The notes under the pieces were generated by a model. It saw only the letters and a program-made list of their open reading frames with translations. It was not told the DNA's origin and ran no database searches. This document shows positions 1 through 64,000 of a DNA stretch of 64,000 bases, one piece after another. Origin of the DNA: Dryococelus australis. Taxonomy: Eukaryota; Arthropoda; Insecta; Phasmatodea; Phasmatidae. The position numbers and the translations under genes were made by a program. The stretch's first letter is position 1, and every line of letters starts with the position of its first letter. The stretch is from contig CM057000.1 of the NCBI GenBank assembly GCA_029891345.1, forward strand, positions 128,191,338 through 128,255,337. The letters are read 5' to 3'.

Positions 1-206
1 AGCCCACATGTACTAACCACTGCCAAAGTGGTCCACAGACACACTTGCGACAAAATTTCTTTGTAGTTACCTACCAACTTATGCAATTATTATTTTTAGT
101 GTGAAATTCTCCTCTGATTGCATTGAAAGATATTCAGTTTAAATGTCTCAGAACCACGCTGCAGAAACTTGACAAACAAACACTCCTCTAAGAAAAAGCA
201 TTGTCG
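1..206. other. Unannotated left edge
   Basis: No gene, repeat or RNA signal is seen here. It borders the 94 bp tandem repeat. Confidence 0.5.
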
Positions 207-584
207 CTGAAGAAATGAGGTTCCTCTCCTCCTTTTCCATGCTACGGTGAGCATAGTGTAGGACGCTTGCCTTCTACCGATGTGATCCATGTTGGTTTCC
301 CTGAAGAAATGAGGTTCCTCTCCTCCTTTTCCATGCTACGGTGAGCATAGTGTAGGACGCTTGCCTTCTACCGATGTGATCCATGTTGGTTTCCCTGAAG
401 AAATGAGGTTCCTCTCCTCCTTTTCCATGCTACGGTGAGCATAGTGTAGGACGCTTGCCTTCTACCGATGTGATCCATGTTGGTTTCCCTGAAGAAATGA
501 GGTTCCTCTCCTCCTTTTCCATGCTACGGTGAGCATAGTGTAGGACGCTTGCCTTCTACCGATGTGATCCATGTTGGTTTCCCT
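207..584. repeat. Tandem repeat, 94 bp unit x 4
   Basis: Four consecutive units start at 207, 301, 395 and 489, each beginning CTGAAGAAATGAGG. By eye the units are identical or nearly so, which implies very recent expansion or ongoing homogenisation. The unit length is not a multiple of three, so reading frames are not kept between units. Nothing suggests a coding role. Confidence 0.95.
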
Positions 585-606
585 GTGAGGTTAATCACAG
601 ATTTTC

Positions 607-790
607 ACATATAGGAATTGTGCTGATTGATGCTGCTGGCTGGCATGTTTCCTCAAGGTTTTCCCATTTTCCTCACCCGTGCATTTCAATGCTGCTCCAT
701 ATCTACCATATTTCGCCCGCATTGGCTCTCAATACCTTGGTTGTTACAAACCACCAAAACTCTCTCAACTCCTCCCATCTTAAGATGGTG
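607..790 (+). mobile_element. SINE family 1 fragment (body only)
   Basis: The sequence matches the body of the tRNA-headed SINE seen complete at 54131 and 48752: the segment reading GTGCTG..GATGC..GCTGG, then a CCCATTTTCCTCACCC stretch and the tail CTCTCAACTCC. The tRNA-like head with A and B boxes is missing, so this is a 5'-truncated and diverged copy. Pol III transcription is not expected. Confidence 0.7.
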
Positions 791-1264
791 GAGGCCATGG
801 TGGTGTGGCGGCTATAATATTCGAAGCACACTTTTTTTTTGCTCCCCATGTACATCCAATACCCTTTGGAAAGGACTTGTAATTTTTTTTTATTTTTGTT
901 ATTGAATATGGATATTTGCCCACAATTAGATTAACATAAAAATAAATAACAGGTAAATAATATAATTTACACACTTATTAATTCTAGCAGCTCTACAAAG
1001 ATGTCAAGACTACATTTGATTACAGTACAAGTTGTTACAATTTATGTACAGATAGATATTAAAGTATAAATATATAAAGTCTATATTAGATTGAAACACA
1101 AGGTATTACATGAAGTCTCCTTATACCAGTCTTGTTCTGCATTATAGAACTTTATCTTTATGTAAGTATTCTGCTACAGAATAGAAGGCCTTATTTAAAA
1201 AGTATAATTTATCAGCTCTTTTTAATTTCTGTAAATTATAAATTTACTTCAAATGACTGGATAG

Positions 1265-1304
1265 GATATTTATTAGTTTTGCCCCAGCAAAACTAATAAA
1301 TATC
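1265..1304. repeat. Perfect 18 bp hairpin in the LINE 3' region
   Basis: GATATTTATTAGTTTTGC at 1265-1282 is followed by the 4-base loop CCCA and its exact reverse complement at 1287-1304. It lies in the 3' part of the LINE. A perfect stem in otherwise decayed sequence suggests a recent local inversion-duplication. Confidence 0.9.
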
Positions 1305-1984
1305 TAATAACTAATAATATAATAAAAAATTTGATGTAAATTTTGAGGTTCTGTAGCAAAATATGTCAAGATGATTAGCTTGTCTGATGTAGTAATGGTT
1401 TATATATATATATGCCTATTTTTAATTTTCCAAATGTTTTCTGTGTACAAAAAAATACTACGGTACATACTTATGCATGGAAGAGTGAGAATTTTGTTAT
1501 TTATAAATAGCGGCATATGATAGGTTCTTTTTCCTTATTACTTATTAATCTCACTATTTTCTTCTGTAATCTAAAACCCTTTTTCCATTTTGTCCATTTA
1601 CTCCAAAATATGATTCCATAATTTATTCTGGACTGAATATATGAGAAATAGTATGCAAGTATTGTATTATTATTACAAATCATTTTTACGGCATGTACCG
1701 CAAAACACATTGAACTCAATTTTTTACAGACACTATCAACATGCTCATTTCATGTTAAATTACTGTCTACAATGAGCCCTAGAAATTTAGTAGCCTACTA
1801 TTTACTGTCTGTAACCCGTCTTCTTCTATTGTTGTGCATCTTTCATCCTGCATTGTATGTTTATTTCTTTGCATGAACTTCATGAGCACATATTCGTTTA
1901 CATTTAATAGGTATTAATTTATTATACTGGAACCAACCATACATCTCAGTCACTGTTTGTTTTATATTTTCTTCAAGTACAGCG

Positions 1985-2653
1985 TTATTTGAAATAGTAA
2001 CAAAAAGGTTTGTCATCCGCAAACATTATAGCTGAGCCATTGGTTATTTGTCCTGGAAAATTATTAATAAATATTAAGAATAAATTTGATCCCAGTATTG
2101 ATCCATGAGGCACTCCTACTCGAGTAGTTCTAATATTGGACGCAACATTTGTAATGTGATTTTTGGCATAGTACCATATGGAGGTGATCTGTTTTCTGTC
2201 TTCAAGATATGATTTAAACATATTATTGGTTACACCTCTAAAGTTTTTTCAATAAAATACTGTGGTCGACACAATCAAAAACTTTTGAAAGATCTGCCCA
2301 GATACTTGTTGAGAATGGTCTTTTTATCAAAAGAAGTAAATATTTTTTCAATAAAACTGTAAATAGCTTGTTTTTTGGATCTACCTTCCATACTGATGCA
2401 ATGAAATAACCTTGCTTTTTATTTAGAAGTGTATCAATTTATTTGCTATTAATTTCTCTAAAAATTTTTTTAAGGATTTAAGAAGGGCAATAGGCCTATA
2501 GTTACCCATCAATACCTTGTCACTATTTTTACGTATTGGTACTATTTTTGCATATTTGAGTCTATCAGGAAAAATTCCCTGGGCAAGACATCCATTGAAA
2601 ATGTAAGTCAAAGGCAGTTTTATTAAATAAGAAATTTTTTTTAGCAGATTCAT
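1985..2653 (-). pseudogene. Reverse transcriptase core of the decayed LINE
   Basis: This is the most readable part of the LINE and would copy element RNA into DNA at the target site. Two open segments, 2653-2423 and 2221-1985, carry the NYRPI box, the GVPHGSILG box and the FADD catalytic box. Between them, at about 2330-2230, the aspartate-bearing motif-A region can be read in another register. The DD pair is intact, but the frame is broken by stops, so no working enzyme can be made. Flanking frames on the same strand supply the N- and C-terminal remains. Confidence 0.85.
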
Positions 2654-3275
2654 AGGTACCTCATCTGTTCCACAGTAATTATAACTTTAGAAATTTCTAA
2701 TTACATTTATGATATCTTATGCAGAGATAGGTGTGAAAAACAGCGTGTTAGCATTCCAAGTGTTGGGTCTTTGGGGTATGTGTGCAGGACTAATATTTGT
2801 AGTTCTATGTTCATTTTTCAATTTTAGTGGGAAGTTTGCGAAATACTTATTACAACTATTAGTTATTTCCTTGCTATTTTCGATTTTAATACTATCAACA
2901 TGTCCTTGTCTAGGTTTCAATTCATTGTTAATAATGTTCCACATTGCTTTTGTTTTATTTGAGAAGGAGGTTCATTTTTTCCCACATTGTATTTCTGCTT
3001 TGCTACTCCGAGTAACTTGTTACATAATTTTTCGTATTGCTTACAGTATAATTTTTTTGTTTTTCCCCTGGGTTCTTAGCATTTTATGTATTGTTTTTAA
3101 CCTCTGTCCTGAGACTGTCAGATCTTCACTAATCCATTTTATTTTCGAGCTACTGCTACATTTTACAGATTTGAGTGGAAAGGCATGATTAAAATGACAA
3201 ATAAATGTATTAATAAAACTGTTCCAGACAATGTTTGGTTCAGTTAATGTATAAACATCATCCCATTTTTTCATT

Positions 3276-5041
3276 TACTAGTAGACTTTCAAAAAAAATT
3301 AAAATTTCATCTAAATATCCATGATTCATCATCAATATTAAAATAAACCTATGTCCAAATAGTTGCCCTCAAAATTAGAATTTCAAAAAACCTTAAAAGG
3401 GTGAAATAGAGTTTAAAGAAAATCATGCAATGTTTTTCTATTTTGCAAATGGTGTAGTTATAGGAAAAGATTGGCTTTATCTAAGTTTTCTCTATTTTGA
3501 CTACCTTTGGAAACAATAAAATGTGTAAACATGTAATTTGCTGTCATGATTACAGTCTACCGTTAAATACATAACCATCTAAACACACAAGTAAACTTTA
3601 TTTATTTACCTTAACATCTTGTCAACAGCAGGTTCATTAGAGAATGGTTTGAAAAGTTCAGGAAGGGAGCGTAAGATGAGCTTAGTTGGGTATTGGATAG
3701 GTGAGAGAGCTCGCCACCGGGCGGCAGTCGAATTGAGAATGTATGTATGTATGTATTATTATCACTCACAATATAAACCAAGAATACAAGGAAGTAATTG
3801 GTCAAATTGTCTTTATTGAGACACCACAGAAATTTCGTGGAGTGAGTTCAAGAAATCATGGAAATTGCAAATCATGAAGGCTACATTCAGTAGCTATTAT
3901 GAGAACTGATTTGGTTGTAGGCCTATATTCTGGTATTGATAAACAGCTGATTTCTTGTTTATCACTGCAACTCTGCTGACTTGGGGAGCCTTGTATTTGT
4001 TTACGAGATGATTTGCCATTACTAACAAATTAATTCCATTTAACTCCTACACTGAAATAGCAAATCGGCATTTAGAAAAAAAATACGTATCTGCAGTTGT
4101 ATAAAAGTGCCTGTATTTACCTCTAACGAGTCCGCAACTTTCAGGTTGGAGCTTAAATTTACGGCACGTTAGTAATCGCAACCGCACTTGCAAAAATTAA
4201 ACACATTGCAACGGTTAATTTACAAACTTACACAGATAACATATCCCTATACACACAATATATGTGCGATATCTTTCACGAATGTATCCACGGTATATAC
4301 GAATACACTATAAACAGTGGACTCGCATGGCCCGGCTCGTACGCATTTTCATACATTAATATTAGTTTTCGTTGGTTGCCGAATACGTCAAAAATAGATT
4401 ATAGTTTTAAGTCGTGTTTACATGCCAAATTCACATTTCACAAAAGCAAGAATAACACAAATTTAGAGAAAATTCAGAACAATTAGTGAGTTCATATAGC
4501 ACTCGCAAGGCTGTTCAATTTCTATTTAAACAAAAGTTGCCTCTCTCCCGCATGGCTGCTTCACTTGTAACGCACTCGCAGACGACTTCAATAGCGTACT
4601 ATAATCGATTTCAGTATGGTTGAAGTGTTATCATAACTTTTAAAAACTCGTATAGTCAGAAAATTATTTCCTGGAATATTTCCAAGGCAAATATACAGGG
4701 AATGGGAAGCAAATCGACCAAAACACCGTATGCAACACTTTCATTTAAATGTAAATAATTCATAACTTTATATATTTAATGCCGAAATTTATATCTAGTT
4801 ATCTATAACAAACACACTCATGCTTTGTGTACAGAATCGTTTAGGACAAAAATGGTTTTATGTCAATTTATGTCGATTTTAATACTCATCAAAATACACG
4901 CGAAAGATAAGCAAATACAATGTTTTGGGCTACTGTTGATTACGTGAACTTTTTTTTATCTGAAAACCATCATCTAACTCCACACTATAAACTGGCTTCA
5001 CTTATTATACGGCACGGTATAGGACATAGTCACCCTCTGCA
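3276..5041. other. Non-coding stretch with a small ATGT microsatellite
   Basis: AT-rich sequence with scattered stops in all frames. A short (GTAT)n tract lies at about 3740-3755, next to a GC-richer patch (3680-3735). I recognise no gene. Confidence 0.5.
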
Positions 5042-5365
5042 TAATCGTGATAAATTGGTATCGCTAATGATTACAAAGGGAAAATTATTCTTTTTGAGAG
5101 TTAGATACAGTAATTTAAAATTTATTTTTCTTTTAAGCTGCGTATCTACCACTGAAGGGAAACCTTGCAATACAATTTCGTTTTGCAATTTTGTGCATTC
5201 TGTGTGTTTCGCTGCATTACGAACACTAGAAATCATTTCTAATCCAAAATTGCTGGTCTTATGACTGAATCGGTCGCGCTTACCATGATCTATCTTGTAT
5301 TTCATTGGATGTTGGCCATCGTGTCGTGCGCATTGGGGCATTGTGATTCCGGCATTAGTCATTTT
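5042..5365. repeat. Dispersed repeat, copy 1 (matches 40013-40330)
   Basis: About 320 bp aligns by eye with 40013-40330 in the same orientation. Shared landmarks include TTGGTATCGCTAATGA, CTTTTAAGCTGCGTAT, AGAAATCATTTCTAATCCAA and GTGATTCCGGC. Copy 1 is much more AT-rich than copy 2, which suggests decay by C-to-T change, though the differences include insertions and deletions. A 165-codon minus-strand frame (5527-5030) overlaps this copy, but the matching frame in copy 2 is broken by stops, so I treat the frame as chance. Family unknown. Confidence 0.75.
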
Positions 5366-7341
5366 GAACAGTGATTGTCTTAACAATGTTTTAAATGTAT
5401 GTATGTAATAAGAATGTCGTTTTTCCACTATTTTTTTTCTTTGATAATTCGTTATTTCGATTCCATTACTTATATGTAGTAAATTTATTTCTTTTGGGTG
5501 ACTCTTTACAATGTAAATAATAAACATTCGGACTTTATTATCCTAAATGATGGGTTGTACGATTGTAAAATGGCTGCCATTTTTCTTTAGATTTGCTTAA
5601 ATTTATTGAAATATGGTGAAATTTAACAGATTTCAGCTTCAATAGCAGTCATTTCAAGCTGGATAGTGCTTTTTCAGTAATTATACATTGAAAAAATAGT
5701 ATTTGTGAATCAAATACGTTCAAATATACACATTTTATGGTATGTAATGTATTTAAAAAAATTTCGGATTGGGAAGCTTTTTTATTGAAACTTTGGTAAT
5801 AAATAAATTTTACAGTCATAGAGAAGTCTACATGTAAAAATACGTATTTTTCTCTGCTTTACACACATATTTAAAAAAGATTGAAAGTTTGAATATGTAT
5901 GCACTTGTCATGTCTTCCATCGTAATAGTCGAAAATTAGGTAGATGGAATGATAGATGTTTGAAAACTGTGTTCTTGAATACTTAAATGATATAAAAAGT
6001 CATAATATGAACTATAATTTATTAAGTGAAAATATCTCTTGTATTTGTGTTGGTATAAAAGTTATCATGGATCATTTTACATGTAAATTTATTTTATGTG
6101 TGCTGGAAACTGGATAATATTTACAGGATTAAAAAATAAAGTTTTTGTTGGAATGTTAAATCTGAGGATTATCCTGTGGGGATTACAATACCAGGTAATA
6201 TTTAGGTCCAGTGATATAAATTTCATCGGTGGGACTTGTGACATTTTATTCGCTGGGAATACACCAGGCTCTTGCATTGGAGAAAAACTTATCGCCATGC
6301 TTCAGTATCCAAGCGAAAGTAAATGTTTGAGGGGCAGAGGGGAGAGAGAGTGGCAGTCAGATAGTCAAGGTTAGTTCAAATTCGTGGGTAGAGGGAGGGG
6401 GTTTTGCAAAAAGGTTGACACTTCGGGGGTATTGGCATGGAAGGTTGAGGGGGATGGGCGTGGTCTTGGATAGAAACTCTCATTTCGGACAAAGTCATCT
6501 TCTGGACAAGTGGGTGCAGGGATCGGGGACTGCAACCAGGAGTGATGCGAAGAATTATCGCGGGTTGGCGCCATGTTAGTTCTTCGTAAACATTTGTCCA
6601 TGATAGATGCACTATTGATCACTCCTCTGAACCAGCTCTTCTGACAACACGAGACGTGGTGGCCAGCGGACTTCAACTCTTGTTAAGCGATACTATATAC
6701 ATGTTTTAATATAAAAAAATTATGTAAGTCTCAATTTATCGGAAAAAAAATATTATTGTGTGTTGAACCTATATAGTGTGTGTATCGTCTCAAGTACGTT
6801 TCTGAGATCCATATACGAAACTTTATAACATTTTCAACTATCATTTCATTAACTAGTGTGGTGAATTTCACAGACTTAACGAACATTTGTAGCAAGTCTG
6901 TTATTTTAAAACTTTTCTTCGAGCAAGTTTATGAATTAAAAATAATATACACCACGTTTCTATAAAGTGTTGCACGATGACGCTATGCGGGATTAAGTCC
7001 TGCCTCACACCATCCGAGTATCCTTATGCTTCGATGTAAATTTGTGTTAAAAGTGAATTATTCTGAAAATAATGAAATTTTATTTTCCCAGGGAAGCGAA
7101 ACTTGCATTAAAATCTGGGAAAGTTTTTTTTTTTAATTATTGTTTCGTTGTCTGTTGTAGAACTTAGTGTAATCAAGCTGTTAATAGTAACTTGGTAGGG
7201 TAATAGGTTCTGTAATTTATTTAGTCATTCGTATTCAGAGTTTTTTGTCATAAATTTCGACTCAGTTACCTATCGCCGCACTCCATGTATATAGTCAGTT
7301 TCTCGACATAAGCTCAATTAATTCATACATCAGACTCCACA
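5366..7341. other. Unassigned stretch with a GC-richer island at 6170-6680
   Basis: Mostly AT-rich with no recognisable gene. Between about 6170 and 6680 base composition rises and open frames of 69-101 codons exist on both strands (for example minus 6676-6371, plus 6096-6374). None shows a domain I know, and they overlap each other. A host exon or an old transposon piece are both possible. Confidence 0.35.
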
Positions 7342-8010
7342 TCGAACGGATATGTTTTGGGATACCTGCTTGTGCGATATCATTTAGTTAAAAAAACATG
7401 ATAGCTGGGTTCTGTAATTCATTTAGTGATTGTTATGTACTTGTGTTTGTTAGCCATTTAATTTATTTGGAAACATTCGTTTCGTATTTTCGTTCATTTC
7501 CGAGTTTTTGTCTCAGTCTATAATCAAACATAGGCCGACACACACACACACACACACACGCAGGTACTGTTTGCTCTCTATATCTCGTTCAGTCTATTAG
7601 TCGACATAAGTGGTATATCCCAGTCAGTGCTACAGTGAACTCCCGAGCGAATAGACGTATATTAAAATCACTTATTGTAAATTTTTTTTTTAAATGCATG
7701 TTAGTAAATTAATTTCTTTTTTAATAATCGTCATTTAACATATGGATGCTGTTTCAGAAGTACATCTACGAGTGTTAACTACGGGATTCCCTAAGCTTTT
7801 ATTGCGATAGGTCGCCTGCCAAGCGGCGCTCGAAACAGCTTATAGGATTCCACGCGTCATACACTGCAATCAATGCTTCACTGAGCTCGCAACTGGACAG
7901 ACGTGTTTTGGGAGACCTGCTTGTGCGATTTAATTTATTTTAAAACAGGAGAGCTGGGTTCCATAATTCCTTTAGTGATAGTCATGTACTTGTGTTCGTT
8001 AGCCATATAT
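7342..8010. repeat. Ancient imperfect direct duplication, spacing about 551 bp
   Basis: Segment 7342-7462 (landmarks GTTTTGGGATACCTGCTTGTGCG, then GAGCTGGGTTC-like, then TTAGCCAT) is repeated at 7893-8010 with the same order of landmarks. The copies are clearly diverged. A (CA)n microsatellite lies between them at about 7538-7559. No coding potential is evident. Confidence 0.7.
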
Positions 8011-10624
8011 ATATAGATATGGACATTTTTGCTTCGTTAATTAATTACATACTGGAGACTCACGTAACTGTGATCGTTCAGTGAGTTAGTACTTGTCGAC
8101 ACCTGGTTATTCACGTAGTTGTGTTCGTTCGAAATTTGTATTTTCATTAATTTCTTTCATGTGTTAACTATATATTATTTTCTCTTTCTGTTTAATTACT
8201 ATTACTAAAAATCGCCTTATATCCCACGACTATCTACAAGCAATATCACTACCAACCCAAAAAATTACACTTATGCCACTCTTGCACAAAGCTCACCACT
8301 CACACACATATATATGTATAGTGAGCAACTCTGGTACATCCTCACTCTTGGAGTTTTGGCACTTGACTGATTGGATAAAGAATACATCCCATCGGATTAA
8401 AAATATCGGATTAAAATCGGATTAAATATTAACCCTTTCAATAAATTTGATTAACCCTTTCAATCGATTTGATATCAAAGGGTTAATCCGATTAATCAGA
8501 AGTGGGGTAGAATCGGCCCGCTCCTACTACTCAAATATCGCCTTTAAAGACGTGTAATGATATTTGGTGTTAAGTAAAACCACGATTAATTAAGAAAAAC
8601 TGTGTAATCTGGTGGAGAAAACCAAAGAACTTAGGCCCTAGAGGAAATCCACCGTACTTTGACAATGGCCACTGCAAGGGAAAATTCGGACATTGATCTG
8701 CCGATATAAATGCATAACCAAAATTGCGTGGGCCTCTCATTCTGATTCTAAATGCTATCCGGCCAACCAAATTCCCCAAATACCCAGGCAAACAACCAGA
8801 CAAACCAATCGGATGAGAAAATATCCTCAAAACATACCTCAAAAAATCATAATTCAAAAGTCATGCGTAATACCGATACCTCAAGAAATGTCTGATATCC
8901 ATAGCTAAATTAAGAAAAAATAAATGAATAACTTACGTCAAACACTTCAAAAACATGCCTTAAAATTTATATCTCAAAAATATTCCTCAACGCATACCTC
9001 AAAAATATACATCATAAAATTAAACATCAAAGAATATGCCACAAAAACCATGCCTAAACAAAAAACATAAAAATCAGACCCCAGTATCTGGCAACGTAAA
9101 CAGACCACAAACAGCTATCAAATATAAAACAGACATTGAACAGAACCCAGACGACTTTGAATCTTAGCAAGACATAATACTACAGAGTGAATTGTGTTTG
9201 CACACATGTGATAGACACCAGTAGCATATTTCTCCTTTAGCCATTTAGATGCAACATTGACTTAGAAGTGCTGGCTCGCCTTCTAATTAATATTAATTGG
9301 GCATACGAGGGCTTACAACAGACTGGGAGGAATATGGAGCTGAGGCCACCGACTTACTTAACATCTCGTCCACAATGTCGATAGTACGGCAATGTTTCGG
9401 CTATATTGTACGCCGACTTAAGAAGACAGATTGAAAAGCATATTTCATGTAAGTACTTGAAATATGCGAAATTCTCATGTATGAAATGCATGTAAAATAA
9501 ATTTAAATTTACAAAAAATATCTGTTATATTTCCTATGTAATTCCTTTTTGCTTTTCCGGTAATCCTCCGTGCCATGGCGCATGCACCTGATAACAATCC
9601 GTCAACGTTATCCGAATACTGGGGAAAAATAACCAGAATTTTCTTAGTCCAAAAAAGAAATAATATTTTTATAGTTTTGGGTCGCGAAATCAGGTCCCTA
9701 AACTATAACTCGCCTGTGAAATTTGCTTACATCTACAGATCAGGTGTGTATAAGCACATAAACATACAGAAAGTCTTGTACAATCATCGTTAAAAATGAT
9801 CCGAAATTAGTGTGGGTGTCTCCGGAGTGTGAACCCTATGTCTCAATATAACATCTTTATACCTCGTCCAAAATTAGTCTAACAACATTCATTATATGTT
9901 TCGTACGCCATCTAGTTGTATGGGATCTGTTTAAGCGTTTTCCACTAAGTGCAACCTCGAAGCCTTCCGAGCAACTTTGCATAACCTTCAGAAGACCCAA
10001 ATTGCAACATTATTTTCCTTATTAAAATTCGATAAACATATTTCCTCTAACACTTTTTGTACACGTTCAGAAGTTAAATCAGTTTTAATGTCCTGCTTAA
10101 TATAGGACTGGGTCACACTGCTGGAACCCATATACAGTGTACAAAATTTACATTTTGACATTTTCTTCGAAATAAGTGTTTATTAACTCTCTGCAAAGGT
10201 AAGGTTTAAAAAAAACTGCAATTTCGTAATGCAGCAGTAGTCAACATAGAGTTATTACTTAGCATTAGCAGAGTTAAGTTTGATATATATCATTCGTTTA
10301 GACGGGAATAACATATTTCGTGTTCTGTAAACTTGTTTCGTATAGGCCTACATAATCCTTAGGTCATGTATTCACGGCGTAGTGTAATTATGTATTTAAT
10401 ACCTTATAAAACATGCTTAAGTTACACTGTGACCATATTGAAAGGGTATTAATGATATTGGCGTAATTATCGGCTGCCCACAGAAAACGGAAAACATTTA
10501 TCTCTGATTAGGCTGCACTTGTATGCACGTTATGTATCATTCCTCTGTATTCACATTGTTGGAAAAATTGTCCGTAAAATTACGGAAAGTACCGGTTACA
10601 AATTTCCCAGACAACTGCGTTAAA
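8011..10624. other. Non-coding stretch with local low-complexity repeats
   Basis: At 8400-8495 the motif TTAACCCTTTCAAT occurs twice in direct order and once inverted (AAAGGGTTAATC), giving a small stem. At about 8822-9066 the phrase CCTCAAAAA recurs many times in degenerate form. The rest shows no gene or RNA signal. Confidence 0.5.
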
Positions 10625-10806
10625 TTACGGACTCTTCGTTTTTTCAATGACGTTATCTCCGTCCCCCTGCTTTATGCTTGAAAGCTTAGCAGACTAACTT
10701 ATGACCTAACTTAAATTAACCCCCATGCCTTACCCGGGATTCGAACCCAGAGCCTCCCGCACCCCAGATCGGTGGCGCTCCAACAGACTGTGCCACAGGA
10801 GGTCGG
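10625..10806 (-). mobile_element. SINE family 2 (tRNA-headed), minus strand
   Basis: Read on the minus strand this starts with a tRNA-like head: an A-box-like region near 10790 and a perfect B box, GGTTCGAATCC, at about 10739-10749. The body then reads GGTTATAAGTTAGTCTG-like and ends in a CAGGGGGACG segment. The same order occurs on the plus strand at 46737-46912. The two internal Pol III boxes make it a Pol III-transcribed SINE or its remnant. Confidence 0.85.
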
Positions 10807-13423
10807 CGTTTACATAAACCTACAGAAATTTCTAACAGTGTAAAGTTATCATTTCCACTTGTCTGGTAACTTTATACATGCGTTGGTTTCAAGATAATCG
10901 GAAAAATTATTATAAAAATAATAAAAATTTGCACATTCTTACAAATATTTTGTAACTATCTGTGGCCGCTGGGTTAAAGCATCAGATGAATTGTACCTGT
11001 AATACGCGGAAGTGGTAAATTACCGACACTATACTTGTTAGTCTTTAGATTACTGTTTAATGTGTCTGCGATACAGGATATATGACGTTTCTCTCCTATA
11101 TCCGTATGACATAATTGCTTCAGCCCCAGGACACGGGAAACCTCGTACAATACAGGATAATTGGCAACTGTAATTATAATCCATTACAATTACATACAAT
11201 TACACTATAATTTTTTTTTTGTATTTTTACACGATAAATCCTTGTAAACTCAGTTGCCAAGAAAATCATTTGCGAAACTACAAAGAAATTTCTTGTTAAA
11301 TCTGCAAAACATTTATTTGTAATATGACAAATTATAGCCTTGTATTATAACTGTCATTATTGGGAAGTGCGCATAAAATTACTTTTATTCCTTCTCGAAA
11401 ACAAAGGAGGTAAATTATTAACAAAGATAAATTTCAAAAAATTTCCAAAACATCATTTACGAAAGAAAAAATGAAAACTACACCCTGTCAGCACATGGAC
11501 TAGAACCCACATTCGCAATATTAGTCTGCACCTTTAACCACAAGACAAACTTGACTTACGAGTTCTACGCATTTTTAAAATGTATGTATATCTGCAAGTT
11601 CAAACAAAGTAGTATTGAATTTATTCGGTTAATATGAATAGGTACATTTATTTCATTTTAAGAGTTCTTATGTCGAGTTAAGAGATTTGGGCCATTCTTA
11701 ACAACGAGGTATTGAGGGCCGATTTAAGAGTTCTGTGTAGCCACGAAATATTAACAATTAATTAATCATACGGTCACGTTTTATTGAAATTGTCGTTATT
11801 ATGATTATTTGAGTTGTTTACGGTGTTTTGCGTTGTTCAGAAATGCAAAACATTTCTTTTTCCACGCAGCTACATTTAACATAATCCATAGTTTTTGCAC
11901 AAACAGCTATATATTGTTTTACGTTCTTCAGTGTCCGCCATTTTGCTGAAGCTTGTGGAAGCGATCATTATAGTACACACATTTCTTGAGGCATTTTACA
12001 TACACGGGCCTTGTAGTTATACAAACGAGTAGCTTTACAAGAAAAATGTTTCTACTGTTATAATAATTTGTAAAATTGCAAGGAATTTCTCAATAAAAAT
12101 TACAATATTTTTTACACCATACACCGCAATGCCCACCATATCGATCACACCGATATACTGATATTTCCGACGATATCGACCATTCCAAATAAATCTGGCC
12201 ATACCGACCATAACGACATACGTGCTATACTGACATACCAACCATAGTGAAGTACTGACATACCTCAAACGTAACTCGATACATACTTCAGAGAGATCTC
12301 CAATGTAGATCGGTTAACTCTTAAAGACCTCAGACAGACATTATACTTCAATCATTTCCCTCTTAGTGAAGGCCACTTGCTCATAGAACGTGTACTAGAA
12401 ACCAACTTCCTAGGAGATACCCTAGAGATTTTAAAACAAATATTATAAAAAATAAAATAAATGTTTTCACCTAATAATATTACACAAATACAAAAATTAA
12501 GACGTCATCTGCATACCTTCAATAAAATCAGTTTTCAATTTCAGCGATTCTTGCAATGTGTGAGCAATAGCTAATTATCCAATTGTGTGCAGTAATTTTC
12601 CTTAATGGGGGCGAGTCCCTGCCATCTTGGTTTTGTCCATTTTTCGTTATAACTTATATTTAAGTTGGTTTAACGAAATTCATCGTACCACACATCATGC
12701 TTCTCAAACTTTATTAATTTTTACCTAGTAAGAGCTGGGAAGAAGTAGACGATTTTTCCTTGCTGGCGACTATAGCAGATAAACTAGCTGATGTAGTCAA
12801 GTAACGTCGACTTCAGAAAATGTATAAAGGATTGTTCTGGGTTCTGTAAAATTCAATACAAATCTATAATCTAGGTTTTTGCGAAAATTACAAACATTCA
12901 AGATGCCAGGGGCCGATCCCCTTAAGTACATCGCCGATTAGAGAAAATTCGTTAATGGCAAAGCTATTCACAGAAATTTTTAAAGGGGCGAAATGTCTGT
13001 CAGTAAACTTCGCTTTGGTGTTCAGAAAATGTGTAGCTGGTGTTCTTGCCATCTTAGATCATCGTCAGGCAACGTATCGCGTTAACCTTATCAAAGAGCT
13101 GCGTGAGAACATCGTTAAAATTACACTGTAAAATTGTTTCCGGTTAAACTTCTTAGACTGTAACGGAAGTTTTTAACCTATATACAATATGGAAATAACA
13201 CCACACATCAAGATGCAAATATAAGAATGAATAGCGTCGTTACTATAGAAATTTGGGAACTTCCCTACGTGCACACAAGTAGCACACAGGGCTTTCAAAA
13301 GTGCTCATTTAATCGTGAACACCCTATAATTATGCATGAATCCGCGTTACCGCGCACTTTAAGCCAATTGCATTGACCGTAGTCCACTAGTGTTCTTTGA
13401 ACATTATAACCAGTGTTTAGCAG
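10807..13423. other. Non-coding stretch; degenerate repeats at 12120-12270
   Basis: No gene recognised. At 12120-12270 the phrases ACCGATAT, CGACCAT and ACTGACATACC recur in a degenerate, roughly tandem manner. A minus-strand tRNA-like piece at 11481-11552 is listed separately. Confidence 0.5.
11481..11552 (-). mobile_element. tRNA-like SINE head fragment
   Basis: On the minus strand the sequence TTGTGGTTAAAGGTGCAGAC resembles a tRNA 5' end with an A box. About 25 bases later GGTTCTAGTCC is a near-consensus B box (one base off). No acceptor stem or anticodon arm can be folded convincingly, so a real tRNA gene is unlikely. It could be a third SINE family or an old tRNA pseudogene. Confidence 0.5.
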
Positions 13424-13806
13424 TATAGTCAATTCACGGCCACTTACAACATTTCTGAAGCCTTGCTGAAGTTCTACTTCCAGGATATTCCTTCCATCGT
13501 GCCAAAAAAAAAAAAAAACTTATCGGAGTGTACAAAACTACACCAAAGGGACAGCGCACTGCATTCGTGCGCACTCAGTGTAATAATATTTTTCAAAATA
13601 ACATTTGCTTACTAAACATTACCAAGAAACATATTTTCTTCAAGTTTTATTCGTGTTAGATGTAATGATATATTATAATTTATGGACAAAATGTCAGTTT
13701 AAGTTCGGTATGACCAAAAATAAGGTACTTTCGTGTTAACGCAAATATAAAACGCTTGTGATACATGACGTATTTAAGAGACACCTAACCACGTCATATA
13801 TGAGGT
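13424..13806 (+). mobile_element. MITE family B, 3'-truncated copy
   Basis: It starts with TATAGTCAATTCACGG and continues with the same landmarks as the complete copy at 44168-44598: CTGAAGCC, GTTCTACTTCCAGG, ACACCAAAGGGACA-like, GCACTCAGTGTAAT, then ATAAAACGCTTGTGAT and CACGTCATA. The terminal inverted repeat at the right end is missing. There is a 15-base A tract near 13504. Confidence 0.8.
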
Positions 13807-15692
13807 GGGTGATATTATATGTGAAGAAATTGCGAATAGAGTACAGGAGTTCGAGTTATGGACTGCAAACACATGTTCCTGCAGTCAAGTTACATTCGTG
13901 GAGAGCATTTTTTTTTTAGGAAACCATGCAGCTATTAACAAAACATTTTCCCACCTAATAAATACCTTGGACTGGCACATCCCTTATATTATTATAAAAT
14001 TTGTTATTTGCTTCAAATTTTAAAATAATCATGTTAAATTTGTGGACATGCATTCCAAATATAACAGGGTAATAAATATTAATGGAATCTAGGTGTGTTT
14101 ATATTTAGCTTTCATTAGGACTGTGTTGTTTCATTTTAACGCATAGATTTACAAATAAAATGTACTATTTCACATAGTGAAATTTAAATTTCAGGTAACG
14201 TTAGTACAGAGTAATGATTTTCATTAGAAATGAAACTACTCATATATAAGATGCAGAAAATAGACTGATAAAGCAACTCGCGATTTTAAACACAATCATT
14301 ATAATAGTATATAAATCTTATGAAGATTACGAATATTATTTGAATAATTGTTAGAAACATTCTTAAAATTAATTCATTTAATATTTGTGCCTGAAACAGT
14401 AAATTTAAAATTTTTTTCATAATAATAATAATTCAAATTATCAGGGTGGTACTACAAAATAATTTTGGAAATTCCAAACAAACTTCTCAGAATTTCGGAT
14501 AAATTTCACTCCATATAACCACCGCGATCAAGTTCACAAGTTCTACGCCCTGAATAAGGAATGTGTGTGTGTTAAGATATATAAAAGACAATAAAATAAC
14601 GTGTCCTCTGTTTAACGGTAAAAAGAGGGCAATCATGCATTCTAAATTAAATATTTCACTTGCCCACAGGACAGTAAAAGAGTACTATAGCAAATTGTTC
14701 TGATATACTCCCTAACATGCAATGGAAGTTTCTAAACTGTATGCAGTGTGTGATAATTACCATACTTCAGCATAAAAATAAGGAAGTGTTTAGGAGAGCT
14801 TCTACGTGTATTTGGTAATGACAGTACCTAGTTGGCTGTTTCATATACATTTTCAGGAGCGTTACCACGTTTGTGTAAGGTAAAACTTCACTATAACCGT
14901 TTTGGTACCATCCCTAAAAACTGGTGAGCTAATATACCGAACTATTTCTCAGAGTGAGGATCTTCATAGAAAATTCTCATAAATGACATTTATTGAAATT
15001 GAGTTATGGAGGTTCTGAAAAGACACATCTCTCCAAGGAGGCAACTTGACTAAGTTCAAGGAACACGCCCAGACGACCGGAAAACTAGAACTTGCATAGA
15101 AGTAGCACCAACCTTATATGAACTTCCCGAGCGGGGCCTGATAGTAATCAAGTAAATGCGGAGAAAACTTATCAAAACTTCACATTAATTACATGTCAGA
15201 CGCCCGCCGCAGCCAGGCTCGAGGGCAGCACGCGCTCAAGGGCGCTATACAGAAGTTCCCGAGTTCAAACACACCCTCCTTCACATTCAACGAAGGAAAT
15301 GAATCCACGCTCCACCCCGCCAGCTAGTATGTCACGAATATAGAGATTTTATTTATTGTTTCGCATTAGTGTAAGGAATTTATGGGGAAATTTAAAACAA
15401 TTATTGTGAGTTTATCCCCATTTACACTACTAATAATAATTTATCACCCACGTTTATTTACTAGACCAATTATAAAATGATTTAAAATGTGCAATAATTT
15501 TTTTATTTTCTTAAAGTCATATTAACTTAAAATTATTTTACGGTACGTTTTCCATAACTCTCTAGTGTTGTAAGCATTGAAGGGAAACTTTAGTTTATGA
15601 TTGTAAGCATAAAAATATTAAGTTTGACTTTTGTAAATAGATGCCCACAGCACTTTCAGAAGAGATTGAGTGTGAAGATATTTGAGCGGTTA
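13807..15692. other. Unannotated stretch
   Basis: AT-rich sequence without a recognisable gene. A GC-richer patch at 15170-15330 has no domain or RNA signature that I can name. Confidence 0.45.
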
Positions 15693-15903
15693 TTAACACC
15701 GAAGTCTTAAGAGCCGATGAGTATGGAGCAGCGCCGGAATGCAAGGGCGGGGGAAACGGAAGTTCCCCAGAAAAACTGCCGACCAGCGACATCATCCGGC
15801 ACGATTCCCACACGTGATAATCCGGGGGCAACTCCTCCGGGAATCGAACCCGGTTCGGCTTGGTGGGAGGTGAGTTGTCTGACCACTACTTCACCGCGGT
15901 CCT
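15693..15903 (-). mobile_element. SINE family 1, minus strand, near complete
   Basis: Read on the minus strand: head ACCGCGGTGAAGTAGTGGTC with the A-box region, then a perfect B box GGTTCGATTCC (about 15843-15853), then GTGGGAATCGTGCCGGATGA, a pyrimidine-rich GTTTCCCCCGCCC segment, GCATTCCGGCGCTGC and the GCTCTTAAGAC tail. The order matches copies at 48752 and 54131. This is the best-preserved promoter of family 1 in the window. Confidence 0.9.
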
Positions 15904-16841
15904 ACTTTCAGAAGTCTTTCTCAAGAATCTGGTACAATTTTGTTGCCTTTTCTCTGTGTTATCTACGTTTTGGAACGTATCTGAAAGGCTCTGTGCATTC
16001 TAAGCTTTTCGGCTGAGTTCCTGTCGCAGCTCAACGTAATCTTCAGGATCCGAGAGTTAATTAGTTTGGAATATGCTACCCCATCATAACTTACAAGTTT
16101 TCAGGCGCAAAAGATGTAGTCAGACTTGCTAAAGCGTGCGGAAGGAAATAAGAGGCCCTGAGATGCTGTAAATTTCGAGCTATTATAGTGTTTTCAAGAA
16201 AGCATCAATGGTCTTACCAGGAACGCCATGTGTCAGCTGCAGCCTTCAGGCACATGGGCCGTGGTATTAATCAAACTGATTAACACTGACTTACCAATTA
16301 TTGATTCCGTGATTTTTCGTTAATTTGGCTGTGCAAAATTTGTTTAAATATTTATTATTCTTTCAGTTATACTCAGCGATACTAATAACATATATCATGT
16401 TACCGTTTTAGCTAGCAAATTGAATACTATGAGATTTGAACTGAAATGTAATAATTTGGCGTATAACTATCATTGAAAAATTTATTTATTTTCTTGGTTT
16501 TAGACGATGAATTTTCGCATAAACCGAAGCAAATGAACGAAATTTCACTATAGGCACCGAACAAATATCCTAACTTCAAACCAAACAACGTGATGTCCTT
16601 CTAGCAAAATTTTGTAAAAATGTGGGAGAATAATTTTATCCAGTTTTGATAAACTTAAAATATTTTAATTAAATTTCTTAAGTACAGCATATTTTTATAT
16701 GAATGATTCGTGCTAATGCATTTATCTTGCACATTCTTATTTCGTACTTAAGTTCCCATTAATAAATTTGACTGATATAGTTTGTACAATATACATTTGT
16801 CTTTGGATTATGGTGAGATATGTTTACCTTTGTCGCGTTGT
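15904..16841. other. Unannotated stretch
   Basis: No gene, repeat or RNA feature recognised between the SINE and the palindrome. Confidence 0.5.
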
Positions 16842-17024
16842 GCATGGTTCACATGTACGCCGATAGCGCCGAACAGACAGAGCGGAAAACTAGAACAGCC
16901 AATCAGAAGACATCCTCGGTTTCCGGGCGCGACTCGCGCGGAAACCGAGGACGTCTTCTGATTGGCTGTTCTAATTTTCCGCTCCGTCTGTTCGGCGTGA
17001 TGGGGTGTACATGTGAACCAGGCA
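16842..17024. mobile_element. Palindromic MITE family C, about 183 bp
   Basis: Two arms of about 85 bp are near-perfect reverse complements around a short GC-rich centre (GGCGCGACTCGCGC, about 16926-16940). The outer part reads GGTTCACATGTACGCC and, on the other side, GTACATGTGAACC. Inner landmarks are CAGCCAATCAGAAGAC and GTCTTCTGATTGGCTG. The same right arm occurs at 41050-41145 and the same left end at 40540-40590, so this is a dispersed element, not a unique palindrome. Transcription would give a long hairpin. Confidence 0.9.
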
Positions 17025-19074
17025 TTACCGACATAGCGTCAATGCACAACGACGGTATAGGTAAAGAAGGCTGGAAACTCAAAGAAGATTGCTGAATAAC
17101 AAGAACGCCTGGCGTTAGTGCTTTACTGCTGATATCCTTCAATTCACAGGAGAAACTTACGATATAATCGGCCGATCACATGCAATTAAATCGATTTGAA
17201 GACGTCCGATTAAGGCACACTGAAAATACCTGAAGTAATCAGTTTATCAATATGTAGTAACTCCGATTCTTTTACTAAAGTTTTCAATAAAGTGGAATGG
17301 TGCACCATAGAAAGGCGTGATATTTATCCGATTTTCATCATATCTGGTCTTAGTTGTTCTAAGTTTATATTTGTATTTTCAGGATTTAAAAAAACTCCAA
17401 AAAAATATGACAAATATGAGTTAAATATACTACTTTCGTGCATCATTCCACTTGCATTCGCGAAAATTGCAAAACTTGCAAATTTAACAAATTTCGAAAC
17501 AATTTATTACAATGGATACGTTTATGGTGGCATTACTATCACACGAGAACATTGTAACATGGGCCCTAATTATGTTACTGTTTACTTTTTCTCCAGTGCA
17601 CCAATGCTCCTTGCGTTAGATAAATGATCGAAAACCGTTTTACACATTAAAAAAAAAACTAGCCGTATCGCTATTTATCAACACTCAACAGGTAAAAAAA
17701 ATCATATGTTTTAAATAGCCCCGAAGAGGATAAATATTGTATTCTATTATATTTACGTAGAAATAAACGGGGTCTATTATGTATTTTTAAAATATAGGTA
17801 TTTTATTTTTAGCTGAGGATACACTCCAACGCTTCGCTCTAACGTAGCCACAAATTGACGGACTCCGCTAAGAGTTAGTGCTGCTACCTGGTGATCATCT
17901 AAAATAACTAGGCCCATCTGAAAACTTGTATCGTAGAGAGAATTAAATTTACTTAATAAGCGTTATCCATACATGCAGTACGAAAGAAATGCCATTTGTA
18001 GATGTAAATACTCTATATTAACGAAAAATTTAACATAATACATATTTTACTAAGCGAAAAGGGCGGGGGGGGGGGGGGGTGGGTTACTTTAACAAGGAGA
18101 TTGTTGATTTCAGAACAGAGCTCGTAGCGTTGCCAAACCTATGGAACGTCGCCAAGACAATTACAAGCAACTGTCTTTATCATAAAGATGGTCGCAGCGA
18201 GTATCTGTAGACTACATAAAGATAGAAAATAGAGAACCTGGTTGTTTCACGTCGACCAGAATCTCTCCTCTCATACTATTATGTGCAGTTTAGTAGGTTT
18301 TGGTTCTTACATGTTGCTAAAAAACTGGGAAATATACGTATTGGAAAGCACTACTCAAAAATGAACCTATTTTTTTTTTATATCAGCGTGATGACCGAAG
18401 TACATAGGTTTTAATACACACCTCAAAAAATGCGTAGCACCACCGGGATTGCTGAGTTACTCGGTTGCTCGAGGTCCAGGAGACAGTATGTGATGCAGAT
18501 ACAACTCTCTATACAGAATACTACGTCTATCATTCCTATGCTTATTTATAATACGTCTACTATGTCACTTAGAACATCCTTCGAGAGCAAAGAATTAACA
18601 GGTGGTTAAAATATTTTTCGGGTGTTTGTTTATTTTATATCAGCTTAGTAAACGAAATATTCAAGCATTACAAAAGTACAAAATTATAGTTAGAGCGCTA
18701 ATATTTTGCAATAAAGTGATTTCTCCAGATAAATGTAAACAAAGCTTCACCACCTGTTGCTCATTAAGATCTTAAAATATAATTATTTACGTCAAAGTGA
18801 TTTGATTGCCCATTTCGTATATATTTCAAAAGTTGAAACAATATAACGGGAATTGGCTGACTTACTTTTTTTTTTGGCAAACCAGTACTTATTAATTCTG
18901 TTACATTCTAAAACGAAATAATTTATAGTAAACAAAATTACGTCACGTGACCATTTAGTCAGCTCAGTCCACCAACTCTAACACGGCCTGAGTGGGCATA
19001 ACAGATAGTCATGACAGATAGCGGTACAGTGGGCTTGAGGTCTTAATTACTTTATTCCCCATCAGTCATTTTCT
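17025..19074. other. Unassigned stretch with a poly-G tract
   Basis: A plus-strand frame of 111 codons (17292-17627) shows no domain I recognise. A G-rich run lies at about 18061-18083. The remainder is AT-rich without signals. Confidence 0.4.
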
Positions 19075-19254
19075 ATTATCCTTTAACCACCTTTTAAAAT
19101 AAATATTGCCTTTTAAGCAATAAACACAGTGTGTTAGTTCGACGGACTAGAAAGTTAACGTCTAAGGCAACAATAAAATAAATTCGCTGACTATTATTCT
19201 AAATGAAAGGGCTTTCAAAAAGTGCTCACATTAACGTGAGTAGCCTATAGCCAC
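19075..19254 (+). mobile_element. MITE family D fragment (A-type 3' terminus)
   Basis: It matches 31797-31966 in the same orientation, with landmarks TATCCTTTAACCACCTTTTA, AATAAATATTGCC and AAACACAGTGTGT. It ends in TTTCAAAAAGTGCTCAC and CGTGAGTAGCCTATAG, which resembles the 3' terminal repeat of MITE family A. The interior differs from family A. No left terminal repeat was found. Confidence 0.7.
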
Positions 19255-19269
19255 ACGTTCTTTGTTACC

Positions 19270-19479
19270 TATTTTATGTTCGATCGTATGCACTGTATGC
19301 GACCACGGTAGTTCGTTCTTCATTTTGCAACATCGAGTTGTAAAGCGAATGTTGGACTACAGATTAATCATTGCTATTTTATGTTCGATCGTATGCACTG
19401 TACGCGATCACGGTAGTTCGTTCTTCATTTTGCAACATCGAGTTTTAAAGCGAGTGTTGGAATACAGATTAATCATTGC
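19270..19479. repeat. Tandem duplication, 105 bp unit x 2
   Basis: Units begin at 19270 and 19375 with TATTTTATGTTCGATCGTATG and differ by only a few substitutions. Because 105 is a multiple of three, a plus-strand frame (19262-19492) stays open across both units. The product resembles no known protein, so coding is unlikely. The duplication starts just beyond the MITE end at 19254. Confidence 0.9.
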
Positions 19480-21080
19480 TATATTTCAGTAAATTTGAAA
19501 TACTACAAAATATTTTATGAAGTGATTTTGAAGTTTTTATAGTATTTTTGTATTTCCAATGTATTTTATTGTTTTAAATTATTGACCTGTTTACCATACT
19601 AACTTTTTTTTTTTTTATAAATATGTTGCAGTCACATTTTTAAAACACGGAATTCAGCTTATATTGAAAAACACTCCATAGTTAGGAGTACAATCAGGAA
19701 AAGTGCACAAAAAAGAGAATTAATGAAGTTTAAAAATAAGAATAAAAGATTATGGGGAAAAAAAGCGAAATAAGTCGATTGTCTTACACACGACAGAACT
19801 ACCCTCAATAACGTAAAACCATTAAAAATGTATTAGGCAAATGTGCACCACTTTGCTTCCTGGAGCGCAGATCAAGAGAACGCGAAAGGATACTTATATT
19901 TACAGAGTACATGTCTAAAGGTGTACTCTTTGCTGTAACATCGTTTATGAATATTACAGTCTTGCTGGGACTTTTTCTGCTACTCCGCTCATCCGACTTC
20001 GAAGCGAAGTGAAGATGTCTCTAGTCTGGAAATCTCGCCGCACACCTGCCCTGTTTCGTGGCTGAGGGTTGGCTCTGGGCCACGTTGGCTAGATATGCAC
20101 CTGGCGACCAATTAGTAAATCGTTTAGAATGCACTAATGGTTCTCCTGTGACTCACAACCCTAGAGAGCATTAGGTAAATATATGGAAATACACGGTATT
20201 TATGTAATTTTTATTTCATTGTAGGTTCTTGAAGGAAACACGTCAGATATGTCTAAGCTGGCCTTGTTTTGACTGTATGTTAAACTTAGGGTTGGCTCTT
20301 CGGCCCTTGAAATGAGACTACTAATTACCTTAACACTGGCCTGCTCTCAGCACACCTATGAACATCGCCATGTGCTGGCCAGTATTGGACTAATGAGCTC
20401 AAAATCTCATGTGCCTTAACCCAAAATACTCTGAATGGTGAATTTAAATACGTTGATTTTGGGTCAAAATATTCTTATGGCATAATTTCTGGCAAGTTGA
20501 CCACTGCTGTATATTCAGTGCTTTTGTTGGTTATGCATAGACTTTATTCAAAATAATTATTTTTAAAAGCTGAATTATATATCCATGCCTTAAAAATCTA
20601 ATATGGCATCGAGTAAGTAGAGCCTGAGCGATAGAGCCAGTAATTAACGCTTCTGTCGTTATGTTCGAATAAGTCTCGAGAAGACGTGTCCAGTTATATA
20701 GCACGTGCTGTATATACGTATCTAGTTTTGTCAGATAGAAGCAAAAATTACATGAATTTTAATGATAAACAATTTTTGTCACCTCCTTGATGTTAGTTTA
20801 ATCTCCATAATCAAAGCGATTCTGCCACTGCATTCAGCAGAAAACACTATTTTCTAGTTAAAAATCCAAATGATTTTAGAAGTAAGCATCAATGTGTAAT
20901 ACAACATGTTATAAAAACGTATTCCATATGTTGAGAGGAGGTGGTATGCGCCAAAATAAAATAAAATTCTAACAAGCGTGGGTCCTAAACCCCATAACTT
21001 ATGAGTAAAGATATTGTGTACAGATGAGGATGTTTTCACGAAAGATGGGTATTATCAATTTCCATAATAAACATGTGTGA
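19480..21080. other. Unannotated stretch
   Basis: No gene recognised. A somewhat GC-richer patch at 19980-20400 has no identifiable features. Confidence 0.45.
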
Positions 21081-21490
21081 GCTGATGAAAATCCTCACGC
21101 AGTTGAAGAAGCAAAACATCAGCATCGATTTTAAATTAATGTATTTGCAGGAACTATTGGCGATAGACCGATAGGACCTTACATACTACTAATCAGATAG
21201 AATGGTGCAATGTGTCGCGATGTCATAGTAGACGAATTGCCTATCTTGCTGGAGGAAATGCCATACTTTTAAAGACTAGATATTATGTGGTTCATGCATG
21301 ATGGATAACCGGCCTATTTTCTCCAAAAGGTCTGATAACACCTAACACAAACATTCATTGGGCGATAGAGTGGTAAGGAAATCTAGTACTCTGGACTGCT
21401 CGTTCCACTGACTTCAATCCCTCGGATTTTTTGTTGAGAGCACAAGGTTGCATTACTATGAATGGTCATCACATTGAGCATCTCCTATAG
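21081..21490 (+). pseudogene. Mariner-like (DDE) transposase, C-terminal half, decayed
   Basis: A translation with frameshifts and stops gives, in order: ADENPHAVEEAKHQHRF-like, GTIGDRPIGPY, DELPILLEEMP, MWFMHDG (the second catalytic aspartate) and VPLTSIPRIF-like, or in another frame STDFNPSDF, which is the region of the third catalytic residue. This order is typical of the mariner-type transposases annotated in many insect genomes, which often carry an N-terminal DUF4817-like domain. The protein would cut and rejoin the element ends. At least three stops show that it is dead. Terminal repeats were not found, so the element limits are unknown. Confidence 0.75.
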
Positions 21491-23157
21491 CGATGGTGAA
21501 CACGTGTTCTTGGCTATTACGGCATGAGTTTTAGAACTCCTGCCTTAATTCTCGTTTTGGTGCATACTACCACCTCTTAAAATATGGAATACTTTATTTT
21601 TAACAACCATTATTTCGTGGTTGATTCAACATCGTGGGTGCATGGCAGCATATGCGTGAAAAAAAAATCCATTACTTGACGAGAAAGTTGTGTGATTTAT
21701 TAGGGAAGTTTGGGTAATTCCCGCAGATTTTCAGGGGATTTCGCAAATGATGTGGAAATTTCTTAAATGTTTAAACCAAAAACAAAATAACAGCCCACTG
21801 ACGTCAGGAAAAGGTTATGGCAATGGCACATTCAAAATATCACACCAAGATGTGACTAAATCCAAGCTGGCGGCCGGATCTACACTCCCTCTCTCGGCCT
21901 TCTGTCCTTTGACCTACCAGACCACTCTATTCCCATGACTTTGCTAAATAGATACGTAGTGTTGTCCAAGTTCGCGGGAATAATTGCTTCTAATGCGTCT
22001 CACGGGCGCATTACATTCGCCTCCTAACTAAGAGTTATTTAATGTAAATACATGCAGTTGTGCGTGCGTCGCTGTTTCATTGTGATAATCACGGCTGTGA
22101 CTAGCGCCATTAGTGTCTTCCAAATAATGTCCATAGATGATGTTTATTTAAAAAATAGGGATAATCTAATAGATGCACATCAAAAACCTTCCTGCCATCG
22201 TGAAAATGAACAAAACCTACTAAATATTATTGCATTATACTAATTTTCAGTCTGTGAACTAAGGGAAAAAGTGGATATGTAATACGTAGTTCATTCCAAC
22301 AAAGTGAACATGTCGATTATAATTAAGCTGGTGATTTTTGTATAAACCAAACGAATTGGTTGTCAAAAGTTTTTATAGTGATTTTTTTTAGATTATCTTT
22401 AGTCTACCTTATTTGAGAATACTTATCGACATAATGCGTATGTTTTAGTAGTCATGGAATTGCCTACACAGACTTTCGCTTAAGCCGAATTTTAATGTAC
22501 CTCTTTCATTATTTCAAGTGCTGATAAAGAACGTCAATCGATTGATAGAGATGTCATAAGTAAGCAATGAAATATTTCAATTAAGAATTCTAGGCCCAAA
22601 CAAATATGTTAATTGCAATAGGCTGGAAGAAAAAGTATAAATCTGCGCAAGAATCTTTCGTCACAGCGTTTAGGGAAACTTATGTGTTAGATTTTATTTT
22701 ACAGAAAATGTTACTCGGCGTATTAAAAGGCAGTCCGTTGGCTATGAGTAAGTTTATTTGGTTTCAAGCAGTTAAGTTGTGTACATATGTGATCCGTTTC
22801 AAGATCAGTGGATTGACGTGGAGGACTCATGAAGCTGAGTATAATATGGAATAACTCAGTTAATGTTTACAAAATAGTCGTCAATAAATTTGTCATCACA
22901 GACAACGATTCAATAAATAACTTCAATAATATTTGTATTGTCATCGCAAAAAAAAAGTCGTAACTCTAATACCTATACCAACAACGAATTCTGTTATTGG
23001 CGTAGAAGTACGGTCTCTGTTCACCTAAAACTCGATTACAGAAATATTCTGTTGTCGCTATTCTGCCGATTTTCTTCAGTTTTGTCGTACGTACCCTGGC
23101 ATCCAGTTAGATCACTGGAGGAATATTTTTAAGGAAATAAACGCCCTCATAGTATGA
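21491..23157. other. Unassigned stretch
   Basis: Open frames of 61-82 codons (for example 22052-22243 and 22606-22854 plus) show no recognisable domain. No RNA gene or clear repeat is seen. Confidence 0.4.
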
Positions 23158-23510
23158 ATGAATGAACGAGATTTCTGCGTCTCACATCATACAGTGTTTG
23201 CAGGAACAAGGTTTCTCGAGATGCTCATCGAGAACTGGTGTCCCTTGTGTCGCATTAGCTCCATGGTTCATTGTGATAATCCTCTACGCTGTTCGGCAAT
23301 CCCGATTACTGAGGATTGGTTTTCGTCCACTGTCATCGTTCGCTGATGATGTATTGCCACAAGTTTTGTATGCTGTCATCACCTCAGAGATGCTGGATAC
23401 ACACAACACCCTGGCAGACTTCAATACAGTTGCTACATACAGGTGTCCCAGCGTTTACCAACAAATTTGACACGCCTAGGGTGGGGGACGAAGTGATGCG
23501 GCCAGACATG
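23158..23510 (+). pseudogene. Possible Tc1-like transposase N-terminal remnant
   Basis: The translation EISASHIIQCLQEQGFSRCS followed by RTGVP resembles the helix-turn-helix start of Tc1 transposases, which binds the terminal repeats. Downstream, in shifted frames, DTHNTLADFNTVATYRCPS resembles the second DNA-binding segment. No catalytic region follows; at 23540 another element type begins. Identification is by pattern only and could be wrong. Confidence 0.4.
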
Positions 23511-23539
23511 TCCGGCGAGTGACACAATTGTCAGTAAGC

Positions 23540-23760
23540 ATGGAGCGGTGGTCATCTGTGACCCGCGCGTTCTCAGCGGAAGGCGTACGTCATACATAAC
23601 GATTCTGTTGTCATCACACAGCTCTATAGCGTCTGTTACAGACAAGACACCGGGGGGTTGGTGTGAAATCTGTGCGGTCTCAGGAGAACATCAATCGTGT
23701 AAGGGCTGCCGTGTTGTCACAAATGACAGACATATATCTTTCGGTTTTCTTTGACGTCGA
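23540..23760 (+). pseudogene. Mariner-like element, N-terminal (DUF4817-like) domain, decayed
   Basis: The frame opens with MERWSSVTRAFSAE, a start typical of the DUF4817-like N-terminus of insect mariner-type transposases. After a one-base frameshift it reads AYVIHNDSVVITQLYSV, and further on a segment near SVRSQENINRVRAA-like sequence matches the usual region after the glycine-rich linker. The expected full N-terminal domain is about 120 residues; here it is broken by at least one frameshift and a deletion. It is not the missing half of the 21081-21490 copy, because it lies downstream of that C-terminal piece on the same strand. Confidence 0.65.
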
Positions 23761-26011
23761 TAAATATTGTCTCTATTTGAACATACTGCACGTGTTTCAC
23801 AATTATAGGTGAACGCTGAGACATCCTGTATAAGCCCGCTTCAACAATCTGCCCTCGTTGAAAGTCAGATCTCCGAATTTGCCTCACCTACGTCTGGAAG
23901 ACTGCGCGCACAAAAACGTGCTACACCGCCCAGCGTACTGCAGAACAACATCATTCACTGCGAAAACAAAAGACTGTTGCAGCGCACTATGGAGCTATGA
24001 AGGACAGAAAATGGCGAGGGTGAGCTCTCCTGTGGTAAGCTTTGAAGTTAGTGGGCATGGCTTAGTCGTCATATTGCGGTTGGCAAAACAATTGGTATTT
24101 AGCCTTGTGTATGCAGGGCTGTTTCGATGGGATTTTAAGTGCTCATCTTGTGTGACAAAACACGCCCAGAAACACTCCGAGACAACATCCTTTTTTCAGT
24201 TCCACCTTTCACTCAAGGTATTGTGAGATATTTGAAGAAGAAACTACCCATGATTTTGGGGCGTCGTCAAAACAAAGCCCAGAAATCGTGTGTCCGTGAC
24301 AGTTTTTAACAGTTTACACGAAATTGTAATTTATGAGATATACATATAGGTGAAATGAGTTACATGTATAGATGACTCGAAATGGTAGCCCACCCAGTGA
24401 AGGTCTAGTGTCCGTCACTTGTCTCGTGGATTAACAAGCTGACACGGTGTCAGAAGTCGGGTGTTTGTTACCCCGGGATTAATTGTAGGCTCCAGCATGT
24501 AGGTACATGAAAATTATTGGTTAATTGTCCAGTAGTGCTCCGCATTCCGTCGATAACCAAAAAACAGTTATTTCTCAAAATAGCAGTTTAATGTATAATC
24601 CATCATCCTAATCAATGTCATAATGGGAAAACAATGAAAATAAAGTAAATTACACATACAAAATAAAATTAATATGTATTGTATATACGTATTCTTATAC
24701 AAAAATGCATCTGCACATCATAATTTCTAATATTAAGCATGCCTGAACTCATCATCTGTACACCCAAACTCAAATGCCATTTTTTTCTTCAGAAAACCTG
24801 CTGAATTTCACAATTATGAAATGAGGCATATTTAAGAATGTACGGTAATGCCCGCTATTGTTGGTAATTATTAATACCAGCTAGGGGCTTTTAAATAAAT
24901 AAACATAAATAAATATATAGATACACGCCAGTATGTATCATTAGTACTAATCGTGGTGAATGCGTACCCCATTTGTTATATTTGCAGTACATGCTTTACA
25001 TTTCGATCATTGGGACGGTTACGAAGAAAATTGTGATTATTGGGATCAGAAAATTTTGGGGTAAAATTTTGACAAGGAGAGACCTGTGCAGTAAGAAATG
25101 TATAAAGGTGCAAATAATGTCTAATAAGTCCCCAAATGCCTCCAGAAATCATCACCGCGGTAATTATCTGTGTACAAGCGATAGTTAGCGCAAAGGCTAC
25201 AGCAGGTATATACAAAGTATGTAAAAAACTGTGTGAAGCAGGTAAATCGATATTCCCTCCTCACTCGATATCACTTGCGCTTCACAAAGCAGAGTGGCAC
25301 AGATTTGAGCGAATTAAGATTTCTGGGGTTAATTGATGGCCCCTACAAAATTCCACTAGTTACAAATCTCAAATAAAATACAAAAACATATGATCTTAAC
25401 GTTACCAACTTCTGTAACAAAATTGCCGAATAACTCACTTTGTGACATAAATGGCACGCATGTTGACAATGTTGTGCAGTTGCTGCATTGGTGCAAAGTA
25501 ATTAATGATTTGTCTATATACAAATAAAGGTATGAAACAACTTCTTTCTAACCATGTGACTGGCCAAAAGTACTTGTGAATATTACACTGCACCTTATTA
25601 CTTATGACAAGTATGTACCTAAAGGACCGTTGCAGTGGAAAATACTGTCCATGGACAATTTAACGCAATGATCTACTAAGTACCCAATAAGAAGAGGCCA
25701 CAAATAGGTCTTTACTCAAGATTTGGACATGTTCTCAGATATAATTATTGTTGTATCATGACATATTCACACTTCCGCATATTACAATTAATGATAACAG
25801 TCCTTAACGTCAAATTCGAAAAGATCCAGAATGTACGCATCGTGGAACTCTTTCCTTAAAATCTGCATCTATTCTTGTTTCAACTTGCCAAGTATTGCTC
25901 TCTTATAGGAACAACCACTGTTAAGAAAAGAGAACTGTATTTTTAAAGAAAATATTAAAATCAATCAAAATATAGTGCATCTTGACCCAGAATAAGAGTG
26001 ATCTCTTTTTG
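23761..26011. other. Unassigned stretch with a few short frames
   Basis: Frames at 23858-24226 (122 codons, plus) and 25136-25336 (66 codons, plus) show no domain I know. The region 23770-24240 is GC-richer and may be another decayed element continuing from the transposase pieces upstream. The rest is AT-rich. Confidence 0.4.
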
Positions 26012-26240
26012 TGACGTGTGAATAATGTTTGCAAGGTTTTAATTGCCCATTACCCACTGGGCTAATGGAACATGTGCAGTAATATTTACGGGGTTATCTT
26101 GCAATTTGCGCAATTGAAGGCTGTTGACGTGTGAATAATGTTGCAAGGTTTTAATTGCCCATTACCCACTGGGCTAATGGAACATGTACAGTAATATTTA
26201 CGGGGTTATCTTGCAATTTGCGCAATTGAAGGCTGTTGAC
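26012..26240. repeat. Tandem duplication, 113 bp unit x 2
   Basis: Units start at 26012 and 26125 with TGACGTGTGAATAATG and are nearly identical (one small indel and one substitution by eye). Each unit ends AATTGAAGGCTGT. The second unit runs directly into the terminal repeat of the neighbouring MITE, which starts GGCTGTTGACGATAAAG. Confidence 0.95.
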
Positions 26241-26666
26241 GATAAAGAGAGCACGTTCGTAATCTACCTTAGAAAAAAGTCACTGCTTCTACCTGCGTAT
26301 ATATTTTACCGGGCGCCCCGAGTGACATGCGTCCAGTTAAGTTGGTAACGATGAATGGGGAAGTAGTTTCGTGCCCCAACGTCAAATAAAAAGTTTCACG
26401 TAACTATTTCTGCTAACTTAATTTATTTCTTTCGCTTTCTGATTTTTTTTTTAATGCATTGAAGTGTAAAAATGAGCAGATTTGTAGAATATTTACTTTT
26501 TTTTAAAATATATAATTTCGCAGTTTCACTTGACCGACGCACGAATAAAGTAATGAGGCCCCCGACAATATTAATTTTACATAAGGCGGAATAATACACA
26601 ATGTGCATACAAGTATATATTAGGCAGGGCTTTCTAAAGCGCTCATTTTATCGTGAATAGCGTATA
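26231..26666 (-). mobile_element. MITE family A, full length, minus strand
   Basis: Read on the minus strand it starts near 26666 with CTATTCACGATAAAATGAGC and shows the family A landmarks in order: TACTTGTATGCACATTGTGTA, TCATTACTTTATTCGTGCGT, GGTCAAGTGAAACTG, CATCGTTACCAACTTAACTGG and CATGTCACTCGGGGCGCCC. It ends at the 26235 side with TGCTCTCTTTATCGTCAACAG. Its A-rich internal stretch matches copies at 43217 and 59104. No transposase is encoded. Confidence 0.85.
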
Positions 26667-27689
26667 CGTGTATATATTAGTTTTAAATTTTTCGTTTCCA
26701 TTCACTGGAATCACGCAATCTTGTTCAGGCAGTGGCGCCTTCCCTCCCCTCGCAATTATGATTATCAGTTCGACTCTAATTCTGATTTCAGAGCTGATGT
26801 ACTTCTGTGACCCATGCCAGTGTTGCAGTCGTTTCTACGGTATGAAAAAGCCCGCGTTGTTAAAAAAAAAAAAAAAAAAATAGAATGTAACACTTCGGTT
26901 TACAAATATTCCAGTCGGGAAAATGTATGTGGGCGAGCGGCGCGTGTGTCTAGAAGTTCTACGTAGTAATGGAGAGTTTCGCCTAATAAGCACTCCGCTC
27001 TACAGCAAACACCTGGTTCAAAACGTTGAGTACCTTTCCTTCGTTTAGTCCCGGAAAAGAGAAATTCAGCCTTCGCCGTGCGTTAATTATATCTCCGGGA
27101 CCAGATTACACAGAGAGCGAGGGGGGGGGGGGGGGAACTCGCCCACCAAGAAATTACTTCCTTGCACTCGTTTTCGCAAAAAATGGCCTAAAGGTAAACG
27201 TAAAGTTCCTCATTTACAAGGTAAGTTTATTTTATTCGCACCAAGTCTTTAAGTAATTGGGTTTTCCCTTTGCGCTGTAGCTGGCAAAATAATAACTAAT
27301 GCAATTTCTTGCACGTCTCAGATATTTCTGATATTTTAATACATTTATATTTCTTATTTCAGAAATCTTTGTAAGATGTGCCGGCTGTTGGTCAAGTGTC
27401 TCCGTATTCGAGTCCCAGGTACTTCAAGCCCAGCAATGCCGTTGACTAATATTGTACATTTTTCAATGTTATTTCAGTATGATCGACAGCAAATGTTGTA
27501 ATACAGTATTTATTACAATTCGTTTTCGAAATTAATGATACTAGTTCCCCATTAAGAACCACACCTTAGTCTGTAAGTGAGAATTGTCCATGATCCACTA
27601 GTTCGTGGACTTTATTTAAAACATTTTTTTTTATTATGAGAAATCTGCAGTAATGAAAGAAATTGCATATTATATATATATATAAATGG
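26667..27689. other. Unannotated stretch with homopolymers
   Basis: An A tract (about 26862-26880) and a G tract (about 27121-27136) occur here. A frame at 26653-26883 ends in the A tract and has no known domain. A (TA)n stretch lies at 27668-27683. No gene recognised. Confidence 0.45.
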
Positions 27690-28367
27690 GATCATATTTT
27701 TAATTTATTCATACTCTATTAATACTCGTTATATTAATAAGTGAGCGCAGTATTTATTGCCTATTTTAAGTCTAATATACGTCCTTCTAAATGTATGTCT
27801 TTGGTTAAAGTCAATTAACTTATACTCATAATTAACACACAATCAGTCTGCCTGCTGCCATCATTTGTAATGTCTTTCACTCACGCGTCCAGTCCACTAG
27901 TCCAGCCTGCCAGTCACACCCTTCACTGCTCTGATGCTCGCAGTCGCAGATTTTCCTCCCGCTGGTTACTTCTCTCGCCTCTCGCTCGTCGTCGGTCACT
28001 AAAACTCCAGCCATTCATCCAGTCAAGAACTCCCGGCTTGGAGGCCCGTCGCGCTTTTTATAGCCACTGACCTTGACCTGGAAAGTTCGGCGCAGCCCGA
28101 GTTACGCTGAGAGAAACTAGGACAGTAAACCACTAGAAAAAAAATTTTGATGTAAATTCAGTAACTCAGTACAACCAAGGCCAGCAGCGCATGCCGCAGA
28201 AGGATTGTCGTGTCGATCAGATATGCGGTTCATGGTTTATCATCCGCCTGTCATTCAAAACATTCCATTGTGATGTGCCACCGCAATCATATAACTGCTC
28301 TGTCCTTCACTTTCACTCGTTCGTGGGGGATGGGCCAAGGTCAACGCAGACTAGCGACACATGAAAC
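27690..28367 (-). repeat. 3' LTR of the Ty3/gypsy element
   Basis: It aligns with 30642-31368 and with the solo LTR at 37613-38410. Shared landmarks on the plus strand are CTGCTGCCATCATTTGTAAT, CACTCACGC, CTCCCGGCTTGGAGGCCCGT, CCACTGACCTTGACCTGGAA and GTAAACCACTAG. The low-coordinate (U5) end loses similarity at about 27690, so the LTR end itself is eroded. The inner end, ACACATGAAACT, replaces the expected ACACGTAACA. Confidence 0.85.
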
Positions 28368-28592
28368 TGCCCCCTCCTCAAGTAAGTTCGTCCCGAACGG
28401 ACCCTGCAACATCCGGACATTCGTGCAGTGCAATTGGTCGATGTGGACAACCTTCGGCTCCACCTGAGAGCCTTGACGACAAATCCGAAATATCACATCG
28501 TTGATCTTTTTCAGAATCCTGTATGAGCCTTTCCAACATTTCTGTAACTTCGGGCAGTAACCTTTTCGCCTCTGAAGGTTAGATAGCCACAT
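28341..28592 (-). pseudogene. Integrase C-terminal tail (GPY/F-like module)
   Basis: The minus-strand frame contains WLSNLQRRKGYCPKLQ, then WKGSYRILKKINDVIFRI and EPKVVHIDQL. This matches the GPY/F-type module at the C-terminus of Ty3/gypsy integrases, which helps bind DNA or chromatin. The frame runs on into the purine tract and LTR, as in intact elements where pol ends close to the 3' LTR. The catalytic integrase core with its D,D,E residues is absent upstream; the preceding 450 bases (28593-29058) hold only weak traces of pol. Confidence 0.8.
28368..28380 (-). other. Polypurine tract next to the 3' LTR
   Basis: On the minus strand GAGGAGGGGGCAG lies immediately before the 3' LTR start. 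This is where plus-strand DNA synthesis is primed in LTR elements. Confidence 0.7.
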
Positions 28593-29058
28593 CAGTTGTC
28601 CTTCTTGAAATACCTAGCCTGACATTCTCCCACCATACCAGGTCTTCTTCCTGTCACTATATGGTCGTTTGTGCCTTACAACTATAGAATTTCCTCTTGC
28701 AACTTCCTTTAGAGCTGTATGCTAATCAGAAAAATGCTGGCACTTGTGGTGGATGCTGTAGGCTGTGACTGGATCCTCAACTGACGTACCCTGACGCGCT
28801 GGTAGATCTTGTCTACTGCCTCACTCCCATTCTCGAGCTCATGTTACTGGTTCTTTGCCCCGGAGGCACTTCCTCCAAGGGACCTCAGAGTCATTATTAA
28901 GTAGGACCATCACATCATTCGCTCCATGCCATGAGCTCCTTTAACTGCTGTGTGGCACAACGCCCGCAGAGCATCTGGACAGCATTCGATAGTTATCATG
29001 TGCATTTTCCAACTGCTTTGTGAGGTGTGACGCTTTGCACGTCGATGTGATGTCTCAG

Positions 29059-30291
29059 TTATTGGACATATGCACGAAGCTCACAAATTCCTCCATGCAA
29101 GTGCTTGCATGCACTTATCGAAGCCGTTTGTTCATCTCTCTGCTTCTTTTCGCGCTGATACTTCTGTTTATGTTGCTGTTGTGGGCAATAGGCTCTCAGG
29201 TGCACCGGCCGTCCATATGACCAACATTTCCTCCGTTTGTGTGTGGTGCGGTGAAGCTCTGTCTCACGGACCCTGGGAGCGATGTCCCTCAAATCCAGAT
29301 GTAACTCCTTCAGTATCTTCCTTATTGTGTCTTCGTCTTTTTCCAGCATTAGTGTGCGTCTGGACAACGGGGTACGGGCTCCTGTCTTGCTGACACAACC
29401 TCCAGTGCTCGTGCCAGGGCATCCTCCATGCTGTGGGCTGCAGCCAAGAGTACAGCTTGCCGTACCTCTGTTTCGGCGATGACATCGATGAAGAAGACGA
29501 CTGCGATTATGTAGCGCGCCTTCTCGGGGCACCCCTCCAGAGATAGGTGAGAGAGCCACATGATGTCTTGCCGTAGTTCCTGCAGTGGCTGTCCTGGTCG
29601 CTGCGTGCGATATCGCAGTTGGGCATTGTGGGTATGTCGAAGGTATCGGTCCCCGAAACGTAACTCCAAGGAAAACACCATTTTGGTATACTCTAGTCGA
29701 TGTCTCTCTGGCAGTGATTGTAGTATGCTCAGTGCGGGGCCTCTCTTTACTGCGGCGAGGTAGTAAGCCCGCTGTTCGGCTGACCAGCCGTTCATGGTGG
29801 CGACTATTTCAAACTGGTGTTGGCACTGCCGCCAAAAAGTCTGGCCATCATCATAAGGGACGGGCTTAATGGATACCCCCTTCCCCCACTCCTGGCTGCG
29901 CGCCACCAATGCTGCAGAGCTGTTGACTATCCTCCGAGGTCGCTGTGTTGGGTACGACTTGCGCTGCTCCCACTCTTTTTTTTGTCGGCGCCGGTGTGGT
30001 AGTTGTGGATCTTCGTTGCTGAATATATTCCTCCGTCTGCTTCTCTATTGCACTTATCTTCTGTTTCACTTCATTCTCAACGTTGTCCATTCTTTCACAG
30101 ACACTGTCCACTACTTCAGTTACACTGTCAATTTTCTTATCCATACAGTCAATTCTTGTATTTACTAACTCGTTAGTGCCTTTAAATTTCCTATCTACAC
30201 GATCTATTTTCGTGTCTACATTTTTATTCATAGTGTCTATTTTTCTGTCCACATTCGCAAATACGGTGCCTATTTTCTTATCTTCTAACAC
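29059..30291 (-). pseudogene. gag polyprotein of the Ty3/gypsy element, frameshifted
   Basis: Gag coats the element RNA. On the minus strand a coiled-coil region (30291-29866) with repeated 7-residue units such as VDTKIDRVDRK and IDCMDKKIDSV is followed by a capsid-like region (29909-29349) containing FWRQCQHQFEIVATMNGW, YLAAVKRGPALSIL and LRFGDRYLR. A nucleocapsid segment with CWSYGRPVHLRAYC (in 29559-29059) follows. That last motif is a CCHC zinc knuckle whose second cysteine is a tyrosine. Three frames are needed to read the whole protein, so at least two frameshifts exist. The GTG at 30291 is only the edge of the open segment; more heptad repeats (NVNSQIT-like) lie upstream to about 30360. 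Confidence 0.8.
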
Positions 30292-30292
30292 A

Positions 30293-30360
30293 CATTAGTT
30301 ACCTGGCTATTTACATTAGTTATCTAGCTATTTACATTAGTTATCTGGCTATTTACATTG
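30293..30360 (-). repeat. 21 bp tandem repeat coding 7-residue units at the gag N-terminal side
   Basis: The unit ATTTACATTAGTTATCTGGCT occurs about three times. In the minus-strand sense it codes NVNSQIT-like heptads, one with a stop. The 21-base period fits growth of the coiled coil by whole heptads. Confidence 0.8.
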
Positions 30361-30622
30361 ACGTTTACAGTTTCTACTACACCGCTAATTTCGTTATCAA
30401 GGCTATTAACACTCGCGCTCACATTAACCATTTGGCTACATAGTCCTTCAATAAAATGCTCGCGTTGCTTCCAGTTCTGCAGACATTTTTCTAGTTAACG
30501 TTCACTGTGACAGTTGTACCAAAAAGTCTTAACTATTTCGCCTACGGATTTAAAAATTATTTAATTTGTTCGAATATCAATAAGGATCTGCCTATGGCCT
30601 TTATCTTTAATTAAATTGCTAC

Positions 30623-30640
30623 ATCCCAATTCTGGCACCA
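30623..30640 (-). other. Primer-binding site
   Basis: On the minus strand TGGTGCCAGAATTGGGAT begins next to the end of the 5' LTR (one base apart). Its TGG start fits pairing with the CCA end of a tRNA. I cannot say which tRNA from memory alone. Confidence 0.75.
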
Positions 30641-30641
30641 G

Positions 30642-31368
30642 TATTACATGACACCTAACGGGTGTATCCGAGTTCGTGATGGACGGAGGTCTGAATAAAA
30701 ATAAAAGAATGAAAATACATTTTTTATTTATTCACACCGCTATTATCCACAGCATTGCACTAATTGTCTGCACTATTGCTCCTTTCATTTCTCAGTGAGC
30801 GCAATATTTAATGTCTATTTCAAATCTAATATACATTGTTTTTAATGTCTCCCTTTGGTTAATGTCAATTAACTCATATTAATCATAAACACACTTCCAG
30901 TCTGTCTGCTGCCATCATTTGTAATGTGTTTCACTCACGCATCCAGCCTGCCAGTCGCACAATTCGCTGCGCCGATGCTCGCAGTCACAGACTCTTATCC
31001 CGCTGGACACTTCTCTCGCCGCTCGCTCGTCGTCTGTCGCTACAACTCCAGCCACTCGTCCACTCAACAACTCCCGGCTCGGAGGCCCGTTGCGCTTTCT
31101 ACAGCCACTGACCTTGACCTGGAAAGTTTGGAGTACCCTGGTCGAGTCACGCAGAGAGAAATTAGGGCAGTAAACCACTAGGAAATTCTTCAGATCAATG
31201 CTTCGGTTTGCTTTTTGAACATATATGCGGTTACAGGTTTATCGCTTACCTGTCATTCGAGACACTACATTGTGGCTCGCCGCCGCTATCATATAACTGT
31301 CTTCAACCTTCACTTCCACTCGTTCTTGTGGGACGGGCTAAGGTCAACGCAGGCCAGCGACACGTATA
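30642..31368 (-). repeat. 5' LTR of the Ty3/gypsy element
   Basis: About 727 bp, similar over its length to the solo LTR at 37613-38410 and to the 3' LTR. The outer end on the plus strand is CCAGCGACACGTA, compared with ..CGTAACA in the solo copy. The inner end is TATTACATGACACC beside the primer-binding site. The mismatch at both ends from TG..CA shows decay. Confidence 0.85.
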
Positions 31369-31665
31369 TGCACACATATTATATATATTTTTTGCGTGTG
31401 TATAAATAAATAAATATATATATACACACACTCACGAAATCACAGACTATAGATTGTTCTTGGTAATAAAAGCAATCTTAATAATATTTGAAAAAAATCA
31501 CTGATCATCAGGAATCTAAAACACTTTGGAAATTTACCCTCGTACTTTATCAGTTTATAAATGTCTTAACTTATTATCTACATATAACCTGTGCATTTAT
31601 TTAGGTGTCATGCTAATATAAGCATAACTTTTAAAAATATCTTACTTTTTTTACGGCTTAGTAGG
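31369..31665. repeat. AT microsatellite and short flank
   Basis: A (TA)/(AAAT)/(CA) mixed simple repeat occupies about 31378-31434, directly next to the 5' LTR end. Nothing else is seen. Confidence 0.7.
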
Positions 31666-31796
31666 GGCCGCGGTGACTAACTGGTTATCCTGCTCACCTC
31701 CAACCAATGCGAACCGGGTTAAATTCCCGGCTGGGTCACTCCTGGGGTTTCGCATGTGGGAATCGTTACTGGTTACTTTTTCCTTTCAGCCGTTTC
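31666..31796 (+). mobile_element. SINE family 1, 3'-truncated copy
   Basis: Head GCCGCGGTGACTAACTGGTTATC (A-box region), B box GGTTAAATTCC (one base off consensus), then TGGGTCACTCCTGG and GTGGGAATCGTTACTGG. The body is cut off after about 130 bp, where MITE family D sequence begins. Confidence 0.85.
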
Positions 31797-31966
31797 TTAT
31801 CCTTTAACCACCTTTTAAAATAAATATTGCCATGTATGTAATAAACACAGTGTGTGTATTTCACCAGGCTTTAAAATTAGCGCCTAAGGCTACAATTATT
31901 TATTGACTGTTATTTGAAATGAGAGGGATTTCAAAAGTGCTTACTTTCCCGTGAATAGCCTATAGT
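31797..31966 (+). mobile_element. MITE family D fragment, second copy
   Basis: It matches 19075-19254 in order and orientation and ends with TTTCAAAAGTGCTTACTTTC and CGTGAATAGCCTATAG. This 3' end is close to the family A terminal repeat. Its left side abuts the truncated SINE. Confidence 0.75.
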
Positions 31967-33531
31967 GTGAAAGTTTTGACATGCAGTAGGCATTCAGTTT
32001 ATTGCAATGGTTCAGAACGAACACTACATATAAAATGTTATGCGAGTAAAAACCGTCCGAAGACTTCGAACAGGCCAAATGCAGATGAAGATGTCCAAAG
32101 CCCTTCACGCCCCAAAAAGTATAACCTCCATGGTCTAACGTAGGTTCTGACTGGTCGAAAAATTCAGTTGATCCGTCAGGAGAGGATGTGTAATGAGTAT
32201 AACTCCTCGAAAAGTTCTTTAATCTGCTTTGAAACGGCATGCGACAGGAATTAAGGCTACACAGGTTAACCGCATTTTACAGTTTTATTTTTTAATCTAA
32301 TAGTGAGAAACTCAGAAGAGGCAATCTTATATAATTGTTGTTAATAACTATGGGAGGAAATATTTTACCCCACTGGCGTATTTATGGTAAAGGATTTCTG
32401 ACGTCGTAAAGTTTTATATGTTATCGCGCGGCAAGATATGCGAAACAAGTACATCAAAATTGCAAAATGGTTAATTCACAACGTTGGCAAAACCGTTCTG
32501 CCCACTCTTGACTGCCACACGTATGGAGCACAGCAAACTCTGTGCTAGTCAACTGAAAGCAGCTACAGAAACGATTTCCAAATATTCTGCACACAGAATG
32601 TTTCATAATTTCGTGTGCTGACCCCGCCCGTGTATTGATCTTGAAAAAAATAAGGCAGAATAACGCATACGACTTAAGAGCGAGCATCACAGCAAACTCG
32701 ATTCGGTTCTCTCTTGTTTCTACTACATGCTAGAAATGTGTGCTCAACGCTTTAGTTTTCAAATAAAGATTCAATATTTCCCGTGGCAGCGACGAAACAC
32801 AAATCGACTAAGTTTCTTGTCGATAACGAAAGCTTGGTCCTACTGCGATAGAACGGCGATGTGTGCACAGTGTTTACTTATCAAGGCAAACCAAAATGGC
32901 CAGAAAACGACATCTTGATTGCAGGTTTGATGCAATTACTAGCTTTTGCCCGCGACTTTTTCCATGTGGAATTCGTGAAGCGTGAATTAATAAATTTGGA
33001 CGGCTCTTAACATCGAGGTTTTGTGTGGAATTCGTGTTTTCGAAGCGATATTTTTTAAATCGTAAGTTTGTCTTTAAAATTGAATACATATTGTAAAATA
33101 CACAGTGGAATGGAATTCAAGTCCAAAAATATGGGATTTGTGGCTTTCAATTTTGGATTTATTATTTGTAATAAGCAAGCTCCGTCCCCGATAATTGTCA
33201 CAGCAATTTGTCGCACCATCTGCCTGTTCACATCTACCATTTCAAAAACATTTTTTTTAATAATTAAATTTAAGTAGGCCTATAGGTAGAAACAAAACGA
33301 ATTGTATGAATAAACAGCAATCCAAACCACAATGCCTATTCGAGAAAATATACATAAGCCGATTGTGTATAAATAAACTTTGAGTTGGATGTCGCGAAGT
33401 AGCATAAATCAATTTATAGCGCGATTTAAACTGTACATAGCGTCATTTATCGACAATGTATTAAATATTTATAAATTACTATATTGATATATTAATTTTG
33501 TGGTACGTACGGATATGTTCTTAAATTATAG
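31967..33531. other. Unassigned stretch
   Basis: A minus-strand frame of 99 codons (32240-31941) begins in flanking sequence and runs into the MITE, so it is unlikely to be a gene. No other signal is recognised. Confidence 0.4.
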
Positions 33532-34216
33532 CTAGCCAGCTATTGCCAGCGGCTTCGCCCGCGTGTTTATAGGAATAAATAATGTAGTTTTGTGACACTA
33601 AGTCACTATCGGGTTCTCTACCCACTGAGCTACTGTGGCCTCTATTGGATGCTCTAGCTCCTGACCAGCTGCAGCCCCACTATGGGGTTATCTAACCACT
33701 GGGTTACTGCGGCCCCACTTGATATATTTCTATTCTCTAAGACACTGCTGCCTCAGTTTGAATCGCTCTAGCCACTGAACCTCTGCGACCCCCCTTGGAA
33801 TCGCTGTAGCCAATGAGCCACTGCGGCCCCACTTGGAATCGCTCTAGCCACTGAACCACTGCGACCCCCCTTGGAATCGCTGTAGCTAATGAGCCACTGC
33901 GGCTCTTGGGAAGGAATGTAAGACAGCCCATAGATTAAAAAAAGAAGGGAGAAATGACGGAACATTTTTTTAACGATGCTTTTTTTTATGCAGTAAAATT
34001 ACAATAAGATTTTTCCTGAAGGAATGATATAAAATTACAATTAGAATTTTCCTGAAGGAAGTTATACATTTTCCTGAAATAAAAAGTAGCCTATGTCACT
34101 CTTTGGCCCTCCGCCTATAACTGTGCAACAAGTCACGTCGATCTGTTGCTCCATTTTGAAGTTAAAGAAGGACAAAAACAAACAAACACACTTTCCTATT
34201 TATATAGTAGCAAGGA
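33532..34216 (-). mobile_element. Helitron-like non-autonomous element
   Basis: On the minus strand the 5' side reads TCCTTGCTACTATATAAATA then GGAAAGTGTGTTTGTTTG, a start style common in non-autonomous insect Helitrons. The 3' side carries a hairpin-forming GCGGGCGAAGCCGC followed within 20 bases by CTAG. Helitrons have TC at the 5' end, a 3' hairpin and CTRR, and insert between A and T without target duplication. The 5' side fits (A before TC); the base after CTAG is C rather than T, so the 3' limit is uncertain. No Rep/helicase is coded. Confidence 0.5.
33600..33908 (-). repeat. Tandem array of tRNA 5'-half-like units
   Basis: On the minus strand GCAGTGGCTCA.TGGCTA.AGCGATTCCAAG-like units repeat about every 32-34 bp, with alternating variants giving a higher-order unit of about 65 bp. 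At least seven units are present. Each resembles the D-arm/A-box half of a tRNA (for example CAGTAGCTCAGTGGGTAGAG at the upper end of the plus-strand coordinates 33619-33638, read in reverse). B boxes are absent, so these are not SINE or tRNA genes. Confidence 0.75.
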
Positions 34217-36664
34217 TAGCTTTCTAAATTTAATTATTTATTTCTTAGAATACCATCACGAAGTTTCTAGTTAATTGAAAGGGTTAACTATGGGTTTATT
34301 TCTAATAAACTGTAAAACATGTGTTCAATTATTCACTTCTATACTACTTTCAAGTTTCGTGTTAGCAGGACTATTTAATATTTATTTTTCCATACGAATT
34401 TGAACCCTCATTTTGCAACTTTAAGGGTTGAATTTTGAAAAATCCCTCATCTCCGGCTGTATGTATAACATAATGAATGTTACCTATAATTCTCATGTTT
34501 GTAGGACCAATGGTTGAGGCTGGGCTTCTATATGTCAGTCAGTCACTCAGTTTATACTTTTATGTATATATTATAGACCTAGATTGATCAATACTCCAAA
34601 AAAATTAAATAGTACGACCTTCAGTAAACTCTTTATTTATTTAACTGTCTAATCAGCAGTGATCCAAGTGCAATAGTGTATTTGTTTTTTGTTTTTTCCG
34701 TAAGCCTGACTGACTGCATCGCTGAATTGACTCACATGTGTTGCCCACTCTTATGCCAGAAGTCAGTTCTGAGGACGCTACACGCTCTTGAAGTTCGAGC
34801 AGAAAGACGAGGTTATTGCACATATCACATAAAACTATCTACCATCGAACTATGAACTAGGAACCACTGGATAACTGTGAATTGGCCGAGATCAGCAAGC
34901 CCTCTAAAGTTCTCCGCCCTCAAAGAATTACGTGGAAAATATAAGAGTTGCAGCCCTTATTTTGCAAAGTTAAATTTCGTTATTTCGAGGGTTAGCGGAA
35001 TTCCTACTTAATTATTATTAATTAACACGTTCAAATGAATAAATAAGCGCCTTCTTCGATTCCCCTAGACAAAACCAACCAATAGGCCCACCTGGTTTCT
35101 GTATACAGTAAAGTTGCATTAGACCCGATATAAACGGATTACGCTGGTTTTTGTTCTTTGCCAATTTGAATACCCGCAAGTCCAGTGTTCGATCGCAGTT
35201 ACATACCCGAGAATGTGCAATAACCTCGTATTTCTGTCCCATCTTCAAATACATCGTGACTAATATGCGAGCGGAGTTTGCCCATGTAGTTGCGTTACGT
35301 CCAGAATATTTCGCTTACGCCACACGATACGTTTTGCCACCGAGTTGTGTAACCGATTGTCCACTGGCCACAAACATGTCCGATTAGCTTGGCGCCGGTT
35401 ATATCAAGCGTGCGCCAGAGAACTCCCTTCATGCTGGAGCTGTACTGTGTGCTTGGGCCTGGGTTGTGGCGGACATTGTATCATCTTTAGAGGCCAGCTA
35501 GGCTTACGAAAGCAGAGCAGGCAAAAATGATTCATGAGAATTTTTCGATGTGCTACTAAAATAAATCTGTAATGATGGTTGCACTCCGTCGAAGCGAAAG
35601 AAAAAAAAACAGTAAAAAATTACATTTAAATTTTTTCTTTAATACAATACACAAGCATTAAAAGCACACGGTAAATTCGTAGGTTCCACAAGACCGTTTG
35701 TAATATTTATAGCGTTACTTTCGAGATCACAGTTTCACTGTAAGTAAAAGACAGTGAAGTTCGCATGTCCTTCAGAAATCTCGGGGTTAGCTTAATTTTA
35801 TTTGACCTGGTGCTTAGAACGTCACTCATCCCGAAATGCTATGCTCGAGTGAGAAAAATAAACAATTAAATTTCTTTTTTGTATCGCGATAATACTTTTG
35901 TAGGGGTGATAACGTTAGCTGCAAAGACTTCTGGATATAATTTTGGAAATTTTTTTTTTTTGCCGTTCTTACAAGTACGAATAACGAAGTAAATAATGTA
36001 ATGTTGATCTCAATTGTCTATAGAAAAATTAATATAAAATCTGTTACCATTAAGTGCAAAGCATCGTTTATTTACACTCGTATTAGTTGTGTAAGGGAAG
36101 CAAAGTAACTGAAATTTTCAAATTAATCTAATGTACGATGTATGAAAAAGTCGTACCTGGCTTAGCTTATCACCCTAAAACTATAGCACGGCATTCAAAT
36201 TTGCTCTCACGCATACTAAAATGTATAAATGTTTTCTAATAATATTATAAATTGTATCGAAACAGACAGTTACTGTAAATAAATGAGCGTTTAATTTTTA
36301 ATAGGCAAGCGGAAAACTACCAAATTCCTGATAGTTAAATAGCTCTTTCATTTATCATATGCATAGTATAATAATATATTATTTTGGAAGAAAATATTCA
36401 GAATTCACTATAATCATTTGATATTTGTAGAATACTGAAATATTAACTGCAATTAAAACTGAATTATTTCACTTCATTGACAATGACTGATAACGGAAAC
36501 TGTTTTATGTATGATAAAAAAAAATTTAGAAAATACCCCATGCTATCTTTTAACATATATAAGGTCACACTGATTCATATGAACAGGAACAAAAATAATA
36601 CCAAACACTCACTAAACTCATAAAACATTTTCCATCCCATATAAAAGGCGATTTGTTTCATATT
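34217..36664. other. Unannotated stretch
   Basis: AT-rich sequence; no gene, RNA or repeat recognised. A frame at 35254-35018 (minus, 78 codons) and one at 35151-35387 (plus, 78 codons) overlap and show no domain. Confidence 0.45.
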
Positions 36665-37063
36665 ATATTACAAACTATTGTCGGCTATACGTATCCGCTT
36701 ATGCGGTTTCGGCGGTGAGCAAGTCATTTGGTTTTATCTGAGACCGGAATTTTACGCGCGTAATTACACGCGCTGGACCATTAACGTCCGGCACAGATGG
36801 CATAGCCCCCATCCAACCCTTCTGGCCAACCGGCGCGGATCAATATGCACCGCCAGATTATAGACGCCCCGCATGTTTGCTTGCGCGTCATTTATTTCAG
36901 TTAATAGAGTCCGGAAGGCAGCCGGGGATGAATAAAAAAAAATTACGGGAATGGATAAATTGCGCGACTGTACACCATGTTTTTTTCCCCAAAACGTGAT
37001 GATCTCGCAGGAAGCTCTGTAAACCACGGCAGAAAACATTTCGTCTGAATAAATTTCCGACAT
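36665..37063. other. GC-richer island of unknown nature
   Basis: Within a very AT-rich neighbourhood, 36665-37063 is clearly richer in G+C and CpG (for example TTTACGCGCGTAATTACACG and CAACCGGCGCGGATC). It includes a 99-codon minus-strand frame (37063-36764) that resembles nothing I know. No similarity to the repeats of this window was noticed. It may be a conserved non-coding element, an exon or an unknown transposon. Confidence 0.4.
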
Positions 37064-37612
37064 GCAGATAAACCACTTTAATTAATGTAACTGCTGTTGT
37101 ATAAATTTCGTATTTTTTTTATTCCGTGGTTTTTACGTTGGCAATCGTGTTATTTTTACACTCGTTAACGTATCAGGTACACTGCGTAGGCCAATAATTC
37201 ACAGAGCAAAACAAAACGATATATTTTAGTAGCAGGCTTCATTTAAGAGTTTTCAAAGCCACTGAAACCAAAAGTTTGAGCCAAATAACTAGTTAAAACT
37301 GTAGACATAACATATAAATGTTAAAAACATTACTCTTTGTAACTTCAACTAATCAGAACACTACAATCATTAGCTATATTGATAAATAATTCACGTGTAC
37401 AATTATTTAATAAAGAAAAATGACAAGAATACTTATTTTAATGATAGATATATAATGACGAGAAAAATCTGTTTTCAGGATCTATGACAATGATTTAAAT
37501 TAAAGGAAGAAGTTTGGCGAATCCTTTATAGAAATATTCCTGCACTCACCCTTGCGTTCTTGTACAGAAAACGTTGGTGAGAAATCAATTCATTACAAAA
37601 TAACTCGAGTAT
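37064..37612. other. Unannotated stretch
   Basis: AT-rich, no gene recognised; it ends at the target duplication of the solo LTR. Confidence 0.5.
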
Positions 37613-38410
37613 TGTTATGCACGGAGAACGCCTGAGGGGCGTATCTGAGTTCGTGAGGGATAGAGGTCTTAATAAAAATACAAATAGAAGAACTAAGTTT
37701 GATTTATTCTTTATTCACAAGGCTATTGTTTACAACATTAAATTTTCTGTCTCCACTTTTACTCTTTCTATTTAACAGTGAGCGCAATATTTGGCCTGTA
37801 TTTTAACACCAATTAACGTCCTTCTTAATTGCCTCTGTTGGTTACAGTCTAGCTCATACTCATTATCAACACATGTTTAATCTATCTGTTCCCATAATTT
37901 ATAATTTCTTTCACTCACTCATCTAGTCCAATAGTTCAGCCTGTAAACTGCACCCTCCACTGCTTGATACCCGCAGTCGCAGACTTACTTTCCACTGGTC
38001 ACTTCTCCCACTGCTCGTCTTCTATCGCTCGGAACTCAGCCACTCATTCGCTCATCAACTCCAACTCAACTCAACAACCCGGCATGGAGGCCTGTCGCCA
38101 TATTTATAGTCTTGGCTCAACCATCTGGAAGGTTCAATGTACCCCGAGTCACGCTGAGAGAACGAGGTTAGTAATCCAGAGCATTCTTCAGATAAACACA
38201 GAAATAAATACTGCCAGGGTAAGCAGCTGCGGGAAAAAAAGAGATTAAAGTGTCAGCTCATTTATTGTGTAACTGATATGCGGTCACATCACCTGCTATT
38301 TAAAATATTACATCGGCTTGCTGCCCCGTTGTCATCTCTACTCTGTCCATCTTACTCCCGCTCGCTCGGGGCGCACCAAGATCAGCCGCGCAGACCAGCG
38401 ACACGTAACA
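37613..38410 (-). mobile_element. Solo LTR of the Ty3/gypsy family
   Basis: 798 bp, starting TGTTATGCACGG and ending CGACACGTAACA on the plus strand, so the termini form the inverted repeat TGTTA..TAACA. It is flanked by GTAT at 37609-37612 and 38411-38414, a 4 bp target duplication typical of this superfamily. It aligns to both LTRs of the 27690-31368 element. No internal sequence remains, as expected after recombination between the two LTRs. Confidence 0.92.
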
Positions 38411-40012
38411 GTATGTTATTGTCAGCTAATCAATTGAAGGTGTCTAAAACACATTTCTTTATATAAATTTCAGATACTTGTAACAAGACAATTGAAAACA
38501 TAAATTTAACTACTCACTCTTAGAGACATTTGCTGCTATTAGGTTAGTTATGTTTGTTGCATTTATTATGTTCTGGTGCATCGGAAAGGATAGCCAACAG
38601 ATTTGCGAGTTCTCCGTTCACATCACCGGAAAAAAAAATCCTTCTGTTAAGTGATACCAAAATTATTGATTGTTTGCGAGATTGCACGAATGAAAGAACG
38701 TAAGAATGCTGCTAAAAAAGGAAAAACAAATAGACACCACGAGATGTGATTGGTAATATTATATAAACACCACGAGATGTGATTGGTAATATTATATAAA
38801 CACCACGAGATGTGATTGGTAATATTATATAAACGTTAAAGTTAAGATTATTATTTTTCCTACCATTTTCCACCAAGCAGTAGCCATTACATGAGATTGC
38901 TTTTCAGTAAAATAAAACACTCCGTTATCTACATAAATTTTCTAAAATTAAGTGGTAATATTGATATTTTGTCAGCTTTGGCATACGCAGTAAAGGGATA
39001 CCTTTCTTTTACAAAAAATCGGATAAATAGGTTTGAGAAAAAATTCCACGAGCAATGCCAAGTTGTCTCAAAAATGACACGAAACAGATTATTTACTAGG
39101 TTTAAAGATTTTTGAGCAAGACGAAAGGGTTTCAATTTCTGTGGCACTTCCTGAATTTAGCCCAATAAATTTTACTATAGTTTCGTAAAATTACTTAATC
39201 TATAACTTAAAAGTTCTTTTACAAGTTTTCTTTTTATCTTGGTTTGTCCATTCAGCACATAGGGAAGTCGAGATTCTGGTGTGTGCTTACGCAAAATTCA
39301 GAAAACTATATTTTATTAAATATGTAATTTTCACAAGTCGAGAATTTTTATACTAATATAAACGACTGAATTCTTTGCCGCGCAATAGTCTTAAGAATAA
39401 CCATATTATAAAATTGTCGTTCTGGAATTTTCTTTTATTAATAACGGCAATGTTGTTCATATTTACAATTATTTGTCTTTAACACATCCACTCACGACAA
39501 TAACAGACGTTTACGATAAAGGTATGTTGCTCACACGATAATTCCCGATATTGTGGCATGTTGCGATTATGTACACCACTATTGTAGAAATGTAGAGTAT
39601 GTTTCAGTGAAAGATTGCAAAAATGAAACACAGGACAAGGGCAGCACCACCGAACATTTTGAGATTGGGAACACGTGATCCATGAAGCGAGCTAAATGAG
39701 CTATGGGCGTGAACATGCGGGTGACCCGTGTTGCGTGCGTGGTTCGTCTATCGTCTACGAGGTTGCTCTGTTATCCTCGCGCTGCCACAGTACGCGCGTG
39801 TATTAACGACTGATGCCGGAATCGCATAGGCCCGACCAACACAGCATCACAGGACCAAAAACGCAACCACGACACATTTCAATGAGACTACTTGAATTTA
39901 CAGGACGACCGACACCACGCTCTCGGCATTTAACCTAACTATTTAGAAGGCGCTGATAGGCTACATTAGTTTCAAAGGCCGTGAACAAGAGGGAAATTTG
40001 TAATAAAAAATT
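38411..40012. other. Unannotated stretch with a GC-richer patch at 39620-39960
   Basis: Two overlapping frames (38891-39115 plus, 39147-38929 minus) show no domain. The GC-richer patch precedes the dispersed repeat and may belong to the same unknown element. Confidence 0.4.
38735..38833. repeat. Tandem repeat, 33 bp unit x 3
   Basis: Three units beginning CACCACGAGATGTGATTGG are identical by eye, which implies a very recent expansion. Confidence 0.95.
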
Positions 40013-40330
40013 GTGAACAAATTGGTATCGCTAATGAAAACAAAGGTAGAATTATTATTTTTAAGAGTGAAACACAGTAATTTTCAATTCTTTTAAGCTG
40101 CGTATTTGTCATTGCAGGGAAAGCCTGCAATGCAGTTTCATTTCGCAAGGTTGTACATTCTGTCAGTCGTTACGCACGACACGATGAAGAATAGAAATCA
40201 TTTCTAATCCAAAACTGCTTGTCGGACGACAGAACCGGTCGGGCTTCCGACGAACTCTCTTGAATCTCACTGGCCGTTCGTGTCGCGTGCGTCGGGGCTG
40301 CGTGATTCCGGCTTGGCGCGACGTGTGCGT
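40013..40330. repeat. Dispersed repeat, copy 2 (matches 5042-5365)
   Basis: Same orientation and landmark order as copy 1 (TTGGTATCGCTAATGA, TTTTAAGCTGCGTAT, AGAAATCATTTCTAATCCAA, GTGATTCCGGC). It is GC-richer than copy 1 and CpG-rich in its right half. No terminal repeats are visible. Reading frames differ from copy 1. Confidence 0.75.
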
Positions 40331-40539
40331 GGTATTCGGGCGGGCGCGGCAAAATCTCGTACGCCGTTGTCACGCTTGCGTTGAAGGTTGGTAGATGTCA
40401 CTTTAGGCAACTGCTGTGGCGTGCAGACCGGTACATCAACACCGGTCCGTCAATGGAAAGGTCCTGTACGGTACTACATGTTAATAGCGTACACGCGCAA
40501 TATCAACAACCCACGTGACAAATCCAGACACCTGTATAA

Positions 40540-41145
40540 CGCCTGGTTCACATGTACGCCGATCACGCCAAACAGACAGAGTAGACAGAATCGATGGTTG
40601 TTCACGTGCAAGCAGATTTTCTACGCAGTTGAATTCGTGATTTTTAACGCCAAAAGTATAAAACAATTTATAGATAACAAACTAGATGCTATCGTCTTTC
40701 TACTATTGCTTATTGATTCTATTATACTGTGATTTATTTACAAAATTATTTTCAAGACATTGCAAATTTTATTTTCACATCCAAAAATATTCTACACATT
40801 AGTGCTTCCTGTCTGTTGATTTTTAAACTACGCTTATTTAATACAAATGGTGAATAAAATTTACGTTTATACTCTCGCATTTCTTTATAAATATGTACCT
40901 TGAACTGGTCTATACATTCACATCAATAAACGTCGATCACACCAGAAATTAGTTATATAAAATATGTGAACCAGCTGACGTCTGGGAAATATTGGCGAAG
41001 TCTGCTATTTCCGGGAGCAGAAAATATCAACGCGAGCTCAACTTTTCTGCGCGACTCGCGCGGAAACCGAGGGCGGCTTCTGATTGGCTGTGCTAGTTTT
41101 CCACTCCGTTTATTCTGCGAGATCGGCGTACATGTGAACCAGGCA
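40540..41145. mobile_element. MITE family C, larger copy with an interrupted palindrome
   Basis: The left end GCCTGGTTCACATGTACGCC at 40541 and the right end GGCGTACATGTGAACCAGGC at 41126-41145 are perfect inverted repeats. The right arm (41050-41145) matches the 16842-17024 palindrome, including CTGATTGGCTGTGCTAG, but the left arm stops matching after about 50 bp. About 460 bp of unrelated sequence lies between, so this is either the longer parent type or a palindrome with an insertion. Confidence 0.85.
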
Positions 41146-41154
41146 TTACTCTTA

Positions 41155-41699
41155 AGCCTAGTAGACACGGGCATCTTTCTTGTATAAGAAAGTGAAAATA
41201 AAGGTGAACAAGAAATTGAACACTAAAGCGCCTACTAGTTGTATACACGGAATTGTGTGATCCATACACACGACACTAGCTGGAGAGTAAGAAAGCGGGT
41301 GGTTGATGTCAACTATGTATGATTTTGAAGTAGTTTTTGGGGTTGTTCCATAAAAAATAAAAAAGGATTTAGTCCAATCAGGCATATTTCAAGCACTAAA
41401 TACATACAAATGAAGAAAATTTGAAATGGCCGTGGGACTATTAAACATTTCATCGTATTAAAAACACTAGCGTGTCTGCTTATTACCAGCATCAACAAAA
41501 TACATGTTTTGTTTACATTCGACTTGTACAAGAAAGACGGCAAAAAAAATAGGATCGTCCCTAAATGGCACTAGCTAGTGTACGAGCTCTTGTGCGCTAG
41601 TAACTAGCATACTCGGCGGCCGTTCACACGATGTAAGTCGAGGTGTACAAGAATGTGCTCACTTTCTTATGCAAGAAAGATGCCCGTGTGTACTAGGTT
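41155..41699. mobile_element. MITE family E, about 545 bp, 40 bp terminal inverted repeats
   Basis: The left terminus CCTAGTAGACACGGGCATCT then TTCTTGTATAAGAAAGTG is matched in reverse on the right by CACTTTCTTATGCAAGAAAG then ATGCCCGTGTGTACTAGG. It lies within 10 bp of the family C element. Two overlapping minus-strand frames (41543-41158) show no transposase motif that I recognise. No target duplication is clear. Confidence 0.85.
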
Positions 41700-42195
41700 T
41701 TAGACGTGTTTGTGCCCAGTTCTCCTTTCGCTGGCTTTACAGACCGCACACGGTCCCAATCTGTGGCGCGGGCCCTATTCTCTGTTTCATTTATGCACTC
41801 TTATACTGAAACATCCTATATACACATTTTATTTTCCATCTACGATCACAAAGTGTCAGTTACAGCTTCGTGCACAATAATCGAATTTATTGAAAAAGAA
41901 AAAAAAAAATTCAATATCACCCGGATATCTTCGGTTATTAGAAGTCAAATTTGGCATTTCATCTCTTTTTTCACCGGCTTCAATTATCATCTAAATATTT
42001 ACATATAAAATCCATTGTGCGTGACTAAACCGCTGGACCATTTGAGACCATATTAAAACAATAGGTTATTGAGTTGGCGAGTAAGGTTTTTAGTCATGTT
42101 TCATTCTGATAGGTGGCGTTGAAGTCTAACTTCTATATTTATGGGCCGATTTGGCTCATACTTTCAGGAAATGTTTGCTGATCTAAAAGAGAAAA
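41700..42195. other. Probable 5' part of a Helitron remnant
   Basis: No gene recognised. Phrases near 42010-42190 (CCGCTGGACCATTTGAGACC, TTTGGCTCATACTTTCAGG) are of the kind seen upstream of Helitron reading frames, but I cannot place the element start. Confidence 0.35.
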
Positions 42196-42540
42196 ATGCC
42201 AGCGATACCACGGTCAAACATAGATTGACGCACCCGACATAATAGAGAGTACGCATTGAGAAGGCAAAAAAAAAAACGTGAACACGGATTGCGCAAACTG
42301 AAGAGGCACGAACACAAAATCGAGAATCACGTGCACGCCAAACAGATTCTTATTAGACAATTATGCGCAGAAACAACACAGTTCAGCCATATAATACAAA
42401 CATCGATCATACGACGTTTTACAATATCCACATATATTATATTCTGGGAAGGAGAGGAATGGATATAATTTCATTTATAAACAAAGAAATCCAACAACAG
42501 GCGCTGAAACCGAAAAAAATAGTTAGTGCTATGAACTTCT
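42196..42540 (+). pseudogene. Helitron protein N-terminus, decayed (low certainty)
   Basis: The frame starts MPAIPRSNID, has a stop, then continues RTRHNREYALRRQKKKREHG and a Lys/Arg/Glu/His-rich stretch. Helitron RepHel proteins of insects commonly start with a basic, repetitive segment of this style. Neither the Rep (HUH) nuclease nor helicase motifs follow. The call is supported by the Helitron-like 3' end at 42854-42883. Confidence 0.45.
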
Positions 42541-42853
42541 ATGCGTATTGAATAATTACACACGAGTTTTGTCATTGTGCAACAAAACCGTATAAAAATC
42601 ATTTAATAAGCGGTGTTAAATGTTTCATTACAGATTTGTTATGTCAATTCAATGTTATTATAACATGTAAAATATAATACTTTTATATGAATAAACAATT
42701 ATCTTTATGAAACAGAATACACATGTCATTTGAGCCTAATTTACGATGACACAAAATGCACATGACATTTACACTTCGTGTTTTTAATTTGGATTTACAA
42801 TTTAAATGCAATAGATGGCGTTATATATGTTATTGTTTTTTAATTTAAAAAAA

Positions 42854-42883
42854 GGCGGAACAACGTTCGTCGGGATCAGCTAG
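42854..42883 (+). mobile_element. Helitron 3' terminus
   Basis: GGCGGAACAACGTTCGTC can fold as a short hairpin and is followed by GGGATCAGCTAG and then T at 42884. This fits a Helitron end: hairpin, CTRR (here CTAG) and insertion before T. Confidence 0.6.
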
Positions 42884-42977
42884 TGTTATATAATTACATT
42901 TCAATAATATTAAAAATAAATATTATGTAATCCTGATATATAAGTGTTGAACTATTATCCTACCAATAGAAGAACCT

Positions 42978-43205
42978 TTAGAATCCCGGTGAGGTCGCTT
43001 CTTGGTCCTCGTATGTGGGCATTGTGCTGGACGACGCCGCTGGTCGGCGAGTTTTCTCGGGGATCTCCCGTTTCCCCCACCCTTGCATTCCGGGGCTGCG
43101 CCACATCTGCCTCATTTCACCCTCACAGGCTCTTAAGTACTCGCTCGGCTCTCAAGACCACTGTGTTAAGAACCAAACCAAATCTCTTCACCCGCTCACT
43201 GAAGT
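42978..43205 (+). mobile_element. SINE family 1, head-eroded copy
   Basis: Body landmarks are all present: TATGTGGGCATTGTGCTGGA, CGACGCCGCTGGTCGGCGAG, TCTCCCGTTTCCCCCACCC, GCATTCCGGGGCTGCGCC and the ACTGTGTTAAGA tail. The A and B boxes are largely lost. It lies directly before a MITE family A copy. Confidence 0.85.
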
Positions 43206-43216
43206 TCTGGCTGTTA

Positions 43217-43642
43217 TAGGCCATTCACGGTCAAATGAGCACTTTTTAATTCCCCAGCTTAAGATCTACTTGTACGCAGGTTGTGTATTATTCTGCCGTA
43301 TGTGAGATTAACATTGTCTCGGATCTCATCACTTTATTGATGCGACGGTCAAGTGAAACTGTGAAACTATTAGAAAAGTAAATATTTTACAATTTTCATT
43401 TTTACACTTGGGTACATTAAAAAAAAAAAAAAAGATAAAGGGAAATAAATAATTTAAATTGTCAGAAATGGTTACCTAACACTTTTTATTCGACATTAAG
43501 CTACGGAACTACTTCCCATCCATCGTTACCAACTTTACTAGGCGCATGTCACTCAGAGCGCCCGTCAAAACATGCAGGTAGGAGCAGTGACATTTTCTAA
43601 AGTCGATTTCAAAAGTGTTCACTTTGTCGTGAACGGTCTATA
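43217..43642 (+). mobile_element. MITE family A, full length
   Basis: Starts TATAGGCCATTCACGGTCAAATG and ends with AAAGTGTTCACTTTGTCGTG then AACGGTCTATA. Interior landmarks are TCTACTTGTACGCAGG, TTATTGATGCGACGGTCAAG, CCATCGTTACCAACTTTACT and CATGTCACTCAGAGCGCCCG. No protein is coded. Confidence 0.9.
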
Positions 43643-43696
43643 CCAACCGTTGACACTTCTCCCTACGATGGAACGAACACATGAACGAATAAAGTT

Positions 43697-44144
43697 TATA
43701 GTCTATTCGCAGTTTGTTCACACTTTTTGAATCAAACCTTTGAAAAATTCCCCCATGTATGATATGTTTAATTATTTCCTAAATATGCCATATTACAAGC
43801 GTTTTATTCATCTGTTAACATGAAAGTATTATATTTATCATTAAATTGGAGTTTTAGATCTATTTTATTAGTAAATGATAATAATTCATGCATAATAAAT
43901 ATGAAAAAAAAAGCAGCGAGAAAACATGTGTGTTGGTAACACCTAGTGAGAAATAGTTCTCATTCAAAATATCATTACAAGTGAGTGCGCACGAATTCGG
44001 TGCGTTGTCTTTCAGTGTAATTTTCTAGACTTGGTTAAACTTAGTTTGCACACGAGGCGGAGGAATATCATGGAAGTAGAAGTTAAGCAGGGCTTCAGAA
44101 AACAAATAATTTATGTCGATCCAACAGTAACCGAGGCTATAAAT
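43697..44144 (-). mobile_element. MITE family B, left member of a head-to-head pair
   Basis: It is the reverse complement of the element at 44168-44598, with diverged sequence. Outer end TATAGTCTATTCGCAG at 43697; inner end near 44144 has a damaged terminus (AGTAACCG, then GGCTATA, lacking about four bases). Landmarks such as CACGAGGCGGAGGAATATC and GCAGGGCTTC mirror those of the right member. Confidence 0.85.
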
Positions 44145-44167
44145 AGAGTTTACCACTCCGCGAGGAC

Positions 44168-44598
44168 TGTAATCCATTCACGGTTACTTCAGTCTTTTAT
44201 GAAGCCCTGCTAATGTTCTACTTCCAGGGTATTACTCCGCCTCGCGCAAACAAAGCTTAACAAGTCTGGAAAATTACACCGGAGGGACAAGAACCACATT
44301 CATGGGCACTCAGTTGTAATTATATTTTGTATAAGGACTGTTTCTCACTAGATGTTACCAACATACCTATTTTCTCCCTGTTTTGTTATTCAAATTATTT
44401 ATCACTGAAGCATTATGACCTTTAGATAAGATATTAATAACGTTTCAATTTAACAGGTAAAACAGTAACATTTATGAACACAAGTATAAAACGCTTGTGA
44501 TAGAGGGCGTATTTAGAGAATAACTAAACACGTCATACATGGGGAGATTTTTCAAAGGTTTGATTCAGAAAGGCCGAATAAACCGTGAATGGACTATA
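44168..44598 (+). mobile_element. MITE family B, right member of a head-to-head pair, complete
   Basis: Starts TAATCCATTCACGGTTACTTC and ends AACCGTGAATGGACTATAG, giving inverted termini of about 16 bp. Interior landmarks are GAAGCCCTGCTAATG, GTTCTACTTCCAGGGTATT, TTACACCGGAGGGACAAG and ATAAAACGCTTGTGATAG. The pair as a whole forms a 900 bp inverted repeat with a gap of only about 24 bp between members. Confidence 0.88.
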
Positions 44599-45247
44599 GT
44601 CGTTACGCTCAAGGTAAATTGCGCGGGAGTATAGAAGTGCCGCACTCGGATTGGGCAGCCATGGTCAGTATGTTGCGCTCTGGAGGCACGTGTCATTATA
44701 CGTCTGGTATTATCCAGTTAAAGAAATTTTTTTATGGATCTGAAAATATATTAAAACGAAAATCCTCAAATCAGACACACGGCGCTGCGACGTAGAAAAG
44801 TAAATGCGTATTTCAAAGCTGTCACATAAAATCCCAACGGCTGCAAAATTTTCCATTTCATGTTGGGAATGCGTGTGAGTGAAAATGTCTAATGTTTGAG
44901 TGGAACAGTTCCAAGCTCTTCGGATGCGTTTTAGGGTTGCTTAGTTCTATTTTATTAATTCTTCCGCATATATCTTAGGCGATAGATAATCTCGCGGTAA
45001 CTACCGTTAAGACGATGAAGAATTTAACCATCACAACAATGTTATCAAAATTAATGGATTTCCGTACATATATATAAGAAGAAAATTTTATAATTTCCTT
45101 TGTAATTATTTGCAAATTGAATTGCAGGTGAGAAATATTTAAAAAATTAATTCAAGATTGTAGATGATCGTAGAGAAATAGAATAAAATATTCTCCCCTA
45201 TAAGCGATTAATCGGAAAGTAAATTACTGATAAACAACGAATGAAAT
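44599..45247. other. Unannotated stretch
   Basis: A 68-codon plus-strand frame (44589-44795) starts in the MITE end and has no known domain. No other signal. Confidence 0.4.
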
Positions 45248-45401
45248 AGTTGATGAATCAGTGAAAAATGTCACTGAAACATTAAGTAACGGGTATCCCC
45301 CCCTTAATTTTCCAGTTTAATTGGTTGGAGTGACTGTCGTATAGTCAGGCGCGGTTAACTGATTTAAACAGTGAAATTCTCACCGATACATATTTAGAGT
45401 G
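45248..45401 (+). mobile_element. CACT-terminated DNA element, 3' end fragment
   Basis: It matches the right end of the element at 52250-53182: AACAGTGAAATTCTCACC and the terminus ATTTAGAGTG. AATCAGTG/CACTGA motifs occur at its left side. The rest of the element is not present. Confidence 0.7.
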
Positions 45402-45403
45402 TA

Positions 45404-45770
45404 TGCACATTGTTTATTTTACATATGGTGTATGAGTACACATTGTCAGGGGCCTGATTACTTCATTCATGCGTCGGAGTGAAACTGTTTAATTATTATA
45501 AAAGTAAACATTTTCACGATTTGCTTATTCTTTCCCGTATATGCATGAATAAACAGAAATCAAAACTAATAGTTTCAAACATCCGACGATGTTTACTTCG
45601 CGCTTTTATTTCAACGTTAAGACATGGAACTACTTTACTTCCATCGTTACCAACTTTACTGGGCGCATGCCAAGTCAGTGTGGCCGTTAAAGTAAGTGCA
45701 TGTAGCAGCAGTGATATGTTTCGAAGGTTCGCTTCAGAAGTGCACCATTAACCGTGAACAGGCGATACCA
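45404..45770 (+). mobile_element. MITE family A, 5'-truncated copy
   Basis: Family A interior (TTCATTCATGCGTCGGAGTG, CCATCGTTACCAACTTTACT, GGGCGCATGCCAAGTCAGTG) and the 3' terminus CCGTGAACAGGCGATA are present. The 5' terminal repeat is missing exactly where the CACT-terminated element ends, which suggests that the latter inserted into or replaced it. Confidence 0.8.
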
Positions 45771-46736
45771 AGGTTGTAGAGGTGATTCGCCTCCTAGTGG
45801 CAGTCACGAGCTAAACTTGAATTAGTTCCAATGTTACCCGTGATGCTGCTGCATAATGAACTTTCACCTACTGTGGGTAATTTTTACATAAATCACTTTT
45901 TACAAAATAATTCAAGATAATATGTACTAGTCGCTACACAAAAATCGCTAAGTATATTGAAGTAACTGTTTTTATCGCGGGGCACTAATAGAAAAATTAC
46001 TACACCAGTTTATGTCGTATTTTTGATAGTTTAATACCACCCGTTAATGAAATACATTGAGACTACAAGATTTTTCGTTGAGTACGTGCCATTTTCAAAT
46101 ACGCGAGACCGTGAAAAATTTGGAAATGAACGGTGGCAGCTTACCACAGAACAACCAGAGTTATCTGTGAAACGTAACCCATTAATAATTGGATAGTTTC
46201 CCTTGTTATAACTTACCACGTAGTGTTTTAGAAAAATTTGCGAACATAATCAACAGCCAGCTAGTAATGGACTAGCTCAACTTTAACGGCCTGATGTTTA
46301 ATGTCTACAGCTACAAAACGTACGGTGTATAACTGATGTTTCGAAGTTATAAATCATCGTTAGCGTGGGTGCAGGTTTCAAAAAATGCTGTGAAATATGG
46401 TATCGGAAAAGGTATATTTCACTTAAAATGGGATAGCAGCAATGAAAATTTACCATGTTTCTTCCACGTGAATATAAGCGCCTATAAAACGTTGGATTTC
46501 TTATAACGTGAAATTCATTTCTATAGTACCCTTAAAAACGTCTATTTATTAGAAATTTCTTTGACGAAACGATTGTCAAATACTTTTATTGACGTCATTT
46601 ATAATCATCAAATACATACTGAAATTTTGTAATGGAATCATTTAAGTAATCCCCTTTAATGGAAAAGTTAATTTAAGTATGAGTAAGGTTTATGTTGTGT
46701 TAATAAAAAAAATAGAGAAAACAAAATGTCAACATG
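45771..46736. other. Unannotated stretch
   Basis: AT-rich; a short frame at 46219-46031 (minus) has no known domain. No gene recognised. Confidence 0.45.
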
Positions 46737-46912
46737 TCTACTCCCGTGGCGCAGTCGGTTGGTGCACCACCGACCTGGGGGGGGGGGGGGGAGGCTCTGG
46801 GTTCGAATCCCGGGTAAGGAATGGGTGTTAATATAAGTTAGGTTATAAGTTAGTCTGTAAACCGTCCCCTGCTAAGCTTTCAAGCATAAAACAGGGGGAC
46901 GTTAAAAAGCCC
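46737..46912 (+). mobile_element. SINE family 2 (tRNA-headed), plus strand
   Basis: Head CCCGTGGCGCAGTCGGTTGG includes an A box (TGGCGCAGTCGG). A G-tract of about 14 bases lies where the anticodon-side stem would be. The B box GGTTCGAATCCC is perfect, followed by TAAGTTAGTCTG and AAGCATAAAACAGGGGGACG. It is homologous to 10625-10806. Both Pol III boxes look usable. Confidence 0.9.
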
Positions 46913-48751
46913 TTTCAATAGAATACAAAATGCCAGCATGTCACAAAGAAACAAATTTTCAATATTTATCACACTCAAGTGTGTGCTCTAATAATTATAA
47001 TTTATAAGCGTCCTCTGTGAATTGCAATACGTCTCGGGAAGGCGTCAAATTAACTCAGTGCCGTAAACTATTACTGCGTGGGCTACGCATAAAGATGGTA
47101 ATAATATACAACACCAAAAAACACAGTTTTGAAGAGCAAGGCGCAGTTTTTATGGATTTCTTGTAGATTACTTCCTTAGTTAAAGTCCTTACATGAAGAG
47201 TTATCAAGAAGACTACATAATATTTATAAGATTTTCGACAAAACAAAATTGTCTTATTCTAAAAAGCGAATACGCGATATTCTCAAGCGATGATTTCTCT
47301 TCTGTTATAGAGATCGATCGTACTAGCGTACCGATAAATATTCAGATTTAAGGAAAAGTTAAAACAATTTCCAAACAAATTTTTATATATGAGTGGAGAA
47401 CGAACGAGCGGTTTGGAGGCTGTAAAATTATATTTAATGAAAGGTAGCCTACTTATAGTAGCTCCTGGCTAACTAAATGTTTACAAAATCTGGTATCTGA
47501 GATAAGTAGCTATACCAGTTTGTTTAAAAGACCAATTTTACCGATTATTTCTGAGTAACAACGGAAATTAAGGAGCTCTCAAATAATTTTATTGATAGCA
47601 AATCGGAAAATATTAAATATGTAAGTGATTCTCATTATTTCTACTTTTGGAAATGTTTGTAACATTTTCCGGAGGGAAGAAATTTAAACATAAGAAAAAC
47701 CACTCTATTTGACGACAAATTACATTTTCGTGTTCAGTTTAAATACAAAACCTGGATATTTGAACCACTGTGGATCTCAGAAATAATATATGAATACTCG
47801 TATCTGGCAGTGAATGTAAATTTACTGGAAAATATATTTATCGAATTATTACTAACAAATAACGTAAATATTGTTTTCAGAGTATTCATCACTGCTGCTA
47901 AAATTGTACTCCATACGCTCGGAAAATTTTCTCGACGATGTGCTTAATACTTCGTGAAATAATACTTCTCTGCAGCCAATAGATTCAAAATGTCTCAATT
48001 CCCAATTATAATGAATGGGAAAACGAGATTTTTGAGTTCAGATTTTTTTTCATTTGTAACCGAAATACCTGTTACTGCACATATTCGACGATTTTTTTTA
48101 CCTACACATCGCTGTACGATTGTTCTTGAATCTGGTTCACTAAAGGCATTTTTACAATCTTAATAAACATTTTCCTCACTAGACCTCTCCTGGTCGTCGC
48201 AGAAATTTGTGAGATAAACGATTGCTACGAAGGCACTGCACACCTTCAGGTGGAAGGTGTAGTATAAAATACGGGAGCAGCGTGATGCGAACCAATGATG
48301 AAGGAGAAGGGGAGAGAGGCAGTGAGACCGATAGCTAGTGTAATGTCGCTGTCCTTCGTCGTGACATCCGCAGTATACAGACATGCCAAAAGTCATGGGA
48401 TAGCAGTATGTAAAGGTAATAGTTGGTGGAGCGAGCCTTGGAAGAGCCCAGACCTGCATCAGTTGCGCTTTGACATCACACGAGTGAGTGTTCGCTGCGG
48501 TCACAGCTTTGCATTGCAACCGTTCGTTGTATTCACTAACCCCATAACGAGGTTATATGCCAGAGGGATCATGATCTGTGTCATCGTCCCAAGTTGTTCA
48601 GTTCTGGTTCGAGAAGCATTCTGAAGAGTTTCAACTACATGCTACCGCTCTTTGGGTTTAGCGCACAAATATAACTTCCTATCACAAGTGGGGGAAAGTT
48701 AACTCAGAGGTATAACACAGTATAAAGCTAATACGTCACTGTATTAAAATA
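46913..48751. other. Unassigned stretch
   Basis: Overlapping frames of 119 codons (48519-48160, minus) and 109 codons (48295-48624, plus) show no domain I know. CCAAAAGTCATGGGATAG at 48386-48403 resembles a terminal-repeat sequence of some Tc1-like elements, but no partner end was found. Confidence 0.4.
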
Positions 48752-49045
48752 CGTGGGGCAGCGGTGGGGAAGTGGCTAAGGCGCTCGCCTCCCACCACAG
48801 CGATCCGGGCTCGATATCCGGCGGGTTCACGCCCGGATTTTTCACATGTGGGAATCGTGCTGGACGATGCCGCTTGCCGGGGTGGGTTTCATCGGGGTAC
48901 TCCCGTTTCCCCCACCCTTACATTCCAGCGCCGCTCCATCCTAGGGTCTCATTTCATGTCATATCCGAAGATGACGGGCACAGCTGGAAAGTCCGTCACC
49001 CGGTGAGTGTTGCCTCGCGCTGGGTTCACTCCCCACTCGAGTTCG
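48752..49045 (+). mobile_element. SINE family 1, near full length
   Basis: Head GGGGCAGCGGTGGGGAAGTG with A-box region GTGGCTAAGGCGCTCG, B-box-like GGCTCGATATC, then ACATGTGGGAATCGTGCTGG, ACTCCCGTTTCCCCCACCC, ACATTCCAGCGCCGCTCC. The tail differs from other copies after about 48950. Both Pol III boxes have one or two departures from consensus. Confidence 0.88.
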
Positions 49046-50199
49046 TTAAGTACACAACGTTTGCTTCACGTTTTACAATATATTTAAAGTTCAATATACT
49101 ATGTATAAATTAGTTTCAGTTTAGTTAATTAAGCCACTGTGGTATATCTAGTGTATATGCGGGATTATGTAGAACGTTGTCGCCTTAATATCGTCACCGA
49201 AGGCTGATTCTTCGTTGCTGCTAAGGTGGTCGGAACGCCCCATCTTGACCCGACAGCGTCTCAGTGAGGTAAGACCTCGCTCAATTTTAATAATAATATT
49301 TATTTGGTGAGCTCCCAAATCCCGCTACGCCAACGTGAGCACCTTCACAGTTCTGTGAGCCCTCCGGCATGCATGTTACTAGCTAAGACGGTTGGAGAAC
49401 GGGATGCGTCTCAGGGCAAGCCCTTTACGCCTTAGGTCGGGTTTGATTATTAAAATGGGCACATGCATCGCGGCTATAGCAGGGTTGTCTGGTGTCAAAG
49501 CCGAAATTGTACCCATGAACACACCCCGAAAGTAGAAGTGTCTAGATACGAGCATAGCAAACTAGATAAAGAGGGGGAGGGCCTGGAGAAATCTATGAGA
49601 TAGTCGCGGAGGATGAAATAATTTCCTTTGACTGGATTAGGGCTGGAGAATGTAGGGCGAGTTGTTAGATAGCGTAGATAGACTTTGTGATTTTGATTCA
49701 GGGTGATATGAAATGAGTTCGCTGCAGTTTTGATAACCAGGGTGGTGGGAGGCCAGAACTGAGCCACCCTCCCGATAGAAGTCTGCTATCGCCCTGTAAC
49801 ACAGAAAAAAGTGTCAGAATGTTACAGGCAAAGAGAGATTATAAGTATGGGCAATGTGTGCATCACCTTGTTCGTAACCTCGCTTGCAGCAGTGTGTAGT
49901 GAAGTGTGTGTTTGTGAGTGTTAGTGAGCGGTGAGTGCGTGATAGTGTAGGTGTGCCACTCCACAGCCCTCGCCAGCTGCTGCAGAGATTACACTACGCC
50001 ACAGCCTCCTCAGGTGTTTGCCGGTAAACTGACAAGAGGTCGCCTTGGAATCGGCAGTGGCGGCGGACCATACATGCAAACATCTGTCGGATGAGAGAAG
50101 CTTTGTAGCTCGTGTGTGTGTGGTGCGGTGTGAATGCAGACCTCACTCCGTGTTGTCCAAACACGCTGCCTGTTGTTCAAATGCCCGCGGACCGTGGCC
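49046..50199. other. Unassigned, moderately GC-rich stretch
   Basis: At 49200-49440 there is GC-rich sequence with no clear identity. A 90-codon minus-strand frame (49767-49495) shows no known domain. No gene is recognised. Confidence 0.4.
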
Positions 50200-50400
50200 T
50201 GCTTCGCTTTCTGCTACAGACAGCTGTGGCCACCTCGTTCACCTGATATAAACCCCAGCGAGAATTAATGGGACGTGGCGAGGAGCTGATCCATTCTGAA
50301 CCAAGATTCTGCGCCTACAAACAGCAGGGAGCTGCGGGTAGCTGTCCAGACAGGCATAGGTCAACATCTCGCTACAGGTGTTTGGTCCACGTGTGGAATA
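50200..50400 (+). pseudogene. Tc1/mariner-type transposase C-terminal fragment
   Basis: The translation includes PPRSPDINPSEN, a stop, WDVARS, a stop and then APTNSRELRVAVQTGIGQH. The first part is the region around the last catalytic acidic residue in Tc1/mariner transposases (RSPDxNPxExxWD); the second fits the usual C-terminal helix. No upstream catalytic segment can be read with confidence. The piece is too small to assign to a family. Confidence 0.5.
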
Positions 50401-50820
50401 AATGTCACGGCGAGTTGCTATAAGAGGGCCTACACGATCCTAGATCTATACCCCATTGCTTTTGGCATTTGAACTGCGTTGTAGAGTGTCTGAAATGCAT
50501 GTTTTCGCAAGAAACTATCAAACGTGCGTCGAATGTACCGATCTACGAAAAGAACGAACATATCAGATGAAGCGTGTTGAGTGCTTTTAAAACTCACGCA
50601 CACTAGAAGCAACATTTTATAGCACTATGACATAGTATCATATGGCTTTATCACAGCGCTGTATCATAATATATACGAGTCAGATACACACAATAATAGT
50701 TAAGTGCTCGGCATGAACCTTGTCACAGACATTACAGCAATAAAATAATGGGGTCGCCGCTTAAAATCTCATACGTAGTGTAACGAGAACAATGCAAGCC
50801 AGTTCAGAGCCTCGCGTTTA
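50401..50820. other. Unannotated stretch
   Basis: No gene or repeat recognised. Confidence 0.45.
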
Positions 50821-51010
50821 TTGACGATCGCATGTGGGAATCGTGCCGGACAATGCCTTTTATCAGCGGATTTTTCTCGGGGAGATCCCGTTTCCCCCAC
50901 CCTTTCATTCCGGCGCTGCTCCATACTCACCTCATTCACCCTTGTCGGCTGTCAAGACCTCTATGTTAAGAGCCGTCCTAATTTCCTCACGCACTCCCTC
51001 GCTTATTGAC
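50821..51010 (+). mobile_element. SINE family 1, body only
   Basis: Landmarks GCATGTGGGAATCGTGCCGG, GATCCCGTTTCCCCCACCC, TTCATTCCGGCGCTGCTCC, GTCGGCTGTCAAGAC and TAAGAGCCGTCC. The tRNA-like head is missing, so this is a 5'-truncated copy. Confidence 0.88.
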
Positions 51011-51229
51011 GATGTGGTACTTGGTGCGGGGGAACATTCTAACCCTTATCGCCATCGCGCTTCTCAGCCTCAAACGTGGGGGAAATATCTTTACGTAACC
51101 GAGTCCGTTAAGGACGCTTATGTATGTTGTATAACATTCAATAGCAGTTGAGTCATACCTTTCGGTAGGTAGTATTTTGTGTATAAATAAACTTTTTGTG
51201 AGTTAAATATTTTTATGCAGTAATTTTAC

Positions 51230-51400
51230 AATCGCAGTCAATTCATGGTTGCTTCCAATCTTCCTGAAGCCTTACTGAAATTCAACTTTCAGTATATTAC
51301 CACGCCTGATAGAAACCTAACTTATTCAAGTCTTAGCAAATTACACCAAAGTGACTATGTACCGCATTCGTGTGTACTCAATTCAATATTACACTCGTTC
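51230..51400 (+). mobile_element. MITE family B, 5' part
   Basis: CAGTCAATTCATGGTTGCTTCC followed by CCTGAAGCCTTACTGAAATT, ATTACCACGCCTGATAG-like and AATTACACCAAAGTGAC matches the start of family B. It stops after about 170 bp. Confidence 0.7.
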
Positions 51401-51547
51401 GCGAAATAAAAATGTTAAACCTGAAGGTGCCATCGCAGTGGCACATAAGTGAGTAAGGCACGGGATATGGTAGTATGTATACAGAAAGTATTAAAACATT
51501 GCACCACACGAAACACGTATTGCAGGAGACCAACAAGAAGGCTGCAT

Positions 51548-52245
51548 TTAGCATGGTGATAGACCACAGTTACCACGGAGACAGGCATCGATAGGGTCGG
51601 GCATGGATACGTAGTGATGTTGGATGTTCTCCTGATGAAGAAGTTGATGCCACAGCTGGGGCAACTGATCCTCCAAATCCGCCTCTAATTTCCGCTGGTC
51701 GAAGTTGCTTTCCAATCTGTTCCCAAACATTCTCGATGGGCGAGAGGTCTTGGACCTCGCTGGCCAAGGAAGCGTGTTGGCGTCACGAAGGAAGGTCAGA
51801 TATGCCTGTGATGTGTGAGGCCGTGCATTTAACCTGTTGTGAATTGGAGTTGTCAACATACATCAGGAAGAGGAGCACACATGGTCGCTGAACCATCAAG
51901 GTTCGTTCAATCACCACCAGTGGAGCGCATGAATCGCAGGATATGACACCCCACACCATGACACCTCTCTTTGCGATGGTATTCCGCTCAACAAAGAAAC
52001 GGGGATCGTAGTGCATTCCCAAGAAGTATCCAGACTCGTATTACGAAGTTGTCTGTATCCAGGCAGAACCGTGATTCATCGCTGAACACCACTCGTCGCC
52101 ATTTCGCCAACTGACATGCTCTCGTTCCCGGCAGAAAGTCACACTTGCTCGGCGATGCTCAAGACGTAATTTTAGACGTCGTAACGGACACTGCCTGGAT
52201 ATGGTGGTGGTAGACACAGGTGTATCCGCAACTGCCATGATATAT
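51548..52245 (-). pseudogene. Tc1-like transposase, decayed
   Basis: On the minus strand, three frames together give a Tc1-type transposase lacking its N-terminus: REREHVSWRNGDEW (before the first catalytic aspartate), DPRFFVERNTIAKRGVMVWG and VISCDS (core), NARPHTSQAYLTFLRDANTL then PWPARS (second aspartate region) and LSPIENVWEQIGKQLR (the glutamate region). A full protein is about 340 residues with D,D34E catalysis. Frameshifts near 52020 and 51770 and an in-frame stop or two rule out function. The N-terminal DNA-binding domain is absent; the CACT-terminated element begins at 52250, just upstream. Confidence 0.88.
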
Positions 52246-52553
52246 TCTGCACTCTAAATTCGAATGAGTGGGAAACCACTGATTCGCAGTGAAATTCAAC
52301 TACTATAATCAGTGAAAATGGCTCCACTTAGAATCAGTGGAAACTCACTGATTGTTTCAGTGAAAAATTTCACTGATTGAATTAGTGACGTGAAAAATTT
52401 CACGGATTGAATAAATGACGGCTGACCTCAGTGGCAAATTAAATATTGCTTTATTGAATGTAGGCAAATAATTACATTGAATAAACATATTTACGATAGT
52501 TTACTATTTATATTGTGCAATTTACCGTAATTTAAAAAAGTAAAAAAAAAAAA

Positions 52554-52600
52554 TTGCACCCATCGACTCTTAGGTCGTTGCCACTGAGCTACCTCGCCAA
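52554..52600 (-). other. tRNA 5'-half-like sequence inside the CACT element
   Basis: On the minus strand TTGGCGAGGTAGCTCAGTGG then CAACGACCTAAGAGTCGATG looks like a tRNA acceptor/D-arm with an A box and an anticodon-arm-like stem. There is no T arm or B box. It probably entered with a SINE or tRNA pseudogene. Confidence 0.45.
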
Positions 52601-52803
52601 TTTGAAATTGTTAGAGGAAATATATGTTTTATAGAATTGCTGCGAAATCGTATAGTTTGAAATTCTTTGCTCATACTTTTCGTTTATGATTTGATTGGTA
52701 CCATTATGCTTGTTAAAATGAATAGTACATATGAGTGCACTCTCTTCACCGTATTAAATGCAGTTTAAACCTTCAAAGAGAGTGCTGCGACGATTACATT
52801 CAA

Positions 52804-52855
52804 ACGAAATGAAAGACATAAAGACGAAATGAAAGACGTAAAAACGGAATGAAAG
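52804..52855. repeat. Short tandem repeat, about 20 bp x 2.6
   Basis: The unit ACGAAATGAAAGACATAAAG recurs with small changes inside the CACT element. Confidence 0.85.
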
Positions 52856-53204
52856 TCTGTTTGTTGTTATGGCACTTCATTTGAAACACTTCGTTTAACG
52901 GCCATTTTTAAACGATGTTCGATGGCGATTTTTGCACGCAGTTTCACTGATATATAAGTCAAAACTAATTACAGACGGAGCAAGTTGCTCAGATGTTTCA
53001 CTGGTCCATCAGTCCAAAAATTAACCACTGAGAAAACAGTGGAAAAAAATGACTGACGAGTGAGTGGGAAAAGTCACTGAATCAATCAGTGAAGGAAGAA
53101 TGGCATTTTTTTACTGGTTCATCAGTTAAATACGTTTGCCTGATTGAAACAGTGAAATTCTCACTGATTCAGATTTAGAGTGTGGATGGTGCGCAGCGAT
53201 GCCC

Positions 53205-53607
53205 GCGGAGTGCCTACAAGCATTCGTCCATCAATTGTTACCAACTTCACTGTGGGCATGTCACTCAGTGCGCTCGTTAAAATAATTGACGTTAGTAGCA
53301 GTGACTTTTTTCTTAGGTTGATTTTAAAAGTGCTCACTTTACCGTGAACAGGCTTTACTTGTAATTACCAACAAGCATATTTTATCTCTGATTTCATTGC
53401 ATTAATTATAAATGAAATAATACGATTTATTCATAAAACATAGCGAAAAGTTCAATTTAACCACAAATAAGATACTTTTAAGTTACTGGTAGTACAAAAA
53501 CGCATGTGTTACACAGCATATTTCGGATAGAACAAAACACGCAATTCATGTCGTGGTTTTTCAACAGTTTGATCCAAAAATGGCAAAGATACCGCGAATA
53601 GACTATA
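53205..53607 (+). mobile_element. Composite: family A 3' end joined to family B 3' end
   Basis: 53205-53356 is the 3' part of MITE A (CATGTCACTCAGTGCGCTCG to TTTACCGTGAACAGG). 53357-53607 is the 3' part of MITE B, ending ACCGCGAATAGACTATA. The same junction (A end, then TTTACTTG, then TACCAAC) is seen at 55600-55630, so the two shared an ancestor carrying A inside B. Confidence 0.75.
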
Positions 53608-53646
53608 CTACATGTTCTTCATTGCGGCGGGGATTTTTCCCTCCAC

Positions 53647-54040
53647 TGCTTCGCGACAATTCGTTCGCCAGGATATTCAGAGGACACTCACTCAACTTGA
53701 GGAGAGGCGTCACTCGGCAGGTCGTGCAGCCACTCAGGACCAAATCCAGTTCCCATTATAGCCTGTTCACGGTAAAGTGAGCACGCTTTAAGGCCCTCCC
53801 AACAGGCGCTAACCAATAATAAATATATCTTATTGCAGCCCGAGGCATCAAATTTTGAGGGTGGGGAAATGTATACACTGTGTTTATTGGTCACATTGCA
53901 ATGTTTATATTAAAAATCAGCAGGAATATGGGATTTGGATGAAAGGAAAAATTTATAAGGGCGTTAAAAAGTTCTCACTTTCCTGTGAACAGCCTATACA
54001 AGTGCTAACAACACAAATCTTTCAAATTAATTGAAACGAC
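53647..54040 (+). repeat. Unknown repeat split by a MITE (filled site)
   Basis: 53647-53756 and 53999-54040 together align with 56448-56590, which lacks the MITE. Landmarks are CGTTCGCCAGGATATTCAGA, GGAGAGGCGTCAC and AATCTTTCAAATTAATTGA. The repeat itself is unidentified. Confidence 0.9.
53759..53996. mobile_element. Short MITE with family A termini, 238 bp
   Basis: Starts TAGCCTGTTCACGGTAAAGTG and ends TCACTTTCCTGTGAACAGCC then TA. It is flanked by TA at 53757-53758 and 53997-53998. Its interior is unlike the standard family A interior, so it is a separate subfamily that shares the ends. The empty site at 56555-56556 has a single TA, which confirms a 2 bp TA duplication. Confidence 0.92.
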
Positions 54041-54130
54041 CTTCCCTGCTAGTGGTTCACCGGGTCGACCTGAGCCTTCTCGAGGGGCGTGTCCCATCCT
54101 ACACTCTCTGTGTCCAACACCAACTCACAG

Positions 54131-54405
54131 TGGGCCCGCGGTGGCTGAGCGGTTAGACCACTCGCGTCCCACCAAGGCGATCCGGTTCAATCCTCAGCCT
54201 GGTCACTCCGGATTTTCGCTAATTGGAATCGTGCTAGACGATACCGTTGGTCGCCGGGTTTTCTCCGGGATCTGCCCCCCCCCCCCCCTCCAAACCCTGC
54301 TGCATTCCATCGCTGCTTCATTCTTACCAAATTTCACCCTCATCAACTCTCGAGACCTCGTTGTTAAGAGCCACCGAAATCTCTCAACTCAACCAACTCA
54401 CAATA
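54131..54405 (+). mobile_element. SINE family 1, complete copy
   Basis: Head GCCCGCGGTGGCTGAGCGGT then TAGACCACTCG (A box), B box GGTTCAATCC, then GGTCACTCCGGATTTTCG, AATTGGAATCGTGCTAGACG, a C tract at about 54275-54287 and the CTCTCAACTCAACCAACTCA tail. It gives the clearest view of head-body-tail order in the window. Confidence 0.92.
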
Positions 54406-54441
54406 TGGACAGAACGGTTAAAGTAGCGAACAATGCGTATA

Positions 54442-54776
54442 TAGGCTGTTCACGGTAAAGTGCGCACTTTTGAAAGCCCTAATTAAGATCTACTTGTACG
54501 CATGTTGTATATACTTGTGCTTTGCGTAAAATTAACATTGCCACGGGCCTCGTCACTTTATTCATGCGTCGGCCAAGTGGAACTGTACAATCATTATGAA
54601 AGATTACCCGACAGTTTTTATTCGACGTTAAGGTATGTAACTACTTTCCCTCCACCGTTACCAACTTTACTAGGGGCTTGCCACTCGGCGCACGCGTTAA
54701 AATAAATGCGGGTAGGAGCAGTTACATTTTCCTAAGGTTGGTTTCAAAAGTGCTCACTTTATCATGAACAGTTTTT
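54442..54776 (+). mobile_element. MITE family A, internally shortened
   Basis: Starts TAGGCTGTTCACGGTAAAGTG after TA at 54440-54441 and carries the family interior (TCTACTTGTACGCATG, TTATTCATGCGTCGGCCAAG, CCGTTACCAACTTTACTAGG). Compared with the copy at 43217 it lacks the A-rich middle of about 80 bp. The right terminus is damaged (CATGAACAGTTTTTTAA). Confidence 0.88.
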
Positions 54777-54896
54777 TAAACGTCCAACCTGCCTCTCGGA
54801 GGCCGACAATGGACCCCGACTCAAACTCATCCAGCTGGACAAGCCTTTGTCAAACGCTACAATGCTACAGATGCCTTATTCAGTGCCTTGCACTTG

Positions 54897-55137
54897 GGAA
54901 TGATGGTTGAACACATATGTCCCCTTGTGGTACATCCAAACAAGCAAGACACATTAAACGCAAGTAGGACACATATCTGACTAAGGTGATACTGTGTTGC
55001 AACTGTCGTGCTCGCGTGATGGTTGAACACATATGTCCCCTTGTGGTACATCCAAACAAGCAAGACACAGTACACGCAAGTAGGACACATATCTGACTAA
55101 GGTGATACTGTGTTGCAACTGTCGTTGTGCTCGCGTG
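54897..55137. repeat. Tandem duplication, 116 bp unit x 2
   Basis: Units starting TGATGGTTGAACACATATGT at 54901 and 55017 differ at a few positions. A minus-strand frame crosses both but encodes nothing recognisable. Confidence 0.92.
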
Positions 55138-55206
55138 ATTCGTTCATGATCTCAAATTTTTATTTGCAAAATACTGTATTTAAATGATAATTTTTTCTTA
55201 TCTGTT

Positions 55207-55610
55207 TTTTTTTTCACGGTAAAGTGAGCACTTTTTAAAGGCCTCCTTAAGGTCTACTTGTACGCCCTTTGTATATTCTTCCGCCTTGTGTAAAATTAAC
55301 ACTGGCATGGGCCCCATAACTTTATTCATGCGTCGGTCAGGTGAAACTGTGAAATTATTTCAAAATGAAATATTTTACAAATCTGGTCATTTTTATACTT
55401 CGACGCTCAACAAAACAGAAAAACCGAAATAAAAATTTAAGTTTTTACAAATGGGTAACCTTACACTATTTATTCGACTTTAATAAATGGAACTACTTTC
55501 CATCAATCGTTACGGACGCACTGAGCATGTCAAAATACATAACGTTAGTAGTAGTGACTTTTTTCTTAGGTTGATTTTTAATGTGTTCACTTTACCGTGA
55601 ACATGTTTTA
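55207..55610 (+). mobile_element. MITE family A, inside a family B remnant
   Basis: Starts in a T tract with TTCACGGTAAAGTGAGCAC and ends CACTTTACCGTGAACATG. Interior landmarks are TCTACTTGTACGCCC, TTATTCATGCGTCGGTCAGG and CCATCAATCGTTACGG. Family B sequence follows (55611-55767) and probably also precedes it (about 55135-55206). Confidence 0.82.
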
Positions 55611-55767
55611 CTTGGAACTACCAACACGCCTAATCTATCTCTGTTTTCATTGTATTAATTATAAATGAAATTATAGTATGTATTCGTAAAACATAACGAA
55701 ACGGCCAATCTAACCAAAAATAAGATACTTTTAAGTTACTGGTAGTACAAAAACTCATGTGTTACAC
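55611..55767 (+). mobile_element. MITE family B remnant, 3' middle part
   Basis: CTACCAACACGCCTAATCTA to AAAACTCATGTGTTACAC matches 53364-53516 in the other composite and, more loosely, 44359-44500 in the complete B copy. It ends abruptly before the B terminus. Confidence 0.75.
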
Positions 55768-55789
55768 TTCCCCCTACCCCTCCCACCAT

Positions 55790-56100
55790 CCACTGTGTCG
55801 TGGGCTGAACGAGTCACCCCAGCAACATATTCAGCGCAGAAGCGGGGGTTGCGGCTTTGTTAAACGAGGGCCCGGCAATACAGCGGCGAAGGCGCTGATT
55901 TAGGCGAGTGCGAAGCTCGCAGCGGGGCCAGTCGTCTGCGAGCCGCCAAGATGACGTCATCCAGACGACGCGCTGGTGCGTGTGGCCAGAGTCTTAGACG
56001 GTCCACGAGAGAGAGAGGTGTGCCATGATCGCAGCTATTGGGCGTGATTGGACGCAGCCCTCGGCATCTGGAATACCAAGATGAACAAGTCCCAAGGATT
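55790..56100. other. GC- and CpG-rich island with a CRE-like palindrome
   Basis: This segment is much richer in G+C than its neighbours and has many CpG dinucleotides. TGACGTCA at 55952-55959 is the cAMP-response-element consensus. No open frame of note and no similarity to the window's repeats was noticed. It might be a promoter, a conserved element or an unknown transposon part. Confidence 0.4.
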
Positions 56101-56447
56101 AAATGGGAAAATCATTATCAGGAGATTAATTAATAAGCTATATCTTTTATGAAGGAATTAATAGTAAAGATAAATAGCTGCCCCCCGTTTTGCATATCGG
56201 TTTAATTGTAAAAGGGTTATACTTTGGTGAGTACAACTTCGGCTGTATAAAGTGAGATAATCGTAAATAGTCGTAATTATCACTTTGCCTTTCCTAATAG
56301 AGTGATACCAATTTACTGTGAGCCAGCTCAGACCTAGCAATAACAATAATTAGTCTAACTGAATACGAACAGTATTGTGTTGGAATATTGAAGGGGAGAC
56401 GTAGCGTTATACGTGACTAAAGAAGTTAGTTATTGCGACCAGAATAA
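56101..56447. other. Unannotated stretch
   Basis: AT-rich; no gene or repeat recognised. Confidence 0.5.
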
Positions 56448-56590
56448 CTGCTTCGCAACAAGTCGTTCGCCAGGATATTCAGAGGACACTCGACATGAGG
56501 AGAGGCGTCACTTGGCGGGTCGTACAAATATTGCGGACCAAACCCAACGCCCATTACAAGTGTTAACAACGCCAATCTTTCAAATTAATT
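56448..56590 (+). repeat. Unknown repeat, empty site for the 238 bp MITE
   Basis: It aligns with 53647-53756 plus 53999-54040. At the insertion point it reads CCCATTACAAGTG, with a single TA at 56555-56556. Confidence 0.9.
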
Positions 56591-56717
56591 GATTTTTCCA
56601 CTGAATATTATTTTCCTAATACTGTAAGGAATTTTGTGAAAACTACCAACGTAGTCAATGAACTCTGACCAAGTGTTTGTCTTATTCCTGGGACAAACTT
56701 AACCATCTGTATTTTAA

Positions 56718-57193
56718 CCCGTTAACACATTTCTTGCTTTAGCCAACAAACGCTATTTGACAAACTGCTCCTATAGTCGAAGTTTTCAAATTATTTTTTC
56801 TACAAAACACATCTAGTTTATATCCTTCTTCAATACGAACTTGCCTTTTTTTCACACACTTCATAAGAATTTATTGTGACGCGTTCTCAGAAAAGGTACC
56901 TCAGGGTGAAAACGTAATATTTTCAGAAAGCCCAAAAAAAAAAAAGGTTGAAAATGCGAAAATGATCGTTGTCGAGATATGAACGGAACATGCTGAGAAT
57001 ATAAACGTTACAAGGGAGCGACTTGTTTCATTGAATTGCGAGTAAAATCGTCTACACAAACAGTCCAAACCCGAGAATGCTTTTTCATCCTAAGGTACCT
57101 TTTCTGGGAAGGCATCACATATGTAGAACTGCTTGACCATCACTAGATGCGCAGGCAACATTAAAAGTTCCATAAGCAATAATGTGCTAAGGC
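56718..57193. mobile_element. Possible piggyBac-type MITE with long imperfect inverted repeat
   Basis: The left end CCCGTTAACACATTTCTTGC is preceded by TTAA (56714-56717). The right end GCAATAATGTGCTAAGGC is followed by TCAA, one base from TTAA. Further in, TTCTCAGAAAAGGTACCTCA at about 56883 pairs with the reverse sequence around 57098. The TTAA target and CCC start fit piggyBac elements; decay makes this tentative. Confidence 0.5.
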
Positions 57194-59101
57194 TCAAAAC
57201 TTGACGTGTTTTTTTTTTTTTTACGGAACTGTGATCAACTTGTTTTGTACTCAAAATTACAGCTACTTCAAAAAAAAATTGATCCAGCTAACGTTGCACC
57301 TTGAGAAAGGCCAAAATCAAATCGAGGTGTCGATCAGTGATCGATCAAGCGCAACAGGACAACGGCAGTCTCCTGTAATCGACTCACGTTCCCCGCGTGC
57401 CGTAAAAAGCGCCGAAAGCCACGTTGTAAACCCTTCATGATTGCTCTTCCTGTTCCTCGCTAGCAAGTCTTCAGCTCCTGCGATCTCCGATCTCCGCTTT
57501 TGTCATTCGATGCGCTACCTATCTCCCCCTCCCCCCTCCAAAATATGCAAGGAAACTACACTGAGATAGTTGGAGCTGCGCGTCCAAGGTCGAGAAGCGA
57601 GGGAGCGATACGGGCGACACTAACAGGCACTTATAGCGCCTCATCGCTCCTACGCGCAAAGCATGCAGCGTTTCCGTCGTGACGCTGTACTGTGCAATTC
57701 ATATCTGTAACAGTGGGGTTTTATTATACGCGATAGGGACATAGATTATTTTTATTTATTTTTATTTTTTTTTCAATCTTTTCTGACATAAAGTCGTATT
57801 CGCAGAACATTTATTTACCGAGATACGCGTATCCGCGCAAACAACTATTCCACAAAAAACGTGCAGGTCCATATAACTCTTACGGCAGCTTCCCACCCAC
57901 CATCTTGGATTTATGGAATTTTTGCCATACTCTGGAAATGCAATTTTGTATCATGTTTGGAACGACAGAGCACATAGTATTGCCTAGTTCATTGTCCGAA
58001 GTCAGTATTTTTTAATTACTGCTGATATCGTCGCCTTTGTAATCGTTCGCAAAAAATAATCTCGCATTTCCCCTCGACAGTCAGCAGCTAAAAATTAACA
58101 GATGTAGCGAAGTTGTGGCAGTTCGATAAAGTTTGGGAAGCTGTTATTTAGGATATGTCGTACGGGAAATTTCAAGACACCTTCTGAAATAGAAGCTTTG
58201 GCGAAAAAGCGATAAGTCCAAGATAGTGGGTGGGATATCCGCCTTAAGGGCGTCGCCTGGCTGGAGGATATCGCGTGTCTCAGGCCTAGAAGCGAGGGAG
58301 CTCTAAGGGCGACCTGAGGGCACGTATTGGATATCTGGTAGTCTTTACGCACACTGCACTGATGTACCGTGCAAATCTTCCTTCCCCCAACCCCCCCCCC
58401 CCCCCCACACACACACACACACACACTCGTCTTGTAGGACTTGTGAGCCTATCATATTTTGGTGTGATAGAAAAAAAAAGTGCGATTCATGTCAATATCG
58501 TATGTTAAATAAACTGTACTGTATGTTTCATACCTAAAGACTATTGTGTAACACGATCAGCCATTTCTTTACATTTAATAAACGCTCATTAGAGAAGAAA
58601 TAGAAAACTAAAACTCCCGTTCAGACGTGGCAGAATTCTTCAATTCTATTCGTACGCAGAAGCTGGTCAGAAGTATCAAACAGTTCTCAAATGACAACTA
58701 TACGACTGAACCTCTACGCTGTGTTTGGACGCGTGGTCAGACAGTGCCCTTAAGCCGTGGTATACAATACCGTGTTATTCATATCACTTTTTCAGATTCT
58801 ATGTTACACTTTCTTTTTTCAATGTCGTTGACAACATACCTATTTTTAATTTTAGATAAAGAATTGGTTACTGTATTTAAATCTTTTGCGAATTCTATAA
58901 TAATTTCTATTTCAGACCTTAGTGTATGCTCCTTTCTTTTTAACCTTTTTTCGGGATAGTAACTAGGAACTACTTAAGTGTTCATTGAGTGCAGGGTAAT
59001 TATATTGTATGTTCGGAAACTCAGTGAAACTGTAGACATAGTTTCTTTTCCTTGAACAAATAGAAAAGCCCTCTACAATTGTACACGGAAACGTATTTTT
59101 A
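57194..59101. other. Unassigned stretch with a small dispersed motif and a microsatellite
   Basis: GAGAAGCGAGGGAGCGATAC at about 57592 and TAGAAGCGAGGGAGCTCTAA at about 58287 are parts of two related GC-rich segments about 695 bp apart. A C tract followed by (AC)n lies at about 58391-58426. Frames up to 110 codons (58627-58959) have no known domain. Confidence 0.45.
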
Positions 59102-59103
59102 TA

Positions 59104-59525
59104 TAGGTTATTCACGGTAAAATGAGCACTTTTGAAAGCTCTGCTTAGTATCTACTTGTACGAACGTTGTGTATTCCTCCGCTTTATGTAAAATTAACAT
59201 TGTCATGAGCCTAATCACTTAATTCATGCGTCGGTCAAGTGAAACTGTGAAATTATTAGAAAAATAAATATTTTACTAATCTACTCATTTTTGCACTTCG
59301 ACGCCTTAAAAAAAAACAGAAAGCGAACCAAATAATTTAAATTATCAGAAATTGTTACCTAACCCTTTTTATTCAACGTTAAGATAAAGAACTACTTCCC
59401 ATCGTTACCAACTTTACTGGCCACATGTCACTCAGTGACCCTCGTTAAGATATATGCAGGTAGGGGCAGTGACTTTATTCCTAGGTTGATTTCAAAAGTG
59501 CTAACTTTATTGTGAACAACCTTTA
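59104..59525 (+). mobile_element. MITE family A, full length
   Basis: Starts TAGGTTATTCACGGTAAAATG after TA at 59102-59103. It ends AAAAGTGCTAACTTTATTGTG then AACAACCTTTA. Interior landmarks match 43217-43642, including TTCATGCGTCGGTCAAGTG and CATCGTTACCAACTTTACTG. Confidence 0.9.
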
Positions 59526-59737
59526 TCAACTAATTGTGTTCAAAGTTGCAGCGTTCAACGCCTGCAGAGCGAGGCTTTGTGATCATGCGTGTAGGACAAG
59601 TTGCATAGGCGCAGGCGCGCGACACTAAACTATTACATACGCAGCGTCGCGCGCCCGTAAGACCTATGCAACTTGTCCTACACGTATCCTTGTTCTGCAG
59701 GAGTTGTAAGCCGCAAGATTTGAACACAATTAGTTGA
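59526..59737. mobile_element. Palindromic MITE family F, about 212 bp
   Basis: The outer termini TCAACTAATTGTGTTCAAA and TTTGAACACAATTAGTTGA are perfect inverted repeats of 19 bp. Inner arms GTGTAGGACAAGTTGCATAG and CTATGCAACTTGTCCTACAC pair perfectly. It abuts the 3' end of the family A copy. Only one copy is seen in this window. Confidence 0.88.
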
Positions 59738-60558
59738 CAAAAAAATACGTTTCCGAATATAAGTACATAGAAGTTTTGCGTTACTATTGGTTCAAATAAA
59801 CTATATCTGGAGTTGGGGCTCTGAGTTTTCTAACATTCTGTATTTTACTCTGTAAATTGTACAAACACTTAATGCCACCCATTTTACAGAGAATATGTTT
59901 CCAGTTGTGATAAATTTCGTTTCCAGAGACAACATTGCCTGTCTCGTTTCCTCCCCCCCCCCCTTTTTTTTTGTGGTTGGTGATACATGAAGTATATCCT
60001 ATTTAAAATTTTGTGAAAATAAATAATATCTGTAACTTATATAAGAACATTGCTAACTGCAATTTTTATATATGAGTAAGATAGTGCCAGGCAAATAAAT
60101 TGGGAAACATGTGTATTAGGTTACCTACAATTTTCTACTCTGTTCTGGCCATTACAGATCCCACTCAAAAACAAAGAAAATTTATTTATTTATCACTTGG
60201 GAAAAGCCTGTGATGGCATGGTTTTTCGAAAATCTAATAAATACTTCTGTAATGTTTCTGTTGAAGAGGTGGACAGCTCTATTACATCTAAATGGAAAAC
60301 CCAATAATCGCCAGTGTTCTCTTCGAAGAATCGTTGGTATCCTATGTCTAATGAAGTTTTGCTACTTAGCGTAAATGACTCATCAGACACAAAGAGAAAT
60401 AATTATACTGCCAGTAGTCAGCTAGTAGGCTTTCTGGCGCCCTGTGTGTAGGCAGCCACACACTACGACATTTACAAATTTATTGACGGTACTATGTAAC
60501 AGCAAAGAGTATAATAAAAAGAGTTGTCTTTTTATTATTTATGACGCTTTAATGTAAA
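59738..60558. other. Unannotated stretch
   Basis: A C-tract/T-tract lies at about 59949-59970. A minus-strand frame of 65 codons (60390-60193) has no known domain. Confidence 0.45.
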
Positions 60559-61152
60559 CTAGCAGTAACCTCGCCCGCTTCGCTGAGTATATACTTATTA
60601 TTCTACGCACATAATTAATAACAGCATTATTTTTTTTATTATTCTATTTTTATTACAAAATTTCCAATTTCCATTTTGAAAGTAATTTAAAAAATGTTCT
60701 CCGTAATTAAAACTTAAAAGTAAGAAAACTGGTTTTAACAAATTTATTATTTTAAATAGCAACCGCCCACGACTTAGAGCGTTTTTTCATAGGTTTTATT
60801 AAATTTACATACACAGTACAGGGGGGGGGTATAATCCTCGAATTAACTTGTTAGAGCTTCTCTTTTATTATTTTCTGGTAGCAAAATATATTGATATTCT
60901 GGAGTTCCGAATCTAGATAACCCGTCTCATAATTGGCCATGAGTAAAACATCACTTGCGCAAATACATTCCCACAAATATCAAAGGATGTTGTTACGGAT
61001 CGTAGGCACGATACAATTCTGATACTCTTTTTAGTTGACGATCTTTGCAATGCAACACTATATCCCTGGGTCATTTGTCTTCATCGACTAGTAAAACCGC
61101 AACTTAGTTTACTGTAGGCGAATGGTATCGCCCTCAATGTTCATTTTGTGTT

Positions 61153-61723
61153 TTACGATCGGCAATTTTCCGATGGAGAATTGTTCTCTAGATTATATTT
61201 AAAACTGCGAATGTATACATTGTGGTTATTTATTACGGTCTGTAATTCATTGATCAACGAATTTTTGAAATATGGGGCAGTGTTGGAATGCAAGGAAAGT
61301 TGATCGGCATCATAAATGAAGTAAATTTGTAAAAATTGCGGACTTTGGCCTGACGATGGGCGTAAACTGCCAATGAGATGGTATATCTGCCCTTCTATCT
61401 TAAAGGTACTCATAAAGTGGTTTCTCGTATTTCTTTTGCGCCGAATGACGTTGATCGTATACTATTCAAAAAATGGGTAGATAATGGATGACTGCCTGCC
61501 TAAAGACTTTTTATTGTTTGTGGGGGTCCTAAATTTCGGGAAGAACAAATGTTCCCGCATCACAGCACATGCCATTGGATTCATCACTCCAATTTTTTGC
61601 GTAACATTTAGAGAATGTTATATTAATTTGCCCAATTTGCATATTTCTCTGCTGAGCGTAGTCAAAATTTGGATCATAATTGAAAGCCAATCTATTACCA
61701 TGGGCTAAAATTCGATTATACAA
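61153..61723 (-). pseudogene. Helitron protein, Helitron_like_N-type region, decayed
   Basis: The segment 61723-61529 contains LAFNYDPNFDY, QIGQINITFSKCYAKNWSDE and NGMCCDAGTFVLPEI, which is the usual cysteine-bearing region before the conserved N-terminal domain. The segment 61413-61153 contains FKIEGQIYHLIGSLRP, PQFLQIYFIYD and the typical spacing of that domain. These come from RepHel, the rolling-circle transposition protein of about 1,400 or more residues. The two segments are in different frames with stops between them, and the nuclease and helicase parts are missing. Confidence 0.75.
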
Positions 61724-61732
61724 TGTACACTA

Positions 61733-62291
61733 TCCACCAAAAAGTAATTGGGCACCCATGAGGATAGATAATTCAGTACGTCACTTGACTTGTGTTCCAC
61801 GGCCTCCGGCGTAGAACCGCTGGTGTTTGTTCGTGGTAACATGAACACAGAGGCCTATTGTATCATTCTGGATAACGAAATACTCCCAACATTGCGGCGT
61901 ATTTTCGGAATGGACCCGTGTTACTTCCAGGATGACAATGCCAGGTGCCATGTTGCAAGGGCTACTATGCAGTGGTATGCCGACAACAATGTTGGCCGAT
62001 TGGACTGGCCCGCCCAGAGCGCCGACCTCAACCCCATAGAACATCTTTGGGACGAATTGGATCGCCGGGCGAGGGCTCGTCCGGCTCGGCCAAAATCCAT
62101 TGCTCAACTCATGGAATGGTTGCAAGAGGAATGGCGACGAATCCCCGTGGATGTCCTGCAAACACTCGTAGAGAGCATGCCAGACAGGGCGGCTGCTGTT
62201 ATAGCCGCAAGAGGTGGCCCTACGAGATTCTAACGGGGTGACAACCACCGAGGAAACATTGTGGACAGGTGCCCAATTACTTTTTGGTAGA
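61733..62291 (+). mobile_element. Tc1-like element, internally deleted, 559 bp
   Basis: The left terminus TCCACCAAAAAGTAATTGGG then CACC is matched by GGTGCCCAATTACTTTTTGG then TAGA on the right, giving inverted repeats of about 24 bp with one mismatch. TA flanks both sides (61731-61732 and 62292-62293). The element lacks about two thirds of the usual 1.6 kb; only the 3' coding part is kept. Because the termini and the frame are clean, the insertion is younger than the Helitron around it. Confidence 0.93.
61790..62233 (+). CDS. Tc1-like transposase, C-terminal fragment with intact frame
   Basis: The open frame keeps the last 140 or so residues of a DDE transposase of about 340 residues. It includes YFQDDNARCHVARATMQWY with the second catalytic aspartate, then WPAQSADLNPIEHLWDELDR with the final acidic residue, and ends with a stop at 62231-62233. 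The N-terminal DNA-binding domain and the first aspartate are lost in the internal deletion, so it cannot work alone. The ATG at 61790 falls near the deletion join and is probably not a natural start. It could be mobilised by a complete relative elsewhere. Confidence 0.85.
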   Translation: MCSTASGVEPLVFVRGNMNTEAYCIILDNEILPTLRRIFGMDPCYFQDDNARCHVARATMQWYADNNVGRLDWPAQSADLNPIEHLWDELDRRARARPARPKSIAQLMEWLQEEWRRIPVDVLQTLVESMPDRAAAVIAARGGPTRF

Positions 62292-62293
62292 TA

Positions 62294-62459
62294 ATGTAGA
62301 TGTGGATGCACGTTGTCTCTGCGTGGTGAGATGCTGGGAGCGTTCGGTGCTAGGTTCCCTAGCGCGAGTCTGTGAGGTTGTTATATTTTGGCTGGCAAGC
62401 CGCGGCGAGCGTTCCGCGATAGACGCTCTAATTCGACGTATTTTAGCCGTCCTTGCCAC
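62294..62459 (-). pseudogene. Helitron N-terminal basic segment (upstream of the Tc1 insertion)
   Basis: The translation ARTAKIRRIRASIAERS then RLASQNITTSQTRAREPS and ERSQHLTTQRQRAS is rich in Arg, Ser and Thr and resembles the repetitive basic N-terminus of insect Helitron proteins. It ends exactly at the Tc1 insertion, and the Helitron reading continues on the other side at 61723 after a frameshift and a stop. It is short and repetitive, so the family call depends on context. Confidence 0.5.
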
Positions 62460-62470
62460 GGACGTATTTC

Positions 62471-64000
62471 TATAAAGTTGCGTCTTTCATTTAGGCATGA
62501 AGTTGTCTTTATATACTACATATTTGATCCTTAATAACAACCACACACGTGCAGTAAAATAACTTTATGTTTAAATTGGCTGTTTAACTATATCAACATT
62601 GGTATTATCTATGGTAAACAATAAAATACAATTAAACCAATTAGTTTGTAATCCAGACAAATTAAAAAAAAATATTTGAAAACTCATTTATATTTTCAGT
62701 TTGAATTTTCATAAAAAAACGGTATCCAATATTACATAGTATGGCTTAATAACAGTTAATCGTTAAGCTAATGCTCAAACAAACAATAGAAGATCTCTTG
62801 TTTACAAAATAAACTGTAAATAATGACAAAATCATTAACAAAACCATTCGCTGGGAAATAATTTATTATTTTGAAAATATTTTTATTATGACAAACTTTA
62901 AAATTTACATTTAAAATTAATTGTGAAAAATTCACATTCTTACTAGAATAATACAGGCGTGGAAAAGATATAATTTAGTAGCTAATTTAATTTTCTACAA
63001 AAAATTTTACGTACATATAATTATGTCACCTTCATTGTTAGTTAAAGTAAGAACATTAATTTTGACATTATTTTTAATGAAGTGATTTGAACATTTCTTT
63101 CGTAAATGTATATTTTCGAGTATTAATGTACATACAAAAATAATAATTTATTATTTTTATATTTATTAAGATTTTTTTGTATATAAAATGTCACCTGGTG
63201 TCATAACGTCATTACTATGTTCGACCAGAAGGTCCAGGCGACCTACCAGTGAAAGAAATTTTTTTAATCGTTTAAGTAGTTCCAAAGATTAACTCTAACA
63301 AACCCACAAAATGTACCTCTTTATTATAATTGTAAGTGTAGAATTGTGCTCGGCGTATATTTTGAAACAAAATAATGGACATATTTTCTTTCAACCTGTT
63401 CAATACTTTATAATGGGCATTTTTTTTTTTTTTTAACTTTTATAAATTTCCTTTTTTTAACTTAACTGCTGAATGTCGTATCTGTACCGTCTTGCCTTTG
63501 TTTCGCTTATCTAACTTTTTTCTCCTGCGCGCCCCTAAATCTTTCCTTTATCTCCTATACACAAAGCAGACTAACCGTTAAATTGTACTCAATTGTACTG
63601 CCAACAAGTCATTATTCGTTCTCAAATTGCCAGTCTGATCTCTTTTGTTCAGCGATCTGCTAAAGTATTTTTCTCCTTCTTGGATATTTGATGAAGATTA
63701 CGGAAGCTGCCTTTCATCTCTATATAATACAAAACTCTCCAGGCCCACAACAAACAAAGCTGATATAATTTGAAATATATTTAATCCGCATCACTGCCTC
63801 CACTGTTAGTAGTGTTAATGTTACAACCCGTTAGAAGCCATTTTATAATAGGCAGTTTTAAATATTGCCGTGTCCTAATCACTTGAACAGTATATGCCCG
63901 CGCTCCGTTTATTCAAAGACACATAATGAGAAGTTAAGTGATTAAATGACGCCAGCATCAGAATGACATTTAAAAATCACATTTAACTTTTATATTTCTA
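62471..64000. other. AT-rich right edge
   Basis: Very AT-rich with stops in all frames. I see no gene, RNA or recognisable repeat, apart from a T tract at about 63421-63434. Confidence 0.5.

Follow-up and report, generated by a model that had tools for sequence, protein, structure and literature searches.

A 238-bp MITE with a TA target duplication and its paralogous empty site within one 64-kb window

The locus

The window, by which we mean the whole 64-kb stretch of DNA analysed, holds a 238-bp inverted-repeat element, here called B, in one of two similar copies of a short sequence. The second copy lies downstream without the element, and a further pair of similar segments lies in the same region. 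The features of these pairs are:

53759..53996, strand +: element B, a 238-bp MITE, delimited by a 240-bp gap against 56447-56592 and by its genomic copies
53759..53797, strand +: left terminal inverted repeat of B, about 39 bp; 31/38 bases match the right end, 39/39 in the family consensus
53958..53996, strand -: right terminal inverted repeat of B, from the same end match and consensus
53757..53758, no strand: left copy of the TA target duplication; one TA in the empty copy
53997..53998, no strand: right copy of the TA target duplication; one TA in the empty copy
53645..53758, strand +: left part of the filled flank; 93/110 aligned bases shared with 56447-56556, beside one 4-base gap
53999..54034, strand +: right part of the filled flank; 33/36 bases identical to 56557-56592
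56447..56592, strand +: empty target copy, with a single TA at 56555-56556
53263..53514, strand +: duplicated segment that spans the right end of MITE A and continues into the flank; 86% ungapped to 55516-55767
55516..55767, strand +: second copy of that segment, across the right end of MITE D; 86% ungapped to 53263-53514

Results

The filled and empty copies differ by a single 240-bp insertion, which consists of the 238-bp element and one TA. The first-pass annotation had proposed this element at 53759-53996 and a second copy reading through one TA, and both are confirmed, the former by gap placements and inverted ends, the latter by the junction alignment and the gap test. The repeat bounds it gave, 53647-54040 and 56448-56590, were right to within a few bases and are refined here to 53645-54034 and 56447-56592. 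By BLAST the left flanks of the two copies are 81.6% identical over 114 columns (E 8e-26) and the right flanks 92% over 38 columns (E 5e-9). The 240-bp gap that was to be expected from the alignment was found, and similarity picks up directly after 53998, so that the counter-case of a delayed resumption did not arise. With B removed, the flanks align through the junction, and the sole other gap is of 4 bases, at 53685-53688. A plain local alignment with very cheap gap extension split the gap of B into pieces. In the gap placement test a single 240-bp gap was tried at every position and scored over 101 bases of the empty site. Three placements, 53757-53996, 53758-53997 and 53759-53998, are tied as the best at 83/101, and the next best scores 82. 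Since the three differ by the duplicated TA alone, B is 238 bp long and flanked by a TA duplication.

A search of the window with the joined flanks of B finds the uninserted relative at E 3.6e-42. As inverted repeats, the ends of B agree in 31/38 bases. With up to 3 mismatches allowed, a 21-base end pattern occurs 5 times in the window and never in 100 shuffles. The fold of B as single-stranded DNA has z = -2.4 relative to 200 shuffled sequences, and 5 of these reach an equally good fold. The longest open stretch is 61 codons in B and 50 in MITE E. B has defined ends, a 2-base TA duplication, empty sites and a family of relatives. Termini of TTCACGG had been proposed for this family. The family is real; its terminus is TAGGCTGTTCACGG (TAGCC... 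in B), and TTCACGG starts 7 bases inside.

How many members of the family does the window contain? The scan for ends used the inner 30 bases, with the terminal bases left out, at up to 9 mismatches. It gave 17 family ends, while 20 shuffled windows gave 0.1 per window at 9 mismatches and none below. Two weak ends, at 44177 (10 mismatches) and 49344 (11), had no TA at the expected place and are not among the 17. TA stands at the expected flank in 14 of the 17, the misses being one end each of C, D and G. With a TA frequency of 8.4% the binomial probability is about 5e-13 if ends are taken as independent; with A and D counted once the figures are 13/16 and, under the same assumption, about 5e-12. 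Eleven copies, A to K, account for the 17 ends. The interiors fall into two classes: a short one (B, with I and K as partial relatives) and a long one of about 420 bp (C to G, with A and H partial). Window copies differ by roughly 18-31%. The copies other than B, and the empty arm opposite E, are:

53227..53355, strand +: MITE A, right part only, read from the end scan and comparison as a duplicate of D's insertion
54442..54775, strand +: MITE C, long subfamily (about 420 bp), internally shortened, right end degenerate
55206..55608, strand +: MITE D, long subfamily, left end merging into a T tract; diverged empty relatives near 13.6, 43.95 and 44.35 kb
59104..59523, strand +: MITE E, long subfamily, TA on both sides, within one inverted-repeat arm; empty arm at 59643-59836
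59643..59836, strand -: empty arm, matching the flanks of MITE E through the insertion point at 72% over 209 columns (E 2.4e-25)
43217..43640, strand +: MITE F, long subfamily, TA on both sides
26229..26664, strand -: MITE G, long subfamily, TA on one side
45440..45765, strand +: MITE H, left end unrecognised
31800..31962, strand -: MITE I, left part of a short-type relative; right end not found, followed by sequence SINE-like by eye
19076..19247, strand -: MITE K, left part of a short-type relative; right end not found
13270..13326, strand -: MITE J, left end only, about 57 bp, followed by another repeat

When the joined flanks of the six two-ended copies were searched in the window, uninserted relatives appeared for B, for E (2.4e-25) and, in diverged form, for D (8.4e-6), and none for C, F and G. 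For E the top-scoring gap position (36/37) falls 1-2 bases to the left of those consistent with TA (35/37). Near the junction the relatives of D match in 18, 19 and 21 out of 28 bases, and for one of them another placement scores equally well. The empty sites of E and D are thus weaker support than that of B. The target of MITE D/A is a dispersed repeat of about 240 bp, seen at 53364-53607, 43697-43939, 44360-44598 and 13617-13802 and also in locus L103 on contig C14. The inverted repeat around E, at 58992-59852, is imperfect and looks like another, older foldback-type element.

Is the association with TA a property of the family as a whole? To this end the host genome of 3.415 Gb was searched. 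With B as query there were 3,174 first-look candidates; the 40 scored comprise B itself and 39 others, and all 39 were fetched. These 39 are the closest to B among those scored and not a random sample, and they are 89-92% identical to B, 30 of them matching over element positions 1-238. Their consensus is 238 bp long with 39 perfect inverted bases at each end, and they average about 5% from it. Of the 39, 35 have TA next to the left end, 34 next to the right end and 31 next to both, and 8 lack it on one or both sides. A direct repeat of 2 bases flanks 32 of the 39 (TA in 31 of these); repeats of 3, 4, 5, 6 or 8 bases flank none, and one of 7 bases flanks a single copy. With one mismatch allowed, a 3-base duplication appears in 5/39 and a 4-base or 8-base one in none. 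TA makes up 8.5% of the dinucleotides in the distal flanks of these copies. Farther flank positions show mild base preferences, for example T at -5 in 20/39 and A at +5 in 19/39.

A count of exact ends is free of selection by closeness to B. The 26-base end TAGGCTGTTCACGGTAAAGTGAGCAC occurs 16,888 times in the genome, preceded by TA in 14,938 cases (88.5%) and by other bases in 1,950; the reversed-pattern controls gave none. The expectation that most genomic ends are TA-flanked is therefore borne out by both the exact ends and the close copies. The list of TA-flanked places opens with 44 on contig C1. Single hits account for 38 of these, which were fetched and examined; another four belong to loci L060 and L061, and the other two form a pair separated by 242 bp. 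In 35 of the 38 a partner end was called (7 mismatches or fewer), lying at 207-245 bp in 32 of these 35 and having TA on its outer side in 26 of the 35. The nearest class is short for 29 of the 38, K for 6 and long for 3. The first 100 places listed include three inward pairs about 240 bp apart, from which perhaps 3-6% of ends are exact. The family may then hold of the order of 1e5 elements, a rough inference. MITEs generally are under 600 bp and non-coding, with inverted ends. The present family is likewise short and non-coding, has inverted ends and occurs in many copies of defined length.

Which element supplied the transposase? A DDE_3 profile search of the genome gave 14,198 candidates; 150 were scored, and 30 loci were scanned for family ends. 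Clear ends lie near 8 of the 30, and a ninth locus, L111, has a single match at 9/28 mismatches. Six of the eight (L109, L116, L121, L123, L128 and L129) have a complete or almost complete 238-bp MITE at a shared position inside a larger multi-copy DDE_3 sequence, whose copies are about 87-93% alike. Because it sits within such a sequence, the MITE is read in these loci as a passenger that multiplied with its host repeat. The other two are L118, where two family ends 1.5 kb apart enclose a transposase gene, and L119, where a relative of that gene lies next to a partial long MITE. L118 was rejected as the autonomous parent, for its gene sequence is shared with L119, L124, L126, L133 and others. 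From this sequence comparison the gene is most simply seen as belonging to an independent Tc1 family that inserted into a long MITE, a reading that does not account for about 140 bp from the gene block to the second MITE part. A DDE_1 search gave 8,242 candidates, of which 150 were scored.

Two loci with exact ends facing each other at a distance, L060 (2.8 kb) and L061 (4.4 kb), were also rejected. Near the first end of L060 a short and a long MITE form a composite (L060:192-811), fused within their shared inverted end, and a further, separate MITE part stands by the far end; by eye, the open frames of L060 are not transposase-like. L061 begins with an ordinary 236-bp copy. Nor is MITE J the end of a longer autonomous element: about 57 bp is family sequence, and most of the 39 other scored matches are a different repeat that starts there. 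The window has a Tc1-like remnant of its own at 61723-62301, apparently internally shortened, with DDE_3 at E 1.9e-7 in a 153-aa open frame, resemblance to the Sleeping Beauty transposase (E 5.4e-24) and 34-bp inverted ends (91%). These ends differ from those of the MITE, and the remnant was rejected as parent. No autonomous element or transposase with the family ends was found among the 30 DDE_3 loci (of the 14,198 candidates) and in L060 and L061. The exact end patterns had no match in viral contigs or prokaryote genomes, nor the B region in phages, nor MITE E in plasmids; such a genome is not expected there.

Discussion

What event produced the filled and empty copies? The comparison within the window and the genome counts both support the reading first proposed for this locus, a MITE insertion with TA duplication and a paralogous empty site. 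We hold it nearly certain that a MITE inserted at a TA in one member of a local duplication, duplicating the TA, while the other member and a third, partial copy stayed uninserted. The inverted ends of B are about 39 bp long and it lacks a long reading frame, which makes movement in trans the most likely course. A non-coding DNA transposon would have been cut and pasted into the TA of one duplicated copy, presumably mobilised by a TA-targeting transposase of Tc1/mariner type.

In a window so rich in repeats, it is worth asking whether two unrelated repeats could have given the gap by chance or through the alignment; 9 of 300 random joins gave some join-spanning match. Judged by one match each, 7 of these 9 are joins matching their own flank (one in a tandem repeat), and the other two are weak (E 0.004 and 0.65). 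The join of B matches at the far lower E value given above, the gap falls on inverted ends, and the genome-wide ends, with TA in 14,938 of 16,888, refute such an effect, whose probability we regard as negligible. The direction of the event is a separate matter. The flank search of the genome yielded three candidate places, all scored: the empty copy, the filled copy (in two pieces) and a partial relative on contig C14; such a search may miss diverged or common sequence, and a missing match does not prove rarity. The C14 relative, aligned across the junction over 26 bases on the left and 33 on the right, has no element and a single TA. As this third copy is also empty, insertion is likelier than loss, and the empty state is likely ancestral unless there were two precise losses. 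Precise excision or deletion of an element once carried by 56447-56592 is accordingly most improbable, the more so as 56555-56556 has no extra bases, even though excision does occur in cut-and-paste elements and, as A and D show, at least one MITE was in place when the local block was duplicated. Insertion into an empty TA is the reading we keep.

The flank of B had been taken as a repeat. Its second copy is real; the pair looks like a local duplication and not like a dispersed repeat. Since the segments at 53263-53514 and 55516-55767 lie upstream in the same order and orientation, they and the B-flank pair are read as one local duplication. The duplicated segment crosses a MITE end, and MITEs A and D are therefore read as one insertion carried by the duplication. 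Identity is 84.8% for the MITE part of A and D, 87.3% for their flank, and 84.5% and 91.7% for the two B-flank parts. These values are compatible with one duplication that came after the A/D insertion and before that of B.

To which superfamily does the family belong? The target duplication of piggyBac is TTAA and that of hAT is 8 bp. PIF/Harbinger is given a 3-bp duplication in the available part of PMC2213677, while Tc1/mariner elements are described, in that of PMC6875036, as having inverted ends and being flanked by a TA duplication. MuTAnT, a Mutator-like group, also has TA flanks, and the accessible text of PMC4486113 places its insertions in TA microsatellites averaging nine TA repeats at the empty site, whereas the empty site of B is a single TA. 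The family shows neither the 3-bp, TTAA or 8-bp duplications nor insertion into TA microsatellites; its flanks agree over 2 bases in 32/39 close copies and over 3, 4 or 8 in none. An origin in one of these other superfamilies by way of a TA-like duplication is thus very unlikely, though no transposase is known for the family and MuTAnT is a case of TA flanks outside Tc1/mariner (PMC4486113, same text). The TA target duplication that marks Tc1/mariner is present at the empty sites, in the close copies and at the exact ends. Given that the loci read yielded no autonomous element or transposase carrying the family ends, the assignment is drawn from this footprint, by which the family is most likely Tc1/mariner-like and non-autonomous. 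The divergence among copies suggests that it is old and probably no longer moves. We consider it unlikely, though worth stating, that its several interior types (238 bp, K-type relatives and about 420 bp), at a roughly inferred 1e5 copies, were spread by a TA-targeting transposase of an undescribed lineage, since extinct here, with the passengers left behind.

The family is a further case of a well-known kind of MITE. As far as the available text of PMC4877112 and PMC6875036 goes, the Bari-related MITEs of Drosophila and the Incomer-derived MITEs, both of Tc1/mariner, are similarly short and non-coding, with inverted ends and many copies, and they share the TA duplication of the parent superfamily and more than one length class with common ends. 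In contrast to them, no parent element was found here, and the end sequences are absent from the literature searched; the family may be catalogued elsewhere, for instance in a repeat database. The use of an uninserted paralogue to reveal the duplication and the element ends does not differ in principle from the RESite method, judging from the part of PMC4486113 available, except that here the filled and empty copies lie 2.8 kb apart in an apparent local duplication. The result is real and well supported, the family is ordinary in kind and of low surprise, and the general view of transposition is unchanged. What is useful for annotating this genome is the exact ends and target site of a very abundant repeat family. 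It is also of value that an empty-site argument made from one window stood when checked against 16,888 genomic ends.

Other sequences in the window

Several other sequences were noticed beside the family. A SINE-like sequence that resembles a tRNA by eye (GGTGGCTGAGCGGTTAGACC...) occurs at 54139-54418, 31671-31763 and similar stretches. Related sequence recurs at several points of the window, and neither ARAGORN with the bacterial code nor Rfam at its gathering score makes a call there. On strand - at 29059-30294 there are overlapping open frames, with no Pfam match in the two frames, out of three, that were scanned; one has a zinc-knuckle-like CWSYGRPVHLRAYC motif and is presumably gag-like. 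Between MITEs C and D, at 54901-55139, lies a 116-bp tandem duplication that looks recent (95% matches).
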